A DNA stretch of 64,000 nucleotides from contig JAIWND010000014.1 of NCBI GenBank assembly GCA_025330725.1, positions 744,001-808,000 on the forward strand, written 5' to 3'. A model generated the notes under the pieces. That model was not told where the DNA came from and did no database searches. It worked only from the letters and a program-made list of their open reading frames with translations. The stretch is from Chlamydoabsidia padenii. Its lineage: Eukaryota; Mucoromycota; Mucoromycetes; Mucorales; Cunninghamellaceae. A program made the position numbers and the translations under genes. Numbering within the stretch: position 1 is the first letter of the stretch; each line of letters starts with the position of its first letter. This document shows positions 1 to 64,000 of this stretch, one piece after another.

Positions 1-73
1 ACAAAGTGGCGTGGCAAATGGGGGGATGTCTCACGACCACGTTTCTTTTCCAATAACCATTCCAAAAAAAACA

Positions 74-88
74 ATGACACCATTATGA
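74..88 (+). promoter_or_regulatory. Four-codon upstream ORF overlapping the start codon
   Basis: An ATG at 74 opens a reading frame Met-Thr-Pro-Leu that stops at TGA 86-88. The stop overlaps the main start codon at 85 in an ATGA arrangement, the geometry used for termination-reinitiation coupling in other systems. Whether the 5' leader includes position 74 is not known. Confidence 0.35.
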
Positions 89-1300
89 GCAACAAGGAAC
101 TTCCATCACCACCAGCACTTTTACAATTACCTTGCGAACCAACCATCACCTTGTCAAGAAGCCCAATTCAACGCCCACGACCTCATTCTACTATCGACAC
201 CAATTCCAGTATATCCACCCTCGACCAACAGCAACCAACTAGTTACACACCAGCACCAGTACGATCAAAACAATATCAACAACAACAATATAAAAGGCTC
301 TCCGTGCCTTATGTGGTGGATCATTTACGGTCACCTTATGATACAACAACATACTCTTCTGACGACTATGATGACGCTGGCTCGTTTTACAATATCCCGG
401 TTTTCAATCTACCTCCCAAACGACGGGTGACTTGGTATGTCCCTAAACTCATGGATGATGATACCACTGACTATTCTATGGAACAAGACTCTTTGACCTC
501 TGCTTCTACATCGATATCCTCTTCTTCTCTTGATGGTATGACAATAAAAACAGGTAATAGTAATGGATTTAATGAAATTCAGTGGCGTTTCAGGGGTAAA
601 CTGATTGTTTTATGATCACTTGATTAGGTTTATCACTACTGGTGGATGTAAAAGGCAACCTTCCCATCAATGAAACATCACAACAAGACAATGGTAAAAG
701 GGAAAAAAAGAATATGCTGTTACATTTTTTGAAAAAGTGACTAAATAACCGACCTCCTTTTTATTATTATGTAGTATCAGCAAATAAAGACGATCATCCG
801 ATTTCCATGACTAATTGCCAAGGTAAACTAAAACAAAAACACAACAACAACAACAACAACAACAACAAAAAAAAAGGAGTATAATTGTCTCACATCCTTC
901 CCTATCAGAAAATTCCACTCACTATGATTTAGTTGTCTTGAATGTATCGAATACGATGATGACGATGCGGGAACATCAGTTGGAGCTACAAATGACCAAG
1001 ACACGAATTGAAAATCAGCGACTAGGACAACAAATCGATGATATGATCAAAGGGACATCGACAACACAACAACAACTTGTAGAAGAAAACGATCGACTGG
1101 AAAATCAAATCCAACAACTACTACAACAACAACATATGATTCGATCTAGTTTGACTAGTGATGATTCCTGCTGGCGGGACGAACAAGAAGCGTTACGACA
1201 TACTCGGGCTCAGCTTGGTTTGGTGGAATACTTGGAAGGTGAACCTGATGTGATGGCCGCTCTTAATCGATTCAAAAAACTATTAACGTCTTCCTGTTGA
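85..1300 (+). CDS. Unknown protein with disordered N-terminus and C-terminal coiled coil
   Basis: I do not recognise the family. Four exons join in frame with canonical splice sites (85-553, 628-693, 775-822, 909-1300) to give about 324 residues. Residues 1-150 are rich in Ser, Thr, Pro and Gln and look disordered, with a short basic-aromatic stretch PPKRRVTWYVP near residue 115. The last exon (about residues 195-324) is a Gln/Glu-rich heptad-like coiled coil ending in a compact segment EYLEGEPDVMAALNRF. Intron 3 contains a run of CAA repeats (842-867). The coiled coil suggests a scaffold or oligomerisation role, but nothing fixes the location or partner. The gene sits alone; a poly-A-like AATAAA-type signal region follows near 1408. 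Confidence 0.65.
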
Positions 1301-2130
1301 TGATCAGCATTCTTCCCGTCTCTTTTACGTAGTGATGTTAGGATGAGAATAATGATGGTATGTAGATTAGACTGCGAATAGGTACATAGCTTGATGCCTT
1401 TTTACTATAATAAAGGAATTGCTTTTTTTTTATGTTAACGACTTGGTTATGGGGATGAAAAAGAAATGAATGTATAAAAGAGAACGGGGGGGTTTATCTT
1501 TAGGCACCACTGGTACTACACACACGGAGGGCTTCGGATTTACTGGAACGCAGGGTCGTTTTTGGATAAAGTGGCGCTAACAAAAGAAAAAAAAAATAGT
1601 GGAAGGGGGACTAAAAATGGTCACTGCACTGCTCTTATCACTTTGCATATCGGTTTTTTCTTCAACTTGGATCATATTGGGTTCGAGAAACTGTCTAGTT
1701 TGACATGTTCTATGAACCATATGGAAAAAAAAAAAACGTTTTGATCTCCGCGCCTGCAATTTCGGCATAAAAGGAGAATGAAGGAAACACAGGGTTGACG
1801 TTTTTTTTTTAAACCTTTTTAATGCAAAATGATAGGATTTGATAGGAGATAGTGATGACTTCATTTGAGCGTCTTTTTACGAAAGACAACAGAGATGTTT
1901 AGCATGATAAGGAATCGGGGCTTGAAATACAAATCCCGCCCGCTGTCAGAGTTTAACTGAAAACTATGCTGTCCTCGGCATGTCTATTTCGGTCCTTTAT
2001 GAAAAACGTGGATAGATAGAAAGATAGATAGGTGATAGGTATAAATATTACTTTTTTGACAATCCTAAATTTCCCCTCTTCTCTGTCTCTCCACTTTTTT
2101 CTTCTCTTTCCTACCGAGTATACGCATATT
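1301..2130. other. Intergenic spacer
   Basis: No convincing gene seen. The spacer holds short homopolymers and a pyrimidine-rich stretch (2075-2115) that could be the leader of the small open frame starting at 2131. Confidence 0.5.
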
Positions 2131-2319
2131 ATGCTTTTTCGACAACAGTCATTGATGGTGATCAGAATGAAACGCGAGAACGAAGGATCCAATTGTGCCG
2201 TATGCGGATCTAAAAACCATATGACTAGTAAGCGACATCATCACACTCACAAAAAGAAAGAAAAAACTGACACTAATGATCTTATTAAAATTATAGAACA
2301 TTGTCCTTGCTATCCATGA
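2131..2319 (+). CDS. Possible small Cys/His-rich protein
   Basis: A 62-residue open frame begins at an ATG after a pyrimidine-rich leader like those in front of other genes here. It contains CAVCGSKNHMTSKRH, which has the look of a zinc-knuckle (C-x2-C-x4-H), followed by a Lys/His-rich stretch and a C-terminal CPC. I cannot assign it to a family. It is short enough to be chance. An upstream ATG at 2032 in the same frame adds only low-complexity hydrophobic residues encoded by the pyrimidine tract, so I prefer 2131. Confidence 0.3.
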   Translation: MLFRQQSLMVIRMKRENEGSNCAVCGSKNHMTSKRHHHTHKKKEKTDTNDLIKIIEHCPCYP

Positions 2320-3805
2320 TTAACTAACCGACCTATTATACAATCACTTGCTTTACGTCTCCATAACAATCCATTATTTGTTTATTCCCCCAACTACTTG
2401 CATTTCATTATCTATCACTCTTTTTTTTTAAAAAAAAAAATCCATCCCTCCCCCTTCTTTCTCCGCCGCCCCTTAATAGCATGATGAACAATTATCATTC
2501 TATTCTCGATACTAATGATAAGCAATCATCCTCATCGGCGATCAAATCCGCCCACTCCTTTTTTTTTTTCTCGGCAGCTAAACAACTTTATGCATCCCTT
2601 TTTCTTCCTTTATGATCTGGCTTTCATATGCAAATACATTTAAACTTTAAACATATATCATCAGCATACCTTTAAACATATATCCATCACTTTTTGTTAT
2701 GATTCCCACTTCTCATTCTTCTAATAAAAGAAAGTTTGTATGATACAGGGTGTGTGCTTCATGTCGGGCATTGAATTCGTAGCACTTTTTCCCTTCTCCG
2801 CTGAAGTGGTTGTCCGGGTCCCTCCACGTGTCAGACTCCTTCGGCTGTCAGTTGCTTTTTCTCATTTTAGGCACTCTTATCAGATTAAACTCTTTTTTTT
2901 TTTTTTTTTTTCAAACCCCATTCTGACTTATTTTTAGCTTCGCTCTCCTTCTTTTTTTCTGACTCAAGCCAAGTCATCCTTCAGTATGTACGTAGCACAA
3001 CAAATAGACTCATTCAACAAAAGAAGCACGTTTTAACCATTGTCTCGTTGATGATTGGCAGAAATGGTAACAACAATAAACAAAAGCCCCCTTTTTATAT
3101 CACATATCATCACTAAAACAATAACAATAAGCATGTATGTCTTTTTAAACCCTTGTTATGTTTCTATGTTGACCCATCCATTACGTTTATTTTGGCTGGA
3201 ATCGTTTGCATGATCAAAGGACTATTCAAGATCATGCGTTGTTTGAAGGATCTTGGAATAAAGTCCGATTTGCAAACTCCGGTAGCTGTCAGCACAGAAT
3301 GTTGGTGTTCGGCGTTTGAAAATGGCGTTTCTTTCCGTCTACATTAAAATCATCTTCGTCGCAAGTCTGGACAGACTTGCACAAGGGTCTTGGTGCTTGA
3401 GTTTTGCGGTGACTAAAGTTGGAAATATACCATAGTATTCACTTTGCCACTTTAATCACCAGCATCTGTTCACCATTGAGCGAGTAGTGCTCTTCTAAAA
3501 TCACGTGCGCACTCTGCATGAATTTTGAAACACAACCATTTTACTTTTATACATAATTGTCGAGACAATTGTAATAATGAATAACCAGGATCTATTGTAT
3601 ACATGGCAAACCGATCCATGGAAGGCATCGTTAATATTCAGTTTATTATAAAGACATAAAAGTAAAAACAAAGGGGGAGGGGAATGGTAACTAATATGTA
3701 TACTATTAACCCAAGGGAAGAATACAACAACAACAACAACAACAACACAAACAAAGTAGTCGCATGGGAAGAGATATATTCGATTCTAAAAAGACGCCGC
3801 TTCCA
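2320..3805. other. Intergenic spacer, about 1.5 kb
   Basis: No supported gene. The spacer contains T-runs, a 44-codon open frame near 2481 of low-complexity appearance, a TGCATGAA motif at 3515-3522 (shared with other spacers and introns) and an (AAC)n run near 3724-3746. Confidence 0.5.
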
Positions 3806-4411
3806 CTAAGCTTTTCCCTGAGCATTGATCATATGCGATACCAAAGCCAGTTCATTTCCAGGTACACCTAATTCCATCGAGCACCATTGCCGTAAGAATG
3901 TAAATGATCGTTTGATTGTAATACATTCCATTATCGATGTGATAGAGGTTTTTATTCAAACATCACCCGTCATATGTTCATCACTGAAAAAGAGGATCGT
4001 CATTGTTGTATTATCGGATGAATCCCGCCATCACGTCCAATAGAATCGTTTGTCACCTTTGTCGTTTATATCGTTGGTACCCCTTTGGTTCCGTCCCTTT
4101 TACACTGCTGCGATTTTTGATCACAATAACGATTCCTTTCGAGTTTTACGCACATGATAGTAAAGAACAGAGAGTCAGTTTTGGGTCGACTTGATAGGTG
4201 TTATTACCATTCTTCAAACAAGAAAGAGTGTCGAGAGTATGTGGATTGTTGGTGGGTATGGTGTCAGTTATTCGTGTGAGGGATTGCCCAACGATTGAAT
4301 CCCTTTCAGTGAGCACCTATCTTTGTGAATGGCTATAGTAGCCATAATGTTAGTCCTTCTTTATACTGACAACCCCCACCTTTTTTGAACAAGTTACCTG
4401 ACTAGTGCCAT
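3806..4411 (-). CDS. Tentative five-exon small gene, unknown function
   Basis: On the minus strand an in-frame model can be built. A 14-nt first exon (ATG at 4411) joins exons ending at a TAG at 3806-3808 and gives about 89 residues. It starts MALVRDSIVGQ and ends VPGNELALVSHMINAQGKA. The C-terminal segment looks like genuine protein and motivated the model. Weaknesses: one acceptor is purine-rich (AAAG), the exons are very short, and the freedom in choosing sites makes a chance frame possible. A CGGGATTC motif lies inside one proposed intron. It may be a decayed gene. I recognise no family. Confidence 0.22.
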
Positions 4412-4617
4412 TTCTATTGATACAGTACTAGTTAAAATAACAAGACTGGTTTATGATGGTTGCTTTTTTCTACAACTTACCAGAGATACAAGCTGGGTGA
4501 TTCCGTTTGCAAAGGGACTTGAGATGAGTTGATCTTTCCAAAGTGAGAATAACCCAAAGAGTGGAAGTAGAGTTGAATCAGTAAAAAGTAGAGAAGAAAG
4601 TCGAAAAAGCAAGTTTT

Positions 4618-4652
<35 letters not shown>

Positions 4653-5368
4653 TAGCTCGCATTTTCAAATCCCGGCTATCCAGCCTTTTTGCGTTTCCCA
4701 ATGTTGATGAGACAAAAGATCCTTACAGCCATCCTAGTAGTCATGCACATCATAATTTCACCAAGAGCAGAAGGAGAATGTGAATGACCGGTAGGTTAGT
4801 TTGACATGACAGTGAGGGGTTTTTTTTTTATACTGATGCACTTTATGCCACACACACAAGCGACCCGATGTTGTGCGACCAGTTTAAGTGACTTTTTATC
4901 GGATAAACTGGATTCCTTTCAGTCTTACATCTGAAAATTCCTGCAACAATGCAAAAGGCAAAGTTTTTTGTGATGCAAGTCAAATAAAAGGTCACCGGAT
5001 GAATGTTATGTTTATGATTTGCACGAATAAAGCCTCGTCTGGCGGGGCTTAAAACATATAGGCCGCTTGCATATCCTTCTTATATTTGGGGGGGGATCAT
5101 CTCACTTTTTTGAAAATGCTACTATGAAAGGACGGTGGGAATAATAGGATGATGAGAAAAAAAAGTCATTTGGATGTGTAAGGTTAACTTTTTTCAGTCA
5201 ATATAGACATTTTCTTTGCATTCAGCATAAAAAGTAATCTCATCCGCTGGGTTACACAGGAAACCTTGCCTACTCCCGACAACCTATTTATTTGGGCGCG
5301 CTACCCTTTTTTCTTTTTTTTTTTTTCTTTTTCTTTTGCCTTTTTTTTTTCTTTCTCAAACACAAACT
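4412..5368. other. Intergenic spacer with promoter motif and homopolymer
   Basis: Contains an A-run of 28 (4622-4649), the recurrent AAATCCCG motif at 4667-4674, and a pyrimidine-rich leader (5307-5355) directly before the membrane-protein start at 5369. No gene seen. Confidence 0.5.
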
Positions 5369-6296
5369 ATGACCAAACTTCATATCTTCCAAAAGGTAGC
5401 CAACGTCATTGTCTACCTCTTCTTCTTGTCTGCTACTGTCTATTCTCTGGTGAGCCCTCCAAATGGCGATGCTGGTGGTGGTCAAACTTACATTACTCCT
5501 TGTAAGTTGAACTACATACTTTTATGACGCATTATTTGACCTTTCTTCTTGTTATAACGTAGCCTTCTGGGTCTCATATATTTGGACTCTGATTCATATC
5601 CTTCTTGGTGGTTTTGTTATCTTCCAATGGTTTGAAGCTGCTCATGATGCTGCCATTCATGGTGTTGGTAAGTCCAACAAATAATGATGAAAAAAAAAAA
5701 AAAAGGATTTGTGTGGGAAACTTACTTTATATGTGTTTGGTGAAATCATAGGTTGGCATTTCGTGATTTCCGTCTTACTTAGTTCGGCTTGGCTTGGTCT
5801 TTTGAAGAGTGGACATGTCTTGATTGGCTTCTTCTTTGTTCTTCTTACTGCCTCTTCTGTCTCTTATGTCTTTTACAACTTGGAAAAGAACTACACGGCT
5901 GAAACTATCTGGGAAAAGCTCTTTGTGCATGCTCCCTTCTCTTTATGGCACGGATGGATTGTATTCTCAGCCGTCATCAACTTTTTCCAAGTCGTGTCTC
6001 ATACCAGCGAACATGGTCCAGGTGTTTGGACTCGTATCTTTGTCATTCTCGGTCTTATCTTCTTGTCTTCAACTGCCATTGGTTATGTTGAATACAAGAA
6101 GCAAAAGGGTGATATCACTGGTGCCATTGTCATTGGTCTAGGTTTATTGGCCATCTTTACCAATCAACAAGATCCTTGGATTCACTGGTCTGCATTGGCT
6201 CTTGCCATCATCACTCTTCTTTACAGTGCTCGTCCCTTTGTCTTCAAGTTGGTCGGTCGTCAATCTGATGCTGAACAGGCTCCTCTTCTTGGTTAG
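5369..6296 (+). CDS. Seven-helix-type membrane protein, TspO/MBR-related (tentative)
   Basis: Three exons (5369-5501, 5563-5667, 5752-6296) join in phase to give 260 residues. About seven hydrophobic segments alternate with short loops. A FSLWHGWI motif near the middle, and Trp-rich helices, recall the Trp-rich sensory/TspO-MBR-related membrane proteins. The family call is from memory of the motif and is not certain. The C-terminus is short and hydrophilic with a SDAEQAPLL tail, a possible acidic dileucine sorting signal for endosome or vacuole. The start follows a pyrimidine tract and a CACAAACT context. No transporter or receptor function can be assigned from sequence alone. Confidence 0.8.
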
Positions 6297-7146
6297 GGTT
6301 TAGTATAGTTTAATACTCCCCCCCCCCTTCTATCTCTTACTTTTCATTAAATAAAATCGAAATTGATGTGTGATTTGATCCTTTTTTATTAGTGGTCGAT
6401 TGGTGTATTATCTTTTGTCCACGTGTATATAATGGATCACTGCCTATGTTGTGATAAATGTGTCTATTGTCTAATCATTGTGAAATAATGTGATGATAGA
6501 ATAGGGTTTTGTCAAACAGAATAGAGTACAACCATGTCTTTGTGTCAATTGTATCATCATATTTCTTTGTATATCCTCTTCCCCTCACACACACCATATA
6601 TTGTTTAAAGAGATGACCATTAAATAGTGTTTTATTATTTCAAATACTTTTTAAAACTATACTACAAATCTGTAACTAGTGTCATCCACCAAAGATTAAA
6701 AGAGCCAATACCTATATAAGAGAGGATAGAAGAGTTTAGTATAAAGCGAATCACTTTTTAAACATTCAATCCAACATCAATCACAAGAAGACAACACCTC
6801 AGTGTAACTATGACTTCAATATATGATAAAAACTAACAGTACACCCGGTTCTCCAAAACGGAAAACCAAAATAAGATGCTATAGTCATGTGGATATTATC
6901 ATCACCGTATTGTTTTCTTATTGATTGATATGTGGATGATTTATAATGGGGATGATGTACTTACATTATATTGACCACAGTTGGATGGATGGATGGATGG
7001 ATGGATGGTTGAATAAAAAGTAAAGAGAATCAAGTCGAATTTGCTCCCCAGGTGCCGCTTAAATAGCCAACCAGATGTTTCGTATCCCGCTCCAAAAATT
7101 TACTGTGTCCCGTGACAGCGCAATATGTCCACCAATAGTATACACC

Positions 7147-7177
<31 letters not shown>

Positions 7178-7246
7178 AAAACCAAAGGCACGTAGCATTT
7201 ATTGAAGTAAAGTGAAAAAAAAAAGGGGGAATGTGTATCTATTCTA
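6297..7246. other. Convergent intergenic spacer
   Basis: Lies between the 3' ends of the membrane-protein and mtSSB genes. Contains AATAAA-like signals (near 6350), a GGAT tandem repeat (6983-7008) and an A-run of about 27 (7147-7173). No gene seen. Confidence 0.6.
6983..7008. repeat. (GGAT)n microsatellite
   Basis: About six consecutive GGAT units followed by a diverged unit, in a spacer between convergent genes. Confidence 0.9.
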
Positions 7247-8016
7247 CTATTCGTCGTCTTGAGCATATCCACGCGCAGAAGAGAGGTATCTAAAGTTGGC
7301 TGGTAATTAAAAAAAAAGAAAGAGAGATGAGTTCCATTATGCGTCCCTCTCCTGTTTTGTTGTGGTAAAGATGGAACTTACATTGGTAGATATCAGCCTT
7401 GGTGCGTTGAATGCCTTCTTTATCGGTATAATCAGAGTAACGTAATTGACCCTCCACATAAACGAGATCCCTATACAATACAATAAAGTTAGACCCTACC
7501 CTGATATCTTTATCTTTTCCGTCCCCCTTACCCCTTTTTCACGCGTTGTGGAAGCCAGTCAGCAGAGTTCCAAGATACGATACGGTGCCATTGAGTCTTC
7601 TTGATCAAGTTTCCTATTTTTGTTATTATTATTAAAAACGATACTTGTTAAAGCATTCCTTCTTGTTGTTATTGGTTACCTTCTTTATCAGGACGAGTTT
7701 CAGACGTGGCGACAGTGTAGTTGACCACACGACGATCATCACCAACTTCAGTGACAGTGGGATCAGCACCCACACGACCAATCAATTGGACCTTGTTTAC
7801 TAGATCAAAAGGGAGAAGAGTGAGCTTTTTATTGTTTTCAACTATTGTGTGTATTATCCATGACTTACGATTACCACGTGTGGCAGTGGCAGAGAATGAC
7901 TAGGACAAGGAATAAGTGTTAATAGACAGGATTATGTGTAGTACATTTATAGTGGATTATCTACTTACCCGAGATAATTGACGAATAGGAGCAGTTGTGC
8001 GGAAGATTGAATTCAT
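7247..8016 (-). CDS. RIM1: Mitochondrial single-stranded DNA-binding protein
   Basis: Six exons (8016-7969, 7899-7869, 7799-7680, 7613-7532, 7470-7382, 7299-7247) join in phase to give 140 residues, the usual mtSSB size. A short basic N-terminus (MNSIFRTTAPIRQLSR) fits a mitochondrial presequence. Then comes the OB-fold core: NKVQLIGRVGADPTV, a central VNYTVATSE strand, WHRIVSW, and YVEGQLRYSDYTDKEG, all signatures of the bacterial-type SSB family. It would bind ssDNA at the mtDNA replication fork. The last exon uses the CAG acceptor that gives a C-terminus NFRYLSSARGYAQDDE; a nearby TAG acceptor gives a less family-like tail. It is transcribed head to head with the Gon7-like gene from a 163-bp spacer. 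Confidence 0.93.
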
Positions 8017-8179
8017 TTGTGTAAAAAGTGAAGAGAAAGAAAGAAAAGGAGAGAGGGAAAAAAAGTCAGCCCCTTCAAATTCATTCTTGTCGTGTTTCAA
8101 ATCCCGACTTTTGAGACTTTAGAAAAATACTTTTTTTGTCCTTTTTGCCACTCCTTCTCTTCCACATCACCGATATACC
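8017..8179. promoter_or_regulatory. Bidirectional promoter, mtSSB / Gon7-like
   Basis: A 163-bp spacer separates two divergent start codons. It holds one AAATCCCG element at 8099-8106, 74 bp from the plus-strand ATG and 83 bp from the minus-strand ATG. No TATA box is clear. Confidence 0.6.
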
Positions 8180-8455
8180 ATGTATACCATTAAAGCTACT
8201 TATTCTTCGCCAAACCACTCACATGAAATCCATTCCAACGGTGAAGGAACTTCACTGGATCAACTCACAACTGCTATTACTACAATGAAGACCGATCTTA
8301 ACCAATATTTAACAACTGTCATGTCAGAAAACAATGAAAGCTTGGAAATGCAACAAAACGACGACGACGACGACGAAGAAGAAGAAGAAGAAGAAGAAGA
8401 AGAACCCGATCGATCCGTTGACAATCATCCGAAAAAGCAAAAGACGTGTCCATAG
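8180..8455 (+). CDS. GON7: Gon7-like KEOPS/EKC subunit (tentative)
   Basis: A single-exon gene of 91 residues. The N-terminus (YTIKATYSSPNHSHEI) and the helical middle (LDQLTTAITTMKTDLNQYLT) follow the pattern of fungal Gon7: a short strand followed by a helix. This small, largely disordered subunit of the KEOPS complex is needed for tRNA t6A modification. The remainder is an Asp/Glu run of 15 residues encoded by GAC and GAA repeats, then a basic tail PKKQK that could act as a nuclear signal. The family is very divergent and my call rests on pattern and size only. It could otherwise be an unrelated acidic small protein. Confidence 0.5.
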   Translation: MYTIKATYSSPNHSHEIHSNGEGTSLDQLTTAITTMKTDLNQYLTTVMSENNESLEMQQNDDDDDEEEEEEEEEEPDRSVDNHPKKQKTCP

Positions 8456-8665
8456 ATATATATTAGTATACTATTTTACTTGATTAATAAAGCATGTAGT
8501 TTGTAAATATAAACAATCCAAATGTGGTCCTTCTTTATTATTATTGTGTTTAGTCAAATGGTTAATTGGTATGTTTATTTAGATAATAATAATAATAACA
8601 GGATAAAATAAAACAGTAAAAAGAAAATCATACAATGGGACAAGGGATACTATAACTAGAATGGA

Positions 8666-10680
8666 TTATAAAACATCAATATCAAAGTTGGTGATTTGGG
8701 GAAGATAAGCACAGGAACTTAAATCCAAGGTATAGAGATCATCGAATACATGTTTACCATCATATCCGCCCAGGACGTAAAGTCGAGAGTCGTGTAATAC
8801 AGTAGTATGATATCCACGGGGACCAGGAGGAGTACCATACATTTTCTTTGTTTCGCATGTCATAGTCACTGTAATAAGTAAAAGGAAAGTATTAGATCAC
8901 AATACACATGTACTTTACCCTATTTTCATTCATCCTTTACCAAGATTCAGTAATATAACATCATTAGAATAATGATATCCATCGTGTCCACCCACAATAA
9001 AAAGATAAGAGCCAATTTGAGTAGCAGTATGAGACAACCTCGGGATAGTTTGATCCAGTTCGATTTGATACCACCGATTTGTACCAAGATCCAAAATGTG
9101 AACATCACCAAAACAAGTATGACCATCACTTCCACCATAGATCACCAATTTATCATTGATCAAGTTGCCACTGTGATATCCTCGTGCCAATGGTGCCACT
9201 CCTTCTGGTGTTACTTGGGACCAAACCAGTCGATTAGGGTCAGATACATCCAATACATGGACATCAACTAGTGCTTGAGTTCCATTACCTCCGCCCACAA
9301 TAATGATCTTGTTCTGCCACACACAGGTGATATGAGCGCGTCGTGGTGAGGATGGGGTACCTTGAATATGAGGTTTCGTCCAAGTCAATGTTTCTAATAT
9401 AGACATGAGAAAGAATAAAGTGAGTAAAAAAGTTAATTCACTATTATTTTTTGTTTGTTTCTTACCGATATCCAATACGTAGAGATCATTAAAGTAGTTT
9501 GGACCATTTCCACCACCAAAGACATACATGGAGTAAGATTTTTGTTTGTTTACGGTCGTTTCAATCACATTACATGAATGGGCCCGAAGCGGAGGAGGAC
9601 ATTGACCGTATGTATGAGGTTTGGACCATGTCAATGTATCTACAGGATGAAGAATGAGTGAGTTCATCATAATCCCCCTTTTTTTTTCTTGTTTACATAC
9701 CCATATCCAATATATACAGCTGATTGAAGCATGTCTTTTGATTACATCCACCAAAAACATACATTGCTTCCCCCACCATGTTAGCCGAATGTGCACGTAG
9801 TGGTCGTGAAGGTGCGCGGCCATAAGTGATAGTACGAGACCAATACATTCCAGCAGCAGGAGCAGGAGTGATATGTGAGCTCGATGAGGAGGACAGTTCG
9901 ACAGCCGCAGTCGCATAGTCAGTCAATTTGGGTCTTGACCGTTTGGTGGAAGAAGATGTTGATGAAATGCTGTTTTTTGGGTGATGGTCTGGCGACTGTG
10001 TTGGTCGAGCCACCGTTGCTTGTTTGACACCATTGGTGGACGGCATTATTGTAGAACTAGTTGATATTGTCGAGTGCTGTGATGTTGAATGCTGGAGGAA
10101 GGAGACTATATTGATAGGAATAATGAGATTAGTATATGATATGTCCAGTAACATTCGAATATTGCTTCACGAGGCCCTTTCTTTGGGGGTATTACCTGAC
10201 ATTGATGAACCATTGCTTTGCTGATGATTGTAGTGACGTTGGGAAGTGTCACCAGAGCTGAACAAGTGATATACAGAAGTAGAGCATACAGAGGTACTGT
10301 CCCCAAGTATTGGAGTATATGGTGTGCGTGAAGTTTCAGAAGTTCGTCTGGATGATGTCAAAGGTGGTCGTGTGATGGTATGTGTAGGTTGTGGAGAGTC
10401 ATAATAGTAATCAATAGTCGAGCCATTCAAAGGTAGAGTAGGTGATTCAGGGCGTTCAGACATACTTGGTAATTGTTTGAATTGTTTTGAGCCAGGTAAA
10501 CATACACGCAGAAAGAGAGCAAAAACGTGAGTTATTTCTATATTGAGACCTGCCTGTTTCCCTTCTTATCATTCATCCATTAGTTAATTACCTGCCAATA
10601 CTAATATATTGTGAGGTGTCAAGAGTTTGGTTCCAGGACAAAAGGGAAGGACGAGTATCTTGTGAGTACCTGGTCGCCAT
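8666..10680 (-). CDS. Kelch-repeat beta-propeller protein
   Basis: Six exons (10680-10592, 10464-10196, 10105-9701, 9639-9466, 9393-8941, 8868-8666) give about 530 residues. The first 200 residues are Ser/Thr/Pro-rich and disordered. Six kelch repeats follow, each with a double Gly and a distal Asp-Leu/Val-x-x-Leu strand, for example MYVFGGCN, MYVFGGGNGPNYFNDLYVLD, IIIVGGGNGT, LVIYGGSDGHTCFGDVHILD, LFIVGGHDGYHYSNDV and LYVLGGYDGKHVFDDLYTLD. These form one beta-propeller, a protein-interaction module. There is no catalytic or BTB domain, so the exact role (polarity or signalling scaffold, ubiquitin adaptor) is open. I extended the start to 10680 because a canonical intron links that ATG in phase to the exon starting at 10464; the internal ATG at 10463 is an alternative. 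Confidence 0.85.
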
Positions 10681-10731
10681 TAGATAGTTAAAGGACACTG
10701 TCACCTAGAGGGAAGAGAAGTAAAAGAAGAA

Positions 10732-10732
<1 letters not shown>

Positions 10733-10796
<64 letters not shown>
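10733..10796. repeat. 64-nt poly(A) homopolymer
   Basis: An uninterrupted run of 64 A in the spacer between the 5' end of the kelch gene and the 3' end of the Sws1-like gene (both minus strand). It is the longest homopolymer in the window. Its length could partly reflect sequencing error. Confidence 0.85.
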
Positions 10797-10797
<1 letters not shown>

Positions 10798-10834
10798 CGT
10801 GAGGTTAATTTTGACTGAATGACTTTTTTTTTTG

Positions 10835-11646
10835 TTAGCACGGGATCAGGGACGAGTGTAACCCACCTTTCTGTAGTCCATCCAAAGCACTGGTTTTATT
10901 AAACATAGATAGTATACGGGAAGAAGAGCTGCAAGATATATGAATTAGTAATTAACAGATTGGTGCAAGGCCGATCGATCATCTTTGGAGTATGGGCGAA
11001 TTCCAAGTATACAGCACCTCTGCATAGGCGTCTTCATCCAGTGTAGTAATCCCTTGTTGTTGTCCCAGAGCTTCAAACAAAAGCGCGGCTAGAATATGTC
11101 GACACTACAAACCAGTACATATAGTTAAAGCAGGAAGTAGTATATTCTTTTTATATGTTTCTTTCTCCTTACCAATAGTGCTGTTTGTTCACAAACCACA
11201 GAGCTTAAAAAGTAACCACAAGAGCAATGACGAGGAAAAAGGAAACAAAGTTGCTTTTCCCTTTTCTCTTTTGGCGAATCCAGGGTGTCTTCTATACTGT
11301 ATAGCCGCCTTTTTACTTGCTCCCCACAGTCCAGTCGTGTCACTACAGAAATAAAACAAAAGTATCACGTAAGAATGTAATGTCAGGATTCTTGAGAAGA
11401 GTTTTATAAATTACCCGAGTTAGTATCAAGAAGATGTAAAGATTCAACAACAGTGTTACCCAGTAGACAATGAAGTACACGGATTTGATCATACGTTACT
11501 ATCAATTTGAGTGTATCCATAAAATAAAATAAAAAAGTGAGTAACAGTATTAAATATCTTCATTTCTTCTTTATCATACATTTTCCAGAGTCTTGAATGG
11601 TGCCAATGATTTCATTCAACAAAGATTCCGCACGTTGGTCATTCAT
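10835..11646 (-). CDS. SWS1: SWIM-type zinc-finger protein, ZSWIM7/Sws1-like
   Basis: Five exons (11646-11580, 11498-11415, 11342-11173, 11104-11013, 10928-10835) give about 168 residues, close to the small ZSWIM7/Sws1 family. The diagnostic feature is a SWIM zinc-binding signature: HCSCGYF, then after a spacer LLCRHILAALLFEALG (pattern C-x-C ... C-x-H). The second half of the motif is created by splicing CTATTG to TGTCGACAT. Sws1 proteins pair with Rad51 paralogues (Shu complex) and promote homologous recombination in the nucleus. The C-terminal exon has the weakest support: the donor GTATAC gives a plausible tail ending LIPC, but the terminus may differ. The gene is head to head with the leucine carboxyl methyltransferase gene. 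Confidence 0.72.
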
Positions 11647-11796
11647 AAAGGCAAGTAAACGAAAGAGCAAACAATTCGAACATGAAAATATCCTCTTTAT
11701 CCGCCAAATGTCGGGATTTAAAATTCCACTCTTGGTTATTTTAAAAAAATAAAAAGTCGTTCTTGTTTCTTTTCTTTTCCAGATAAACCCTCTCTC
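11647..11796. promoter_or_regulatory. Bidirectional promoter, Sws1-like / Ppm1
   Basis: A 150-bp spacer between divergent start codons. One CGGGATTT element lies at 11712-11719 (extended: GTCGGGATTTAAAATT), 66 bp from the minus-strand ATG and 78 bp from the plus-strand ATG. Confidence 0.6.
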
Positions 11797-13174
11797 ATGG
11801 CATTAGACTACTCGAGCAATCCCTCTGACGAAGCTATCCGACTCACCAACGATGATGCTACTGTGAGTCGCTTGTAAGTATAACGAGATAGAATTATCAG
11901 ATACCCACCACCTTTATAAACTGTCCATGATGCGTTTTACACATATAGATCTGCCATGCAACTAGGTTATTTTGAAGATCCCTTTGTAAAATACTTTGTC
12001 AAGCGTCCTATTCGCCGTATGCCCATTATTAATCGTGGTAAGAATATAATACCCATAAAGTCCTTCAAACTAACATACCTCTTTGTATGTCAGGTTCGCA
12101 TATACGTAGTCGATCTTTAGACACCTTAGTGCGACAATTCCTATCCCTACCTGACCCTTCCTCTACCTCAACCAAGAAGCAAATTGTTAGTCTTGGAGCT
12201 GGGTTTGATACACGTTACTTTATGATCAAGGTAATAATAAAACGGGTGGTTATCAACATATGAACTCACCTTGTTTTCTATATTTGATGTTAGTCTGGCG
12301 TACTAGATACCGAAACGATGTCTCTCAAACACTCCTTGTCAAATTACTTTGAAGTCGACTTTTCCGAAAACATTGTCAAGAAGGCACGTATCATCAAACA
12401 ACGCAAAGAACTCCAAGAGGTGCTTTTACAACAACCAAACGGCGACAATGATCAAGGAATTCGATTGGACAAGGGTGGTACCGAACTCTCTAGCAATGAT
12501 TACCATTTGATTGGGGGTGATCTAAGGGAGTGGGACAAGGTGGTCGATCGATTACTAGCTCATGGACTGGATTGCAATGCACCCACACTCTTTCTCTCTG
12601 AATGTGTGTTTATCTATCTGCCTCCCGATAGCGCCACTGGTATCTTGAAATGGATTGCAAATACAATGTCAGATTGTGCTTTTGCTCTTTATGAACAGAT
12701 CCGTCCTGACGATAACTTTGGAAAGATAATGATTCGAAATTTACAGGTAAAAACAAGAGACAAGAGACAAAATAGTGGATCTATTTAATAAATGATTTTT
12801 GATTTTTAAATTGACAGATGCGAAATATTGAACTAAAAGGCATACACGACTATCCCAGCTTACTACACCAAGAAAGAAGATTCCTTGACCTTGGATGGAA
12901 CCATGCCAAAGCTATTGACATAAATACAATTCATGATACCATCTTGGATGATAAAGAGCGAACAAGGTAAGTAAAAGCTGGGGTACATGTAGCACACTAC
13001 TGATATAACTCTTATTTTTATCCTTATAGAATCGCACGGCTGGAAATATTTGACGAAATGGAAGAATGGCGACTTTTATCTGAACACTATTGTGTGGCAT
13101 GGGCCTACAAAGCAAATCAATACAAACAATCTCTTGACCGTCTTTTTGGATTGGAACCTGCTGTCCCTCAATAG
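11797..13174 (+). CDS. PPM1: Leucine carboxyl methyltransferase of PP2A
   Basis: Six exons (11797-11873, 11949-12037, 12094-12230, 12294-12746, 12818-12966, 13030-13174) give 349 residues, typical of LCMT1/Ppm1. The enzyme methylates the C-terminal Leu of the PP2A catalytic subunit using S-adenosylmethionine, which controls assembly of regulatory B subunits. Visible family features are an N-terminal GYFEDPFVKYFVK block, the SAM site IVSLGAGFDTRYF near residue 95, the acidic strand YFEVDF (about 120), GDLREW (about 180), and LFLSECVFIYL followed by LYEQI, which line the active site. All introns are short and GT-AG. No key element is missing. Confidence 0.95.
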
Positions 13175-13602
13175 CTTACATTAAATCCTCCACCTTACCA
13201 CTTAATATGTAGATCTCCTTCCCTTACCTTGTAGTTTTTGTTTTACCATTACTTATAAACAATAAAACTTATACCGTCTCCATCTTATTCCCATATGTGC
13301 GATTGGACCCTGCACAATGTCGGATTTTGAATCGGGCACACCCCTTTTTTTTCCCTGCATGATTTAAAAAGACATGATGTGTTTATTGTAAATAAAAGAA
13401 AAAGTAACATTTTACAATGTATAGATAATCTATTGTAAAAATAACATATCAATAAAGTGATATAGTAGATGACATGGGTGACTGGATTTAAAGGGGTTCT
13501 CGATGGAACAGACCTTGACCAGGCAGGTATATATCATAATGATGGGCTACAAAAAGAAGCAAAAGGAACCATCAACCTGGTATAGTCTATTGATGTGCCT
13601 AA
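13175..13602. other. Convergent intergenic spacer
   Basis: Lies between the Ppm1 and WWE 3' ends. Contains AATAAA-type signals near 13260 and 13392 and a TGCATGA motif near 13357. No gene seen. Confidence 0.6.
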
Positions 13603-13815
13603 TTAACAGTATCGCCTTGCAATAGTATAGGAGTAAGTACCGTAAGTCAATGAAAGTTGGGTGGTGTCAACATAGACATAATCTCCAAACGACAAGCTCT
13701 TGATCCAACCAGCCGCATCATTTGCCCATAACCTTTCAATCTCTTGTTGAGTGGCTGGATCACATTGATTCCAAGAGGATCCGATAGCATACACCCATTC
13801 TACAGTTCTTGACAT
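13603..13815 (-). CDS. Stand-alone WWE-domain protein
   Basis: A single-exon gene of 70 residues that is almost entirely one WWE domain. The pattern is EWVYAIGSSWNQCD, QQEIERLWAND, then YVYVDTTQLSLTYGTYSYTIARRY: the N-terminal Trp, the second Trp, the helix with QQEIE, and the paired strands ending in an Arg. WWE domains bind ADP-ribose or iso-ADP-ribose and normally sit in poly-ADP-ribose polymerases or ubiquitin ligases. Here no catalytic partner domain is fused. The start at 13815 places the domain right after Met-Ser-Arg-Thr; a longer upstream frame exists but adds unrelated sequence. The binding role is inferred from the family. Confidence 0.75.
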   Translation of the reverse strand: MSRTVEWVYAIGSSWNQCDPATQQEIERLWANDAAGWIKSLSFGDYVYVDTTQLSLTYGTYSYTIARRYC

Positions 13816-14964
13816 GATTATGATTTGAATAAAAGAAAACAAATGTGAGGGATAGATCTGGTTGTCATTTATATATGCCACAAGTGTAGTTAAAAATACC
13901 CTCGTTGTTCCAAATTTGGGATTGAGGCGGGGAAAGATAGTTCTGTGACACAAACCATTCGTCTTGACACTGCCACATTACTCTTTCGAGTCAAAAGTAG
14001 GACATGATCACAGCCACAGGCTGAGTGAGGGTATGCTTACATCAGCCTAGTCAAGTGGGTAGCATGGATTGTCAAGGGATTCCATTATGCAAGACATCCA
14101 CTATTTCAAATCCCGCCATACACTTTTATGGATTTAAAGGTTTTTGGGTTATCTTGCTGGTCAAGCGGGCTCAAACCAACCATATTTAAATTCCGGCAAG
14201 CATCCAAGGGTCTATGCACCCTTGCCTCCCCAGTAGAGTCAGTTGAGAATAAATATCAGTGCCATCATCACTACTTTATTCATTAGCATCGGTCTGGCAT
14301 AAGTGGCGAGCAAGATCATTTACTAACACTAGAATGTGAGCTAAACGATGTTGGTTGGAAATCCAGATGATTAAGACACCACACCTCCCACCTCGATGAG
14401 ATGGATTAACAATTCCATAAAAGGGTTGCGGTTAATGTGGACAAGCGGGATTTGAACGTTTTTTTTTTTTTTTTTTTTTCTTGATGTTGGTTTTGATGAG
14501 AGCTCAATTACCAAAGCACACTATCTTTAGCTTGACCTAACAGGCACAAGTATCCGATTACTTGGTCTTTTCAGCAAAGTTTGGCTAAGAATAATGTTGG
14601 TAGCGATCATAGGAAATCTGATTAGAGAAAACTCGTGCGCAAGTAAGTTTCAGGTTGGCGGGATTTCGACAATCGGGATTCAAATATCATGGAAATCATG
14701 CAAACGCACCAAGATCCAAAACAAACAAATCTGACAAGTATAAGCATAGCCTCTTTTTTATAGTCAATATTGTATATACGTACATTTATTTATTCTGTCA
14801 TTGTAATATAGTGTCAAATAAGAATATAGTCAAAAGGGGGAGATGATAGGGTTTAAAAGTAATAGAGAAGAGATGATACATATTTAAAAAAAAAAAGGAG
14901 GGGATACAATAACATACAACTACTAAAAGGGGGATTCTAAACTAAAAAGTATCCATCCTATTGT
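13816..14964. other. Spacer with clustered CGGGATTT elements
   Basis: No gene seen. Three exact copies of the recurrent element occur at 14108-14115 (reverse), 14446-14453 and 14659-14666, plus a near copy at 14674, and a T-run of about 21 follows 14458. A poly-A region (14880s) precedes the OGDH 3' end. Confidence 0.5.
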
Positions 14965-17900
14965 TTACCAGACAGGCACACCGGCTTCGATTTCCTTGGG
15001 GGTTGTAGGTTGGCCAATCAAAGCATCACTTAAGAAGCCATATTCTTCTTGGTAATGCTTCTTCTTGTTACCGGTGGCCACGGAGGCAGAGGGAGCACGA
15101 CCAGTGTAACGAGGTTGCTTACCGGCATGATGTTGGGTTTGAGACAAAGCAGTGGTGATACGAGGTTGGACGTGTTGCCAAGGGCCCATGTTCAAAGGTT
15201 CTTCTTGACACCAGACGATTTCGGCATTAGGATACTTGTCGGCATGTTCCTTGATTTGTTCATAAGGGAAGGGGTTCAATTGTTCCACGCGAGAGATAGC
15301 AATGTCGGTCATCTTGTTTTGTTCACGAGCCTTCAACAGAGCATAGTAGACTTGGCCGGAGCAAAGAATGTGCTTGGTGATCTTTTCAGGTGCTTCTAGT
15401 TGTTCGGGGTGTTCGTCGGGCAAGTAGAGTTGGAAGTGAGTGTCGCCGGTCATTTCTTCCAAAGACGAGCGAGCAAGAGGATGACGAAGCATAGCCTTGG
15501 AGAAGGGAAGAATCAACTATAGGAATTTTTTTGAAAAAAAAGTACGGTTTAGTATTATATTACTCAATTCTTTTATATGTTTTTACTTACGGGCTTTCTG
15601 AATTCACGACAGATTTGACGACGGAGGACATGGAAGTATTGAGAAGGAGTAGAAGCATAAACAACTTGCATGTTACAGTCTTGATGTTGACGGTTCAATT
15701 TTTCAGGAGAAGGATAGACATATGGGTTGTCATCACAGAGTTGTAAGTAACGTTCAATACGTGATGAGGAATGTTCGGGACCTTGACCATCATAACCGTG
15801 AGGTAGAGTCATCACCAGACCAGTACGTTGGAGCCATTTTTGTTCACCAGCAGCAAGGAATTGATCGACAATACATTGAGCGTTGTTAGCAAAGTCACCG
15901 AATTGAGCTTCCCAAACCACCAAGGCATTAGGATCGACCAAAGAGTAACCCAATTCAAAACCAAGGACACCGAATTCAGACAAAGAGGAGTTGGAGATAG
16001 ACAAAGCACCTTGTTCAGAGGAGATATGGTTCAACATGGTATATTTGCTGGCAGTCTTTTGATCGTGCAAGACAGCATGGCGTTGAGAGAAGGTACCACG
16101 TTCAACATCTTGACCAGATACACGGACATGCTTGCCTTCTAACAACAAACTACCCCAGGCCAAAGATTCAGCAGTAGACCAATCCACATCCTTACCAGCC
16201 ACCAAGTTCTTTTCACGAGTTTGGAGAATACGCTTCAAGTTACGATGGATGTTGAAGTCATGAGGCAAAGTGGTCATAGCCTTACCAACTTGTTGGAGAG
16301 TTTCAGTGGTGACACCAGTAGGGAAGTGAGGAAGGATTTCTTCAGCCAATTCCTTAGGTGACTTGAAGCCTAAAGTCGAATAATAACACAAAAAAAAAAA
16401 AAAAAAAAAGTCAGGTACACATTCATCACTTGTTTCCCCTCCCCACCACCTTTTATATAAATATATAGATATATGATCCTTACCTGGCCATGAGCTAGAT
16501 TGCCATTCGCGAGAAGTGGGCTTGTAATCCTTGCTAGCAGAGTAAGATTCTTCCAAGATGTTCCAGACACGTTTCTTGTTAGAGTCGATTTCACCTGCGC
16601 TTAAAGTACCTTCCTTCTTGAGTTGATTTTCATACTTTTGAGCGACAGGGACTTGTTTGGCGATGGCATCGTACATCTTGGGTTGAGTAAACATAGGTTG
16701 ATCGGTTTCGTTGTGTCCATGTTTACGATAACAGACAAGATCGATGACAACATCACGGTGGAAGGTTTGACGCCAGTCAGCCGCCAATTGCATCACATAA
16801 GTAACAGCTTCAGCATCATCACCATTGACGTGGAAGACAGGAGCGTTAATAGATTTGGCAATATCGGTACAGTAAGGAGTGGATCGACCATAACGAGGAT
16901 CAGTGGTGAAACCGATTTGATTGTTGACAACAATGTGGACAGTACCACCAGTAGAGTAAGCAGGCAAATCATGGAAGCCCATAGTTTCGTAAACAACACC
17001 TTGACCAGCAAAAGCAGCATCACCGTGCATAATTACAGACATGGAACGCTTGCCTTCGGTATCCTTTCCATAGTATTGCAAAGCACGGGTCTTACCCAAC
17101 ACCACAGGGTTTACCGCTTCCAAGTGAGAGGGATTCGCCACCAAAGAGAGATGGACACGCTTGCCAGAAGGAGTAGGACGGACATAGTTCATACCGAGAT
17201 GGTACTTGACATCACCAGATCCTTCTTCAGAGGGTTCCAAAGAGCCACTGAATTCGCAAAAGATGGATTCGTTGGGTTTACGTACGACATTGCTGAGGAC
17301 ATTAAGACGACCACGATGAGGCATACCAATGACAATAGATTCAACACCGAGATCAACAGAGCGATCAATCTATTACAAAATAAACAATATTACAATCATC
17401 ATCAATTCAAGCCACATCTTTCTTTCTTCAAACTTACCAAAGCCTTCATACCAGGGATAAGAGTTTCACCACCTTCAAGACCAAAACGTTTTTCAGAAGG
17501 ATACTTGGAAGCAACGAAACGTTCAAAAGAGTCAGACCAGGTAAGACGATCCAAGATTACACGCTTTTCATCGACAGAGTACTTGTAAGGTTGAGGGTTT
17601 TCGATACGTTGACGAATCCAGTCGCATTGAGCACGATCAGGAATATGAATGTATTCAATACCAATAGATCCACCTATAATAATATTAAAAAGATCGAGTT
17701 AAAACACATCCATATTAGTACCCCTCCCCTCCCCCACGTTACTTACAGTAGATCTTTTTCAACACATCGACGATTTCACGCAGAGTCATAGTTTTTTCAC
17801 CATTTCCCAAAGCAGGCAAGATACCAGGACCGAGGTTGAATTGACGATCGAGATCCTTTTCCGAGAATCCATAATAAGAGTATTCGAGTTCAGGAGGAGT

Positions 17901-18395
17901 GGTGCTGTTAAGATCGGCGTGTTGAATACCCAAAGGATCGAGGTTAGCAATATGGTGACCACGAACTTGATAGGCACGGACCAACAATTGAATCTTCATG
18001 TGTTCGATAACATCTTTAGATGAACCATTGTGAGCACCAGCACCTGGAAGAGCAGGCAAACGAGCAGAAGCAGAAGGCACCAAAGTAGGAGGAGGACTGT
18101 AAGCTTGAGTAGAAGGTACACCGTTGGCCATGTTCTTGAAATAGATTTGCCAGGACAAATGCACAGAGGAAGGATCCTTCAACCAGGCTTCATACATTTC
18201 TTCAATATAATTAGCAGCACCGCCTTGTAAGAAACCATCAGTTGATTCAGGAGCAGTGGTGGTCTTGGCCAAATGATGTTGACTGGTATGGAAGCTGGCA
18301 ACAGTAGGAGCACGAATGGCGGAAGGACGTGCAATGTGAATGCTGCGTTGAGCAAGAGGTTTGGCAGCACGACTGAGCGCTGTCAATCTATACAT
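14965..18395 (-). CDS. KGD1: 2-oxoglutarate dehydrogenase E1 component
   Basis: Five exons (18395-17747, 17673-17438, 17369-16484, 16369-15591, 15516-14965) give 1033 residues, the normal size. This mitochondrial enzyme decarboxylates 2-oxoglutarate with thiamine diphosphate and passes succinyl groups to E2 in the TCA cycle. Residues 1-40 form a basic mitochondrial presequence. An E1o-type N-terminal segment ([20 protein letters not shown]) follows near 62. Catalytic features are GMPHRGRLN (about 310), GDAAFAGQG (about 411), and the TDP/Mg site NGDDAE (about 477). The C-terminal transketolase-like half contains [12 protein letters not shown] and [14 protein letters not shown], which are strongly conserved. 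The final exon carries LCSGQVYY and WCQEEP. A CGGGACTT near-copy of the promoter element lies 127 bp upstream. Confidence 0.97.
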
Positions 18396-19005
18396 GATGG
18401 AATGATTATAAAAATAAATAAAAAGACGAAAGAAAGAGTGGAGAAAACAAAAATTAAAAATAGGAGCTATTACATGGTCAAATAAAAATTAGTGACGGTT
18501 GGGAACACCACAGAAGTACCGCGGGACTTGAATATCGGCTGGGAACCCGTAATCGGAAAAACAGACCCTCCTTTTTATTTGAATGACACATGACATATCA
18601 TCACTTTCACACATAAATCAGTAGTATGAATAAACCATAGACAAGAACTTGTTCAACAAGATGATGGAAGCAATAACATATTCTGCTACATGTCAGGATA
18701 GTTTCTAATGGAATTTATTTTTTTTTATTTATGAGGATCGGCCGTAGTTTCAAAGACCGCCATGTTTTACTGTGAAGTTACCCGTCTTCTTCCATTACCC
18801 AGCGAAGTGGAATCGGAATGCAAAGATTTAGAAGCTGAATCGCCCGAATAAAAAATTTTCCCGGCAAAAAAAAAAAAAAAAAAAAAAAGATTTTATTGTT
18901 GTGAAGAATGAGAGGGGGAGGGGGAGTGGGGTATATATATATAGATGATATACAATAGCAACAAAGTAATATAAAAACTAAAAAGGATATGACCTATTAA
19001 GACTA
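18396..19005. other. Spacer upstream of OGDH and downstream of ATG101
   Basis: Contains a near-copy of the promoter element (GCGGGACTTGAAT, 18521-18533), an A-run of about 24 near 18865 and a GA-rich stretch. No gene seen. Confidence 0.5.
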
Positions 19006-19396
19006 CTACATACTATGGCCACCAGTAGGTACGGTAGATGATGATGAGCGTGATACAGTGGGTGATGATGGTTGATGACTAGTGTCAGTCATAGGAACAT
19101 CGGTCACAAGTAGTCGCTTGATCATGGTGCTCCAAGTTTCGGATTTGGAAGGAATAGCAATCTAAAAGATGTAGTATAAATGAAACCAGTTTATTCAGTT
19201 TTGTTTCTGTTTTTAATTACCTGATATGGAAATGGATTACCGTCTGTGGTGGTGATGGATGGGATGTGTTCTTTGTGATCATTTGCCAGTTTCAGTATTG
19301 CCAATAGACATTGAGCCAGTTGTCTTTCACAAGCTTTTTGTAGTTTTTGTTGTTCTAAATTGATACATACCCCAACAAACAAATAAGACTTGACGA

Positions 19397-19429
<33 letters not shown>

Positions 19430-20081
19430 TCTGTATGTACAGTACATACCTATTTCATCCTTTGGGTAAGCCAATCCGATCGTCAAAGTCCATTGTTCCC
19501 AACAAACGAATTCCTCCGATTTTGAGAATTGAAACCAGTTCTTCTTCAACCTTTTTTCATAAAACAAGACAGCTATCTAAATACAAGCGATTAATAGAGT
19601 TTAGGGTATGTATTTGATCTTTTTACTTACTTTTCCGTGTTTTGCATTGCCTTGTATGGATTGAAGGAATTCATTCGCCTTGTCTTCAATCAGTATTTCC
19701 ACTTCTTTGCTGTCGGTAATAGACTAGAGGTACACGTTATGCATAATATTATCACCCGCCACTTGTTTCCTTTCTTTTCCTTACTTACTATGGTTGTATC
19801 CAGAAGGCGTAGTTCTCGTGGTGTTACTGTGATCAGTAATCGATGAAAGAAGATAGAATGTAAGAGCCCTATTTATACAAAAAAGTAAGCAAAGGTAATG
19901 GTTAATATACATGTAAAGTCTCGTTCATCCTTTTTGTTTCTATTTTACCACGAATAACATCCTTCAAGCATTCTTGAGGTACAGACGACTAAAACAAACA
20001 ATGTATAATTTAGGACAATTACAAAAAACTTATTTGTTCATTTACCAATTCAATACCAAACTCTTGTGTAGTGGAAGCCAT
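19006..20081 (-). CDS. ATG101: Autophagy-related protein 101 (HORMA domain)
   Basis: Seven exons (20081-20046, 19988-19949, 19868-19789, 19723-19631, 19576-19450, 19354-19221, 19161-19006) give 221 residues, against 218 in human. Family landmarks appear in order: VPQECLKDVIRGLLHSIFFHR near residue 15-35, FYEKRLKKNWF (about 90), EFVCWEQWTLTIGL (about 107), then QLAQCLLAILKLANDHKEHIP (about 140), DGNPFPYQVIAI (about 165) and WSTMIKRLLVTD (about 182). The CWEQW segment carries the Trp region that gives the WF-finger in the animal protein. Atg101 binds Atg13 and stabilises the Atg1/ULK initiation complex; budding yeast lacks it. The tail of about 30 Ser/Thr-rich residues is extra and probably disordered. 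The gene is head to head with a MoCF-domain gene. Confidence 0.88.
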
Positions 20082-20257
20082 GATAAGGATGGGGGAGGAA
20101 AATAAAAAAAAAAGTAAAAGACAGAGAGAATTAGAGTAACCACTGAAAAATGAATTAAGAACCCCGAAGGCGGGATTTCAATTTGAGTTGGTTAAATTTC
20201 TTCACTGGTATGTACCCTATTTTTTTTTTCTTTCTTCCTCTTGACTCCTTCTCCTCC
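20082..20257. promoter_or_regulatory. Bidirectional promoter, ATG101 / MoCF-domain gene
   Basis: A 176-bp spacer between divergent start codons. One CGGGATTT element lies at 20171-20178 (extended GGCGGGATTTCAATTTG), 90 bp from ATG101 and 80 bp from the other gene. Confidence 0.6.
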
Positions 20258-21407
20258 ATGCCTCATATTTTTAGTTTAGCCTTGCGACTCAGGCCAACGA
20301 CTGCTCGACTGTCTCAACATATATTACCTTTGAAACCACAAACTTTATACCCCATATCACGTTACATAAATACTTTGGCTCCTACACAAGTGGAACCTTC
20401 TTTTACAGCAGCTTGTTGTATAATGTAAGTATTGCTTGACAAAGCCGTGGTATCACTTCCATTACTGACAAACTCTCTTTATTATGTTAATAGTGGTGAC
20501 GAAATATTAAATGGAAAAACAAGAGAGTCAAATGCCTACTTTTTATGTAAGTTTGAACAATCCCAAGGCATGGCTTGTTGTATACTAACCAATCTGTTTA
20601 CGTTTTGTGATAGCGCACTACCTCTTTGACCTTGGTATCAGTCTGAAACGGGTGGAAGTGATAGCTGATGACTATGATGCTATTGCTGAAACGATCACTC
20701 GACTTTCCAGTCAACATGACGTTGTTTTTACAAGTGGTGGTATTGGTAAAGCCAATCAGGGTGACACGGGTGGGTGGGGTGGAATGCATATTAAAAAAAA
20801 AAAAAGAAGCTAACACAGTTATTATGTTATAATAGGACCTACTCACGATGATATCTCTTATGATGCTATAGCCAAAGCCTACTCCTTGCCCTTGAAACTG
20901 GATGAAGAAACATGCACACTGATGAAGGAAAAGTCACTCACACGATTCCCTGATTGGACGTTGACCGACGCTCGTAAACGAATGGCACTCTTCCCTCACC
21001 CAGCCAAAATTCTTCGGGTTGATCCTAAACTATGGGTGCCCATCGTGGTAGTCAATGATAATATACATATTCTTCCTGGTATCCCTCGTTTATTTGAAGA
21101 TCTGATGAACTCTTTGCGTCCCCAATTGGAAGAAGCCATGGCTAAGAAACAGATCTCTGGCAAATACTATCGTGTGGAAATCGCCACCGAACTGCAGGAA
21201 GGGAAAATTGCGCCTTATCTCTCATCAACTCAGGCACGGGTGGAAGGTCAACATATCAAGATCGGAAGCTATCCGAAATGGTCAACGGGTCCTGGTGGTG
21301 AACGAGTGATAGTCAGTATTGTGGGCAAGGATGAAGCTGCTGTCAAGAAAACTGCTAAATCTATTGCTGGTGAAATACAAGGATGGGAATACGTCAAAAA
21401 GGTCTAG
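20258..21407 (+). CDS. Molybdopterin-binding (MoCF/CinA-type) domain protein
   Basis: Four exons (20258-20424, 20494-20546, 20614-20745, 20836-21407) give 307 residues. The protein has a MoCF_biosynth/COG1058 domain: GDEILNGKTRESNAYFLSHYLF (the first two exons are spliced inside GDEIL), a central VVFTSGGIGPTHDD signature, and ILPGIPRLFEDL. This is the fold of the N-terminal domain of FAD synthase (FLAD1) and of CinA, where it has FAD or nucleotide pyrophosphatase activity. Here there is no PAPS-reductase-like FAD synthase domain and no amidase domain. The first 45 residues are Arg/Ser-rich without acidic residues and could be a mitochondrial presequence. The start at 20258 is preferred over an in-frame upstream ATG whose added residues come from a pyrimidine tract. 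Confidence 0.85.
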
Positions 21408-21889
21408 CGCGGTCATTAGGCTCATTGGATTAGTTATAAAATAGATTTGTATTTGTATTGGTATTGTAGTGTTATTGGATTGTTGTTGCATGTATTATGA
21501 TTACCAATAAACACTTAATTTGGATAATTTGGCTGGGTATTATACATTTACAAGTAAACTTGATGTAGGGTGGATGTCTGTATGTCATGATGCATTTCAA
21601 TGCTCTTTTTTTGAATTCCCGGTATCGGCTTTTAAACTTATGAAGCGGAAATGAATATAAACCCAGAACTTTAAATGCCTGCGCATCAATATACAATAGC
21701 TCGAAGGGAAACAGGTTGGGCGCAGACTTTGGGGTCAGATATAGGTGTTGCATGAATTGTCAATCAATAAAAGGAAATCCGTTGTTTTGGTTGTCTTTTT
21801 ATTAATAATGTTAACACAGAGTGCACTAAAATAGCAACTAAAATAAATAATCTATTGATCTAACCACCAACAAAGATCCAACCCTTCAT
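21408..21889. other. Convergent intergenic spacer
   Basis: Lies between the MoCF-domain gene and Gde1 3' ends. Contains AATAAA at 21506, TGCATGAA at 21749-21756 and no supported gene. Confidence 0.6.
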
Positions 21890-24800
21890 TCAATCACCAC
21901 GGAGCCCTTTTCGTACTGCCAATACCGAATCCTATGTAAACAAAGACAAAAACAAAAAAAGTCAGTTCCATCATCCTTCTTTATATTTGCTCGTTCTTCT
22001 ACTTACTACAATGACAGCATCCACACCATATGTCTTCTGAGCCACCGAGTTTTCCACTTCGTTATTGAGAACACCATATGTAAACAGTAAAAGCCCAGTT
22101 TCTTTGATCACTGATACCATCCTAGGAGCTTCCAAGATGGGTTCACTGGCAGCCACAATACCAAGTAGATCCGCTTGTTTGGCAAATCGAAGTGCACCTT
22201 GTAGAGAATTGCAACGAATGTCGGCCATTGATAAAGTACCAGCGTCTGTCAAGAAGAAGACCGGGTAATTGGGTTGTTTCAAGTTGAGAGCGAGGCAAAT
22301 TTCAGGGTGGAAGGAGGAGAAGATGATGCGTCGGTTTTCGTCAGCGTTATTGTAAACGCATTCTAATATGGTGTCGACAAATATATTGAGTTCCTGGAAT
22401 TGATGTAGTTCGTCGTCTTCAGCTTCATCCACCATAGGGTATTTAATTTCGATATTGCATCCCGCTGTTGAAGGTACCCGCTATATTCAATAGATTGACA
22501 TTAGTTATACATAATTCTATTATAGATTATACTGATGGATCCCCTCTCTCTCTTCTTCTTTATGTTTTACCTTTAATGTTTCCGCCAACGTGGTGAAGGG
22601 AGCTTGGATGGTTTCAGGACCATTTCCTTTTACTTTTCCAAGTTTATTGGTGCGAGTAAGCGCCAAACGATTCGAGTCATCAATGCGGGAGGAATTAGGC
22701 GGGTCCAAGATAGAGCCGAGAGAGTTGGACCGGTTGATACGTTGTTTTGCCACATATGTTCCATTGGTGACGGGTTCATCCATTGTAGTGTCTTGAGAGA
22801 TTGTGTTAATTGTAGGAATGATTTCGCCTTGACCGTTATTGGTGACACCCATATGATACTCTTTGATATGCCCAGAGGGTCGAAGGTTTAAGAATTGTTC
22901 AGCCGTAATTGCGTTCAAAGGAATATCAAAGCCAGTTTCAGTCACCGTCCAGTCATGATATATCACCGGTACAAGATCCTTGGTCAGTTGCACGTCTATA
23001 TATATATATATAAAAGAATACATGGTTAATGCTCGCTAATATTTTACATTACTATGTTCATTACCGAATTCCACGTATTCAGCACCGAGTGATGCAGCAG
23101 TAATGAAGGACAATACGGTGTTTTCCCCAACTTGAAGATTCGATCCCTTCTTGTTCATACCAGATCCACGGTGGCCGATTACCTAAAATTTTAATAGCAG
23201 CATAAAAAAAAATTGTTATTAATCGAGTATTCCGTATCCCCTCTTCTTCTTTTTACCTTTGTGTCCAACGATTTATAGTATGTATACCGATCACCCACAG
23301 ACATTCTTGGGTGAGTAAATGGGGAGATGACAAAGTATTCAAAACCAAGAGATCCAACGCATTCCAAAGTAGAGCTACGCACCAAGGGTACTGTTTGTTG
23401 TCCCCGCAAAGAAGAATTACCAATAGCTTGACCTTTAAATCCTTTTGTTTTTGAGTAGATGTGATCCGATGCAAGAAGTGAGGTACCACGAGCCAAAACA
23501 CCATTCCTTCCGTCTGTTGAAGATGAGCCACCACCGCCAAAAGTTTCGATGAGATCAAAGCGAATGACCACTTCTTCGGGCTTGGACGAATATAGGACGA
23601 TTGGTTCAGGATGTAGGAGATGATGTTGATTGTTTGGAGGCAGGTCAAGAATAGGGAATTCACCAGTAGCATTGGTAGCAGAGATAGCAATTGACAGCCT
23701 TTGATCTTCCGCTAATGCTTCCGTCAATGTTAAGAAGGATCGGGAGAGTGAATTGCGGACATCGTTGGATCCCAAAGTAACAATAATCATGCATTGGTTG
23801 GTAAGGTACTTGTGGCCATATAGTCGTTCGGGTCTTGCCAGGGACTTTGATTTACCAGTGGGAGGAGATCGTTCACCATCGGAGACAGAGATAGAGCGCT
23901 TATTGTTGATGATACCATTTGTAGCAGCATGTTTGTCAGAGTTCACCTTGGTTCCACATCCTTCGGGTTTCGTTTTTCGCCCAATGTCAAGATGACCCCT
24001 GAAGATCGCATGTTCGTATGCAGCCCAACCATTTGCATCCACTTTTGTTTTTTCCGCCCCACCGTCTAAAAGAAGCTGCACCATATCGATGTCACCTTCA
24101 ATAGCTAAGTTTTCACATTTTTTTTTTAAATAAAAAAAAAAAAAAAGAATACGAGATAAGTATTCAATCATTGATTACCAACTTTGTTCCTGTCATCTTA
24201 CCAGCAACCATAAGTGGAGTAACACCATTAATCTTTTCGGAAAGGTTCACATCTGCATGTCCATCTTTGATCAACATCTTGGCACCATCAATGAAGCCGT
24301 TGCGGATAGCTAAAAGCAAAGCAGTTTCCCCATCATCGTCAGCAATGTCCACCGAAGCACCTTTTTCAATCAACAACTGTAATAATGTAATGTTTTTAAG
24401 TTCCACCGCCATAGCCACAGGAGAAGGGTGATGAGAAGAGAGGGTGAAATCAGGTTTTGTCGAGGATTCCGTCGCCGTTGTTCCATCCATAGTTTCCTTG
24501 ATAGATGCCACTATTATAACCCATTAATCAAAACAGATACTTTATTGTTAGTTTCAATCCTTTTTTTTCTTTTTTCGTTTACTTTTGTCAAAATTCATTC
24601 ATTACCTGCAATAATTCCGTCCACATTCTTGATACGACCAATTTCGATGATTGTTCTTGCAGTTTCAGGACGACCATGAAGAAGTGACAAAAACAAAGGA
24701 GTGTGCCCATCCCTATCTTGCCATTGAGAATCAGTAAAACCAGCGTCGTAAATATAGTCACCTTGTTTCGCCGCATGATCCAATAATAATCTAGCCATGA

Positions 24801-25512
24801 AGGGTGAGTCGCATTCGGCCGCGTAATGGAGAGGACGTCGACCAGAGAAGTCTGTTTGATTTGCTAATTCAGGTACTAATTCCAATAAAACAGTGGTGCC
24901 CTTTATAGCCGCTTCGTCCAGTGAATCCGCATGAATGGCAAGTTTGTGTAGAGTATTTCGTTCATTGATGTCGTGATATTGTAAAGGATCCAGGCCAGCG
25001 CCGATCAAAAACTTCAAACATTGTATCGATCCCTTTTGAGTTGCCAATTCTAGTAAGCCGTATCGAGTCTATTGGTTTGAAAATAAAAATAGAGTAAGTT
25101 TTCCCCTTGAGTTACCATAGTTACCCACATACCATGTCCAAATCATGTGCTGATATGTTGCCCAATGAGTCAGAAGATTGAATAAGGCTTGATAGTTTTT
25201 CCGTGTCGTCTTCCTCGATTGCTTCTGCAAATTGTCGATTTTGGGTGTCAGTAAGAAGATTGTGCCGGCTAATCTTGGAAGGCAGGGATAACTTGGCTGT
25301 AGGATGGTGGTGTTGATAGGCGGATTCTAAATTCGGTGTAACCGTTTTATTGACAGTCGAAAGAGAGGTGATCCAATGAGTTAACTTGTCCATTTCATTT
25401 CGCATAAAGTAGTGATTTGCAAACGGGAGAACCGAAACCTAAAAAGATATCCCGAGTATACAATCACATTAAAAACACTGTTTCGAGGGTCGTCCATGAG
25501 TCATGATCATTG

Positions 25513-25559
<47 letters not shown>

Positions 25560-26163
25560 TTACCTTTGTTTCCCAGTAAACAGTTTGTGTATCAAGGCCG
25601 AGTTTCTTGTCCAACCTAGAAGTGAAAAAAAGCATGTTTTGTATGAGTAATGTTAACAAATCCGTACTGTTTATCTTTACTTACTTTTTTAGTATCTTTT
25701 TGAATCCTTTAGCGTTTAGTTCAGCAAAGCGCATCAGTTTGTTCAACTGTGTCCTAGTTTCTTGAAGGGCGCCAGCTAGTTCATCGGTTATGTCAGTGCA
25801 GGAGGATCCAGATGTACTTGTTTTATCGTCATCCAAAGCTACTTTTTCGTTGACGTCTTTATGCTGCTGGTACTTTTCAGAGAGGATCCAAAGGCGACGG
25901 TCAATTTGGGCTTGCTTGTATGAGTAGAATGTGTTCACCTTTTCTACTTCTCTATCTAATTGGAAGAAGATGGCTAGAGTGGTATGAGAATGAGTAAGCA
26001 TGTGTCTGTTAATAAGTATTTTTTGTGTACCTGTAGTAGTTTCTGTTGAAGGTGGCAGATGGTGAGAGGCTTCATTAATGTACTTTTTCAACGCCTTGTA
26101 GGAGAGATAGTTCTTGGACCATTCCGGTAACTGGTTATTCAATAGTGCCTTTCCAAACTTCAT
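21890..26163 (-). CDS. GDE1: Glycerophosphodiester phosphodiesterase with SPX and ankyrin repeats
   Basis: Eleven exons (26163-26031, 25973-25685, 25615-25564, 25438-25133, 25068-24606, 24510-24202, 24104-23257, 23182-23065, 22995-22571, 22480-22007, 21931-21890) give about 1152 residues, close to yeast Gde1. The order is as follows. An N-terminal SPX domain (MKFGKALLNNQLPEWSKNYL to about 160) senses inositol pyrophosphates. Ankyrin repeats span about 262-550 (for example GETALLLAIRNGFIDGAKML, DGHTPLFLSLLHGRPETAR). A linker and C2-like region run to 800. The GDPD catalytic domain follows: GHRGSG at about 803, ENTVLSF, DVQLTKDLVPVIYHD, and CNIEIKYP. The catalytic His residues and acidic metal ligands are present, so this is an active Gde1-type enzyme rather than the inactive Pho81 type. 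It hydrolyses glycerophosphocholine in the cytosol and links to phosphate supply. Intron 1 is only 57 nt and stop-free. Confidence 0.95.
25514..25556. repeat. 43-nt poly(T) inside a Gde1 intron
   Basis: In the transcript this is an A-run lying just after the donor of the intron between exons 3 and 4. A 44-nt run lies in an equivalent place in the ABC transporter gene. Confidence 0.8.
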
Positions 26164-26605
26164 GGCGATTTAATTACTCTTTGGCTTGTTAAGAAGAAGA
26201 CGAAAAAAGCAAAAGCAAAAAAAAAAAAAATTTGGATCCATGGTTTTATATGGATCAAGCGCGGAGATCGAATATATATTCTCCCATGTGGGAAATTCAA
26301 CTAACATCAGATGTTGGTGGAGTACATGAATTCATACTCGATAGTCATAAACATCTTCTCAAGTGATCTTTTATAGCTTATTTTAGGTTATATGTAACTG
26401 TAAATGAGACTCATTTTCTACCCATATGAACAAAAACGAAGATGGTGTGGTCACGGATACCCTGGGTCCTGTTTGGCCAGTTTTGGAAGGCGGGAACTCA
26501 AATTTTGGAAGAAAAAAAAAAAAAAGCTTTTGGGAGGGCGCGTTCTATCAATTTTTCTCCTTCACTTTACCAATTTGCAACAGCTAGATTGGTGCCATTT
26601 ATATC
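26164..26605. promoter_or_regulatory. Bidirectional promoter region, Gde1 / Nup155-like
   Basis: A 442-bp spacer between divergent start codons. A variant of the recurrent element (GGCGGGAACTCAAATTTTGG, from 26489) lies about 108 bp from the Nup ATG. A run of A precedes it nearer to Gde1 (26217-26230). No PHO4-type CACGTG site was noticed. Confidence 0.45.
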
Positions 26606-29600
26606 ATGATTGGTACCCCAAGCACTCATACTAATGCTGGAAATCTATTAAACGGACTAATCGACTTGGATCAGCAACATATTGACTTGACCGATTTGTT
26701 AAAAGGTATATAGGAATCTAAACGTAAAATTCGTTTTTGTGTTTATAATTTAACACTGATCTTTTTTTTTTTTTTTTTTTTTTTTCTTCTTTCTTAAAGG
26801 TTCCACTTCAAATTGCTATACACATCCTCTCCTTGAAAACGTCACCCCTTTTGCGAAATTCAATTCATCAACTCTACCAAAAAATCTTGCCGAGACTGCC
26901 TTTGATGGTAGGTTTGCTTATTTGGTCTTTACACAATACAACACAACGACTAAATATACTTTTACCTCTCCTATTATATAATAGACGTGGAATCTCATAC
27001 AATCTTCCAAGGCATACTACCCGAACTCGACCTGATTTGGTATTCAAAGGACAACATTCTGTATTTTTGGGATTATGTAAATGGGTAAGGATTAAACAAA
27101 CAGGTGCTCACTCGATTAGTTTCCAACTTTCTCTGTTTTTTGTATAGGTTAGACAAGCGATACAGTGAACAGGATCAAGTTATCAACGATGTTGGTGTCA
27201 TTAAACCAAAACCAGGTTCGTCTTAAAGCATAATAAAAGGATTAGGTGATAATATACTAACATCACATATATTTACCACCAATTTCTAGGTGTATTCGAC
27301 AAGTCTGTTCAACATGCATTGGTAGTTACGACACCTGTTGAAGTCATTCTTATTGGTATTGAACGGAAATATTCCGATGGCTTCTCCCTTACCTTATATA
27401 AAGAATTATCTGCAACAACCAATGGCGTGGAAATGACCTCTATTTGTGGAACAGACAATGGACGTATCTTCATGTGTGGAAAATACAATCATCATATATA
27501 TGAAATCCAATACAAGGTAAAAACAGTTAACTAATTGATGTTGGTATATGTCTTCTAAACTTGCACCCCTTTTCTCTCTTTCTCTCTTTTTCTCTAACAT
27601 AGGGTCCTTCACTATTAAAAACATCAGCACGACAATTCTTGCCTACTTCCTCTTGCTCTGTACATCGTTGGACAGGAAAGTCCAATGTCTTTGGCCTATT
27701 CAGTCCTGATACTCAATGTAAGTAAAACTGAAAAAATCATGACATTGATATCCGCCTTGATCTAACAACAAGTATTTTGATATTTAATAGCCAACTCGAA
27801 ACGCAAAGGTCTCATCATCGACAATGAACGGAACGTTTTATATGCATATTCCGACACCTCTATAGAAGTAAGTAGTGTATCAAGGAAGGGGTAATTGAAT
27901 GTATCATCTAATAATATGTCTCTCCTAGTTATACTACCTCGGCTCAACAACAAACGAATTCAAATGTATCGCCAAAAACACGGATATCGCCAACTCTGCT
28001 CTTTTGATGTGTCGCCAAGATTCAATGTTGTATGCAGCCTCTGACTTCGCCATCAATGGCCTTCAAATTGTGCCAAACTCTGAATCAAGAAAAATACATC
28101 TCGTTGCTATCACCAAACATGGATTCCGACTCTACTTTACTCATCAACGGGACTCCTTACGAACCAATTATATCTACCCAAGCAACATCAAACTACCACC
28201 TGACTCTCTCGAATTGGTCCATGTACGTTTACCTTCACCTCCAGTCTCATCAATCAACCCAACCATACAGGCTAATCCACAAGTTAATAAATCATATTAT
28301 GGCTCTGGTGTACTTTTGGTATCTCAACCATGCAGTGACGATGGGGATATAGTCTATATGTCCTCTGTAGCTGTTGGCAATACGTTGGTCGGGAACGTAA
28401 GTGTAAAAAAAAAAAAAAAAAAAATTAACTAACTAATAGGTTACTCATCAAAACTTTTATCATTCTTATGTAGTCATATCAACAATATCCTTATGTAGAA
28501 ACTGTATCTAGTTTGAACATTAATACTAAAGTGTGGTCAATTGTGGAAGCTAACTCGCCAAATAAAGGAAAATACCCTATCAACGATATTGGTAGCCAGC
28601 TGACTGAGCAACCTCGTACATTCCTTATGCTGACCGACTCTGGACTATCATTCTTCAACAAGCAACGACCCATTGACATGCTTCAACAATTACTACGGTC
28701 CTATGACGAATCCAAAATTGAAAACTTCCAACGTGATCTGCAAATCTTCATCGGTCAATATGGACAAACTCAAGTATGCGCCATGTGTCTTGGTATCTTC
28801 TGTTTTGAAGAAGGTAAAATTAGGATGATGATAATGATAATGCTGGGTGTATATATTATTCACAATCAATCATTTATTTTCTATAGACGAAATCAGTCAA
28901 CGAGCGAAACAAGTATTCTTCGACTATGGTGGTAACCCTTCTGTAATAACTCATGGCACCCACGCTGATCAGGCGGTTGGTCAAACTAATGTCAACTATA
29001 GTGGCAAACGTGATGGTTTGGCGTTGTACTTTAGTCGTCTTGTGTCTGACGTGTGGAAAACAAAAGTGTTTGAAATAATGTAGGTTTAATAGAAAAAGGT
29101 AATAGAATGAATTGTACAATGTTAACTAACTTGGTTATTTCATATCAATTTACCTCTAGTCCACAAAAGGCCCAAGTTGAATTCTCAAATAGAATGCAAT
29201 CGAAACTATTCTCGGCTCAAAGAAACCTATCCAAACTCAAACAATTTATGGATTTGTAAGTATCTTTATACACTATCGTCGTATCAAACTCACAAACTGG
29301 CATTTTGTATAATAATAGAAACCCGGAATTTCACAACCCAACATCGGTACAAGACAATACATTCCAATCCAATGATAACAATATGCTTCGACCACTACTG
29401 GTAAATCTAGAATACTACAAAAAAGGAAAAGAATCGATGAATCAATGCGTCTAACTATTCTCTCTTAGGCGGAGCAACAATCGTTGCATGAACTCTACCA
29501 ATTACTGACACAGTGCATTGAAGCGATATCCTTTATAGATTTTATCATTGATGTTAACCTCAAGGACGTATTGCGATGGTAAGTGAATGTATAGACACCC

Positions 29601-30804
29601 GATATAATCATGATGGAAAACTAACATACTGTTCTTTTTTTTTTCTTTTTTCTTTTTTTTTTTCTTTAACTAGCGTACCTGAATCCATTCGGGCTGAAAT
29701 GATGGAGACCACTCTGGAATCAATGTTGACTTCTTCTCGTGGTGTGGAACTCAAACGTGATTTGGTGATTGCTGCAATTTACAAGTATGGGTCCAACTAC
29801 CTTCATGCAGGATATAATCTTATCAGCAACTCATTACAAAGAAAATGTCCGTCTTTCTTCAAACCAAGTGACATGGCTTTTTTTAAGGTAAATTGGGGTG
29901 GGTGGAATGCATAACTACTCTGTACTAACATATTTACTTTTAAAAGGGCATAGAAAGTCTTGCCTGCGCTACCAGAGACGATGTAGATTACGAACGAATA
30001 ATAGCTTTAAACGAATCACTCAAATACCTACAAGAGGCAGCAGACACCATCACGGGCGACAAACTAAAGGAAATATGTACAGAATATCGATACCAAGGCT
30101 ATTATATAGGTGTGGTCAAGCTTGCACTGGAACGGGCCAAGAGGCTGGATCCTCAGAATCAAGGATTGACGTATGTCGAAAGCACTGGATCACTAGTCTC
30201 ACCACCAACACAACAAACCGAATCAATGGCACTCGATAATGACTCTAAGTCTCACTTTTATCAACTTCGCCTACAATGTTATGAACAGATCTTCCAAGCT
30301 CTTGCTGAAGTACGAAGCCTACGACGGGGTGACCGGGTGGAGGTCAGAGGACGACAAATACACAGCAACAATCCTGACATACTTGCCGATGAAGTACTTT
30401 CGACTGCATTATCATCAAATGACATACTCTTCCACTACACACTTTACCAATGGTTTTTGGTGGGATCTAAAAACGACAATAGCATGCTCACGGAGCTTCT
30501 CTCTGTTGACACCGAATATATCGTTCCCTTCCTTAAGGAATTCGTGCAAGTGTTTGAAGGATTGGACTTTTTATGGAAATACTATCGACGACGAGAACAG
30601 TACTTTGAAGCAGCACTCTATTTGGAAGCCCTGGCGATGGAATCACCTGATCTCGACACTAATCAGCGTATGGAATATCTTGGTATGGCGACTTTATATG
30701 CACGTGCTCGGGAACCAAAGTACCTGGAACGACAAGAAGCTGCACAATTCATTCAACGATTGGAACAACAAATGGAACAACTTCGGACGACAATGCAGCA
30801 ATAA
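26606..30804 (+). CDS. NUP155: Nuclear pore inner-ring nucleoporin Nup155/Nup170 family
   Basis: Fifteen exons (first 26606-26705, last 29947-30804) join in phase to give about 1051 residues. The N-terminal beta-propeller is clear: PELDLIWYSKDNILYFWDY, then KPKPGVFDKSVQHALVVTTP, VEVILIGIER and GVEMTSICGTDNGRIFMCG, all closely matching the Nup155/Nup157/Nup170 pattern. The helical half includes DYGGNPSVI, VKLALERAKRLDPQ and FLWKYYRRREQYFEAALYLEALA. The protein would sit in the inner ring of the nuclear pore. It ends at FIQRLEQQMEQLRTTMQQ, where vertebrate Nup155 continues for over 200 residues. AATAAA signals follow within 120 bp, so the shortening looks real rather than a missed exon. The ATG at 26606 fits the family's N-terminus. 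Confidence 0.92.
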
Positions 30805-31320
30805 TGGCATACCAGCGATACTTACTATGATGGTGGATAGATGAACGGAAAAGTCTGCAACCTTTGGTATTTACACTAGTCCTTTAGAATAGTATGTCCT
30901 CCCTCTCCTTGATAAAAATAAAAAACTTAATCAACTTTATGCATTGTTTATCACTTTATGGTCTTTATTGAAGTAGCTTGATAACATTACGTGCTTGATG
31001 TCAAGTTTTATGCACAAAACTCCGCTTACCAAATCAGGGGTTCACACTTGTGTCGTCTGTCAACGGTTCTTACGAATCCCTTTTTCTTTGCAAAGGGGAT
31101 CAAAAAGATGATAACCATCAGGGTATAATGATTATAGACAATTAGAAATGATGTTATCATATCAAAAAAGAGAACAGTTTCATGTAATATGGCGTGCTTC
31201 CGAAAGATTCTGAGGGATTCATTTCAACTGTGTCACCACTAAACCCAAACTTCAAATCCCGACTTTTTTTTTCATGCATAAAAAAAGATCCCCCTTCCCC
31301 CTTTTTTTCTCTTTATAACA
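30805..31320. other. Spacer and arylsulfotransferase-like promoter
   Basis: Contains polyadenylation-like signals (30916 onward) for the nucleoporin. It also has an AAATCCCG element at 31254-31261, 60 bp before the next ATG, followed by TTCATGCA at 31271-31278 and a pyrimidine-rich leader. Confidence 0.5.
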
Positions 31321-32552
31321 ATGGCACCTATCCAACAAAACAGTTTGAAAAGACGCAAGGTGGGATTAACAGGCGTGGATCATGACAAGGTGCAGCCTGG
31401 GTATACCTTGTTTACTCCACTCAGTAGCGATGGCCGAGTCTATCTAATCAACAATGATGGTGATACAATCCGTGAATGGCATTTACCTTACCGCCCTGGA
31501 CGACATGCTCGATTTCTTTCAAATGGTCATTTGGCATTCAATGGTGCTCTTCCAACCGACCCTCACCTGTTTCTGATGTGGGAAAAGTACCGAGGCGGGG
31601 CGATGATCCAGGTGGATCCTTTGAATGGTAAAATTGTACGATCTCATCACGACCCTATGGCTCATCACGACGCTCACCACCTGGACGATGGATCTATTCT
31701 GTACACCACCGTGGAGGCTCTTTCCCAGACCGAAGGCGAGCAAATTCAAGGCGGAGTGGTGGGATCGGAAGCTTTTGGGATTGTCTATAGTGATGTGATC
31801 AAGCAGGTGGATGCGGATAATAAGGTGATTTGGACTTGGCGTGCGTTTGATCATTTAACCAAGTCAGAGTATGCCCTTCAACCTCATTACCCTCGTGAAC
31901 ACTGGCCTTTGATCAATACAGTCTACCCGCTGAAGGATGGTAATATTTTGGCCAGTCTACGCAGCGTCTCGGCGGTGATCATCATTGAAAAAACCACGGG
32001 CAAGGTGATTTGGCAATTGGATCGTACTACGGTGGCTCAACAGCATAATCCTACCGAATTGGAGAATGGAAACATCTTGATCTTTGATAATGGCGCTTTT
32101 CGTACTGACGAAAGTGTCAACTTTTCTCGTGTGATCGAGGTGGATCGGGCGACAAAAGAGGTGGTATGGCAATACAAGGATCGGCAACCCGAGTTTTTCT
32201 TTACTCCGTTTATGGGCTGTAAGTGTTTGTTTTGAAACCCCGACAGATCGACTCGACAGTTTTTTTTTTTTTTTTTGCATGACTTTTAGCGGCACAGAAA
32301 CTACCTAATGGGAATGTCTTGGTGAATGAAGCTGCTTTTGGTCGGATATTTGAAGTCACTGTGGATGGTACTTTGGTATTCGAATATATCAATCCTTACT
32401 TTAACCAATATACTGTACCTGAATTACTGCCTGCCTTCCCTCATGAAAGCAATGCTCTCTTTCGGGCTTACAAGTATACCAAAGATCAACTATCTTGGCT
32501 TGATGAAAATGGTCAAAAGGAAAAGATCGTTATTTGTGTTGATTTGAAATAG
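31321..32552 (+). CDS. Arylsulfotransferase (ASST)-like beta-propeller protein
   Basis: Two exons (31321-32218, 32290-32552) give 386 residues. The repeated blades with Asn-Gly turns, such as PGRHARFLSNGHLAFNG, AHHDAHHLDDGSILYTT, INTVYPLKDGNILASLRS and QHNPTELENGNILIFDNG, are typical of the arylsulfotransferase (ASST, Arylsulfotran_2) family. In bacteria these enzymes transfer sulfuryl groups from one phenol to another without PAPS. Conserved His residues are present in the His-Asp and Gln-His-Asn positions, but I cannot map the catalytic His with certainty. There is no signal peptide or membrane segment, so a cytosolic location is likely, unlike periplasmic bacterial ASST. The substrate is unknown. 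The intron has a T-run and a GCATGA motif near its acceptor. Confidence 0.8.
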
Positions 32553-32741
32553 ACAAGTAGAAGCTACTTTTTTTTAAAAAATAATAATAAAGTTATGTAA
32601 TGGATCAGTTATATAGATCAGGCCGAATTTTAAACACCCGACAGCGGACTAAATTCTCAGGGAATAAAAAAAGTAGATTACCCTTTCCTTTCCTTTCCAC
32701 TCCACCTTTCTTCTCTCATGTTTATTCTTACCATTGACGAC

Positions 32742-33010
32742 ATAGTTTGCACCTTATGCATTGGACCAAGTAATTTGAGCTTCTTTTTCGGCGAATAAAG
32801 AAACGGAACTAGAACATTTGGCAACGAAACACAAGTAAGATGATTGAAACTGGGGAACGACGAAAATTACTTTTGAATGTGTTTTTAATCTCTCTCTCTC
32901 TTTCTCTCTTTTATAATATGTAAATAGATTAACTTGGAAGACTTTATCAACTCGATACAAATCAACCACTAACGATCAGCAAAAATAACAGGCTTCGTCA
33001 AAATGGGGCG
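32742..33010 (+). pseudogene. Myb/SANT-like gene relic
   Basis: A frame reading FSANKETELEHLATKHK (exon end at 32830) splices to LTWKTLSTRYKS after a short intron ending at 32929. Phe-x18-Trp spacing with acidic and His-Lys positions resembles one Myb/SANT repeat with Phe in place of the first Trp. An in-frame TGA lies upstream and a TAA downstream, no start is in reach, and the next downstream frame needs a shift. I see no complete gene. It could be a decayed Myb-type factor or a chance resemblance. Confidence 0.28.
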
Positions 33011-34279
33011 TGGGCTAACGAATGACTCTTCCATTACAAACACTGATCCTCTTGGCTCGGCCTCCATTATGTAAGACTGAAGAAAGAAGAACATTGTCTC
33101 GGAACATTCCTTCTTGTAGATAAAGTATGTTATACTAAAATACGGTAACTATTTTGTTTATGCTCATTCTTATAGTACGGTCTTCTTGGTCAAGGTAAAC
33201 AACAATAGCTCTGGATGGATGGAAAAGAAACCTTGACGGCTTACAGAATTAATGCAACTATCTCCTCATCACCTGTATGGTGAGGGCGTAATTGTCTTGT
33301 ACAAAGGGGGTCTACAACCGATGACTGTGGCTTGTAATGGCTTACGAAATGGAATGAATACAACGACCCTGGGCATCTGACGAAATATACCAATCTCAAC
33401 TTTTGACAGCAGCCCATAGAAAAAGACAAGGCATCAGGATTGGACTTTATGGATTCTTCCCCCCCTCCCTCTTCTCTCATTTAGAATAGGATAGCCTCTT
33501 TGATCTGGGAATAACCTGGTTTAAAATGAATTCATTATAGATTAGACTCTTCTTCCCTTATTATTATGCTACTCGATAAACTACTCGGCATACCTGATGA
33601 TACTTTACCAAGCAATCATCACAAGGAATTGTAGCGAGCCCTTTGGCTGATGGTGTCCCAACTCCTCTTCTTCATCATCATTGCTTTTTAGTCAAACTAG
33701 ATTTGTCTTTTATTTGTTTAATGAAACATGATAATAAAATAAATCTTATGTCTTTGTCCTATACTTGTTGATTTACTGTTTAGACTTTGGGGGGAAAGGC
33801 GCTATTGTAATATTCAGTCCCCGCTTTTTGTTTGCATGAATCATGATGACAAACGATCCTCAGTGTGTATAAATGAATCAAGTCGGATGTTTATTCTCTA
33901 GCACAAACCAAAAAAAAGGAGCGCAACTCTACTCTTGTAGTCCAAACATTTGAAAACTAAACAACCTCCATCTCATCCCCTTGGTAAGTAATGACTTTTT
34001 GATGTCCCAGCCATTTAACCAGACTATAGTGATTGTAGTCTTCTCTTCTATTCCTCTTTGAACATCACGAATTCCTTTTCGGGATTTGAATATTGTCGCC
34101 TGGATTCAAATTCACTTTTTTATCCCCTCCTACCAAAGAAAAGGTTAATCCATCGCACAGTTATAGAGAATGTGAATTTTTGTTCAACTACATTGACGGC
34201 CAACTATGAGGTGGGGGGATGTAGAGCATAGAGTTTGGGGGGGTGCGCTGTCTATTTGGTATACGATCTGACCATGACT

Positions 34280-34330
34280 TGATCATACAAATACATGATC
34301 TACATGATCTACATACATGATTAGATCATA
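34280..34330. repeat. ATGATC-rich tandem and near-palindromic tract
   Basis: CATGATCTA occurs twice in tandem, flanked by GATCATAC and TTAGATCAT in inverted sense. It could form a short hairpin. No function is known to me. Confidence 0.55.
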
Positions 34331-34360
34331 GCAAACCATGTAAAAATCACAAATTTGTCT

Positions 34361-34641
34361 TGCCGTGAAAAGACTTTGGATTTTTTTTTCAAACGTGAAT
34401 TGCTCGTCGAGTAGACTAGCTCTGACCGTGAAAGGGGGTTCGTCTAATCAAGAAATTCATGCAGAATCTGATTTTGAAATTCAAATGCCGACTTTGGGTG
34501 AGAGGACTATGTTGGGCGTAGATTTCAGACCCGTTCTGGGGGGAGGTAAGTAAGTGTTGGCCGCAGAGTAAGAGAATTATGGTAGGAGACCATATTATGG
34601 TGAAAAGACTTTTTCAAATATGAATTGCTAGCGAGGGATAT
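34361..34641. repeat. Imperfect direct repeat pair
   Basis: GTGAAAAGACTTT followed by TTTTTCAAAyrTGAATTGCT and a GAG-containing end occurs at 34363-34411 and again at 34599-34637, about 236 bp apart. It may be a local segmental duplication. Confidence 0.5.
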
Positions 34642-35012
34642 GCGTACTTTCTCGTTTTGCGGGATTTGAATTTGCTGCATTGGTAAATGTAATTGACTAG
34701 TTTAACTTTTATTCCGACCATCATAGCTCATCAATCATAAAGCAAAATACAAGTATACCTCCAAGCTATTCACATTCTACTTTTTTTTCCCGATACCCCC
34801 TATTAAAAGTTAAAAGTGTATACCCTAATATCTTTGTTTAAAGTCCTTATGAGTTAGTGGTAAACCCATTTCGATGCAGTCAAAGGATAAGCATGTCATT
34901 TTTATTTCATAAAAGTAAACTATTCATTTATATATATATAACTACAACTAATTGGTGAGTGTTGATGTGTATAACTAATTTTAAAAAAGGGCGAGGGGGT
35001 AAAGAAACCAGA

Positions 35013-36332
35013 TCACAAATGTAAGAAGGCTGCCATATCAAAAGATTGACCAGGGTTCTTGACTGCCACGCCTTTTTCGGTGACAATAGCGGAAATCAGG
35101 TCATTAGGAGTAACATCGAAGCTTGGGTTCCATACACCGATTCGTTGAGCGGCCGTGCGGACAGTAGTGGGAACAGCTTGGTTGTCAATCATACGCACAC
35201 CGGTAACATGGGTCAGTTCATCAGCCGGACGTTCTTCAATCACAATATCTTTTCCAGTCTTGGTGTTCAAGTCGATCGAGGTGGAAGGTGCAGCGACGAT
35301 GAAGAGGATACCGTGGTGTTTGGCAGTGATGGCGAGTTGGTAAGTACCGATCTTGTTGGCAGTATCACCATTGGCAGCCACACGATCAGCACCAACAATA
35401 ATGGCTTGCACACCAGGATTTTGTTTGAGTAAAGCTGATACCATTGAGTCGCAGATCAAAGTGGCGGGGATCTGTTCATAAACGAGTTCATAGGCTGTCA
35501 ATCGGGATCCTTGATTGTATGGTCGAGTTTCGGTACAGTAGGCGTGTTTCAAATCACCTCGAGCATGAAGATCGCGAATAATACCCAATGCAGTTCCCCA
35601 TCCAGCTGTGGCAAGAGATCTATCAAATTATAGATGTAAAATGGTATTTTATTAGTTCTAATTCTTCCTTCCCCCCTCCAACCATAATCGGTACCCATTC
35701 TTCTTACCCAGTGTTACAGTGAGTCAATACACTGATATCTTTGTTGTTGCCTACATGGTTCACAATGAATTCAGCGCCGTGTTTTCCAATGTTCTTATTA
35801 TCCTGCACGTCGTCCACCAGCATTTGTTCAGCAGCTTGCACATAGATCTGGACCACCGATTCCGCCGTTGCCGAGTCTACTGAAGCAGCCTGTTGATTAA
35901 TAGCGCTGAGTTTGGCCGCGGCATCAAATAGGTTCACCGCTGTTGGTCGAGAGGTTTTCAAATAGTCGAGTGAGTTTTCCAAAAAGGTCAGTGCTGCAGA
36001 GGCCGATTCACCGAATTCACCTTGGGCTTGACGAGCAGAGGCATCCACCGCCAAGGACAAAGCAGCCACAATAGCAATGGCAGGTGCACCGCGAGTTTTC
36101 ATTGTCTTGATTGCTGCATGGCCATCTTGTACTGTCTTGATTTGTTCAAAGATAGTTTCGTGTGGTAAGGCCAACTGGTCCAGAATCAACAACTTCCCAG
36201 GTGTGTATTTAATGGCTTCCAGTGTGGTTGCTGAAGTGCTGTCTATGTTGAATATTAACAGGTTAATAAGAACGCAGTGGATTAGTCGCTTATGATTTGT
36301 CGTAAAGTCGGTGTATAAGAATTACCTGTCAT
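35013..36332 (-). CDS. MRI1: Methylthioribose-1-phosphate isomerase
   Basis: Three exons give 382 residues: a 7-nt first exon ATGACAG (36332-36326), then 36242-35708 and 35619-35013. The enzyme converts 5-methylthioribose-1-phosphate to methylthioribulose-1-phosphate in methionine salvage. It belongs to the eIF2B alpha/beta/delta-related family. Visible landmarks are [12 protein letters not shown] (about 55), the catalytic-Cys region [20 protein letters not shown] spanning the last splice site (about 175), [16 protein letters not shown] (about 205), and [22 protein letters not shown] (about 255) with the catalytic Asp. All key elements are intact. The second exon begins in mid-codon and the next in-frame ATG lies inside the conserved domain, so the 7-nt start exon is needed. 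The gene is head to head with the PHD-TFIIS-SPOC gene. Confidence 0.95.
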
Positions 36333-36538
36333 GAGGTTGGATTTGATAAAGATAAGGGAAAAAAGGGGAAGCTCTCTTTTTTTTTTTTGAAAAAAATACA
36401 TACTTGTTTTAAATCCCGCTTGAGCGGCCGGTGACTGGGCTCTCACGTCGTTCACGATAAAAAAGTTGTTTTTTTTATTTTTTTTCCTTTCTTTCTTCTT
36501 CCCGTTTTTCACACGACACTTTTTTTATTTTTTTCACA
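36333..36538. promoter_or_regulatory. Bidirectional promoter, Mri1 / PHD-SPOC gene
   Basis: A 206-bp spacer with AAATCCCG at 36411-36418, 79 bp from the MRI1 ATG and 121 bp from the plus-strand ATG, next to GCTTGAGCGGCC and T-runs. Confidence 0.6.
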
Positions 36539-39500
36539 ATGGATATCGATGACTACTTGAACCTACAGTCTCATTCGGATGGGTCTACTTTTGATCTTCA
36601 AGAAATATTACTGTCCAATCAAGATAATAACAGCGATATCATTTCTGCACCACTGGAAAACTCTTCTCGACTGCCAACAACAACAACATCAACTACAACA
36701 ACAACAGCAGCAACAGCGACAACCACAACCACAGCCGATCTTACACCTCATGATACCATGCTCAGTAGTTATCCTCTCTCTTCAACAACGTCAAGCTCAA
36801 CTTGCTGGAATGATGATGCGGGACTTGTTTCCTCTGAAAACGACAACACCAATCGTCTTTTCGACAAGTCTGCCTTACCTTCCGATGTTGAACAGTTTCT
36901 GTATACCTTTGGCGATCATTCTGGTCTTCTCTCCTCTGCTCCCAATTGGACAATGTTGGCCCACGATCAACAAGGATTATCAACAATGTCGTCAGCACCT
37001 TTAACTGACCACACTAGTCGACCTATACCTAGTTGCTTACCTGACTTTTTGGCACCACAGTTCTTAACACTGACAACACCCAACCCTCAAGAATCATTGT
37101 CAACAACTGAACCACAAGGAATGGTCACTCGGGCGAAACGACAACGATCATCCGTCGAAGCGGGTGTGGCCAAGCAAGTATCTCCTCCGCCAGCTCCTCC
37201 AACGAAAAAGAAGCGGGGTAAGAAATTGTATTGCGTATGTCAACAACCTTATGATGGACAACCTATGGTACAATGTGATGGCTGTAAACAATGGTAAGAG
37301 ATAAAGTAATAAGGATTGTGGTGGGTATACTAATAAACCGGGATTTGTCTTGATTGTATAGGTTTCATTGTAGTTGCGTAAATCTGAATGCTGATGAAAT
37401 GGAAAATGTGGATTGGATATGTGACCAATGTAAATCAGGTAAGCTACAAAAAACAGGACAGAATGGGCTAGGCAACAATAGATTTGTTATATTTCTTGAT
37501 GGGTGGTGGTGTGATGTTAGTGGGGTACATCGCTTGGTTATTGGGTTTGTATCAGAAAAAGAGTGGGACATGTGGCTGTATCACTTTTTTAGTTATTACT
37601 CTCTGTAGCTGTACTTTTATTGTATCTTCTAAATATATCCACTATTATTATGCATACACCTTACTACTTTTTTTTTTTTTTTTTTTTTTTTTTAATCTTA
37701 TCTTTTAAATACATATGTATACATCTTAAAAAAGAGATGGGCGGGAAAAGAAAAAAGAAAAGAAAAGAGGATGGATGGGGGAGGGGTGAATCATTGGAGG
37801 GATACATCATCGCCTTGAAACAAGAAATAAAATGGAGCTTATGCTTAGCCTACTTCTCTTTGTTGTCCGAAATCTATCCATACTTTTGAAATTATGATCA
37901 CTTTTACTGACTCTCTTTATTTTATTTTTTTAGAAGATAGCCCAATGGATGAATCCAATCAACCGACAACAACTCATCAATATAAGGTAAGAAAAGAAGA
38001 TTATAGCAATTTGGAATAGTATACTGATCATCGTTTTCTTTTTAAATTGTAGCCCAAGACTTTGACAAGAAATACTCGCCATCAACATACCTGCTTATTG
38101 GCAACATGTAACAATCATACCCGGGCGGATTCTTACTGTAGCGACATCTGCGCGCGACTGGATATGGCTGAGAACTCTGGTGGTGTATCTTCAAGACCAA
38201 AAAGCAAGAAACGGAGCAAATCATTTTCTACTACTCATTTGGATACTGAATCAACAACAAGCGAAACATCAGATGATTTAGAAACAACAACAGTCAAGAT
38301 AGTAACAACACCCTCAACAGCCACTGATCCAGAACCTGTCAAGACGATTGATCCTATTCGCAAAAATGTACTCAAAAGCCTCACTACGACATTGACACCT
38401 ATATTGACACGCGCGACTGATGAACTTCCTGAAGCATTGGCGGTTCAAGTTGCAAATGATCCTTTGGAAGCGGCGGAATCTCTGGCGACTCAAATTGAAG
38501 GTGCTATCTTTGATCATCTTGGGGACGAGAATGTCAGCAGCGACAACAAACAAGGTGGAAAGCAGTGTGGTGATCGATACAAGATCAAGGTACGATCTCT
38601 CTTATATAATCTACGGGACAAAGCTAATCAGGAATTTCAAAGGCGGGTGGTCACTGGTGATATGTCAACTGAAGCATTGGCGCTAATGTCCTCTGAAGAT
38701 ATGGCTAATCCTGAACTCAAATCAATGTCTGAATCGCTCCGGGAAAAAAGTATCAAGAACTCTGTCCTCAAGATTGAAACCATGCCTATCATCAAGAAGA
38801 CTCATAAAGGTGATATCATCATGATCCCAAAGAAAGACAACAAGGATTCATCATCAACAACAAAATCCTTTTTAAAACTCACAACAACATCAAATAAGGA
38901 TGATCCAGTCTCCACCAGTAACAAAAAGGCGACTTATTCACCAACCACGACTTCATCGACTTCATCACCAGTCTCAACATCAACAGTATCTGGGACACCA
39001 CTCATTCCACCAGTTGTGACAAAGGAGACCATGGATGCTATTTGGAAACAAATTGGGATCACCAAAAACTCTGAAGGAACACAACAAGCCAACGACACGA
39101 ACTCTAATAAAAAGAAAAAGCCATCTGTGGATCTCGAGGCTTTACTGGGGGAAGAAGACGAGGGGGATACACTTTATGCTGTGGACGAAGACGAAGATGA
39201 ATCTTGTTGGAATGGACGGGTGGATATGCCAGAGGTGGCCTCGTTTGATGCCAAGGCGCGACAAATCGGTGGGCGTACACTGACACAACAGGAATGGCGG
39301 GATATTCTTCCTACGGACTTTTTTGTGGAGGGACGAATTCGGATGGACAGCGCCGACAAGTATGTATCAAGCATGGAACAATCTACCAGCCGCGACGTGG
39401 TCCTACTCGAAGTGGAATGTCAATCATCTACAGCATCCAATGATCGACACATGCAGACTCTTCTCAATTACTTTGAATGCAGGAAACGGTATGGTGTGGT

Positions 39501-39864
39501 GGGTCACGACAAGACAAAAATCAAGGACTTTTACTTGTGGCCTCTCTACAAGTCGCAACCTATGCCTCATGCTCTCCGTGCCGTGGTGATGAATGAAAAA
39601 CAACAACAGCCACGGGAAGGAGATATGTTTTTAGGAGTGCTTGTCATATCGAAACCGAATCCTCAACAAGGTGGTCACCAGCATAAACATCGTCCTCGTC
39701 CGCCATCTCTTCCCACCCAACAACAACAACAATCATACCAAAATCAACCTTCTTCTTTGCCTTATCAATCACAACGATACCAAGCACAACAAAAACCTTC
39801 GGCTCCTATCCCTCAACTTGGTACTGATCAATCCCATTACAACCCCTCTTATTATCCCTCTTGA
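36539..39864 (+). CDS. PHD-TFIIS central domain-SPOC protein (Bye1/PHF3/DIDO type)
   Basis: Four exons (36539-37293, 37362-37438, 37934-37986, 38053-39864) give 898 residues. The N-terminus is acidic and Ser/Thr-rich with a basic patch TKKKRGKK. A C4HC3 PHD finger runs about 229-275 (YCVCQQPYDGQPMVQCDGC, WFHCSCVNL, WICDQC), split by two introns. A Cys-rich segment TCLLATC...SYCSDICARL follows near 310-330. Then comes a TFIIS central-like helical domain (about 375-480, RKNVLKSLTTTL, DRYKIKVRSLLYNLRDK) and a SPOC domain near 680-830 (WNGRVDMPEVASFDAKARQIGG, LPTDFFVEGRI, YGVVG, FYLWPL). The tail is Gln-rich. The architecture matches Bye1, PHF3 and DIDO, which bind RNA polymerase II and H3K4me3. 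Intron 2 is 495 nt, far longer than its neighbours. Confidence 0.93.
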
Positions 39865-40912
39865 TTATCACATTAGTTTGCCCTAGTATGTAGTATTTGC
39901 TGTAGATATAATATAATAAAGTTTTTATTTTGCTATCATAATCTCCAATGTTGTTAATATTGAATGAGGACTTTATAAAAGGGATGTCATGTCAATGCGT
40001 CTTTTATCCATTATACTTGTGAATTATGCATATGAAAGCGGCGCTTTAATATTTGACGGTCCAGGGTGTTGTTTTTCTTTTGCATGAATTAGTCGCCATA
40101 TGCGGCAGTCTGTTTTCTTTATTTATCACAACTTGTTTTTATAAATGGTCATGGATTGGAGTGAATGTATTTATAGGTCAACATTACCCCAGAAAATGAA
40201 GGGGAACAGAGCCCGCCAGGATTCTATCAATAGATCATGTGGCCTCCGCCCCCTTCTTTTTTTGATTGTTCCTGAAATGACTGATAGAGAGGTCTAATCA
40301 TCTTGTTTTTTTGATTCTCAGACGAAATGATCGACCCTGGTATATTTTCATTTGGTGTACAAACTGTATTTCCACCGAGTGGACCGGATGAGGGAAACTC
40401 GGATAGGATGAAATTTTACTCGTATCATAGGATGGCAGCATCATAAACAAGTGTTTTCAGACTTTTGTTGTTCATGTTATTTCTGTTATTAGCTCTTAAT
40501 GACTATTATTAAAATATAGTTTTTGTTGATAGAGGAATTTCTAAATGAGGACATGGACACGACTCGACTCCGCTCTCCTTTTTTTTTTTTTTTGTTGAAC
40601 CACAAGGTTTCCTGATTTTCACTTAAAAATGGTCTTCCTGGCTTTATCTCTCTTTCTTCTTTTTGTTCTCTTAATCATTTCTCTATCGCTCTCTCTCTCT
40701 CTCTCTTTACTTTATATCACTATCTTTTCGTAAAGGAACGATGACTTTTTCGGGTTTTGGTAAGCCGCGAGTTCGAAAAAGGGGGGGCATGCGGGATTTA
40801 AATTTTCCAGCATGATGCATCAAACAAAGTGTACTGATCCTCTTTTCTACATTCTAATAAAGACATCATCTTACCATGGAAAAAAAATAGAGAAAACTGT
40901 TCAAAGTCAATT
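39865..40912. other. Spacer and promoter of PH-domain gene
   Basis: Contains AATAAA at 39914, a GGCGCT...TGCATGAA block (40040-40088), a TCCACCGAGT copy (40371-40380) and a (CT)n leader (40686-40709). CGGGATTT lies at 40792-40799, 114 bp before the chosen start. A short ATG frame at 40741 followed by GTAAG could be a non-coding first exon. Confidence 0.5.
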
Positions 40913-41669
40913 ATGCTTCCGAACCCTGCGTTTGAAACATCATCATCTACTTTGCTACCGGGTACCAGTCATCTTGATGATCATCATCTCCACAGCCATT
41001 TATCACCGCCACCCGGTTATTATGACGAACCCTGTACAACGCATGAACCAAAGATGGGGTCAAGACATTATATTATTGAAAAACGTGAAGAAGAAGGAAA
41101 TGAGGATTTACCACCTTATGAATGCACTGTATATAAGATGGGTTACATGATGATCAAGAAAGAAATGGATAGTCATACCAAGATATCAAGTAGACGATCT
41201 TGGAGGTAGGATAAGCGGGATTTGCAATTAATTCCCCAACATGATCCTCATCTTTTCTTCCTTTATGATGTGCATGAATAATAGGAAAATGTACATAGTC
41301 TTATGGGGAACAACGATTCGTGCATACAAGACAGTTCCCATGACAGACCTCGAGGAAAAGAAACCGGTATGGTGCTACTCTATGCAAGATGCGCAGGCAG
41401 GCCAAGCATCTGATTATTGTAAACGGCGTCATGTCATCAGATTAAGGATCCATCAGGGTCCTCAATTTTTAATCAGAACCAAAGGGGAAGAAGATCAATT
41501 GGTTTGGATCGAACATTTACAAGCTTCTGTTAATGTCAGTTTGGATTTGGATGAACGAAGAATGCCACAATTCATCACATCTTCCCGGCGAAGACGTAGA
41601 GCTGTTCGAGTACATCAAAATCCCAATATAGATTCATCATATCGTTACCCAGAAGAAGCTTTAATATAG
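40913..41669 (+). CDS. PH-domain protein
   Basis: Two exons (40913-41205, 41285-41669) give 225 residues. Residues 1-60 are Pro/His-rich (for example SPPPGYYDEP). A pleckstrin-homology-like domain spans about 72-195. It has a first strand YKMGYMMIKKE, then SSRRSWRKMYIVLWGTTIRAYKT across the splice site, HVIRLRIHQGPQFLIRTK, and the terminal helix DQLVWIEHLQASVNVSLDL with the invariant Trp. The basic patch in the first strands suggests phosphoinositide binding, which is inferred from the fold. The C-terminus is Arg-rich (SSRRRRRAV). The 79-nt intron contains both GCGGGATTTG and TGCATGAATAATAG, the pair seen in other introns. The start is uncertain because an upstream exon may exist. Confidence 0.82.
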
Positions 41670-43377
41670 ATTGTGCCTTCTTTCATCTACATTTACTAAT
41701 TAATCAAATAAAGTATCCCCCCTTCATCTACCTCCTTGTCACACAACGGTTCCCGGATCTTCCGCCGCCGATGATTAGTTGTATTACCTTAACATGTGTG
41801 TGTAATTATAACATCTCCCCCCTTTTTTTTCATTGCCACCATCAGACAAGCAAGTAATGGATGATAGGTACCAAAGCGGGATTTGAAATATTTTTAGAGG
41901 GGAGACCTTTGCTTTTGGGAGCCACAATTTTTTTTTTTTTCTTTTTCCCTCTTCCCCTTTTTTAATTACAAATAGGTTTTGACTCATCTTTGGTCACTAT
42001 TGCCAACTATATGGAATAAAACAACAACTAACATTAGATGCTACTTGCCTGGTTGGGAAAACAACAATGGAATTCAACTCTAAAGATTAGGTAAAATAGC
42101 AAAGTAACAGGTAATGAGAAACTGGTTGAACACTTGCCTTGTTTGATATTAGGGCTGAAGTCGACTTGGATCAAGAACAAGAACAAGGACTAGACAACAA
42201 CTTTTGATATATACCACATCATGGGTCGCCACCAGGAACGTTTTTTTGTGGAATCCAAAAAGTCGACATTCGAAGCTGCCTTTTTTACAACTCTTTCTTT
42301 TGGTGGTATCCAATGGAAACTACCTTTGGAATGCAGACAGCACGATCAGAAATGGGTGGACATGATGTGGCGGGGCACACTTTTTTAAAGGAATACAGTG
42401 ATCAAGGTAAGCAAGGTTAACCAAGAATACTATTATTGGCGCGGCATCTTCCCTGACACAGCCTACGATCGACAGGGGGCGGGGTTATTGACAGGACAAT
42501 TGGGATATCATTGCTTCTGTCAATAGTTTATAGGAATAGTAATGATTACATTTAGTTAGATATCATTGTATACTTTATTATAATAATAATAAAAAACTAT
42601 GGATTACTAAAAAAGACTTTTATATTAAAATATTCTGGACTGGTAGATGGTTGGTGGTCTTTTTTTGGGGGGGGGGTGCGCGAATGGTTTCATTTTATTT
42701 TTATCTTGAAAGAGGTATAAAGGAAGGGTTTGAATTTGGTCAAGATCTAGACCCGAGAAACAATGAATCAAATGGGGATCTTGTTCGTCCTTTCTTCATG
42801 ACAATGTGGTATCATACATATGATACTGTATACTGAAGAACTGTATTTCCACATGCACACATTTTTCCCATATAAAGGATCAACTAACTCTACTTTAGTA
42901 AATAACCTTTTCTAACAAGTTGAAAAGAGCTCTCGTTAGATCAGAAACCCCTTCCCAACTGGTAGGACCCGGACAAAGTGCAGATCCAAAAATAGTCTAA
43001 TTTCACTCCCCGACATGAAAACTTGCATTGACAGGAGGTTATCCCACTTTGTTCCCATAAAGCATTTCCCTTACAGCTTGATTTATGGGTAAATAGTAGC
43101 ACATACCTCTTCAAACTACTTTTGAGGACTTTTCTCTCTAAAGATGTATTCATCCAAAAAGTCAAACTTTTGCATGCACGTTTCTGTTTGACTAACCCCC
43201 GACAAACACACCTTTATCACAAAGCTCCGACCACACCACTTCCTGGACGATCCACATCTCCGGTTTCAAAAAAAAAAAAAAAAAATCCAAAGGCTTGCTC
43301 ATTTAAAAAGACCAGCTTGTTTGCCATTTTTAAAAGTCTTGCTCTTTTACTCTTCTTTTTCTTCTATATTAAATATC
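41670..43377. other. 1.7-kb spacer with one doubtful short frame
   Basis: Contains CGGGATTT at 41877-41884, T-runs, and a 55-codon open frame at 42221-42388 (begins MGRHQERFFVESKKSTFEAA) without a recognisable family or clear splice partners. A second short frame lies near 42435-42525. A pyrimidine-rich leader precedes the aquaporin start at 43378. Confidence 0.45.
42221..42388 (+). other. Short open frame, possible gene remnant
   Basis: A 55-residue frame with balanced composition (FFTTLSFGGIQWKLPLE), better than chance by eye. It has no start context, no partner exon that I can support, and no known family. Confidence 0.2.
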
Positions 43378-44370
43378 ATGGGACGCAAGTCAGCTCGTCA
43401 AGTTTTATTTGGAGGTCCAGGTGGAGAAATACAACGACCTAATCTCATGGCAGATTTAGTTGCAGGTGTTGCTGAATTCGTGGGGATGACTATTTTCATT
43501 TTCTTAGCACTTGGTGGTGTTCAGGGTGCTTTAGAATCAGCTATGGGTCCCAGAGCCTCGGCAAGGTGAGTCGATGAGTCGGGATTTGATTTGATTTTTT
43601 TTTTTTTTTGCATGAATTGACTTTTTATTTTTTTTGCTAGTCAAATACAAAGTGTAGCATTCAGTTTTGGTTCCTCTGTAACAGTTGGATTATTCATGTG
43701 TTGTCCTTTCTCCGAGGGAGCATTAAATCCAGCCGTGCTACTATCACTCGTCCTGTGTCGTAAAGTCAATTGGCTTCGAGGTATCTTTATGTTTTTTGCG
43801 GAACTTGCAGGTGCTATTCTCGGTGCCTACTTTGCCAACTTTGTTACTGCCAATGAACTCCAAGGTGTCAATCTGTTGAATCCAGGATTCAACTATGCCC
43901 AAGGTTTCTTTGCCGAATTGCTCCTTACCTGTATCCTGTGCATTGTGGTCCTCTTTGTCATTGTCGATAATCAATTCTCTTCACCTTCGTATAATCCATT
44001 TGTGGTGGGCATCACTTTGTTCATGGTTCATATTGTCGGGGTTCCAATCGATGGTACCTCGGTCAATCCCGCCCGTTCATTTGGTCCAGCCATTGTCACA
44101 GGGAAATGGGCGAATCATTGGATCTTCTGGTTTGGACCACTCATTGGTAGTTTCTTTGCTTATCTAATCTACGCTGCTTTCAAACTCGCCGAAAACTCGA
44201 TCAAGGTGATTGATTATGAAAAGGATGAATTCATGGCGCATAATGCCCATAACACAAATATCAGTCCTATAAATCAGCCTGTTGGTCATTCACCTGCTCA
44301 GGTTCAACCTTCTCAAAACTATCCCGCTAATGAACAACCACCTAATCGTGTAGGGGTTGAACCTGTTTGA
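43378..44370 (+). CDS. Aquaporin (orthodox water-channel type)
   Basis: Two exons (43378-43565, 43641-44370) give 305 residues. Six membrane helices and the two half-helix NPA boxes are present: GALNPAV (Asn about 92) and GTSVNPARS (Asn about 205). The Arg after the second NPA and a His in helix 5 (FMVHIVGV, about 193) match the narrow aromatic/Arg filter of water-selective aquaporins rather than aquaglyceroporins, and the loop before NPA2 lacks the Asp (NPARD) of glycerol channels. The N-terminus is short with a Gly-rich stretch; the C-terminus of about 60 residues is Pro/Gln/Asn-rich and cytosolic. The protein probably acts in the plasma membrane. The 75-nt intron carries CGGGATTTGATTTG, a T-run and TGCATGAATTG. 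Confidence 0.95.
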
Positions 44371-45133
44371 TTTTTTACTACTTTTTTAAGCTACTTAATA
44401 AAATAATCTCTTTTTACCTTTCGCATATCAAAAAATCATTTTCATTCGGCGCTGGAAATGTTGCATGAATCAAATACCCTAGGCAAAATCATAAAGAAAT
44501 CTCCATCAGACTCATTTGATATACAGTAGGTTCTATGATTGCCCTTTTTTAACAGCAGAGTCTAATCCCTTTTTCATGTATGCATGAAGTATGGAAATAA
44601 AATACAGTATGGTTTTTATTTACATAGTTGATTAAAAAAAGAGGAAGCTATTCTATACTATTACTACAACTGATACCATGTCAATGCTCAAGCCAGATAC
44701 CATAGCCAACCACTTTATCCATACTTGTAAATGATGATCATCGAGAACGATAATATATGGCGTACCATTGTCGTATCATGAACAAACAAACAAAAAGTTA
44801 TCAATCGGGATTTTAAAATGTATGAATTGAGCGAGGTCGTTCAAGTAGCCTATCAACCACACTATGGAGATTTAGTTTTCTTTGGCGCAAACGAAAGCTA
44901 TAATGCACCTATATAGATCTAAAAAATGACGAACAAGTCATTGGTTATCGAGTGATTACAGTTTTAGAAGACATGGACACATCTGATTCATTATGTCAAT
45001 GAAAAACATTTATTAAAAAAATTACGACTAGTGCTGTAAAAGTATGTAAGGTAAAAAGGCTTCAAAGACACCTTGGATGAATGTATGATAACAATATAAA
45101 CTACAGTTCTAAATAATATGACAAATGTATAAT
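44371..45133. other. Convergent intergenic spacer
   Basis: Lies between the aquaporin and PDR transporter 3' ends. Contains AATAAA (44398), a GGCGCT...TGCATGAAT block (44448-44470), TGCATGAA again at 44581-44588, and CGGGATTTTAAAATGTATGAATTG starting at 44806. No gene seen. Confidence 0.55.
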
Positions 45134-48128
45134 CTAACGTCTACCTTTACGCTTCAAATAGACCAACCCAATGAATACAAATACATTGAAGATGAAGAAT
45201 CCAGCCAAGATAGCAACATTGGTCCACTTCGATCGTTCGCCCCATTGGAAGTTGGACTTGTAGAATTGTTCACCAGAAGAGTAAGTACAGTATCCACATT
45301 GTTCAGGTTGCATGGCATCAGGATTGGCAATGTAACCGGGAGTGAGAGGGTTACTGAAGTAAGCCTTGGTGTATTCACCACAAGTTTGACCGGGAGGAGG
45401 GTTGAATTTCACCAAATCACCATCAGTGCATTCGATTTTAAGGTGTTCCAATTCGTTGACTGCCAAACCTTCAATGTAGTAATGGAAAGGATCCAACCAG
45501 TACATCCAAGCACTCCAGAATCGAGGCATAGAGGCGGGAGGTTGCATGAGACCACAAAACAAGATGAGTAGAGACATAATTAGAGGATTGATAACCTAAT
45601 GGTAGAAGATAAATGAAAATTAAAAGTAAGTATAACGTCAAACAACGAATTCGATAATGCTTTGAATACTTACGGCGGCCAATGTGGGAACCTCTGCGAT
45701 GGCAGCGATGATGAAGCCAAGTGTGACAGCCCAGAGAACGACCATTAAGAAGTGAACATAGAAGAAACCACCAGCTTGAGGTTCGGTCGACATGCCGGCG
45801 GTCCAGTACAAACCACACATGAATGCAGCAGCATAGAATAGGATGTAAGGAATTTCGACAAGGACGGCAGAGATAGCCCATGGAAGCCAGGAGTAGTATC
45901 GGGAGGCATATTCACGACGGAAGTAGATACGTTCGATCATAAACTTGGGTTGAGCCAGGATAATAAGAGTGAAGGCCATGATGAAGGTGGAGAAGAGAGC
46001 GAACAATTTGTTTTGAAGATCCGACACAGAGTTTCCAAGTTTCCAATAAGTGAAACCAGTAACCAAAGCTATAAAATAAATAAAAAAGAAATTAGTTTAC
46101 AGATCATAAAGGGTCTTCAATGGTGCTTACCGGTTAACATAATATTCAGGAAACGACCAACATTGTAGTCGGGAGCGCGCCAGTAAGCCAAAGCCATACG
46201 ACTGTATACCAACTTGAATTGAGTCCAAAGGGGAGTAGCGTAAGTTGCAGCATGACGAGTAGGATTGGCATCAGCAGTGTTGTGTACTTGTTCAAGTTCT
46301 TGTTCGAGTTCCTTTGCTTCCTTTGATCCAGCCCAGACATCAGCCCAGTTTTGAGTCACCTTACCAGCAGTACCAGCACCGACGACTTCGAGAATATATT
46401 CAGCAGGGTTAGCACTTGGTAGACATTTAGGACCGCCATTGGATTCAAAGTAGTTGATCATAGTACGAGCATCAGGACCGATTTCACCATGGTAAGCAGT
46501 GCGACCACCGCGGACAAGCAAGAGAAGTTGATCAAAGTGTTCAAAGAGGATAGCAGAAGGTTGATGGATGGTACATAAGACGGGCCAACCAGCATCAGCG
46601 AGTTTACGGATGAATCGGATAATGTTGTAAGAAGATTGAGCATCCAAACCAGAGGTAGGTTCATCCAAGAAGAGCAATTGAGGCTTACCGACCAATTCCA
46701 TACCAATAGTTAAACGTTTGCGTTCTTCAACAGAGATACCAAAGCCAGATTCAACATCACCAATTTGAGCATCAGCGATATCTTCCATTTCCAAAAGAGT
46801 CAAGATGGTTTCAACATAGGCATTCTTTTCTTCGGTAGAGACATCATTAGGTTGACGGAGATAGGCAGAGAAACGAAGAGCTTCACGGACAGTGACAGCA
46901 GGTTGATGAATATCCATTTGTTCACAGTAACCAGTGATACGTTCAAAGTCATTCATAAGAGCTTCACCATTCAAGTACACACGTCCTTCCACCTTGCCCA
47001 TAGTCTTTCGACGAGCCAAGACATCCAATAGAGTAGTTTTACCAGCACCAGAGGAACCCATCAAAGCAGTAAGATGACCAGGTTTGACAATACCACCAAT
47101 ATCATTGAGCAATTGGAGTTCACCACCTTTGACAGGGACAGTGTAGTTGACGTGTTGCCAAGAGAAGGTAGTACCAGTAGAGATAGCATCCATGTTTTCG
47201 GTGACTTCGGCTTGTTTTCGACGACGTTCATCTTCTTCTTCAGCAGTTCGTGGCTTGGGAGCTTTTCCAGGCAAGTAAAGACGAGTGAGAGTACCACCTT
47301 TTCCACCACCAACGAATTCCATAGCAAGAGCAGTAGCAATGGTAAACACGATGAAGAATCCAACCACAGCCACAAAGTCAGGGGCCCACATTTGGCTAGG
47401 TTCATAGGACAAGTATTGACGAAGATAATTATCGCCGAGGACAAAGTTTTCACCAGGTACACCACCTTGCATAGTACAAGTCTTGTAGTTCCAGTCAGTG
47501 TATTCTACATTTGGTAATAATAATAAAAAGTAAGTACAAGATAGGTTCGAGACATATGAGATAAAACTTACCAGGACCAAAAGGTACAGCGTTACCAAGA
47601 CCTTCACAAGAGTAGACTTGATCTTTCATTTCATTGATGAGTAACGTCTTGTATCCATAAGTAATTGGGTTAATCCAGTAGATCCAAGATAACCAAGGGT
47701 GCATTTTAGCTATTGTGTATGGGGAAAAAAGTTAGTTTCTTTCGAAGATTTTGGATTCATATTTTTTTTTTTTCTTAAAACCAACCTTTAGGTATAACAT
47801 AACCGGTATAGGTGACAAGAGCAACAAGTACTATCAAGACAGAAGAAGATGAGTAAAAAGTCATTATTTTCAACCCCTGACCAAAAAGTGTACTTACAGA
47901 CACCGGTAACTTGAGTAGCGACAAAGAAACTTGTTGAGATCGCACCAAAGAATCGGAAGAAACCATTCATAGTCATGTTAATAAAGAACAAGAGAATGAA
48001 GTAGGTGAAGAATCGTCCAGCAGTCAAGTTCAGTCCCATCATAAAGTAAGTACAGATTTCAAAGAGGAGGACTAGAATAAAAAGAGACAAATTAGCATGA
48101 ATAATTTTGATTTCCCGTCCGATCACCC

Positions 48129-48180
<52 letters not shown>

Positions 48181-50148
48181 ACCTTGTGCAAGAGCATAGG
48201 GAACATCGAGGACCACCTGAGATAGATAAAACGCCGATGGTCTAAACATAGCATAATGTTTTTGTTTTTCCAAGATAGGGCGACCCATCAAGAAACGCAC
48301 CAGTTCAGATTGAGAGATAAAAGCATTGAAGAGGACAGCAAAGAAGAGAGCACCACCCCGAGAGAAAGCACCAGAACCAGTGGTTGGAAGCATGAAGAAG
48401 CAAGAAGCAGTAATCAAACCCTGAATCAAGATAGTACCGTATCGAGAGATCAAAGCTTCAGTATCCTTGATGAGAAGATGGTATTGTCGGATAGTAAGAG
48501 CCTTGACTTGTTGATAAAAGGAGGCGATGTAAGGTGATTTGCGAGAGGTGTGTTTTTGATGTTCTTGAGAGACAGCTTCTCGGAAGGCTTGAGCATGATT
48601 ATCTTGTTGTAATTGTTGTTCGTATTGTTGTAATTCCGCCATCATTTGAGTATGAATATCAGAAGCATAATAAGCATCTTGGAATTCAGAGGCATGTTGA
48701 GGAGCAGACTTTTCGAATCCAGGCTTGATTTCACGTTCCAAAGGATTACAGAGACCAGTCAAAAAGTCAGGAATTGACTTACGAGGAGGACAGTAGAAGC
48801 CAAGACCTTCAAAATATTCCTTGGCCCGGTTACCAGGACCAAAGTAAACACAGTAACCTTCATCCAAGAGAAGCACCTTGTCAAAGATATTGTAGATATT
48901 GTCACTGGCTTGATATAATGTGGCAATAGTAGTTTTGTTGAAGATGTCAGTCATGATACGAAGAGAGCGCACATAATCCAAAGCAGAAGCAGCATCCAGA
49001 CCACGAGTAGAGCAATCCCAACAATTGATAGTACTTGAAGTTGTCATTTGTTCGGCAATAGACAAACGCTTACGTTCACCACCAGACAGACCACGGACAA
49101 AGGCATTACCCACAATAGTGTTCATTTGTTTAGTAAGACCCAGCATGTTACCGAGTAGATACAAGATCTTATTGACAAAGTCGTCCTTGGTTTCATTTGG
49201 TATACGGTGACCAGGAGTCTTAGTGCGCAGAGCAAATTGCAAGGTTTGACGAGTAGTTAAAGTAGGATAGTGGAGATCTTCTTCACTATTGTAACAGACT
49301 TGACCACGGAAGTTGTTGGAGAATGCATCAGGTTCGATACCACCATATGAAACAGTACCATTGATATCGGTAAAGCTTCCACGCATGTTGGCCAACACAC
49401 GGAGTAGAGAAGTACAACCAGCACCAGGACGACCCAAGACAAGAAGCATTTCACCATCTTTACAAAAACCAGTCAATTTGCGAAGAATGTCTTTTTTGTT
49501 TCTAGTGGCGCCAACACCAAAGAACTTCCAGAATTGAAGGAAGCCGCCAATAAAGTTAAAGATGGTAGGAATGGTATGAGCATCAGCAGCAAGACCCTAA
49601 TGAGATGGAAATAGGTATAAAAAAAAAGTAGGAGTTAAGAATGAGAAAAAAAAAGAAAGAAAAAGAAAAAAGGTAACAAATGAAATTGAGCGGTATTTAA
49701 ATTTACCTTCACTTCAAGATCCCGCCAAATGACACCAAGGTGTTTGAGTTTATGACCAGCATCAGTCTGATCAGTGTACATTCCATTCAAAAAGGAATCC
49801 AGATCAAAGTCATCAGAAGCAGCGGCACCTTCTTCCAAGCGACCAGCATGATGAGAAGATTGTCGACTGATTCGACTTAATTCACGTTTGAGAGTTTCGT
49901 ATTCTTCCTTGGCAGCTATATTGGGATGAGAGGAAAATTAATTGATGAGTAATACATTCGTTTTTCAAATATTGAATTAATCGTTGTATACCTTCGATAT
50001 TAACGTCGTTGCCTTCGGATTCACCAAAAGTGTTGTTTGCGTGATATGTAGTGGTAATTGTAGAAGCCGATCCATTGGTTGATTTGTGTTCGACTTCATC
50101 ACTTACTGTGATGTATTCTTCAGAGTACTTTATTGTCTTTTCATCCAT
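45134..50148 (-). CDS. PDR-type (ABCG) full-size ABC transporter
   Basis: Nine exons (50148-49992, 49915-49707, 49596-48183, 48071-47898, 47830-47786, 47709-47572, 47504-46131, 46068-45674, 45595-45134) give 1455 residues, the standard PDR length, in the order NBD1-TMD1-NBD2-TMD2. NBD1 has the PDR-typical degenerate Walker A GRPGAGCTS (about 177, Cys for Lys), signature SGGERKRLSIAE and Walker B-like CWDCSTRGLDAA. NBD2 has canonical Walker A GSSGAGKTT (about 862) and LLFLDEPTSGLD, but a degenerate signature SVEERKRLTIGME. This is the usual one-active-site asymmetry of the family. TMD2 ends with the Cys-containing extracellular loop and KRKGRR. It probably exports hydrophobic compounds, including azole-like drugs, from the plasma membrane; the substrate cannot be read from sequence. 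Confidence 0.97.
48132..48175. repeat. 44-nt poly(T) inside a PDR transporter intron
   Basis: In the transcript this is an A-run starting a few bases after the donor GTATGTT, followed by GGCGGGTGATCGG. The first P-protein intron shows a similar order (A-run then GGGGCGGGTGATGATG). Confidence 0.8.
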
Positions 50149-51735
50149 GATTCTGGAGTAAAAAGTGGGTGTAAAAGTAGGTGAAGTAGAATAATAAGGT
50201 AAAAAAAAATAAAAAAAATAAAAATAAAGCGATAAAGAAGAGAAAAAAGAGAAAGAAAATAGGGATCTTTTTATATTACTCGGAACCCGATTTGGGTTTT
50301 ATCCCCCCCACCAACGAAAATTTTTACAAACCCCGCCAATGCAAAAATACCGGGAAAATTTAACCGATCGCTTTGTCCATAAACATAGATCAATTGCAAT
50401 TCCCACTTATCATCATCACCTTTCCATCGTGATCAAATTCAATATCTAGTATCACTAGTCCAACTTTTTTCATTCTTGTTTCATCCCTCAAATCAACGTG
50501 GCTTCATTAGAGTTAAGGGGTAGGGGGTAGTTTGCCGCAGGGCATATGAATTCAATCAAGGAACTCATTGTCAAAGAGAGGTTGCTGATCTGCGGCAGTA
50601 TAATGGAAGAAATCTTCCAGCCAATCACAAGCCTCGGATTATTACTTGCCGAAATCATTTGCTGGGTGTGATATAAAGTTACCGCAGTAATACATGATAT
50701 ATGCAGAACCACACGAAACATCTTTGCTGTCATTCATCCATGCTTTGAGGTGATGACAACAGACTATGTATGTTTCCCTTCCCCTCTTTTTTTTTTTTTT
50801 TTTTTTTTTTTGGTAATTGAAAGGAGGATGGTTGGGTGATAAAAGCTCAAGTCGATGTTCGGTGGATAATGCTCCCGGGGGCGGGTCTCGGCGCACGCTC
50901 ATGCAGCCTTTTTTTGGGCGTCAAGTAGAAAAAAAATGAAAATCCGAATGCTCAACCATCATGTGGCGACAATCTCGGATACATCGCCGCCGATAGGCTC
51001 TTTTTTTCTGGACATCAAAACGTGGTTTCACCCTCCGAGGCAGACACGAAAACGTGATCCAATGGATTCAAAACGATCATTTGTCTTGATTGGCTTTTAA
51101 AGAGTTTCACATCCCGACCTCCTCCTTTTAGGGAAGCTTCGTCTACTACCAAATTGAACATTTGTATTGAATGTCATTCTATCATGCATGAATCGGCTTT
51201 GGAGGTACGAGGTCTTGCGTGAGATTTTACAACTGCTGCCATTGTTTTTTGACAGGCGGGATTTGAATTTTGCATATTGGTACTTTTTCATCGAAGGTGT
51301 GGGGTATGCCAAACACTATCGAATTATATATTTATATGCACAATGCATTCGATGAATGATGGATGTAAAAAAAAAAAAGGTGCAACAAGCGGTGTGCGAA
51401 TCAACCATGTGAATTGCCCACATACACAAAAATAAAAAAAGTTAGTGAATGATTAGCTGCTTTATTAGATATTTTTGACAGCACCCATCATAATTGACAA
51501 CCTTATCTTCTTGTTTATGTCAAATTGAAAGATTTGGTAAACATCAAATGAATGAGTAACTGTCTATTGGCAACAGCGAAAAGTAGACTACCATTTTCGG
51601 AAGCAAACTATGTGAGAGTTACACATGCCCGATGATTTCAATCGCCGATTCCATTTACCTTTTCACTCTTCTTTTTTTTTTCTTTTTCTTTCCCCTCTTC
51701 CATCTTTTTTTTTTTTTTAAAAAACACGATCCCAA
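50149..51735. other. 1.6-kb divergent spacer, PDR transporter / Iml2
   Basis: Contains A-rich leader sequence before the transporter and a T-run of about 25 near 50787. It also has a CATCCCG near-copy (51112), CGGGATTT at 51257-51264, TGCATGAA at 51185-51192, and T-rich leader sequence before the Iml2 start. Drug-response elements were not recognised. No supported gene. Confidence 0.5.
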
Positions 51736-54700
51736 ATGGTTGACTTGCAAAGGAATGACAAAGCCGTTGATGAACAACTTAGTGACGACAACAGTGACTT
51801 GGAGGACGAAGGACAAGAACTTAGTATGGTGATAAATGCTTTACAGTCTGCAGTGGAAAAAAAGACAGGATCCTCTTCATCTGGTGACATGCCTCCCTCT
51901 GAACAACCACCTACAACAACGATCACCAAAGAAGAAGAAAAGACCAAAGGCCCTCCTCCTCCACTGCAAACAGATACGGTTACTGTCCTTTTTGAACAAC
52001 CATCTTCGCCCATTCCACAACCCAACGCACCAAGTACTGAAACACCCACCACTCATCCAGCTGCAGAAGACATATCACCACCAAGTCCTGGCACTCCTCC
52101 TCCAAGACCAACAATTGAAACTAGACGGACAAGCGATGATGTGGAGGTTGAATTCAGCGCCAATTTGATATCCGTCAATAGTATCGATCTTAAGGAAATG
52201 TTACCCAACAAACTAACTCCAAGACAACAAGAAAGAGCAGGTAAAGTAAGAAAAGGGTGGTGGTAGCAATATAGAGAACTAATACTCTTTATCCGTTACA
52301 GATGAACCTGTCCTTCGTGCTGTCCGTCATCTCTTCAACAATCGATTTATGAAGGCAAAGGTGTTATTTGAAAAATATGCTCAATTGTAAGTATGGGATA
52401 ATCCTGGGATATATATATAAATGGGTATGTAGGACTAATTTAATTATAGTGAACCTCTGCATGCATTAGGTCTTGGCTCTATGGCTTTTATCAAAGGTAA
52501 TAAACAATCAACTTTATGGATCCATTTGCTGAAATACTAACTCGTTATTACCCCACTTCTTGTAATTTAAAAGCCATCATGGTAAGTAACACGTACACAT
52601 ACTTTGTCAAACACTCAGTCGGACAATGTATTCACACACATACACATGCTCTCTCTCTCTCTCTTATTCTTCAATAGACATCCGATGAACGTGCTACAAA
52701 GAATGCAATCAAGGTCCTTACCACCACTTACAACTTGGCCAATGCTCAGATCGATGTGGCAACAAAGAAAAACGTTGGTGATTCCGTGGTATCTTATGTA
52801 TCAAGCTATTACCAACATATCAAGTATTCTCGAGGCTCTTCTAATGGCTTACCCTCAAGTCCAAAACCTGTCACCAAACGATCTATTCAAGAAGAAGGGG
52901 TGGACTTTTTACCAAATGGTGTCTTACGTGCTCATGTGGCCAAGGCGGAATGCTGTCTACAAATGGCCATCTTACAACTCTTACAAGAAAATGTCATGGA
53001 TTATATCAAATGTGGTTTGAACTTGCGAAGAGGTAATAGAGAATCGTGGGTAAACCTCATGCATACAGTTTCACTAAATCTCTCCTTCTCTCTCTCTTTT
53101 ATATGTATTTATAGCTTATGTTAGTTACAGTTTGGTATGGCAAGAGTACAAACGGATGGGTCAAGAATATCGTGATTTTATTGATCGTGATACTGTATCG
53201 GGAATTCAATTCGGGTAAGTCTAGGACGAAAAAAAAATTGATACTAAAAGACATCTTTATTCATTTTGATTCACTAGTATTGGTACTGTGCACTTGATTT
53301 TGGCTAGTCTTCCTCAAAAGATTCTTCGTGTGGTATCGGCCTTTGGATGGAAAGCTGATAAACACCTCGGATTTGCCTTGTTGAAACTGTGTTTGGAAGA
53401 CCGCCGTATTCGATCTCCGATGGCCTCGTTAATGTAAGTCGAATCAGATAATTACCGCCCTCTTTAACTTTATACTAATTATTTGTATCTTATTGTATAG
53501 GCTCCTGGCATATTATACTGTCCTAACTTCTCTCTGTCCTCAAGTACTTGCTGATGAATACACCCAACCTGCTATCGAAGTAAGAAAAAAAAAAAGGCCC
53601 CATTTTAACCATGACATACCCTACCTTTGCCTCATACTTTTATATTTATTCCTACATAGACTTTATTGGATGCTCAACGAACATACCCCAACTCTGCCTT
53701 CTTTTTGTATTTTGCTGGACGAACATCACGATTGGCACGCAACTTGACTCTCTCCACTCAATCCTTCATGTACGGAATCGAAATCAGTAAGAACGAATGG
53801 GCCGAAGTGGAAGTACTACACATATGCAGCTATGAAATTGGATTCAATTATATGATGCAACACGAATGGGAAGAGGCGGCCAAGATCTTTGAAATGCTTT
53901 ACAAGGAACGGTACTGGTCACCTGCCATCTTCCGGTACTTGCAAGGTGCCTGTTTGGATATGATTGGACAACGTACAGAGGCAATCTTGGCTTTTGCAGA
54001 GGTGCCTGATCTGGTGGGATCAAAGTCATCTAGTACGGCAATGATGGAAAACTATGTGGTACGAAAAGTCAAGACGCTCCAAGCCAGTGGTTATCAAGAT
54101 ATGGACATGACGGTGTGTGCATTGGAATACCTTTGTCTTTACAATGCCTTTGACTTTATGGATCAAGATCAATTGCAAAAGTGTCTGGATGCGGTGGATT
54201 TGGCTCAGGCACATATCGTCGAGGCGGAGAAAATCGAATTTGGGATCCGGGCCAAGGAATTATTGCCAGATACCCCAGCTCCTCAATACTATGACCAGCG
54301 TGGTGCAGTGCTTCTCATCAAGTCTTCTATACAAAACGCAATGGGTTGCTACCGGGATTCCATTATTCACTTGAATTGGATTATTGATCATAAAGACAAT
54401 ATCAAGATTGATCGTTGGATTGTGCCTTTTGCTTATTGGTAAGTGGTCGGAATTTAAAATATAATTCATGCTAATGTCCCCCCTCCTTTTTTTTTTTTTT
54501 TTTTTTTTTTGTACAGGGAAGCGGGTGTAGTAACGTGGGGTATGGGTAACAAGAAACGAAGTAATACATTCTGGGAAACGGCACTAAAATACAGCAAATA
54601 CGACTTTGAATACCGGTTGGCTACTGTAAGTTCTATCTTGAAAAGAAACAAAAAAAAAAAAAAAAGAAAAAGAAAAAGAAAAAGACTAGCCTTTTGATGT

Positions 54701-55022
54701 GTTTTTTATTTAATAGCGTATCAATCTGGCAATGACAAAGGCTCGGGAACAAGGTGGATTGAAACCAGAAACTGTAGATAATGATGATGAAGAGGATTTG
54801 GATCTGGATGATAAATCAGAACACTCTGTGCCATTGGACGATACAACCACCAACACCAATGATCATGATGACAATGTCCGACTAAGCAACACTGATGACA
54901 TTCCTCAACCACAGTCGCCTACAGACGATGAAGTATTATCTCATCAAGAACCACAACAAGGCGAAAAAGATGCCGGTAACACCAAGGAAATGAAAAACGA
55001 CAATCAAGCTGCATTAGATTAG
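51736..55022 (+). CDS. IML2: Iml2/TTC39-family protein
   Basis: Eleven exons (51736-52240, 52302-52386, 52450-52496, 52574-52581, 52678-53032, 53115-53214, 53278-53433, 53501-53579, 53660-54438, 54517-54625, 54717-55022) give 842 residues. The N-terminal 160 residues are acidic and Pro-rich. Then comes the family pattern: VLRAVRHLFNNRFMKAKVLF, ALGLGSMAFIKAIMTSDE, AECCLQMAILQLL, FGIGTVHLILASLPQKILRVV, FGWKADKHLGFALL, and TPR-like helices DAQRTYPNSAFFLYFAGR and KIFEMLYKERYWSPAIFRYL. Yeast Iml2 is involved in lipid-droplet and inclusion clearance; animal relatives are TTC39. The outer mitochondrial or lipid-droplet location is known from the family, not seen here. Exon 4 is only 8 nt (CCATCATG) and supplies Ala-Ile-Met of a conserved position. 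The C-terminus is a long acidic tail. Confidence 0.92.
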
Positions 55023-55219
55023 ACATCTAGGTTAGTTAAACTCTATTTGATATATATCACCCCATTTTAACACAAACACATCTATCAATTAATAAAAGCC
55101 AAACATCATCAACTATATAGGATATTATAAATAAATTTTATTGGATTACAAAAGGGCAACTATATATGTATAAATAAAAAGTAAAGATATAGGGAGGTAA
55201 TTATGTAGTGTTATATAAT

Positions 55220-56835
55220 CTATGCAGGACATATGCTAGTGTTGGATGACTGGGCGGATGATACAGCGGGTACGATCCAAGAGTGTATATTGACGTATAA
55301 TGTAAATATCATAATACCAATACCCCAAAGGACCATGATAACATCACCCACCTTGGTCCATCGGTTCCTTGTCACTTTGTAATGGAATAAACCTAAAAAG
55401 AAGAAGAAGAAGAAGAAAAGAGGGGTAAGTTGAAGACCATGTTTTTGATTGGGTCTACTTACCTGGGAATATAAAGCATAATGGCATACAAGCAATAGAC
55501 CCGATCAAAGCGACAAAACGGGATAAGCCTTCACTACCGATCCCAAAACTGATTGCTGCACAGATAATCGGTATCAAGGATCGGATCAAGTTCTTTCCCC
55601 ACTTGTATTTCCAATGAAGACGACCACTTCGATGAGCACCAAACAAACCACGTTCTACAATGCTGAGAGGAGGATAGAGCATAAAGGGAGATGTCAAGAT
55701 CATGGCGATGGCATAAAACAGTTGGACAGTGATGGCCAAACCATTATAAGGAGGGAGATTGGATACCACACTGGCATGAGTCGTTTCACCATAAGCAATA
55801 TACCCCAAAGTTCCAATCAATACAAAAAGACAGGTACAGATAATCATACCCAAAGTGAGTACCCTAGGAAACTGTTCTGGATGTTTCATGCCTTGTATAA
55901 TAGGGACAACTAGATAAAAAAAAAAAAAGATCGAGTGAGTCCAATGGTATACCCCCTTCTTTTTTTTTTTTTTTTGTGGTACTTACCCATACCAATGCCT
56001 TCAAAAGAAAAGACAGCAGTGCCAATCATCAATGCAAAATCAGAAGAGTTGATTAATTGAATATTGGGCCCAGGACCGTGTTGAGAGATTTGATCGGATG
56101 TAAAGTAAATGACCGAGATGAGACCAAAGAGAATAAACACATCAGCGATAATAGCATTCCAAGATAACTTGGCGATCTTGCGCACCAATGCAATAGGGAT
56201 GATGATCAACAAGACTAGCCAAATAAAGATATTTGATGGGAAGGCACGATGACAATGAGAGAGCTGATCCACGACGAGACCAAGGTTTTCAGAGATAAAG
56301 ATCAAGTAAGAAGCGACAAAACCCATTTGAGATAAACAGAGGAAGAAGAGAATCAGGTACCGAAGCCAGTTGCCATAGAGTTGATAAGCTACTTGACCAT
56401 AATCGCCACCGATAATACGTTGGGCTTGGATTAAGAGTTGAAAGGCGATCAGGCAGATCAGGGCGATAAAGATCATGAGACCTATGGAGAAGATTAATCC
56501 ACCAGAGACAAATCCACCAGGGAGAAACACGACACCTACATATTCAACAACATTAAAAAGTGAGTTCATTTATATTGTTTGTGTATGTATGTGTGTACTT
56601 TACCAGTGCCTACAAATGCCTTTAAAAGCATAAACAATGCTTTACCACTGGAGGCTGTCCCTTCAGGTACATGTTCGACTTGTTCTTCATCAAATGATTT
56701 TTCCATATCCAATGATGTTCGATTGCCCATAGAATGATGATTTGTTGATGTGGATACCATCGGTGTGCTATTGCTATTGCCATCGTTGTGTTGTATAGAG
56801 TTTATTTCCTTTTCAGAGACGAGCGATGGTGCCAT
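55220..56835 (-). CDS. Vacuolar amino acid transporter, AVT3/AVT4 type (AAAP family)
   Basis: Four exons (56835-56604, 56535-55987, 55909-55463, 55392-55220) give 466 residues with about 11 membrane helices. The first helix carries the AAAP signature AFVGTGVVFLPGGFVSGG (unwound helix, spliced inside Gly-Thr-Gly). Later landmarks are FSFEGIGMVVPI and MKHPEQFP (helix 6 region), TLGYIAYGE, and FYAIAMILTSPFMLYPPLSIVE. These match SLC36/Avt3-Avt4 proteins, which move neutral amino acids out of the vacuole with protons. The first 65 residues are hydrophilic and Ser/Asn/Glu-rich, as in Avt3/4. The 3' end converges with Iml2 at a spacing of 197 bp. Substrate preference is not readable from sequence. 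Confidence 0.92.
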
Positions 56836-57493
56836 GCTGATTCAGTATACAATCTGTAATGAGTGATCGTCTTGACCAGTTTGTGTAAAAAGAGTAGAAT
56901 ATGAGAAAATAATAATAAGGAGTTTGAAGGAAAAGGTAGAATAAAAAAATCAAAAAAAAAAAAAAGTAGGGAGGAGAAAGGGAAAGAAAAGGGAAAAAAA
57001 GGGATCAATGTCATTTATGGGGATGAGCGGGATTTAAAATACCTATTGGAAATGGAAATGACCTTTGTAGAATCAAGTCTATATATTTTAGTCTCAAAAA
57101 ACAAGCAGGATGAAACGTACATTGATGTGATTTCGTCAGGGGGGGGGGAAGAAGAAAAAAAGAAGGATTTGCATCCATGCTTTCCTTTATTTAGCATACA
57201 CATCCAGAAAAGAAAAAAAGTCCGAAGTCTTCCTTTATTCCAATTTCACATCATTCAACTCCAAGACCCATTAGGAATAAGTCCGTGTTTCCACATGGCA
57301 TAAAGTACTAAAACTATGATAAATGATTCCCGATATCAAAAGAAATGTTGTAAGCACTTTATCCATCAATGGCTGTGAGGTTTTTTGGGGGATTTCAAAT
57401 CCCGACATTGTCGACAGGTAAAACCTCCGTCTTCCCCCCTTTTTTTTTCTCTCTCTCCCTCTCTTTTCTTTTTTAATCACTATTGTATTTGTT
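56836..57493. promoter_or_regulatory. Bidirectional promoter region, AVT transporter / unknown gene
   Basis: A 658-bp spacer with two element copies: CGGGATTT at 57028-57035 (193 bp from the transporter ATG) and AAATCCCG at 57397-57404 (90 bp from the plus-strand ATG). A run of nine G lies near 57139. Confidence 0.5.
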
Positions 57494-58460
57494 GTGATCA
57501 TGTTTGTTAATAAACCAAACATGGCAGGCTCAACACCTTGCTCGCCAGTAAACTCAATACATCCTGATCTTCTTCAACTGTCACAAACCATTCAACAGGT
57601 CTCTAGTCAGTTGAACCTGATACTATCACAACAACAACAACTTGCACCACAAAAATGCTCCGACGGACAAGCCAAAGAACACTTTACAGATCTATCAACA
57701 TCCACCTACTCTGATCAACCCCTACGACCCTGTCATCACACCTCATCAATGAACTTTATCAAAAGTGCCAGTGGTAATATCTTGATGGCACAATGTCACC
57801 ACCGACCAACAACTTTATCCTCCTCCACTTCTTCTTCACTCTTATCATCTACCTATCCATCAAGTTGTCCGCATGATCCTGCTCTATGGCATCAGAAATA
57901 CCACCACCAGCATTATCATCATTACCATCCTTGTTTATCTCCCGATCCGACCCGACCGTATCCTTGTGTCCATCATTCAATAACATGCCAGGAACAACAA
58001 CAACAACAACAACAACAACAGTATCAACAGCAACACTCACACCAACATTCTTCCATTGATAATAATATCGATCCGGGATCCATAAATACAACGCCGCCAA
58101 CAGACATCATGCCATCCGATCCAGATCCACCTTCTTCTGTTGCCTCTCCTGCACCAACCTTCAGATCTGATACGTCATGTGATGAAATCAACGGTAAGAC
58201 CTTTCATAAATCATGTCTCTCTTTATTAATACACACACACACACACAAACATTCTCTCTCTCTTTATCATGCTTATATTAGAACCAGTCGAACTCACATG
58301 GACTGATATATATCAACATCAAGAAGAAATCAACACCTTACCGAAATTGGCTACCATAACTGAGAAGAAGAAAAAGATCAATCAATCCTTCCTTCTTCGG
58401 GACTGGTGGTCTCATAAATGGCATCGGCTTAGAAACAAGTCTGTATCCCCCTCATATTAG
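57494..58460 (+). CDS. His/Gln-rich unknown protein
   Basis: Two exons (57494-58193, 58282-58460) give 292 residues from the first ATG; starts at 57500 and 57521 are equally possible. The first third is Ser/Gln-rich with a short helix DLLQLSQTIQQVSSQLNLIL that may form a coiled coil. The middle is His/Tyr/Cys-rich (KYHHQHYHHYHPCL) and could bind metal, followed by a Gln run encoded by CAA repeats (57993-58019). The second exon has a denser C-terminal segment ELTWTDIYQHQEEINTLPKL and LLRDWWSHKWHRLRNK, the only part that looks conserved. I do not recognise the family. A low-complexity regulatory protein is possible. Confidence 0.6.
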
Positions 58461-58952
58461 TTTAATAGTCCTTTTTTTAATTTTTATTTTATAAAACCCT
58501 ACTTAATAAAGATAATTTGTATTTGAATAATAATCCGTATGATCCAATCCAGTGATGTAACTTTTTGATAATGAACCCTGTTTTTGTTGGGTTTTTCTCA
58601 CGGTGATTTTTAAATCCCGCTTTTATTTTTTAGTGTCTTCAATAGTAATGAAGTACGTATACATGTATCATAGAAGCAACCCACTAAACCCCTTGCATAA
58701 TAGTCGTTTATTGAATAAAAACATTGTATAGGACTTTGATGGACATCATCACTCAATGATCGGGATTTAAATTTAAACAGTCTGCATGAATGTTTAACAA
58801 GTCGCATAATATAAAGATTCCTAAAGTGTTTTTTATTGGTGTAAATGGAAGGGGTAAAATATAAATAAGAGAGAGAAACTAGCAATAAAATAATAACATA
58901 CTATACAATTGTGAAGTGGGGAAAAGGGGAGGGGGGAATGTATCTAATCTAT
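58461..58952. other. Convergent spacer with two element copies
   Basis: Lies between the 3' ends of the His/Gln-rich gene and P-protein. AAATCCCG at 58612-58619 and CGGGATTTAAATTT at 58761, the latter followed 14 bp on by TGCATGAA (58783-58790). These copies are not near any start codon I can see. Confidence 0.5.
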
Positions 58953-61900
58953 TTATTCTTGATCCATGTATTCTTCAGGAGAGGGACAAGTACACATCAA
59001 GTTACGATCACCATAAGCATCATCCACACGAGAGACAGAAGGCCAGAATTTACGTTCACGAAGACCAGGCACAGGGAAGGCAGCGGTTTCTCTGCTGTAA
59101 GGACGATCCCATTTATCCGACATCATGATTTCCAGAGAGTGAGGTGCGCTGTTGAGCATATTGTCCTTCTTGGGTAACTTGCCATCAATCACTTGTTGGA
59201 TTTCCTTGCGAATACCAATCATCGCATCACAGAAGCGATCCAGTTCATTCTTGGGTTCAGATTCGGTAGGTTCGATCATCAGGGTATTAGTAACAGGCCA
59301 GGACATGGTAGGGCTGTGGAATCCATAATCTTGAAGACGCTTGGCAACATCAATAGCTTCAATACCATATTCACCAAAGGGTCGGATATCGACAATGAAT
59401 TCGTGACCACACATGCCGTTTTCGTTGGTGAAGAGGATTTCATAGTGAGAAGCAAGGCGACTGGCCATGTAGTTAGCGTTAAGGATGGCCATCTCGGTAG
59501 CATGAGTCAAACCTTCACCACCCATCATCTTGATATAAGCCCAGGAAATGGGAAGAATAGAGGCAGATCCATAAGGAGCAGCTGAGATGGGTCCAATAGC
59601 ATTTTGACCACCGGTTTTAACGAGAGGATGTCCTGGAAGGAAGGGAGCAAGATGTTCCTTACAAGCAATCTATAAATATAACAAAATCAGTTCCTCCATT
59701 CCTTTTTTTTTTTTTTTCTTTTCTTGTTACTTACAGGACCCATACCAGGACCACCACCACCGTGAGGAATACAGAAGGTCTTGTGAAGATTCATATGACA
59801 AACATCAGCACCAATTTGACCGGGACTGGTCAAACCAATTTGAGCGTTGAGGTTAGCACCATCCAAGTCTATGAGCAAAAGCAAAAGCAAAAAAGTTGGT
59901 GGTGCCATTATTTTAAACGCCGCCACCGACTGAAACAGCATGATACTTACAAACTAAAAAGATTACATCAGGGAAGACATAGAAATAAAGATCAAGGATA
60001 GATTAGATTAGTATCAATAGTGCTCCCCCCCCTAGTATTATCCCTTACCTTGACCACCATATTTATGTACGACTTCACAAGCTTCGGCCACACCAGTTTC
60101 AAACATACCAAAAGTAGAAGGATAAGTGATCATGACAGCAGCCAATTTGTCCTTGTGTTTTTCAGCCTTGGCCTTGAGATCAGCCATATCGAGATTGCCT
60201 TCGGAATCACACTTGACGATGACGACATCCATACCAGCCATAGCAGCAGAAGCAGGGTTGGTACCGTGAGCAGAGATAGGGATCAAGCACACATTACGTT
60301 GACCTTCACCACGGGAGTCATGGTAAGCACGGATGGTACGGAGACCAGCATATTCACCTTGAGCACCAGAGTTGGGTTGAAGAGAGACAGCATCAAAACC
60401 AGTGATTTCTTCCAAATCCTTTTCCAATTCATCCAACATGATACGATAACCGGCAGTTTGGTCGACAGGAGCAAAAGGATGGATGTTACCGAATTCGGGC
60501 CAAGTGACAGGAATCATTTCAGTGGTAGCATTTAACTTCATGGTGCAGCTTCCGAGAGGGATCATAGAGTGGACGAGAGACAGATCCTTGTTTTGGAGGT
60601 GATGGATGTATCGAAGCATTTCAGTTTCAGAGTGATGAGTGTTGAAGATAGGGTGTTGAAGAATGGCGGAAGTACGCTTGAGTTGAGAGGGGAAGGCATC
60701 CAAACCCTTGTTGAGGACAGTAGCAGCATCATCAATGTTGACAGTGGTGTTTTCCTTGGCGAAGAGAGAGATCAAGTCGGTGACATCCTTCTTGCTGACG
60801 GTTTCATCTAAAGTGACAGACACAGTTTGAGGGTTGATGGTACGCAAGTTAATTCCTTGAGCAATAGCCTTTTCAGAGACAGCAGTAGCACTATCCACCT
60901 TGATAGACAAGGTATCAAAGTAAGCACCATCGTTAACAATAGAGTGACCTGATTGACGGACACCTTCAGCCAAGACTTGAGTCAAGTTGTGAATACGTTG
61001 AGCAATGGCTTTGATTCCCTATACGGTGGAAAGAGATAGAGAGTCAGTATTCCAAATATTAAAGACACGCACACACGCACACATAAAATCTACTTACTTC
61101 AGGACCATGGTAAACAGCATACATGGCAGACATGTTAGCCAAAAGAGCTTGAGCAGTACAGATGTTACTAGTGGCCTTTTCACGACGAATGTGTTGTTCA
61201 CGAGTTTGAAGGGCGAGACGGTAAGCAGGCTTTCCATGAGCATCACGGGAGACACCAACAATACGACCAGGGATACGACGTTTGTGTTCTTCCTTACAGG
61301 CAAAGAAGGCAGCATGAGGACCACCGAAACCAAGAGGTACACCGAAACGTTGACTGTTACCCAAAGCAATATCAGCACCGAATTCCCCAGGAGCCTTCAA
61401 GAGAGCCAAAGCCATCAAATCAGTAGCAACAGCAACTTGACCACCAGCACCATGGATAGTAGCGGTCAAATTTTCATAATCTTGGACAGTACCATTTGTG
61501 TTGGGATACTATTATAAAAAAGATTAGTTCACTGGTTACATCCCATCCCATTATACTAGTCTGTGTTTACCTGAATCAAAGCACCACAGAGTTGTTTCTT
61601 GTTTTCTTCAAAGTTATAGTTAAAGATATCAGTGACAACGACGTTAATGTTGAAGGCTTCAGCACGGGTCTTGAGACATGCAATAGTTTGAGGATGACAG
61701 TTGACATCGACGACAAAGGTGTTCTTCTTGCGATTACTACCTTGCCAGGTCATCAACATAGCTTCAGCAGCAGCAGTGCCTTCATCCAAGAGAGAGGCAT
61801 TGGCAATAGGTAAACCAGTCAAGTCACTAACCATAGTTTGATAGTTCAACAAGGATTCCAAACGACCTTGAGCAATTTCAGGTTGATAAGGAGTATACTA

Positions 61901-62507
61901 ATGGACGCGCACCAAACAAAATAAAAAACAAAAGAAATCATTAATACACCATTATCATCATCACCCGCCCCTCTCCTTTTTTTTTTTTTTTTTTTTTTTT
62001 TTTTGTAATATTATTATAACTTACTTGAGTATACCAAGCAGGATTTTCCATAATGTTTCGTAATATAACATTGGGCACCACAGTATCAGTATAACCAGTA
62101 CCAATATAAGAGCGGAAGATCTTGTTCTTGGAGGCAATAGACTTCAAACGTTCCAACAATTCCTTTTCCGACATACCTTTGGAGACAGACAATGCTTTGG
62201 TGGATCGAATAGAGTTGGGGATACTTTTATACAACAAGTCGTCGATATTCTTGACACCAATTTGTTTCAACATGGCATCCACTTCTTCACCAGCAGAACC
62301 AACATGACGACGAGTAAAGGTATCCAAAGGAGCAAACGCATTAGTAGCCTTGGAATGAGCCATACGAATGGTTGTGTTCGTTAACTTGGTTCTTGACAAG
62401 ACGCTTGGACGAGCACCAGAGAGGACCAAACGTGGGGATTGAGTGGCCGACATGACCGACACACGAGTCAAAGAATGCTTAGAACGTTGACCGAGACGAG
62501 ACAACAT
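58953..62507 (-). CDS. GCV2: Glycine dehydrogenase (decarboxylating), P-protein
   Basis: Seven exons (62507-62025, 61897-61571, 61508-61098, 61018-60049, 59953-59951, 59868-59735, 59669-58953) give 1014 residues. The PLP enzyme of the mitochondrial glycine cleavage system decarboxylates glycine and loads the aminomethyl group onto H-protein. The N-terminus is a basic Ser-rich presequence. Landmarks are [76 protein letters not shown], and the PLP site [19 protein letters not shown] with the Schiff-base Lys at about 761. Exon 5 is a 3-nt microexon (TTT). It is needed to read [14 protein letters not shown]; skipping it gives GGQDLDGAN, still in frame but lacking the conserved Val-Tyr. Three TTCCACCGAGT-like repeats lie upstream. 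Confidence 0.97.
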
Positions 62508-63219
62508 TGTGTATTATAGATATAGTATTAAAAAAAAAAAAAAAAAAGGAACCAAACCTTTCAAGAATAAATAGTAGATAAAGGAGAAAAAAAGGAAAGA
62601 AACGAAAAAGAAAAAGAAAAAAAAAAGATGGACGCCATTTATTCGATATCTACTTCCACCGAGTCAGAAAAAAAAAGCATGTTTGAACCCCGATATGCGG
62701 GATGTGATCCCCTTCCACTGAGTCAACTTACCACTACCAAATACTGCATTTTTTTTTTTAACTGGTTCCCTAATTCCACCGAGTAAACTTGATTTTTTTT
62801 TTTTTTTTTTATTACCCTTTCGTAAGACAAACTAGTATAGGCCAAAAAGTATCACCACACATACAATTTCAACTAGATGAACCGAATCATCATAACATTA
62901 AGACTTGATTATGCAAATTTGATTATCCCTTTTTTTTCTTTCTTTCCCCACACGAATTGATCACCCTTTTCACAAATATTCAAATCCCGATTGATCTTCT
63001 TTTAAAAACTTCCTGGAATAGTCCCGTTGCTCTTATATTTGTACTTTTATTTCATTAGTCTTAAACATAAAACAATACATGATTATTCTATACCATAATA
63101 CAACAATACTACTACATACAAAAATAAGATGACAGATATATATATATAAAAGTTTCTATTGACATTATATAAAAAGGGGGGAGGGGTTGTCTAACTATAG
63201 GTTATGTATGTCCTAACAA
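62508..63219. promoter_or_regulatory. Upstream region of P-protein gene
   Basis: Contains three TTCCACCGAGT-like repeats (62654-62784), a variant element GCGGGATGTG at 62694, T-runs, and AAATCCCG at 62982-62989. The 3' end of the next minus-strand gene follows. Which gene the last element serves is not clear. Confidence 0.5.
62654..62784. repeat. Three spaced TTCCACYGAGT repeats
   Basis: TTCCACCGAGT at 62654-62664, TTCCACTGAGT at 62713-62723 and TTCCACCGAGT at 62774-62784, spaced by 59 and 61 bp, 147-278 bp upstream of the P-protein start. They may be binding sites for a glycine- or one-carbon-responsive factor; this is inference. Confidence 0.65.
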
Positions 63220-64000
63220 CTATTGTAATTTGAGTATCCTGCGATCTACTTCATCACCCAAGTAGGCAATAGAATGGTTCCAACTAGATACGATTTGCTT
63301 GACAGTATCACCAAGAGCATTTTGATTTACCTAATATAAAAAGATGAGGATTAATACCATTTCAGGGGCCACACGACATCACCTATTATTATTACTTTTG
63401 ATTTAAACGCCGTCAATCCAATATACGATGTAGTGATTTCTTTAATAAGCTTCTTTTGCAACGAAGGTTTAAAATTGTCTTGACCTTTCCGGCAAACGAC
63501 TTGAAGTTGGACCAATGACTTTTTAGATGCGGCATAGTTCATCATCACAGTATGCACCTAGACATGTGAGTAGAGAGAAGGTACGATTAGTGTTATACTC
63601 AGATAAACATGATCTTTTGCATTTACCAATTCATCCCCGTTGGCATTATCAGCTGCTTTTCGTTTTGCTTCTTTGCTTGTGAGTCCCGTAGTACGGCTGA
63701 TGATTTCCAATAGTACTGATCCATAGTTGAATGCCTAAAATCAAAAAACAACCAAAAGTAGTGTGAGATCAATCTATGAGAATACAAGTCTTACCTCCAG
63801 GACAATGGAGACATTGTGGAAACCATTCCAAGATTCCAATTCTTGATCGATGGGTAGGTTTGCTAAAAGATAATCATGGTGTTAGTAAAAAAGAAGCCTG
63901 ACATTATCTTTTCGGGGGTTCATTTGTATTTGATAGCTTACCATGCGAATCCAAGATAGAGACGGCTTTTTTGAGATGTTCGACGGCCTTTTTGGATTCT
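63220..64000 (-). CDS. Unknown all-helical protein, 3' part (runs off window)
   Basis: Five exons are visible (64000-63942 incomplete, 63862-63795, 63734-63627, 63557-63396, 63330-63220), giving about 169 C-terminal residues; the 5' part lies beyond the edge. The segments join in phase: ESKKAVEHLKKAVSILDSH, LPIDQELESWNGFHNVSIVLE, AFNYGSVLLEIISRTTGLT, MMNYAASKKSLVQLQVVC and GDTVKQIVSSWNHSIAYLGDE. All look amphipathic and helical, as in a repeat or bundle protein. I do not recognise the family and assign no function. Confidence 0.75.

Follow-up and report, generated by a model that had tools for sequence, protein, structure and literature searches.

Exons of three letters are very rare and are easily missed by gene-finding software. 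In the accessible parts of the published reports, the closest precedent for the exon described here is the 1-nt exon of Fusarium CYP621A (PMC12940212, 2026), likewise a tiny fungal exon that lies in a conserved enzyme motif, between an AG and a GT that nearly touch, and that was found since its neighbouring exons fail to join. As far as the same sources go, the 1-nt exons of the plant genes APC11 and VPS55 (PMC4674806, PMC8831610) are also ultra-small exons on which a conserved protein depends and which annotation overlooked, and sequential intron removal has been proposed for them. A 3-bp, frame-preserving micro-exon has been described in Drosophila homothorax (PMC7392893), again on the accessible text. 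The candidate reported here shares features with each of these, and lies in a central enzyme gene of Chlamydoabsidia padenii (Mucorales).

The window, by which we mean the whole 64,000-nucleotide stretch that was analysed, matches once in the 34.2-Mb, 95-contig genome. Spliced translation of its minus strand gives a full-length gene for the glycine cleavage system P-protein (glycine decarboxylase) at 62507-58953. Human glycine dehydrogenase is the best of the 8 PDB sequences that match the protein at E <= 0.001 (E 2.8e-215), its C-terminal part matches TIGR00461 (E 1.4e-242), and both the sequence family and the PLP lysine block, with NLHKTFC present, mark it as a P-protein. The nearest proteins among the matches listed come from Absidia cylindrospora (92.1% over 1018 columns) and Cunninghamella echinulata (87.0%). 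The gene is laid out as follows.

62025..62507, minus strand: exon 1, with the ATG at 62507 (spliced translation)
61571..61897, minus strand: exon 2 (spliced translation)
61098..61508, minus strand: exon 3 (spliced translation)
60049..61018, minus strand: exon 4, 3' end ...GGT GGT CAA G (spliced translation and direct reading)
59954..60048, minus strand: intron 4a, 95 nt, GTAAGG...CTTTTTAG, phase 1, with the branch-site-like words TACTAAT, CTAAT and CTGAT
59951..59953, minus strand: candidate 3-nt microexon TTT (sole two-intron model of 1191 that restores Q-V-Y-L-D-G-A-N; conservation)
59869..59950, minus strand: intron 4b, 82 nt, GTAAGT...CTCATAG, phase 1, without a canonical branch-site word
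59735..59868, minus strand: exon 3' of the microexon, AC TTG GAT GGT..., carrying the NLHKTFC lysine
58953..59669, minus strand: last coding exon, running to the stop codon (spliced translation)

Two further features of this region can be recorded. Intron 1 (61898-62024, minus strand) contains 28 consecutive A, and its acceptor, at the 2.7th percentile, is the weakest in the gene. Downstream of the gene, at about 57990-58020 of the window, the minus strand has a (GTT)n run, which on the plus strand is a CAA-type repeat and may code for a stretch of glutamines in the product of the neighbouring gene.

We take the TTT at 59953-59951 to be a true 3-nt exon of this gene that would be included in normal transcripts, with a probability of about 0.93, a reading grounded in the observed DNA, the reading frame, conservation and the uniqueness of the TTT solution. 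Direct reading places the 3' end of exon 4 (...GGTGGTCAAG) at 60049, with its donor GTAAGG from 60048, and has the exon ACTTGGATGG start at 59868 after CTCATAG and end at 59735. Between them stands CTTTTTAG-TTT-GTAAGTATC, just as the first-pass annotation had it, with TTT between the acceptor and a perfect GTAAGT donor. The annotation also held that exon 4 must join the exon at 59868, and a junction by way of TTT proved to be the only solution among 146 + 1191 models. None of the 146 single introns with GT/GC-AG boundaries near both exons restores the conserved block, nor does any single intron with unrestricted boundaries, and exactly one two-intron model does so.

With TTT, the junction reads CAA GTT TAC TTG GAT (Gln-Val-Tyr-Leu-Asp) and encodes the block GGQVYLDGAN in a protein of 1014 aa; without it, CAA GAC TTG GAT (Gln-Asp-Leu-Asp) gives GGQDLDGAN and 1013 aa. 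The predicted spliced junctions are GGTCAAGTTTACTTGG with TTT included and GGTCAAGACTTGG with TTT skipped. The frame is open to the protein end in both forms, in keeping with the earlier claim that skipping leaves it intact, and because the exon keeps the frame, an annotation that skips TTT looks fine though the active-site block is damaged. Inclusion would yield Gln-Val-Tyr-Leu-Asp-Gly-Ala-Asn, a conserved stretch leading into the PLP site, and the estimate that this block lies about 29 residues before the PLP lysine was accurate: Tyr732 to Lys761 is 29 residues, and the human counterpart runs from Y725, of the pair V724-Y725, to the PLP lysine K754. When only the C-terminal part is scored, the skipped form scores 13.8 bits lower on TIGR00461 and 12.3 bits lower on NF003346, in the latter case falling under the cut-off of 441; the TIGR00461 cut-off is reached by neither form, since only that part was scored. 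The Asp of DGAN presumably makes contact with the ring nitrogen of PLP, in line with other fold-type-I enzymes, and the exchange of Val-Tyr for a single Asp by skipping would probably inactivate the enzyme. A human variant in the same block, G728E, is recorded, in the accessible part of the source, as an allele in two compound heterozygotes (PMC7259800).

The residues that TTT would restore are conserved. The first-pass annotation had given the P-protein block as QVY[ML]DGAN, and the pattern [VCL]-Y-[LM]-DGAN occurs in 190/190 relatives among the matches listed by two protein searches, the pair before [LM]DGAN being Val-Tyr in 188, Cys-Tyr in one and Leu-Tyr in one. These relatives, compared as proteins, are the best 120 of 8000 scored and the best 120 of 415 matches (70 of these new). 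For one of them (P0160), the first match fell on an unrelated DGAN earlier in the protein; the second match is the true site and likewise has Val-Tyr. No listed match was recognised as the annotated protein of the window species itself, which may belong to the cluster of P0001. A scan of genomes for P-protein loci, with patterns that do not touch the site, returned bacterial and actinobacterial loci and no fungal locus among the 80 of 588 matches listed; all 80 of these bacterial loci have Val-Tyr. The residues that the candidate microexon would supply are conserved in every listed relative and bacterial locus, and the splice solution is unique among the models tried.

Splice-site matrices were trained on 74 introns from 264 kb of the same genome, found by open frames and codon bias. 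TTT is a very short exon flanked by an acceptor and a donor (AG-TTT-GTAAGT) that both fall within the range of these introns. The acceptor scores 7.2 (32nd percentile of the 74) and the donor 7.4 (22nd percentile), the latter with GTAAGTAT on its intron side and a weak TTT on its exon side, while the outer donor stands at the 85th percentile and the outer acceptor at the 30th. Both inner sites thus rank as ordinary or below average, without leaving the range that the training introns span. A weak point is intron 4b, which has no CTNAY branch word at the usual distance and only CCAAC, in a genome whose enriched branch-site words are ACTAAC and CTAAY; 28% of the scored introns likewise have no CTNAY in their last 60 nt. 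The two intron lengths, 95 and 82 nt, compare with a median of 76 in an intron search up to 140 nt. When the search was extended to 400 nt, 22/81 introns were at least 180 nt long, many of them probably pairs spanning more than one intron, and for this reason we make no claim that an intron of 180 nt would stand out here.

As for the route of splicing, two short introns, both in phase 1 and one codon apart, would flank TTT. Exon definition is implausible, since an acceptor and a donor three bases apart can hardly both be occupied. The introns would most likely be recognised by intron definition and removed sequentially, and either order of removal would leave complete splice sites. With low confidence, we expect intron 4a to leave first because its branch words and its outer donor are the better ones. 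Sequential removal has been argued likewise for a 1-nt Arabidopsis exon (PMC4674806), and in the potato invertase gene the second of the introns flanking a 9-nt exon leaves first (cited in PMC4674806), in both cases as far as the accessible text goes.

The simplest rival is that TTT is skipped, in which case one 180-nt intron would be removed, the enzyme would carry Gln-Asp-Leu, and AG-TTT-GT would be there by chance. In its favour, the frame does stay open without TTT, and neither inner site is more than ordinary or modest in strength. Simulation speaks against it. Only TNT triplets yield Val-Tyr at this junction, and in 20,000 simulated introns of 180 nt, drawn from a second-order model of the training introns, AG-TNT-GT with at least 45 nt on each side arose in 1.87%, any AG-NNN-GT whose two sites score no worse than the observed ones in 5/20,000, and AG-TNT-GT with equally good sites in 0/20,000. 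The first-pass annotation had proposed checking P-proteins from relatives for Gln-Asp-Leu; this short form occurs in 0/190 listed relatives and 0/80 listed bacterial loci, and we regard constitutive loss of TTT as very improbable indeed. A different possibility is that TTT is alternatively spliced, with regulated skipping tuning the amount of active enzyme, much as a microexon switches the transcription factor Xlr2 in Trichoderma. The three bases keep the frame, so both forms could be translated, and one fungal microexon under regulation has been published (PMC11121469, accessible text). Nothing in the sequence points to regulation, though, and a search with the skipped protein as query found the short form in none of the best 120 of 415 matches, which leaves this reading very unlikely. 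The more specific idea that the exon acts as a frame-silent switch, setting the balance between active (Val-Tyr) and inactive (Asp) P-protein and so tuning glycine cleavage post-transcriptionally in an early-diverging fungus, is a long shot that we would hold at similarly slim odds.

That the 180 nt are a stwintron, or contain a recursive splice point of zero length that leaves no exonic bases, we consider to have a practically negligible chance. Stwintrons are known in fungi, and the two introns here nearly touch and would probably be removed in sequence. Yet each has its own complete donor and acceptor, three bases are left between them, and no inner intron interrupts a splice element of an outer one, as a stwintron would require; a zero-length exon, for its part, would yield the skipped protein. 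A genuine 3-nt exon remains the reading that we prefer.

The 16-mer TTTTTAGTTTGTAAGT occurs once in the window and in 0/100 shuffles, and YYTTTTAGTNTGTAAGT occurs once in the 34.2 Mb, against 0 for the reversed control. A scan of 264 kb on both strands for exons of at most 30 nt, judged solely by splice scores and coding flanks, came up with two candidates, the TTT exon and one of 22 nt, but the scan is not fully blind: its thresholds were chosen when the P-protein scores were already known, and introns of this gene may be among the 74 used for training. The 22-nt candidate (L003 5070-5091, minus strand) was rejected as an artefact, as the sequence reads through as part of one continuous exon of a gene that we take to resemble a CCT chaperonin subunit. 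The pattern TTTTTAG-N(1-12)-GTAAGT occurs at 26 places in the 34.2 Mb, 3 of them with a gap of three, and is rarer than its reversed control (58), so that the genome offers no broader class of such exons as support.

As for the origin of the two introns, copies of either intron region elsewhere, as an introner-type origin would predict, were sought in the genome at E <= 10, and only self-matches were returned. Of 18 metagenome proteins hand-picked from the matches listed, 16 start at query residue 278-448, inside the gene, and run unbroken to residue 991-1012. This could mean that the relatives behind them have no intron here, though it is suggestive at most. A second intron gained beside an older one is a possible origin, as is the adoption of a cryptic exon that rescued a damaged junction, by analogy with what the accessible text suggests for Fusarium (PMC12940212).

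Upstream of the gene, the 13-base candidate promoter element TKACTCRGTGGAA has three copies within 133 bp, a number that 0/100 window shuffles reach. Its places are these.

62654-62666, minus strand: TKACTCRGTGGAA, exact match
62713-62725, minus strand: TKACTCRGTGGAA, exact match
62774-62786, minus strand: TKACTCRGTGGAA, exact match
Position 1501 in each of L104, L105, L109 and L111, outside the window: TKACTCRGTGGAA, upstream of genes

The genome has 12 exact places, against 6 for the reversed control. Gene context can be given for five of the nine outside the P-protein gene (the remaining four being one on C25, one on C41 and two on C89). One copy precedes the first domain match of the T-protein (GCV_T) gene by about 260 bp. 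A second is followed closely by a Beta_elim_lyase-family gene, presumably threonine aldolase, a third lies upstream of a serine dehydratase beta-chain-family gene, and a fourth stands upstream of a Myb-domain gene, about 0.1 kb from its apparent start; the fifth falls inside the open frame of an apparent membrane protein (L110), which counts against the idea. At 2/3 SHMT places a one-mismatch copy precedes the first domain match by about 0.55 kb, the third having no copy with up to two mismatches in the locus examined; another one-mismatch copy lies about 0.27 kb before 1/3 GCV_H places, the other two having two-mismatch copies only. Judging by these neighbours, TKACTCRGTGGAA looks like an element of a glycine/one-carbon regulon. 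In yeast, the Myb factor Bas1 binds TGACTC at glycine cleavage genes, and by analogy a Bas1-like Myb factor may perhaps read TKACTCRGTGGAA.

If confirmed, the TTT exon would be among the smallest reported from fungi, and it is notable for its central enzyme, its kept frame and its host; it also offers a clean test case for the use of splice sites three bases apart. The first-pass annotation had remarked that few such exons are known in fungi, and the accessible parts of the papers agree. No 3-nt exon from Mucorales was found in the microexon literature searched, which covered few subscription papers. The following comparisons extend as far as the accessible text of each source. The P450 microexons of Phanerochaete chrysosporium (PMC1184071) also lie in fungal enzyme genes, but the shortest, at 6 bp, is twice as long and comes from Basidiomycota, and the fungal microexon of Trichoderma virens Xlr2 (PMC11121469) differs in being a glucose-regulated switch in a transcription factor. 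The homothorax micro-exon (PMC7392893) belongs to an animal gene and is alternatively spliced, with isoforms of separate functions. The APC11 and VPS55 exons (PMC4674806, PMC8831610) are from plants, verified in transcripts and, unlike TTT, not frame-preserving. The CYP621A exon (PMC12940212), from Ascomycota, is seen in 20 orthologues and has sequence-read support, and skipping its single nucleotide breaks the frame, whereas the three bases of the candidate Chlamydoabsidia exon keep it.
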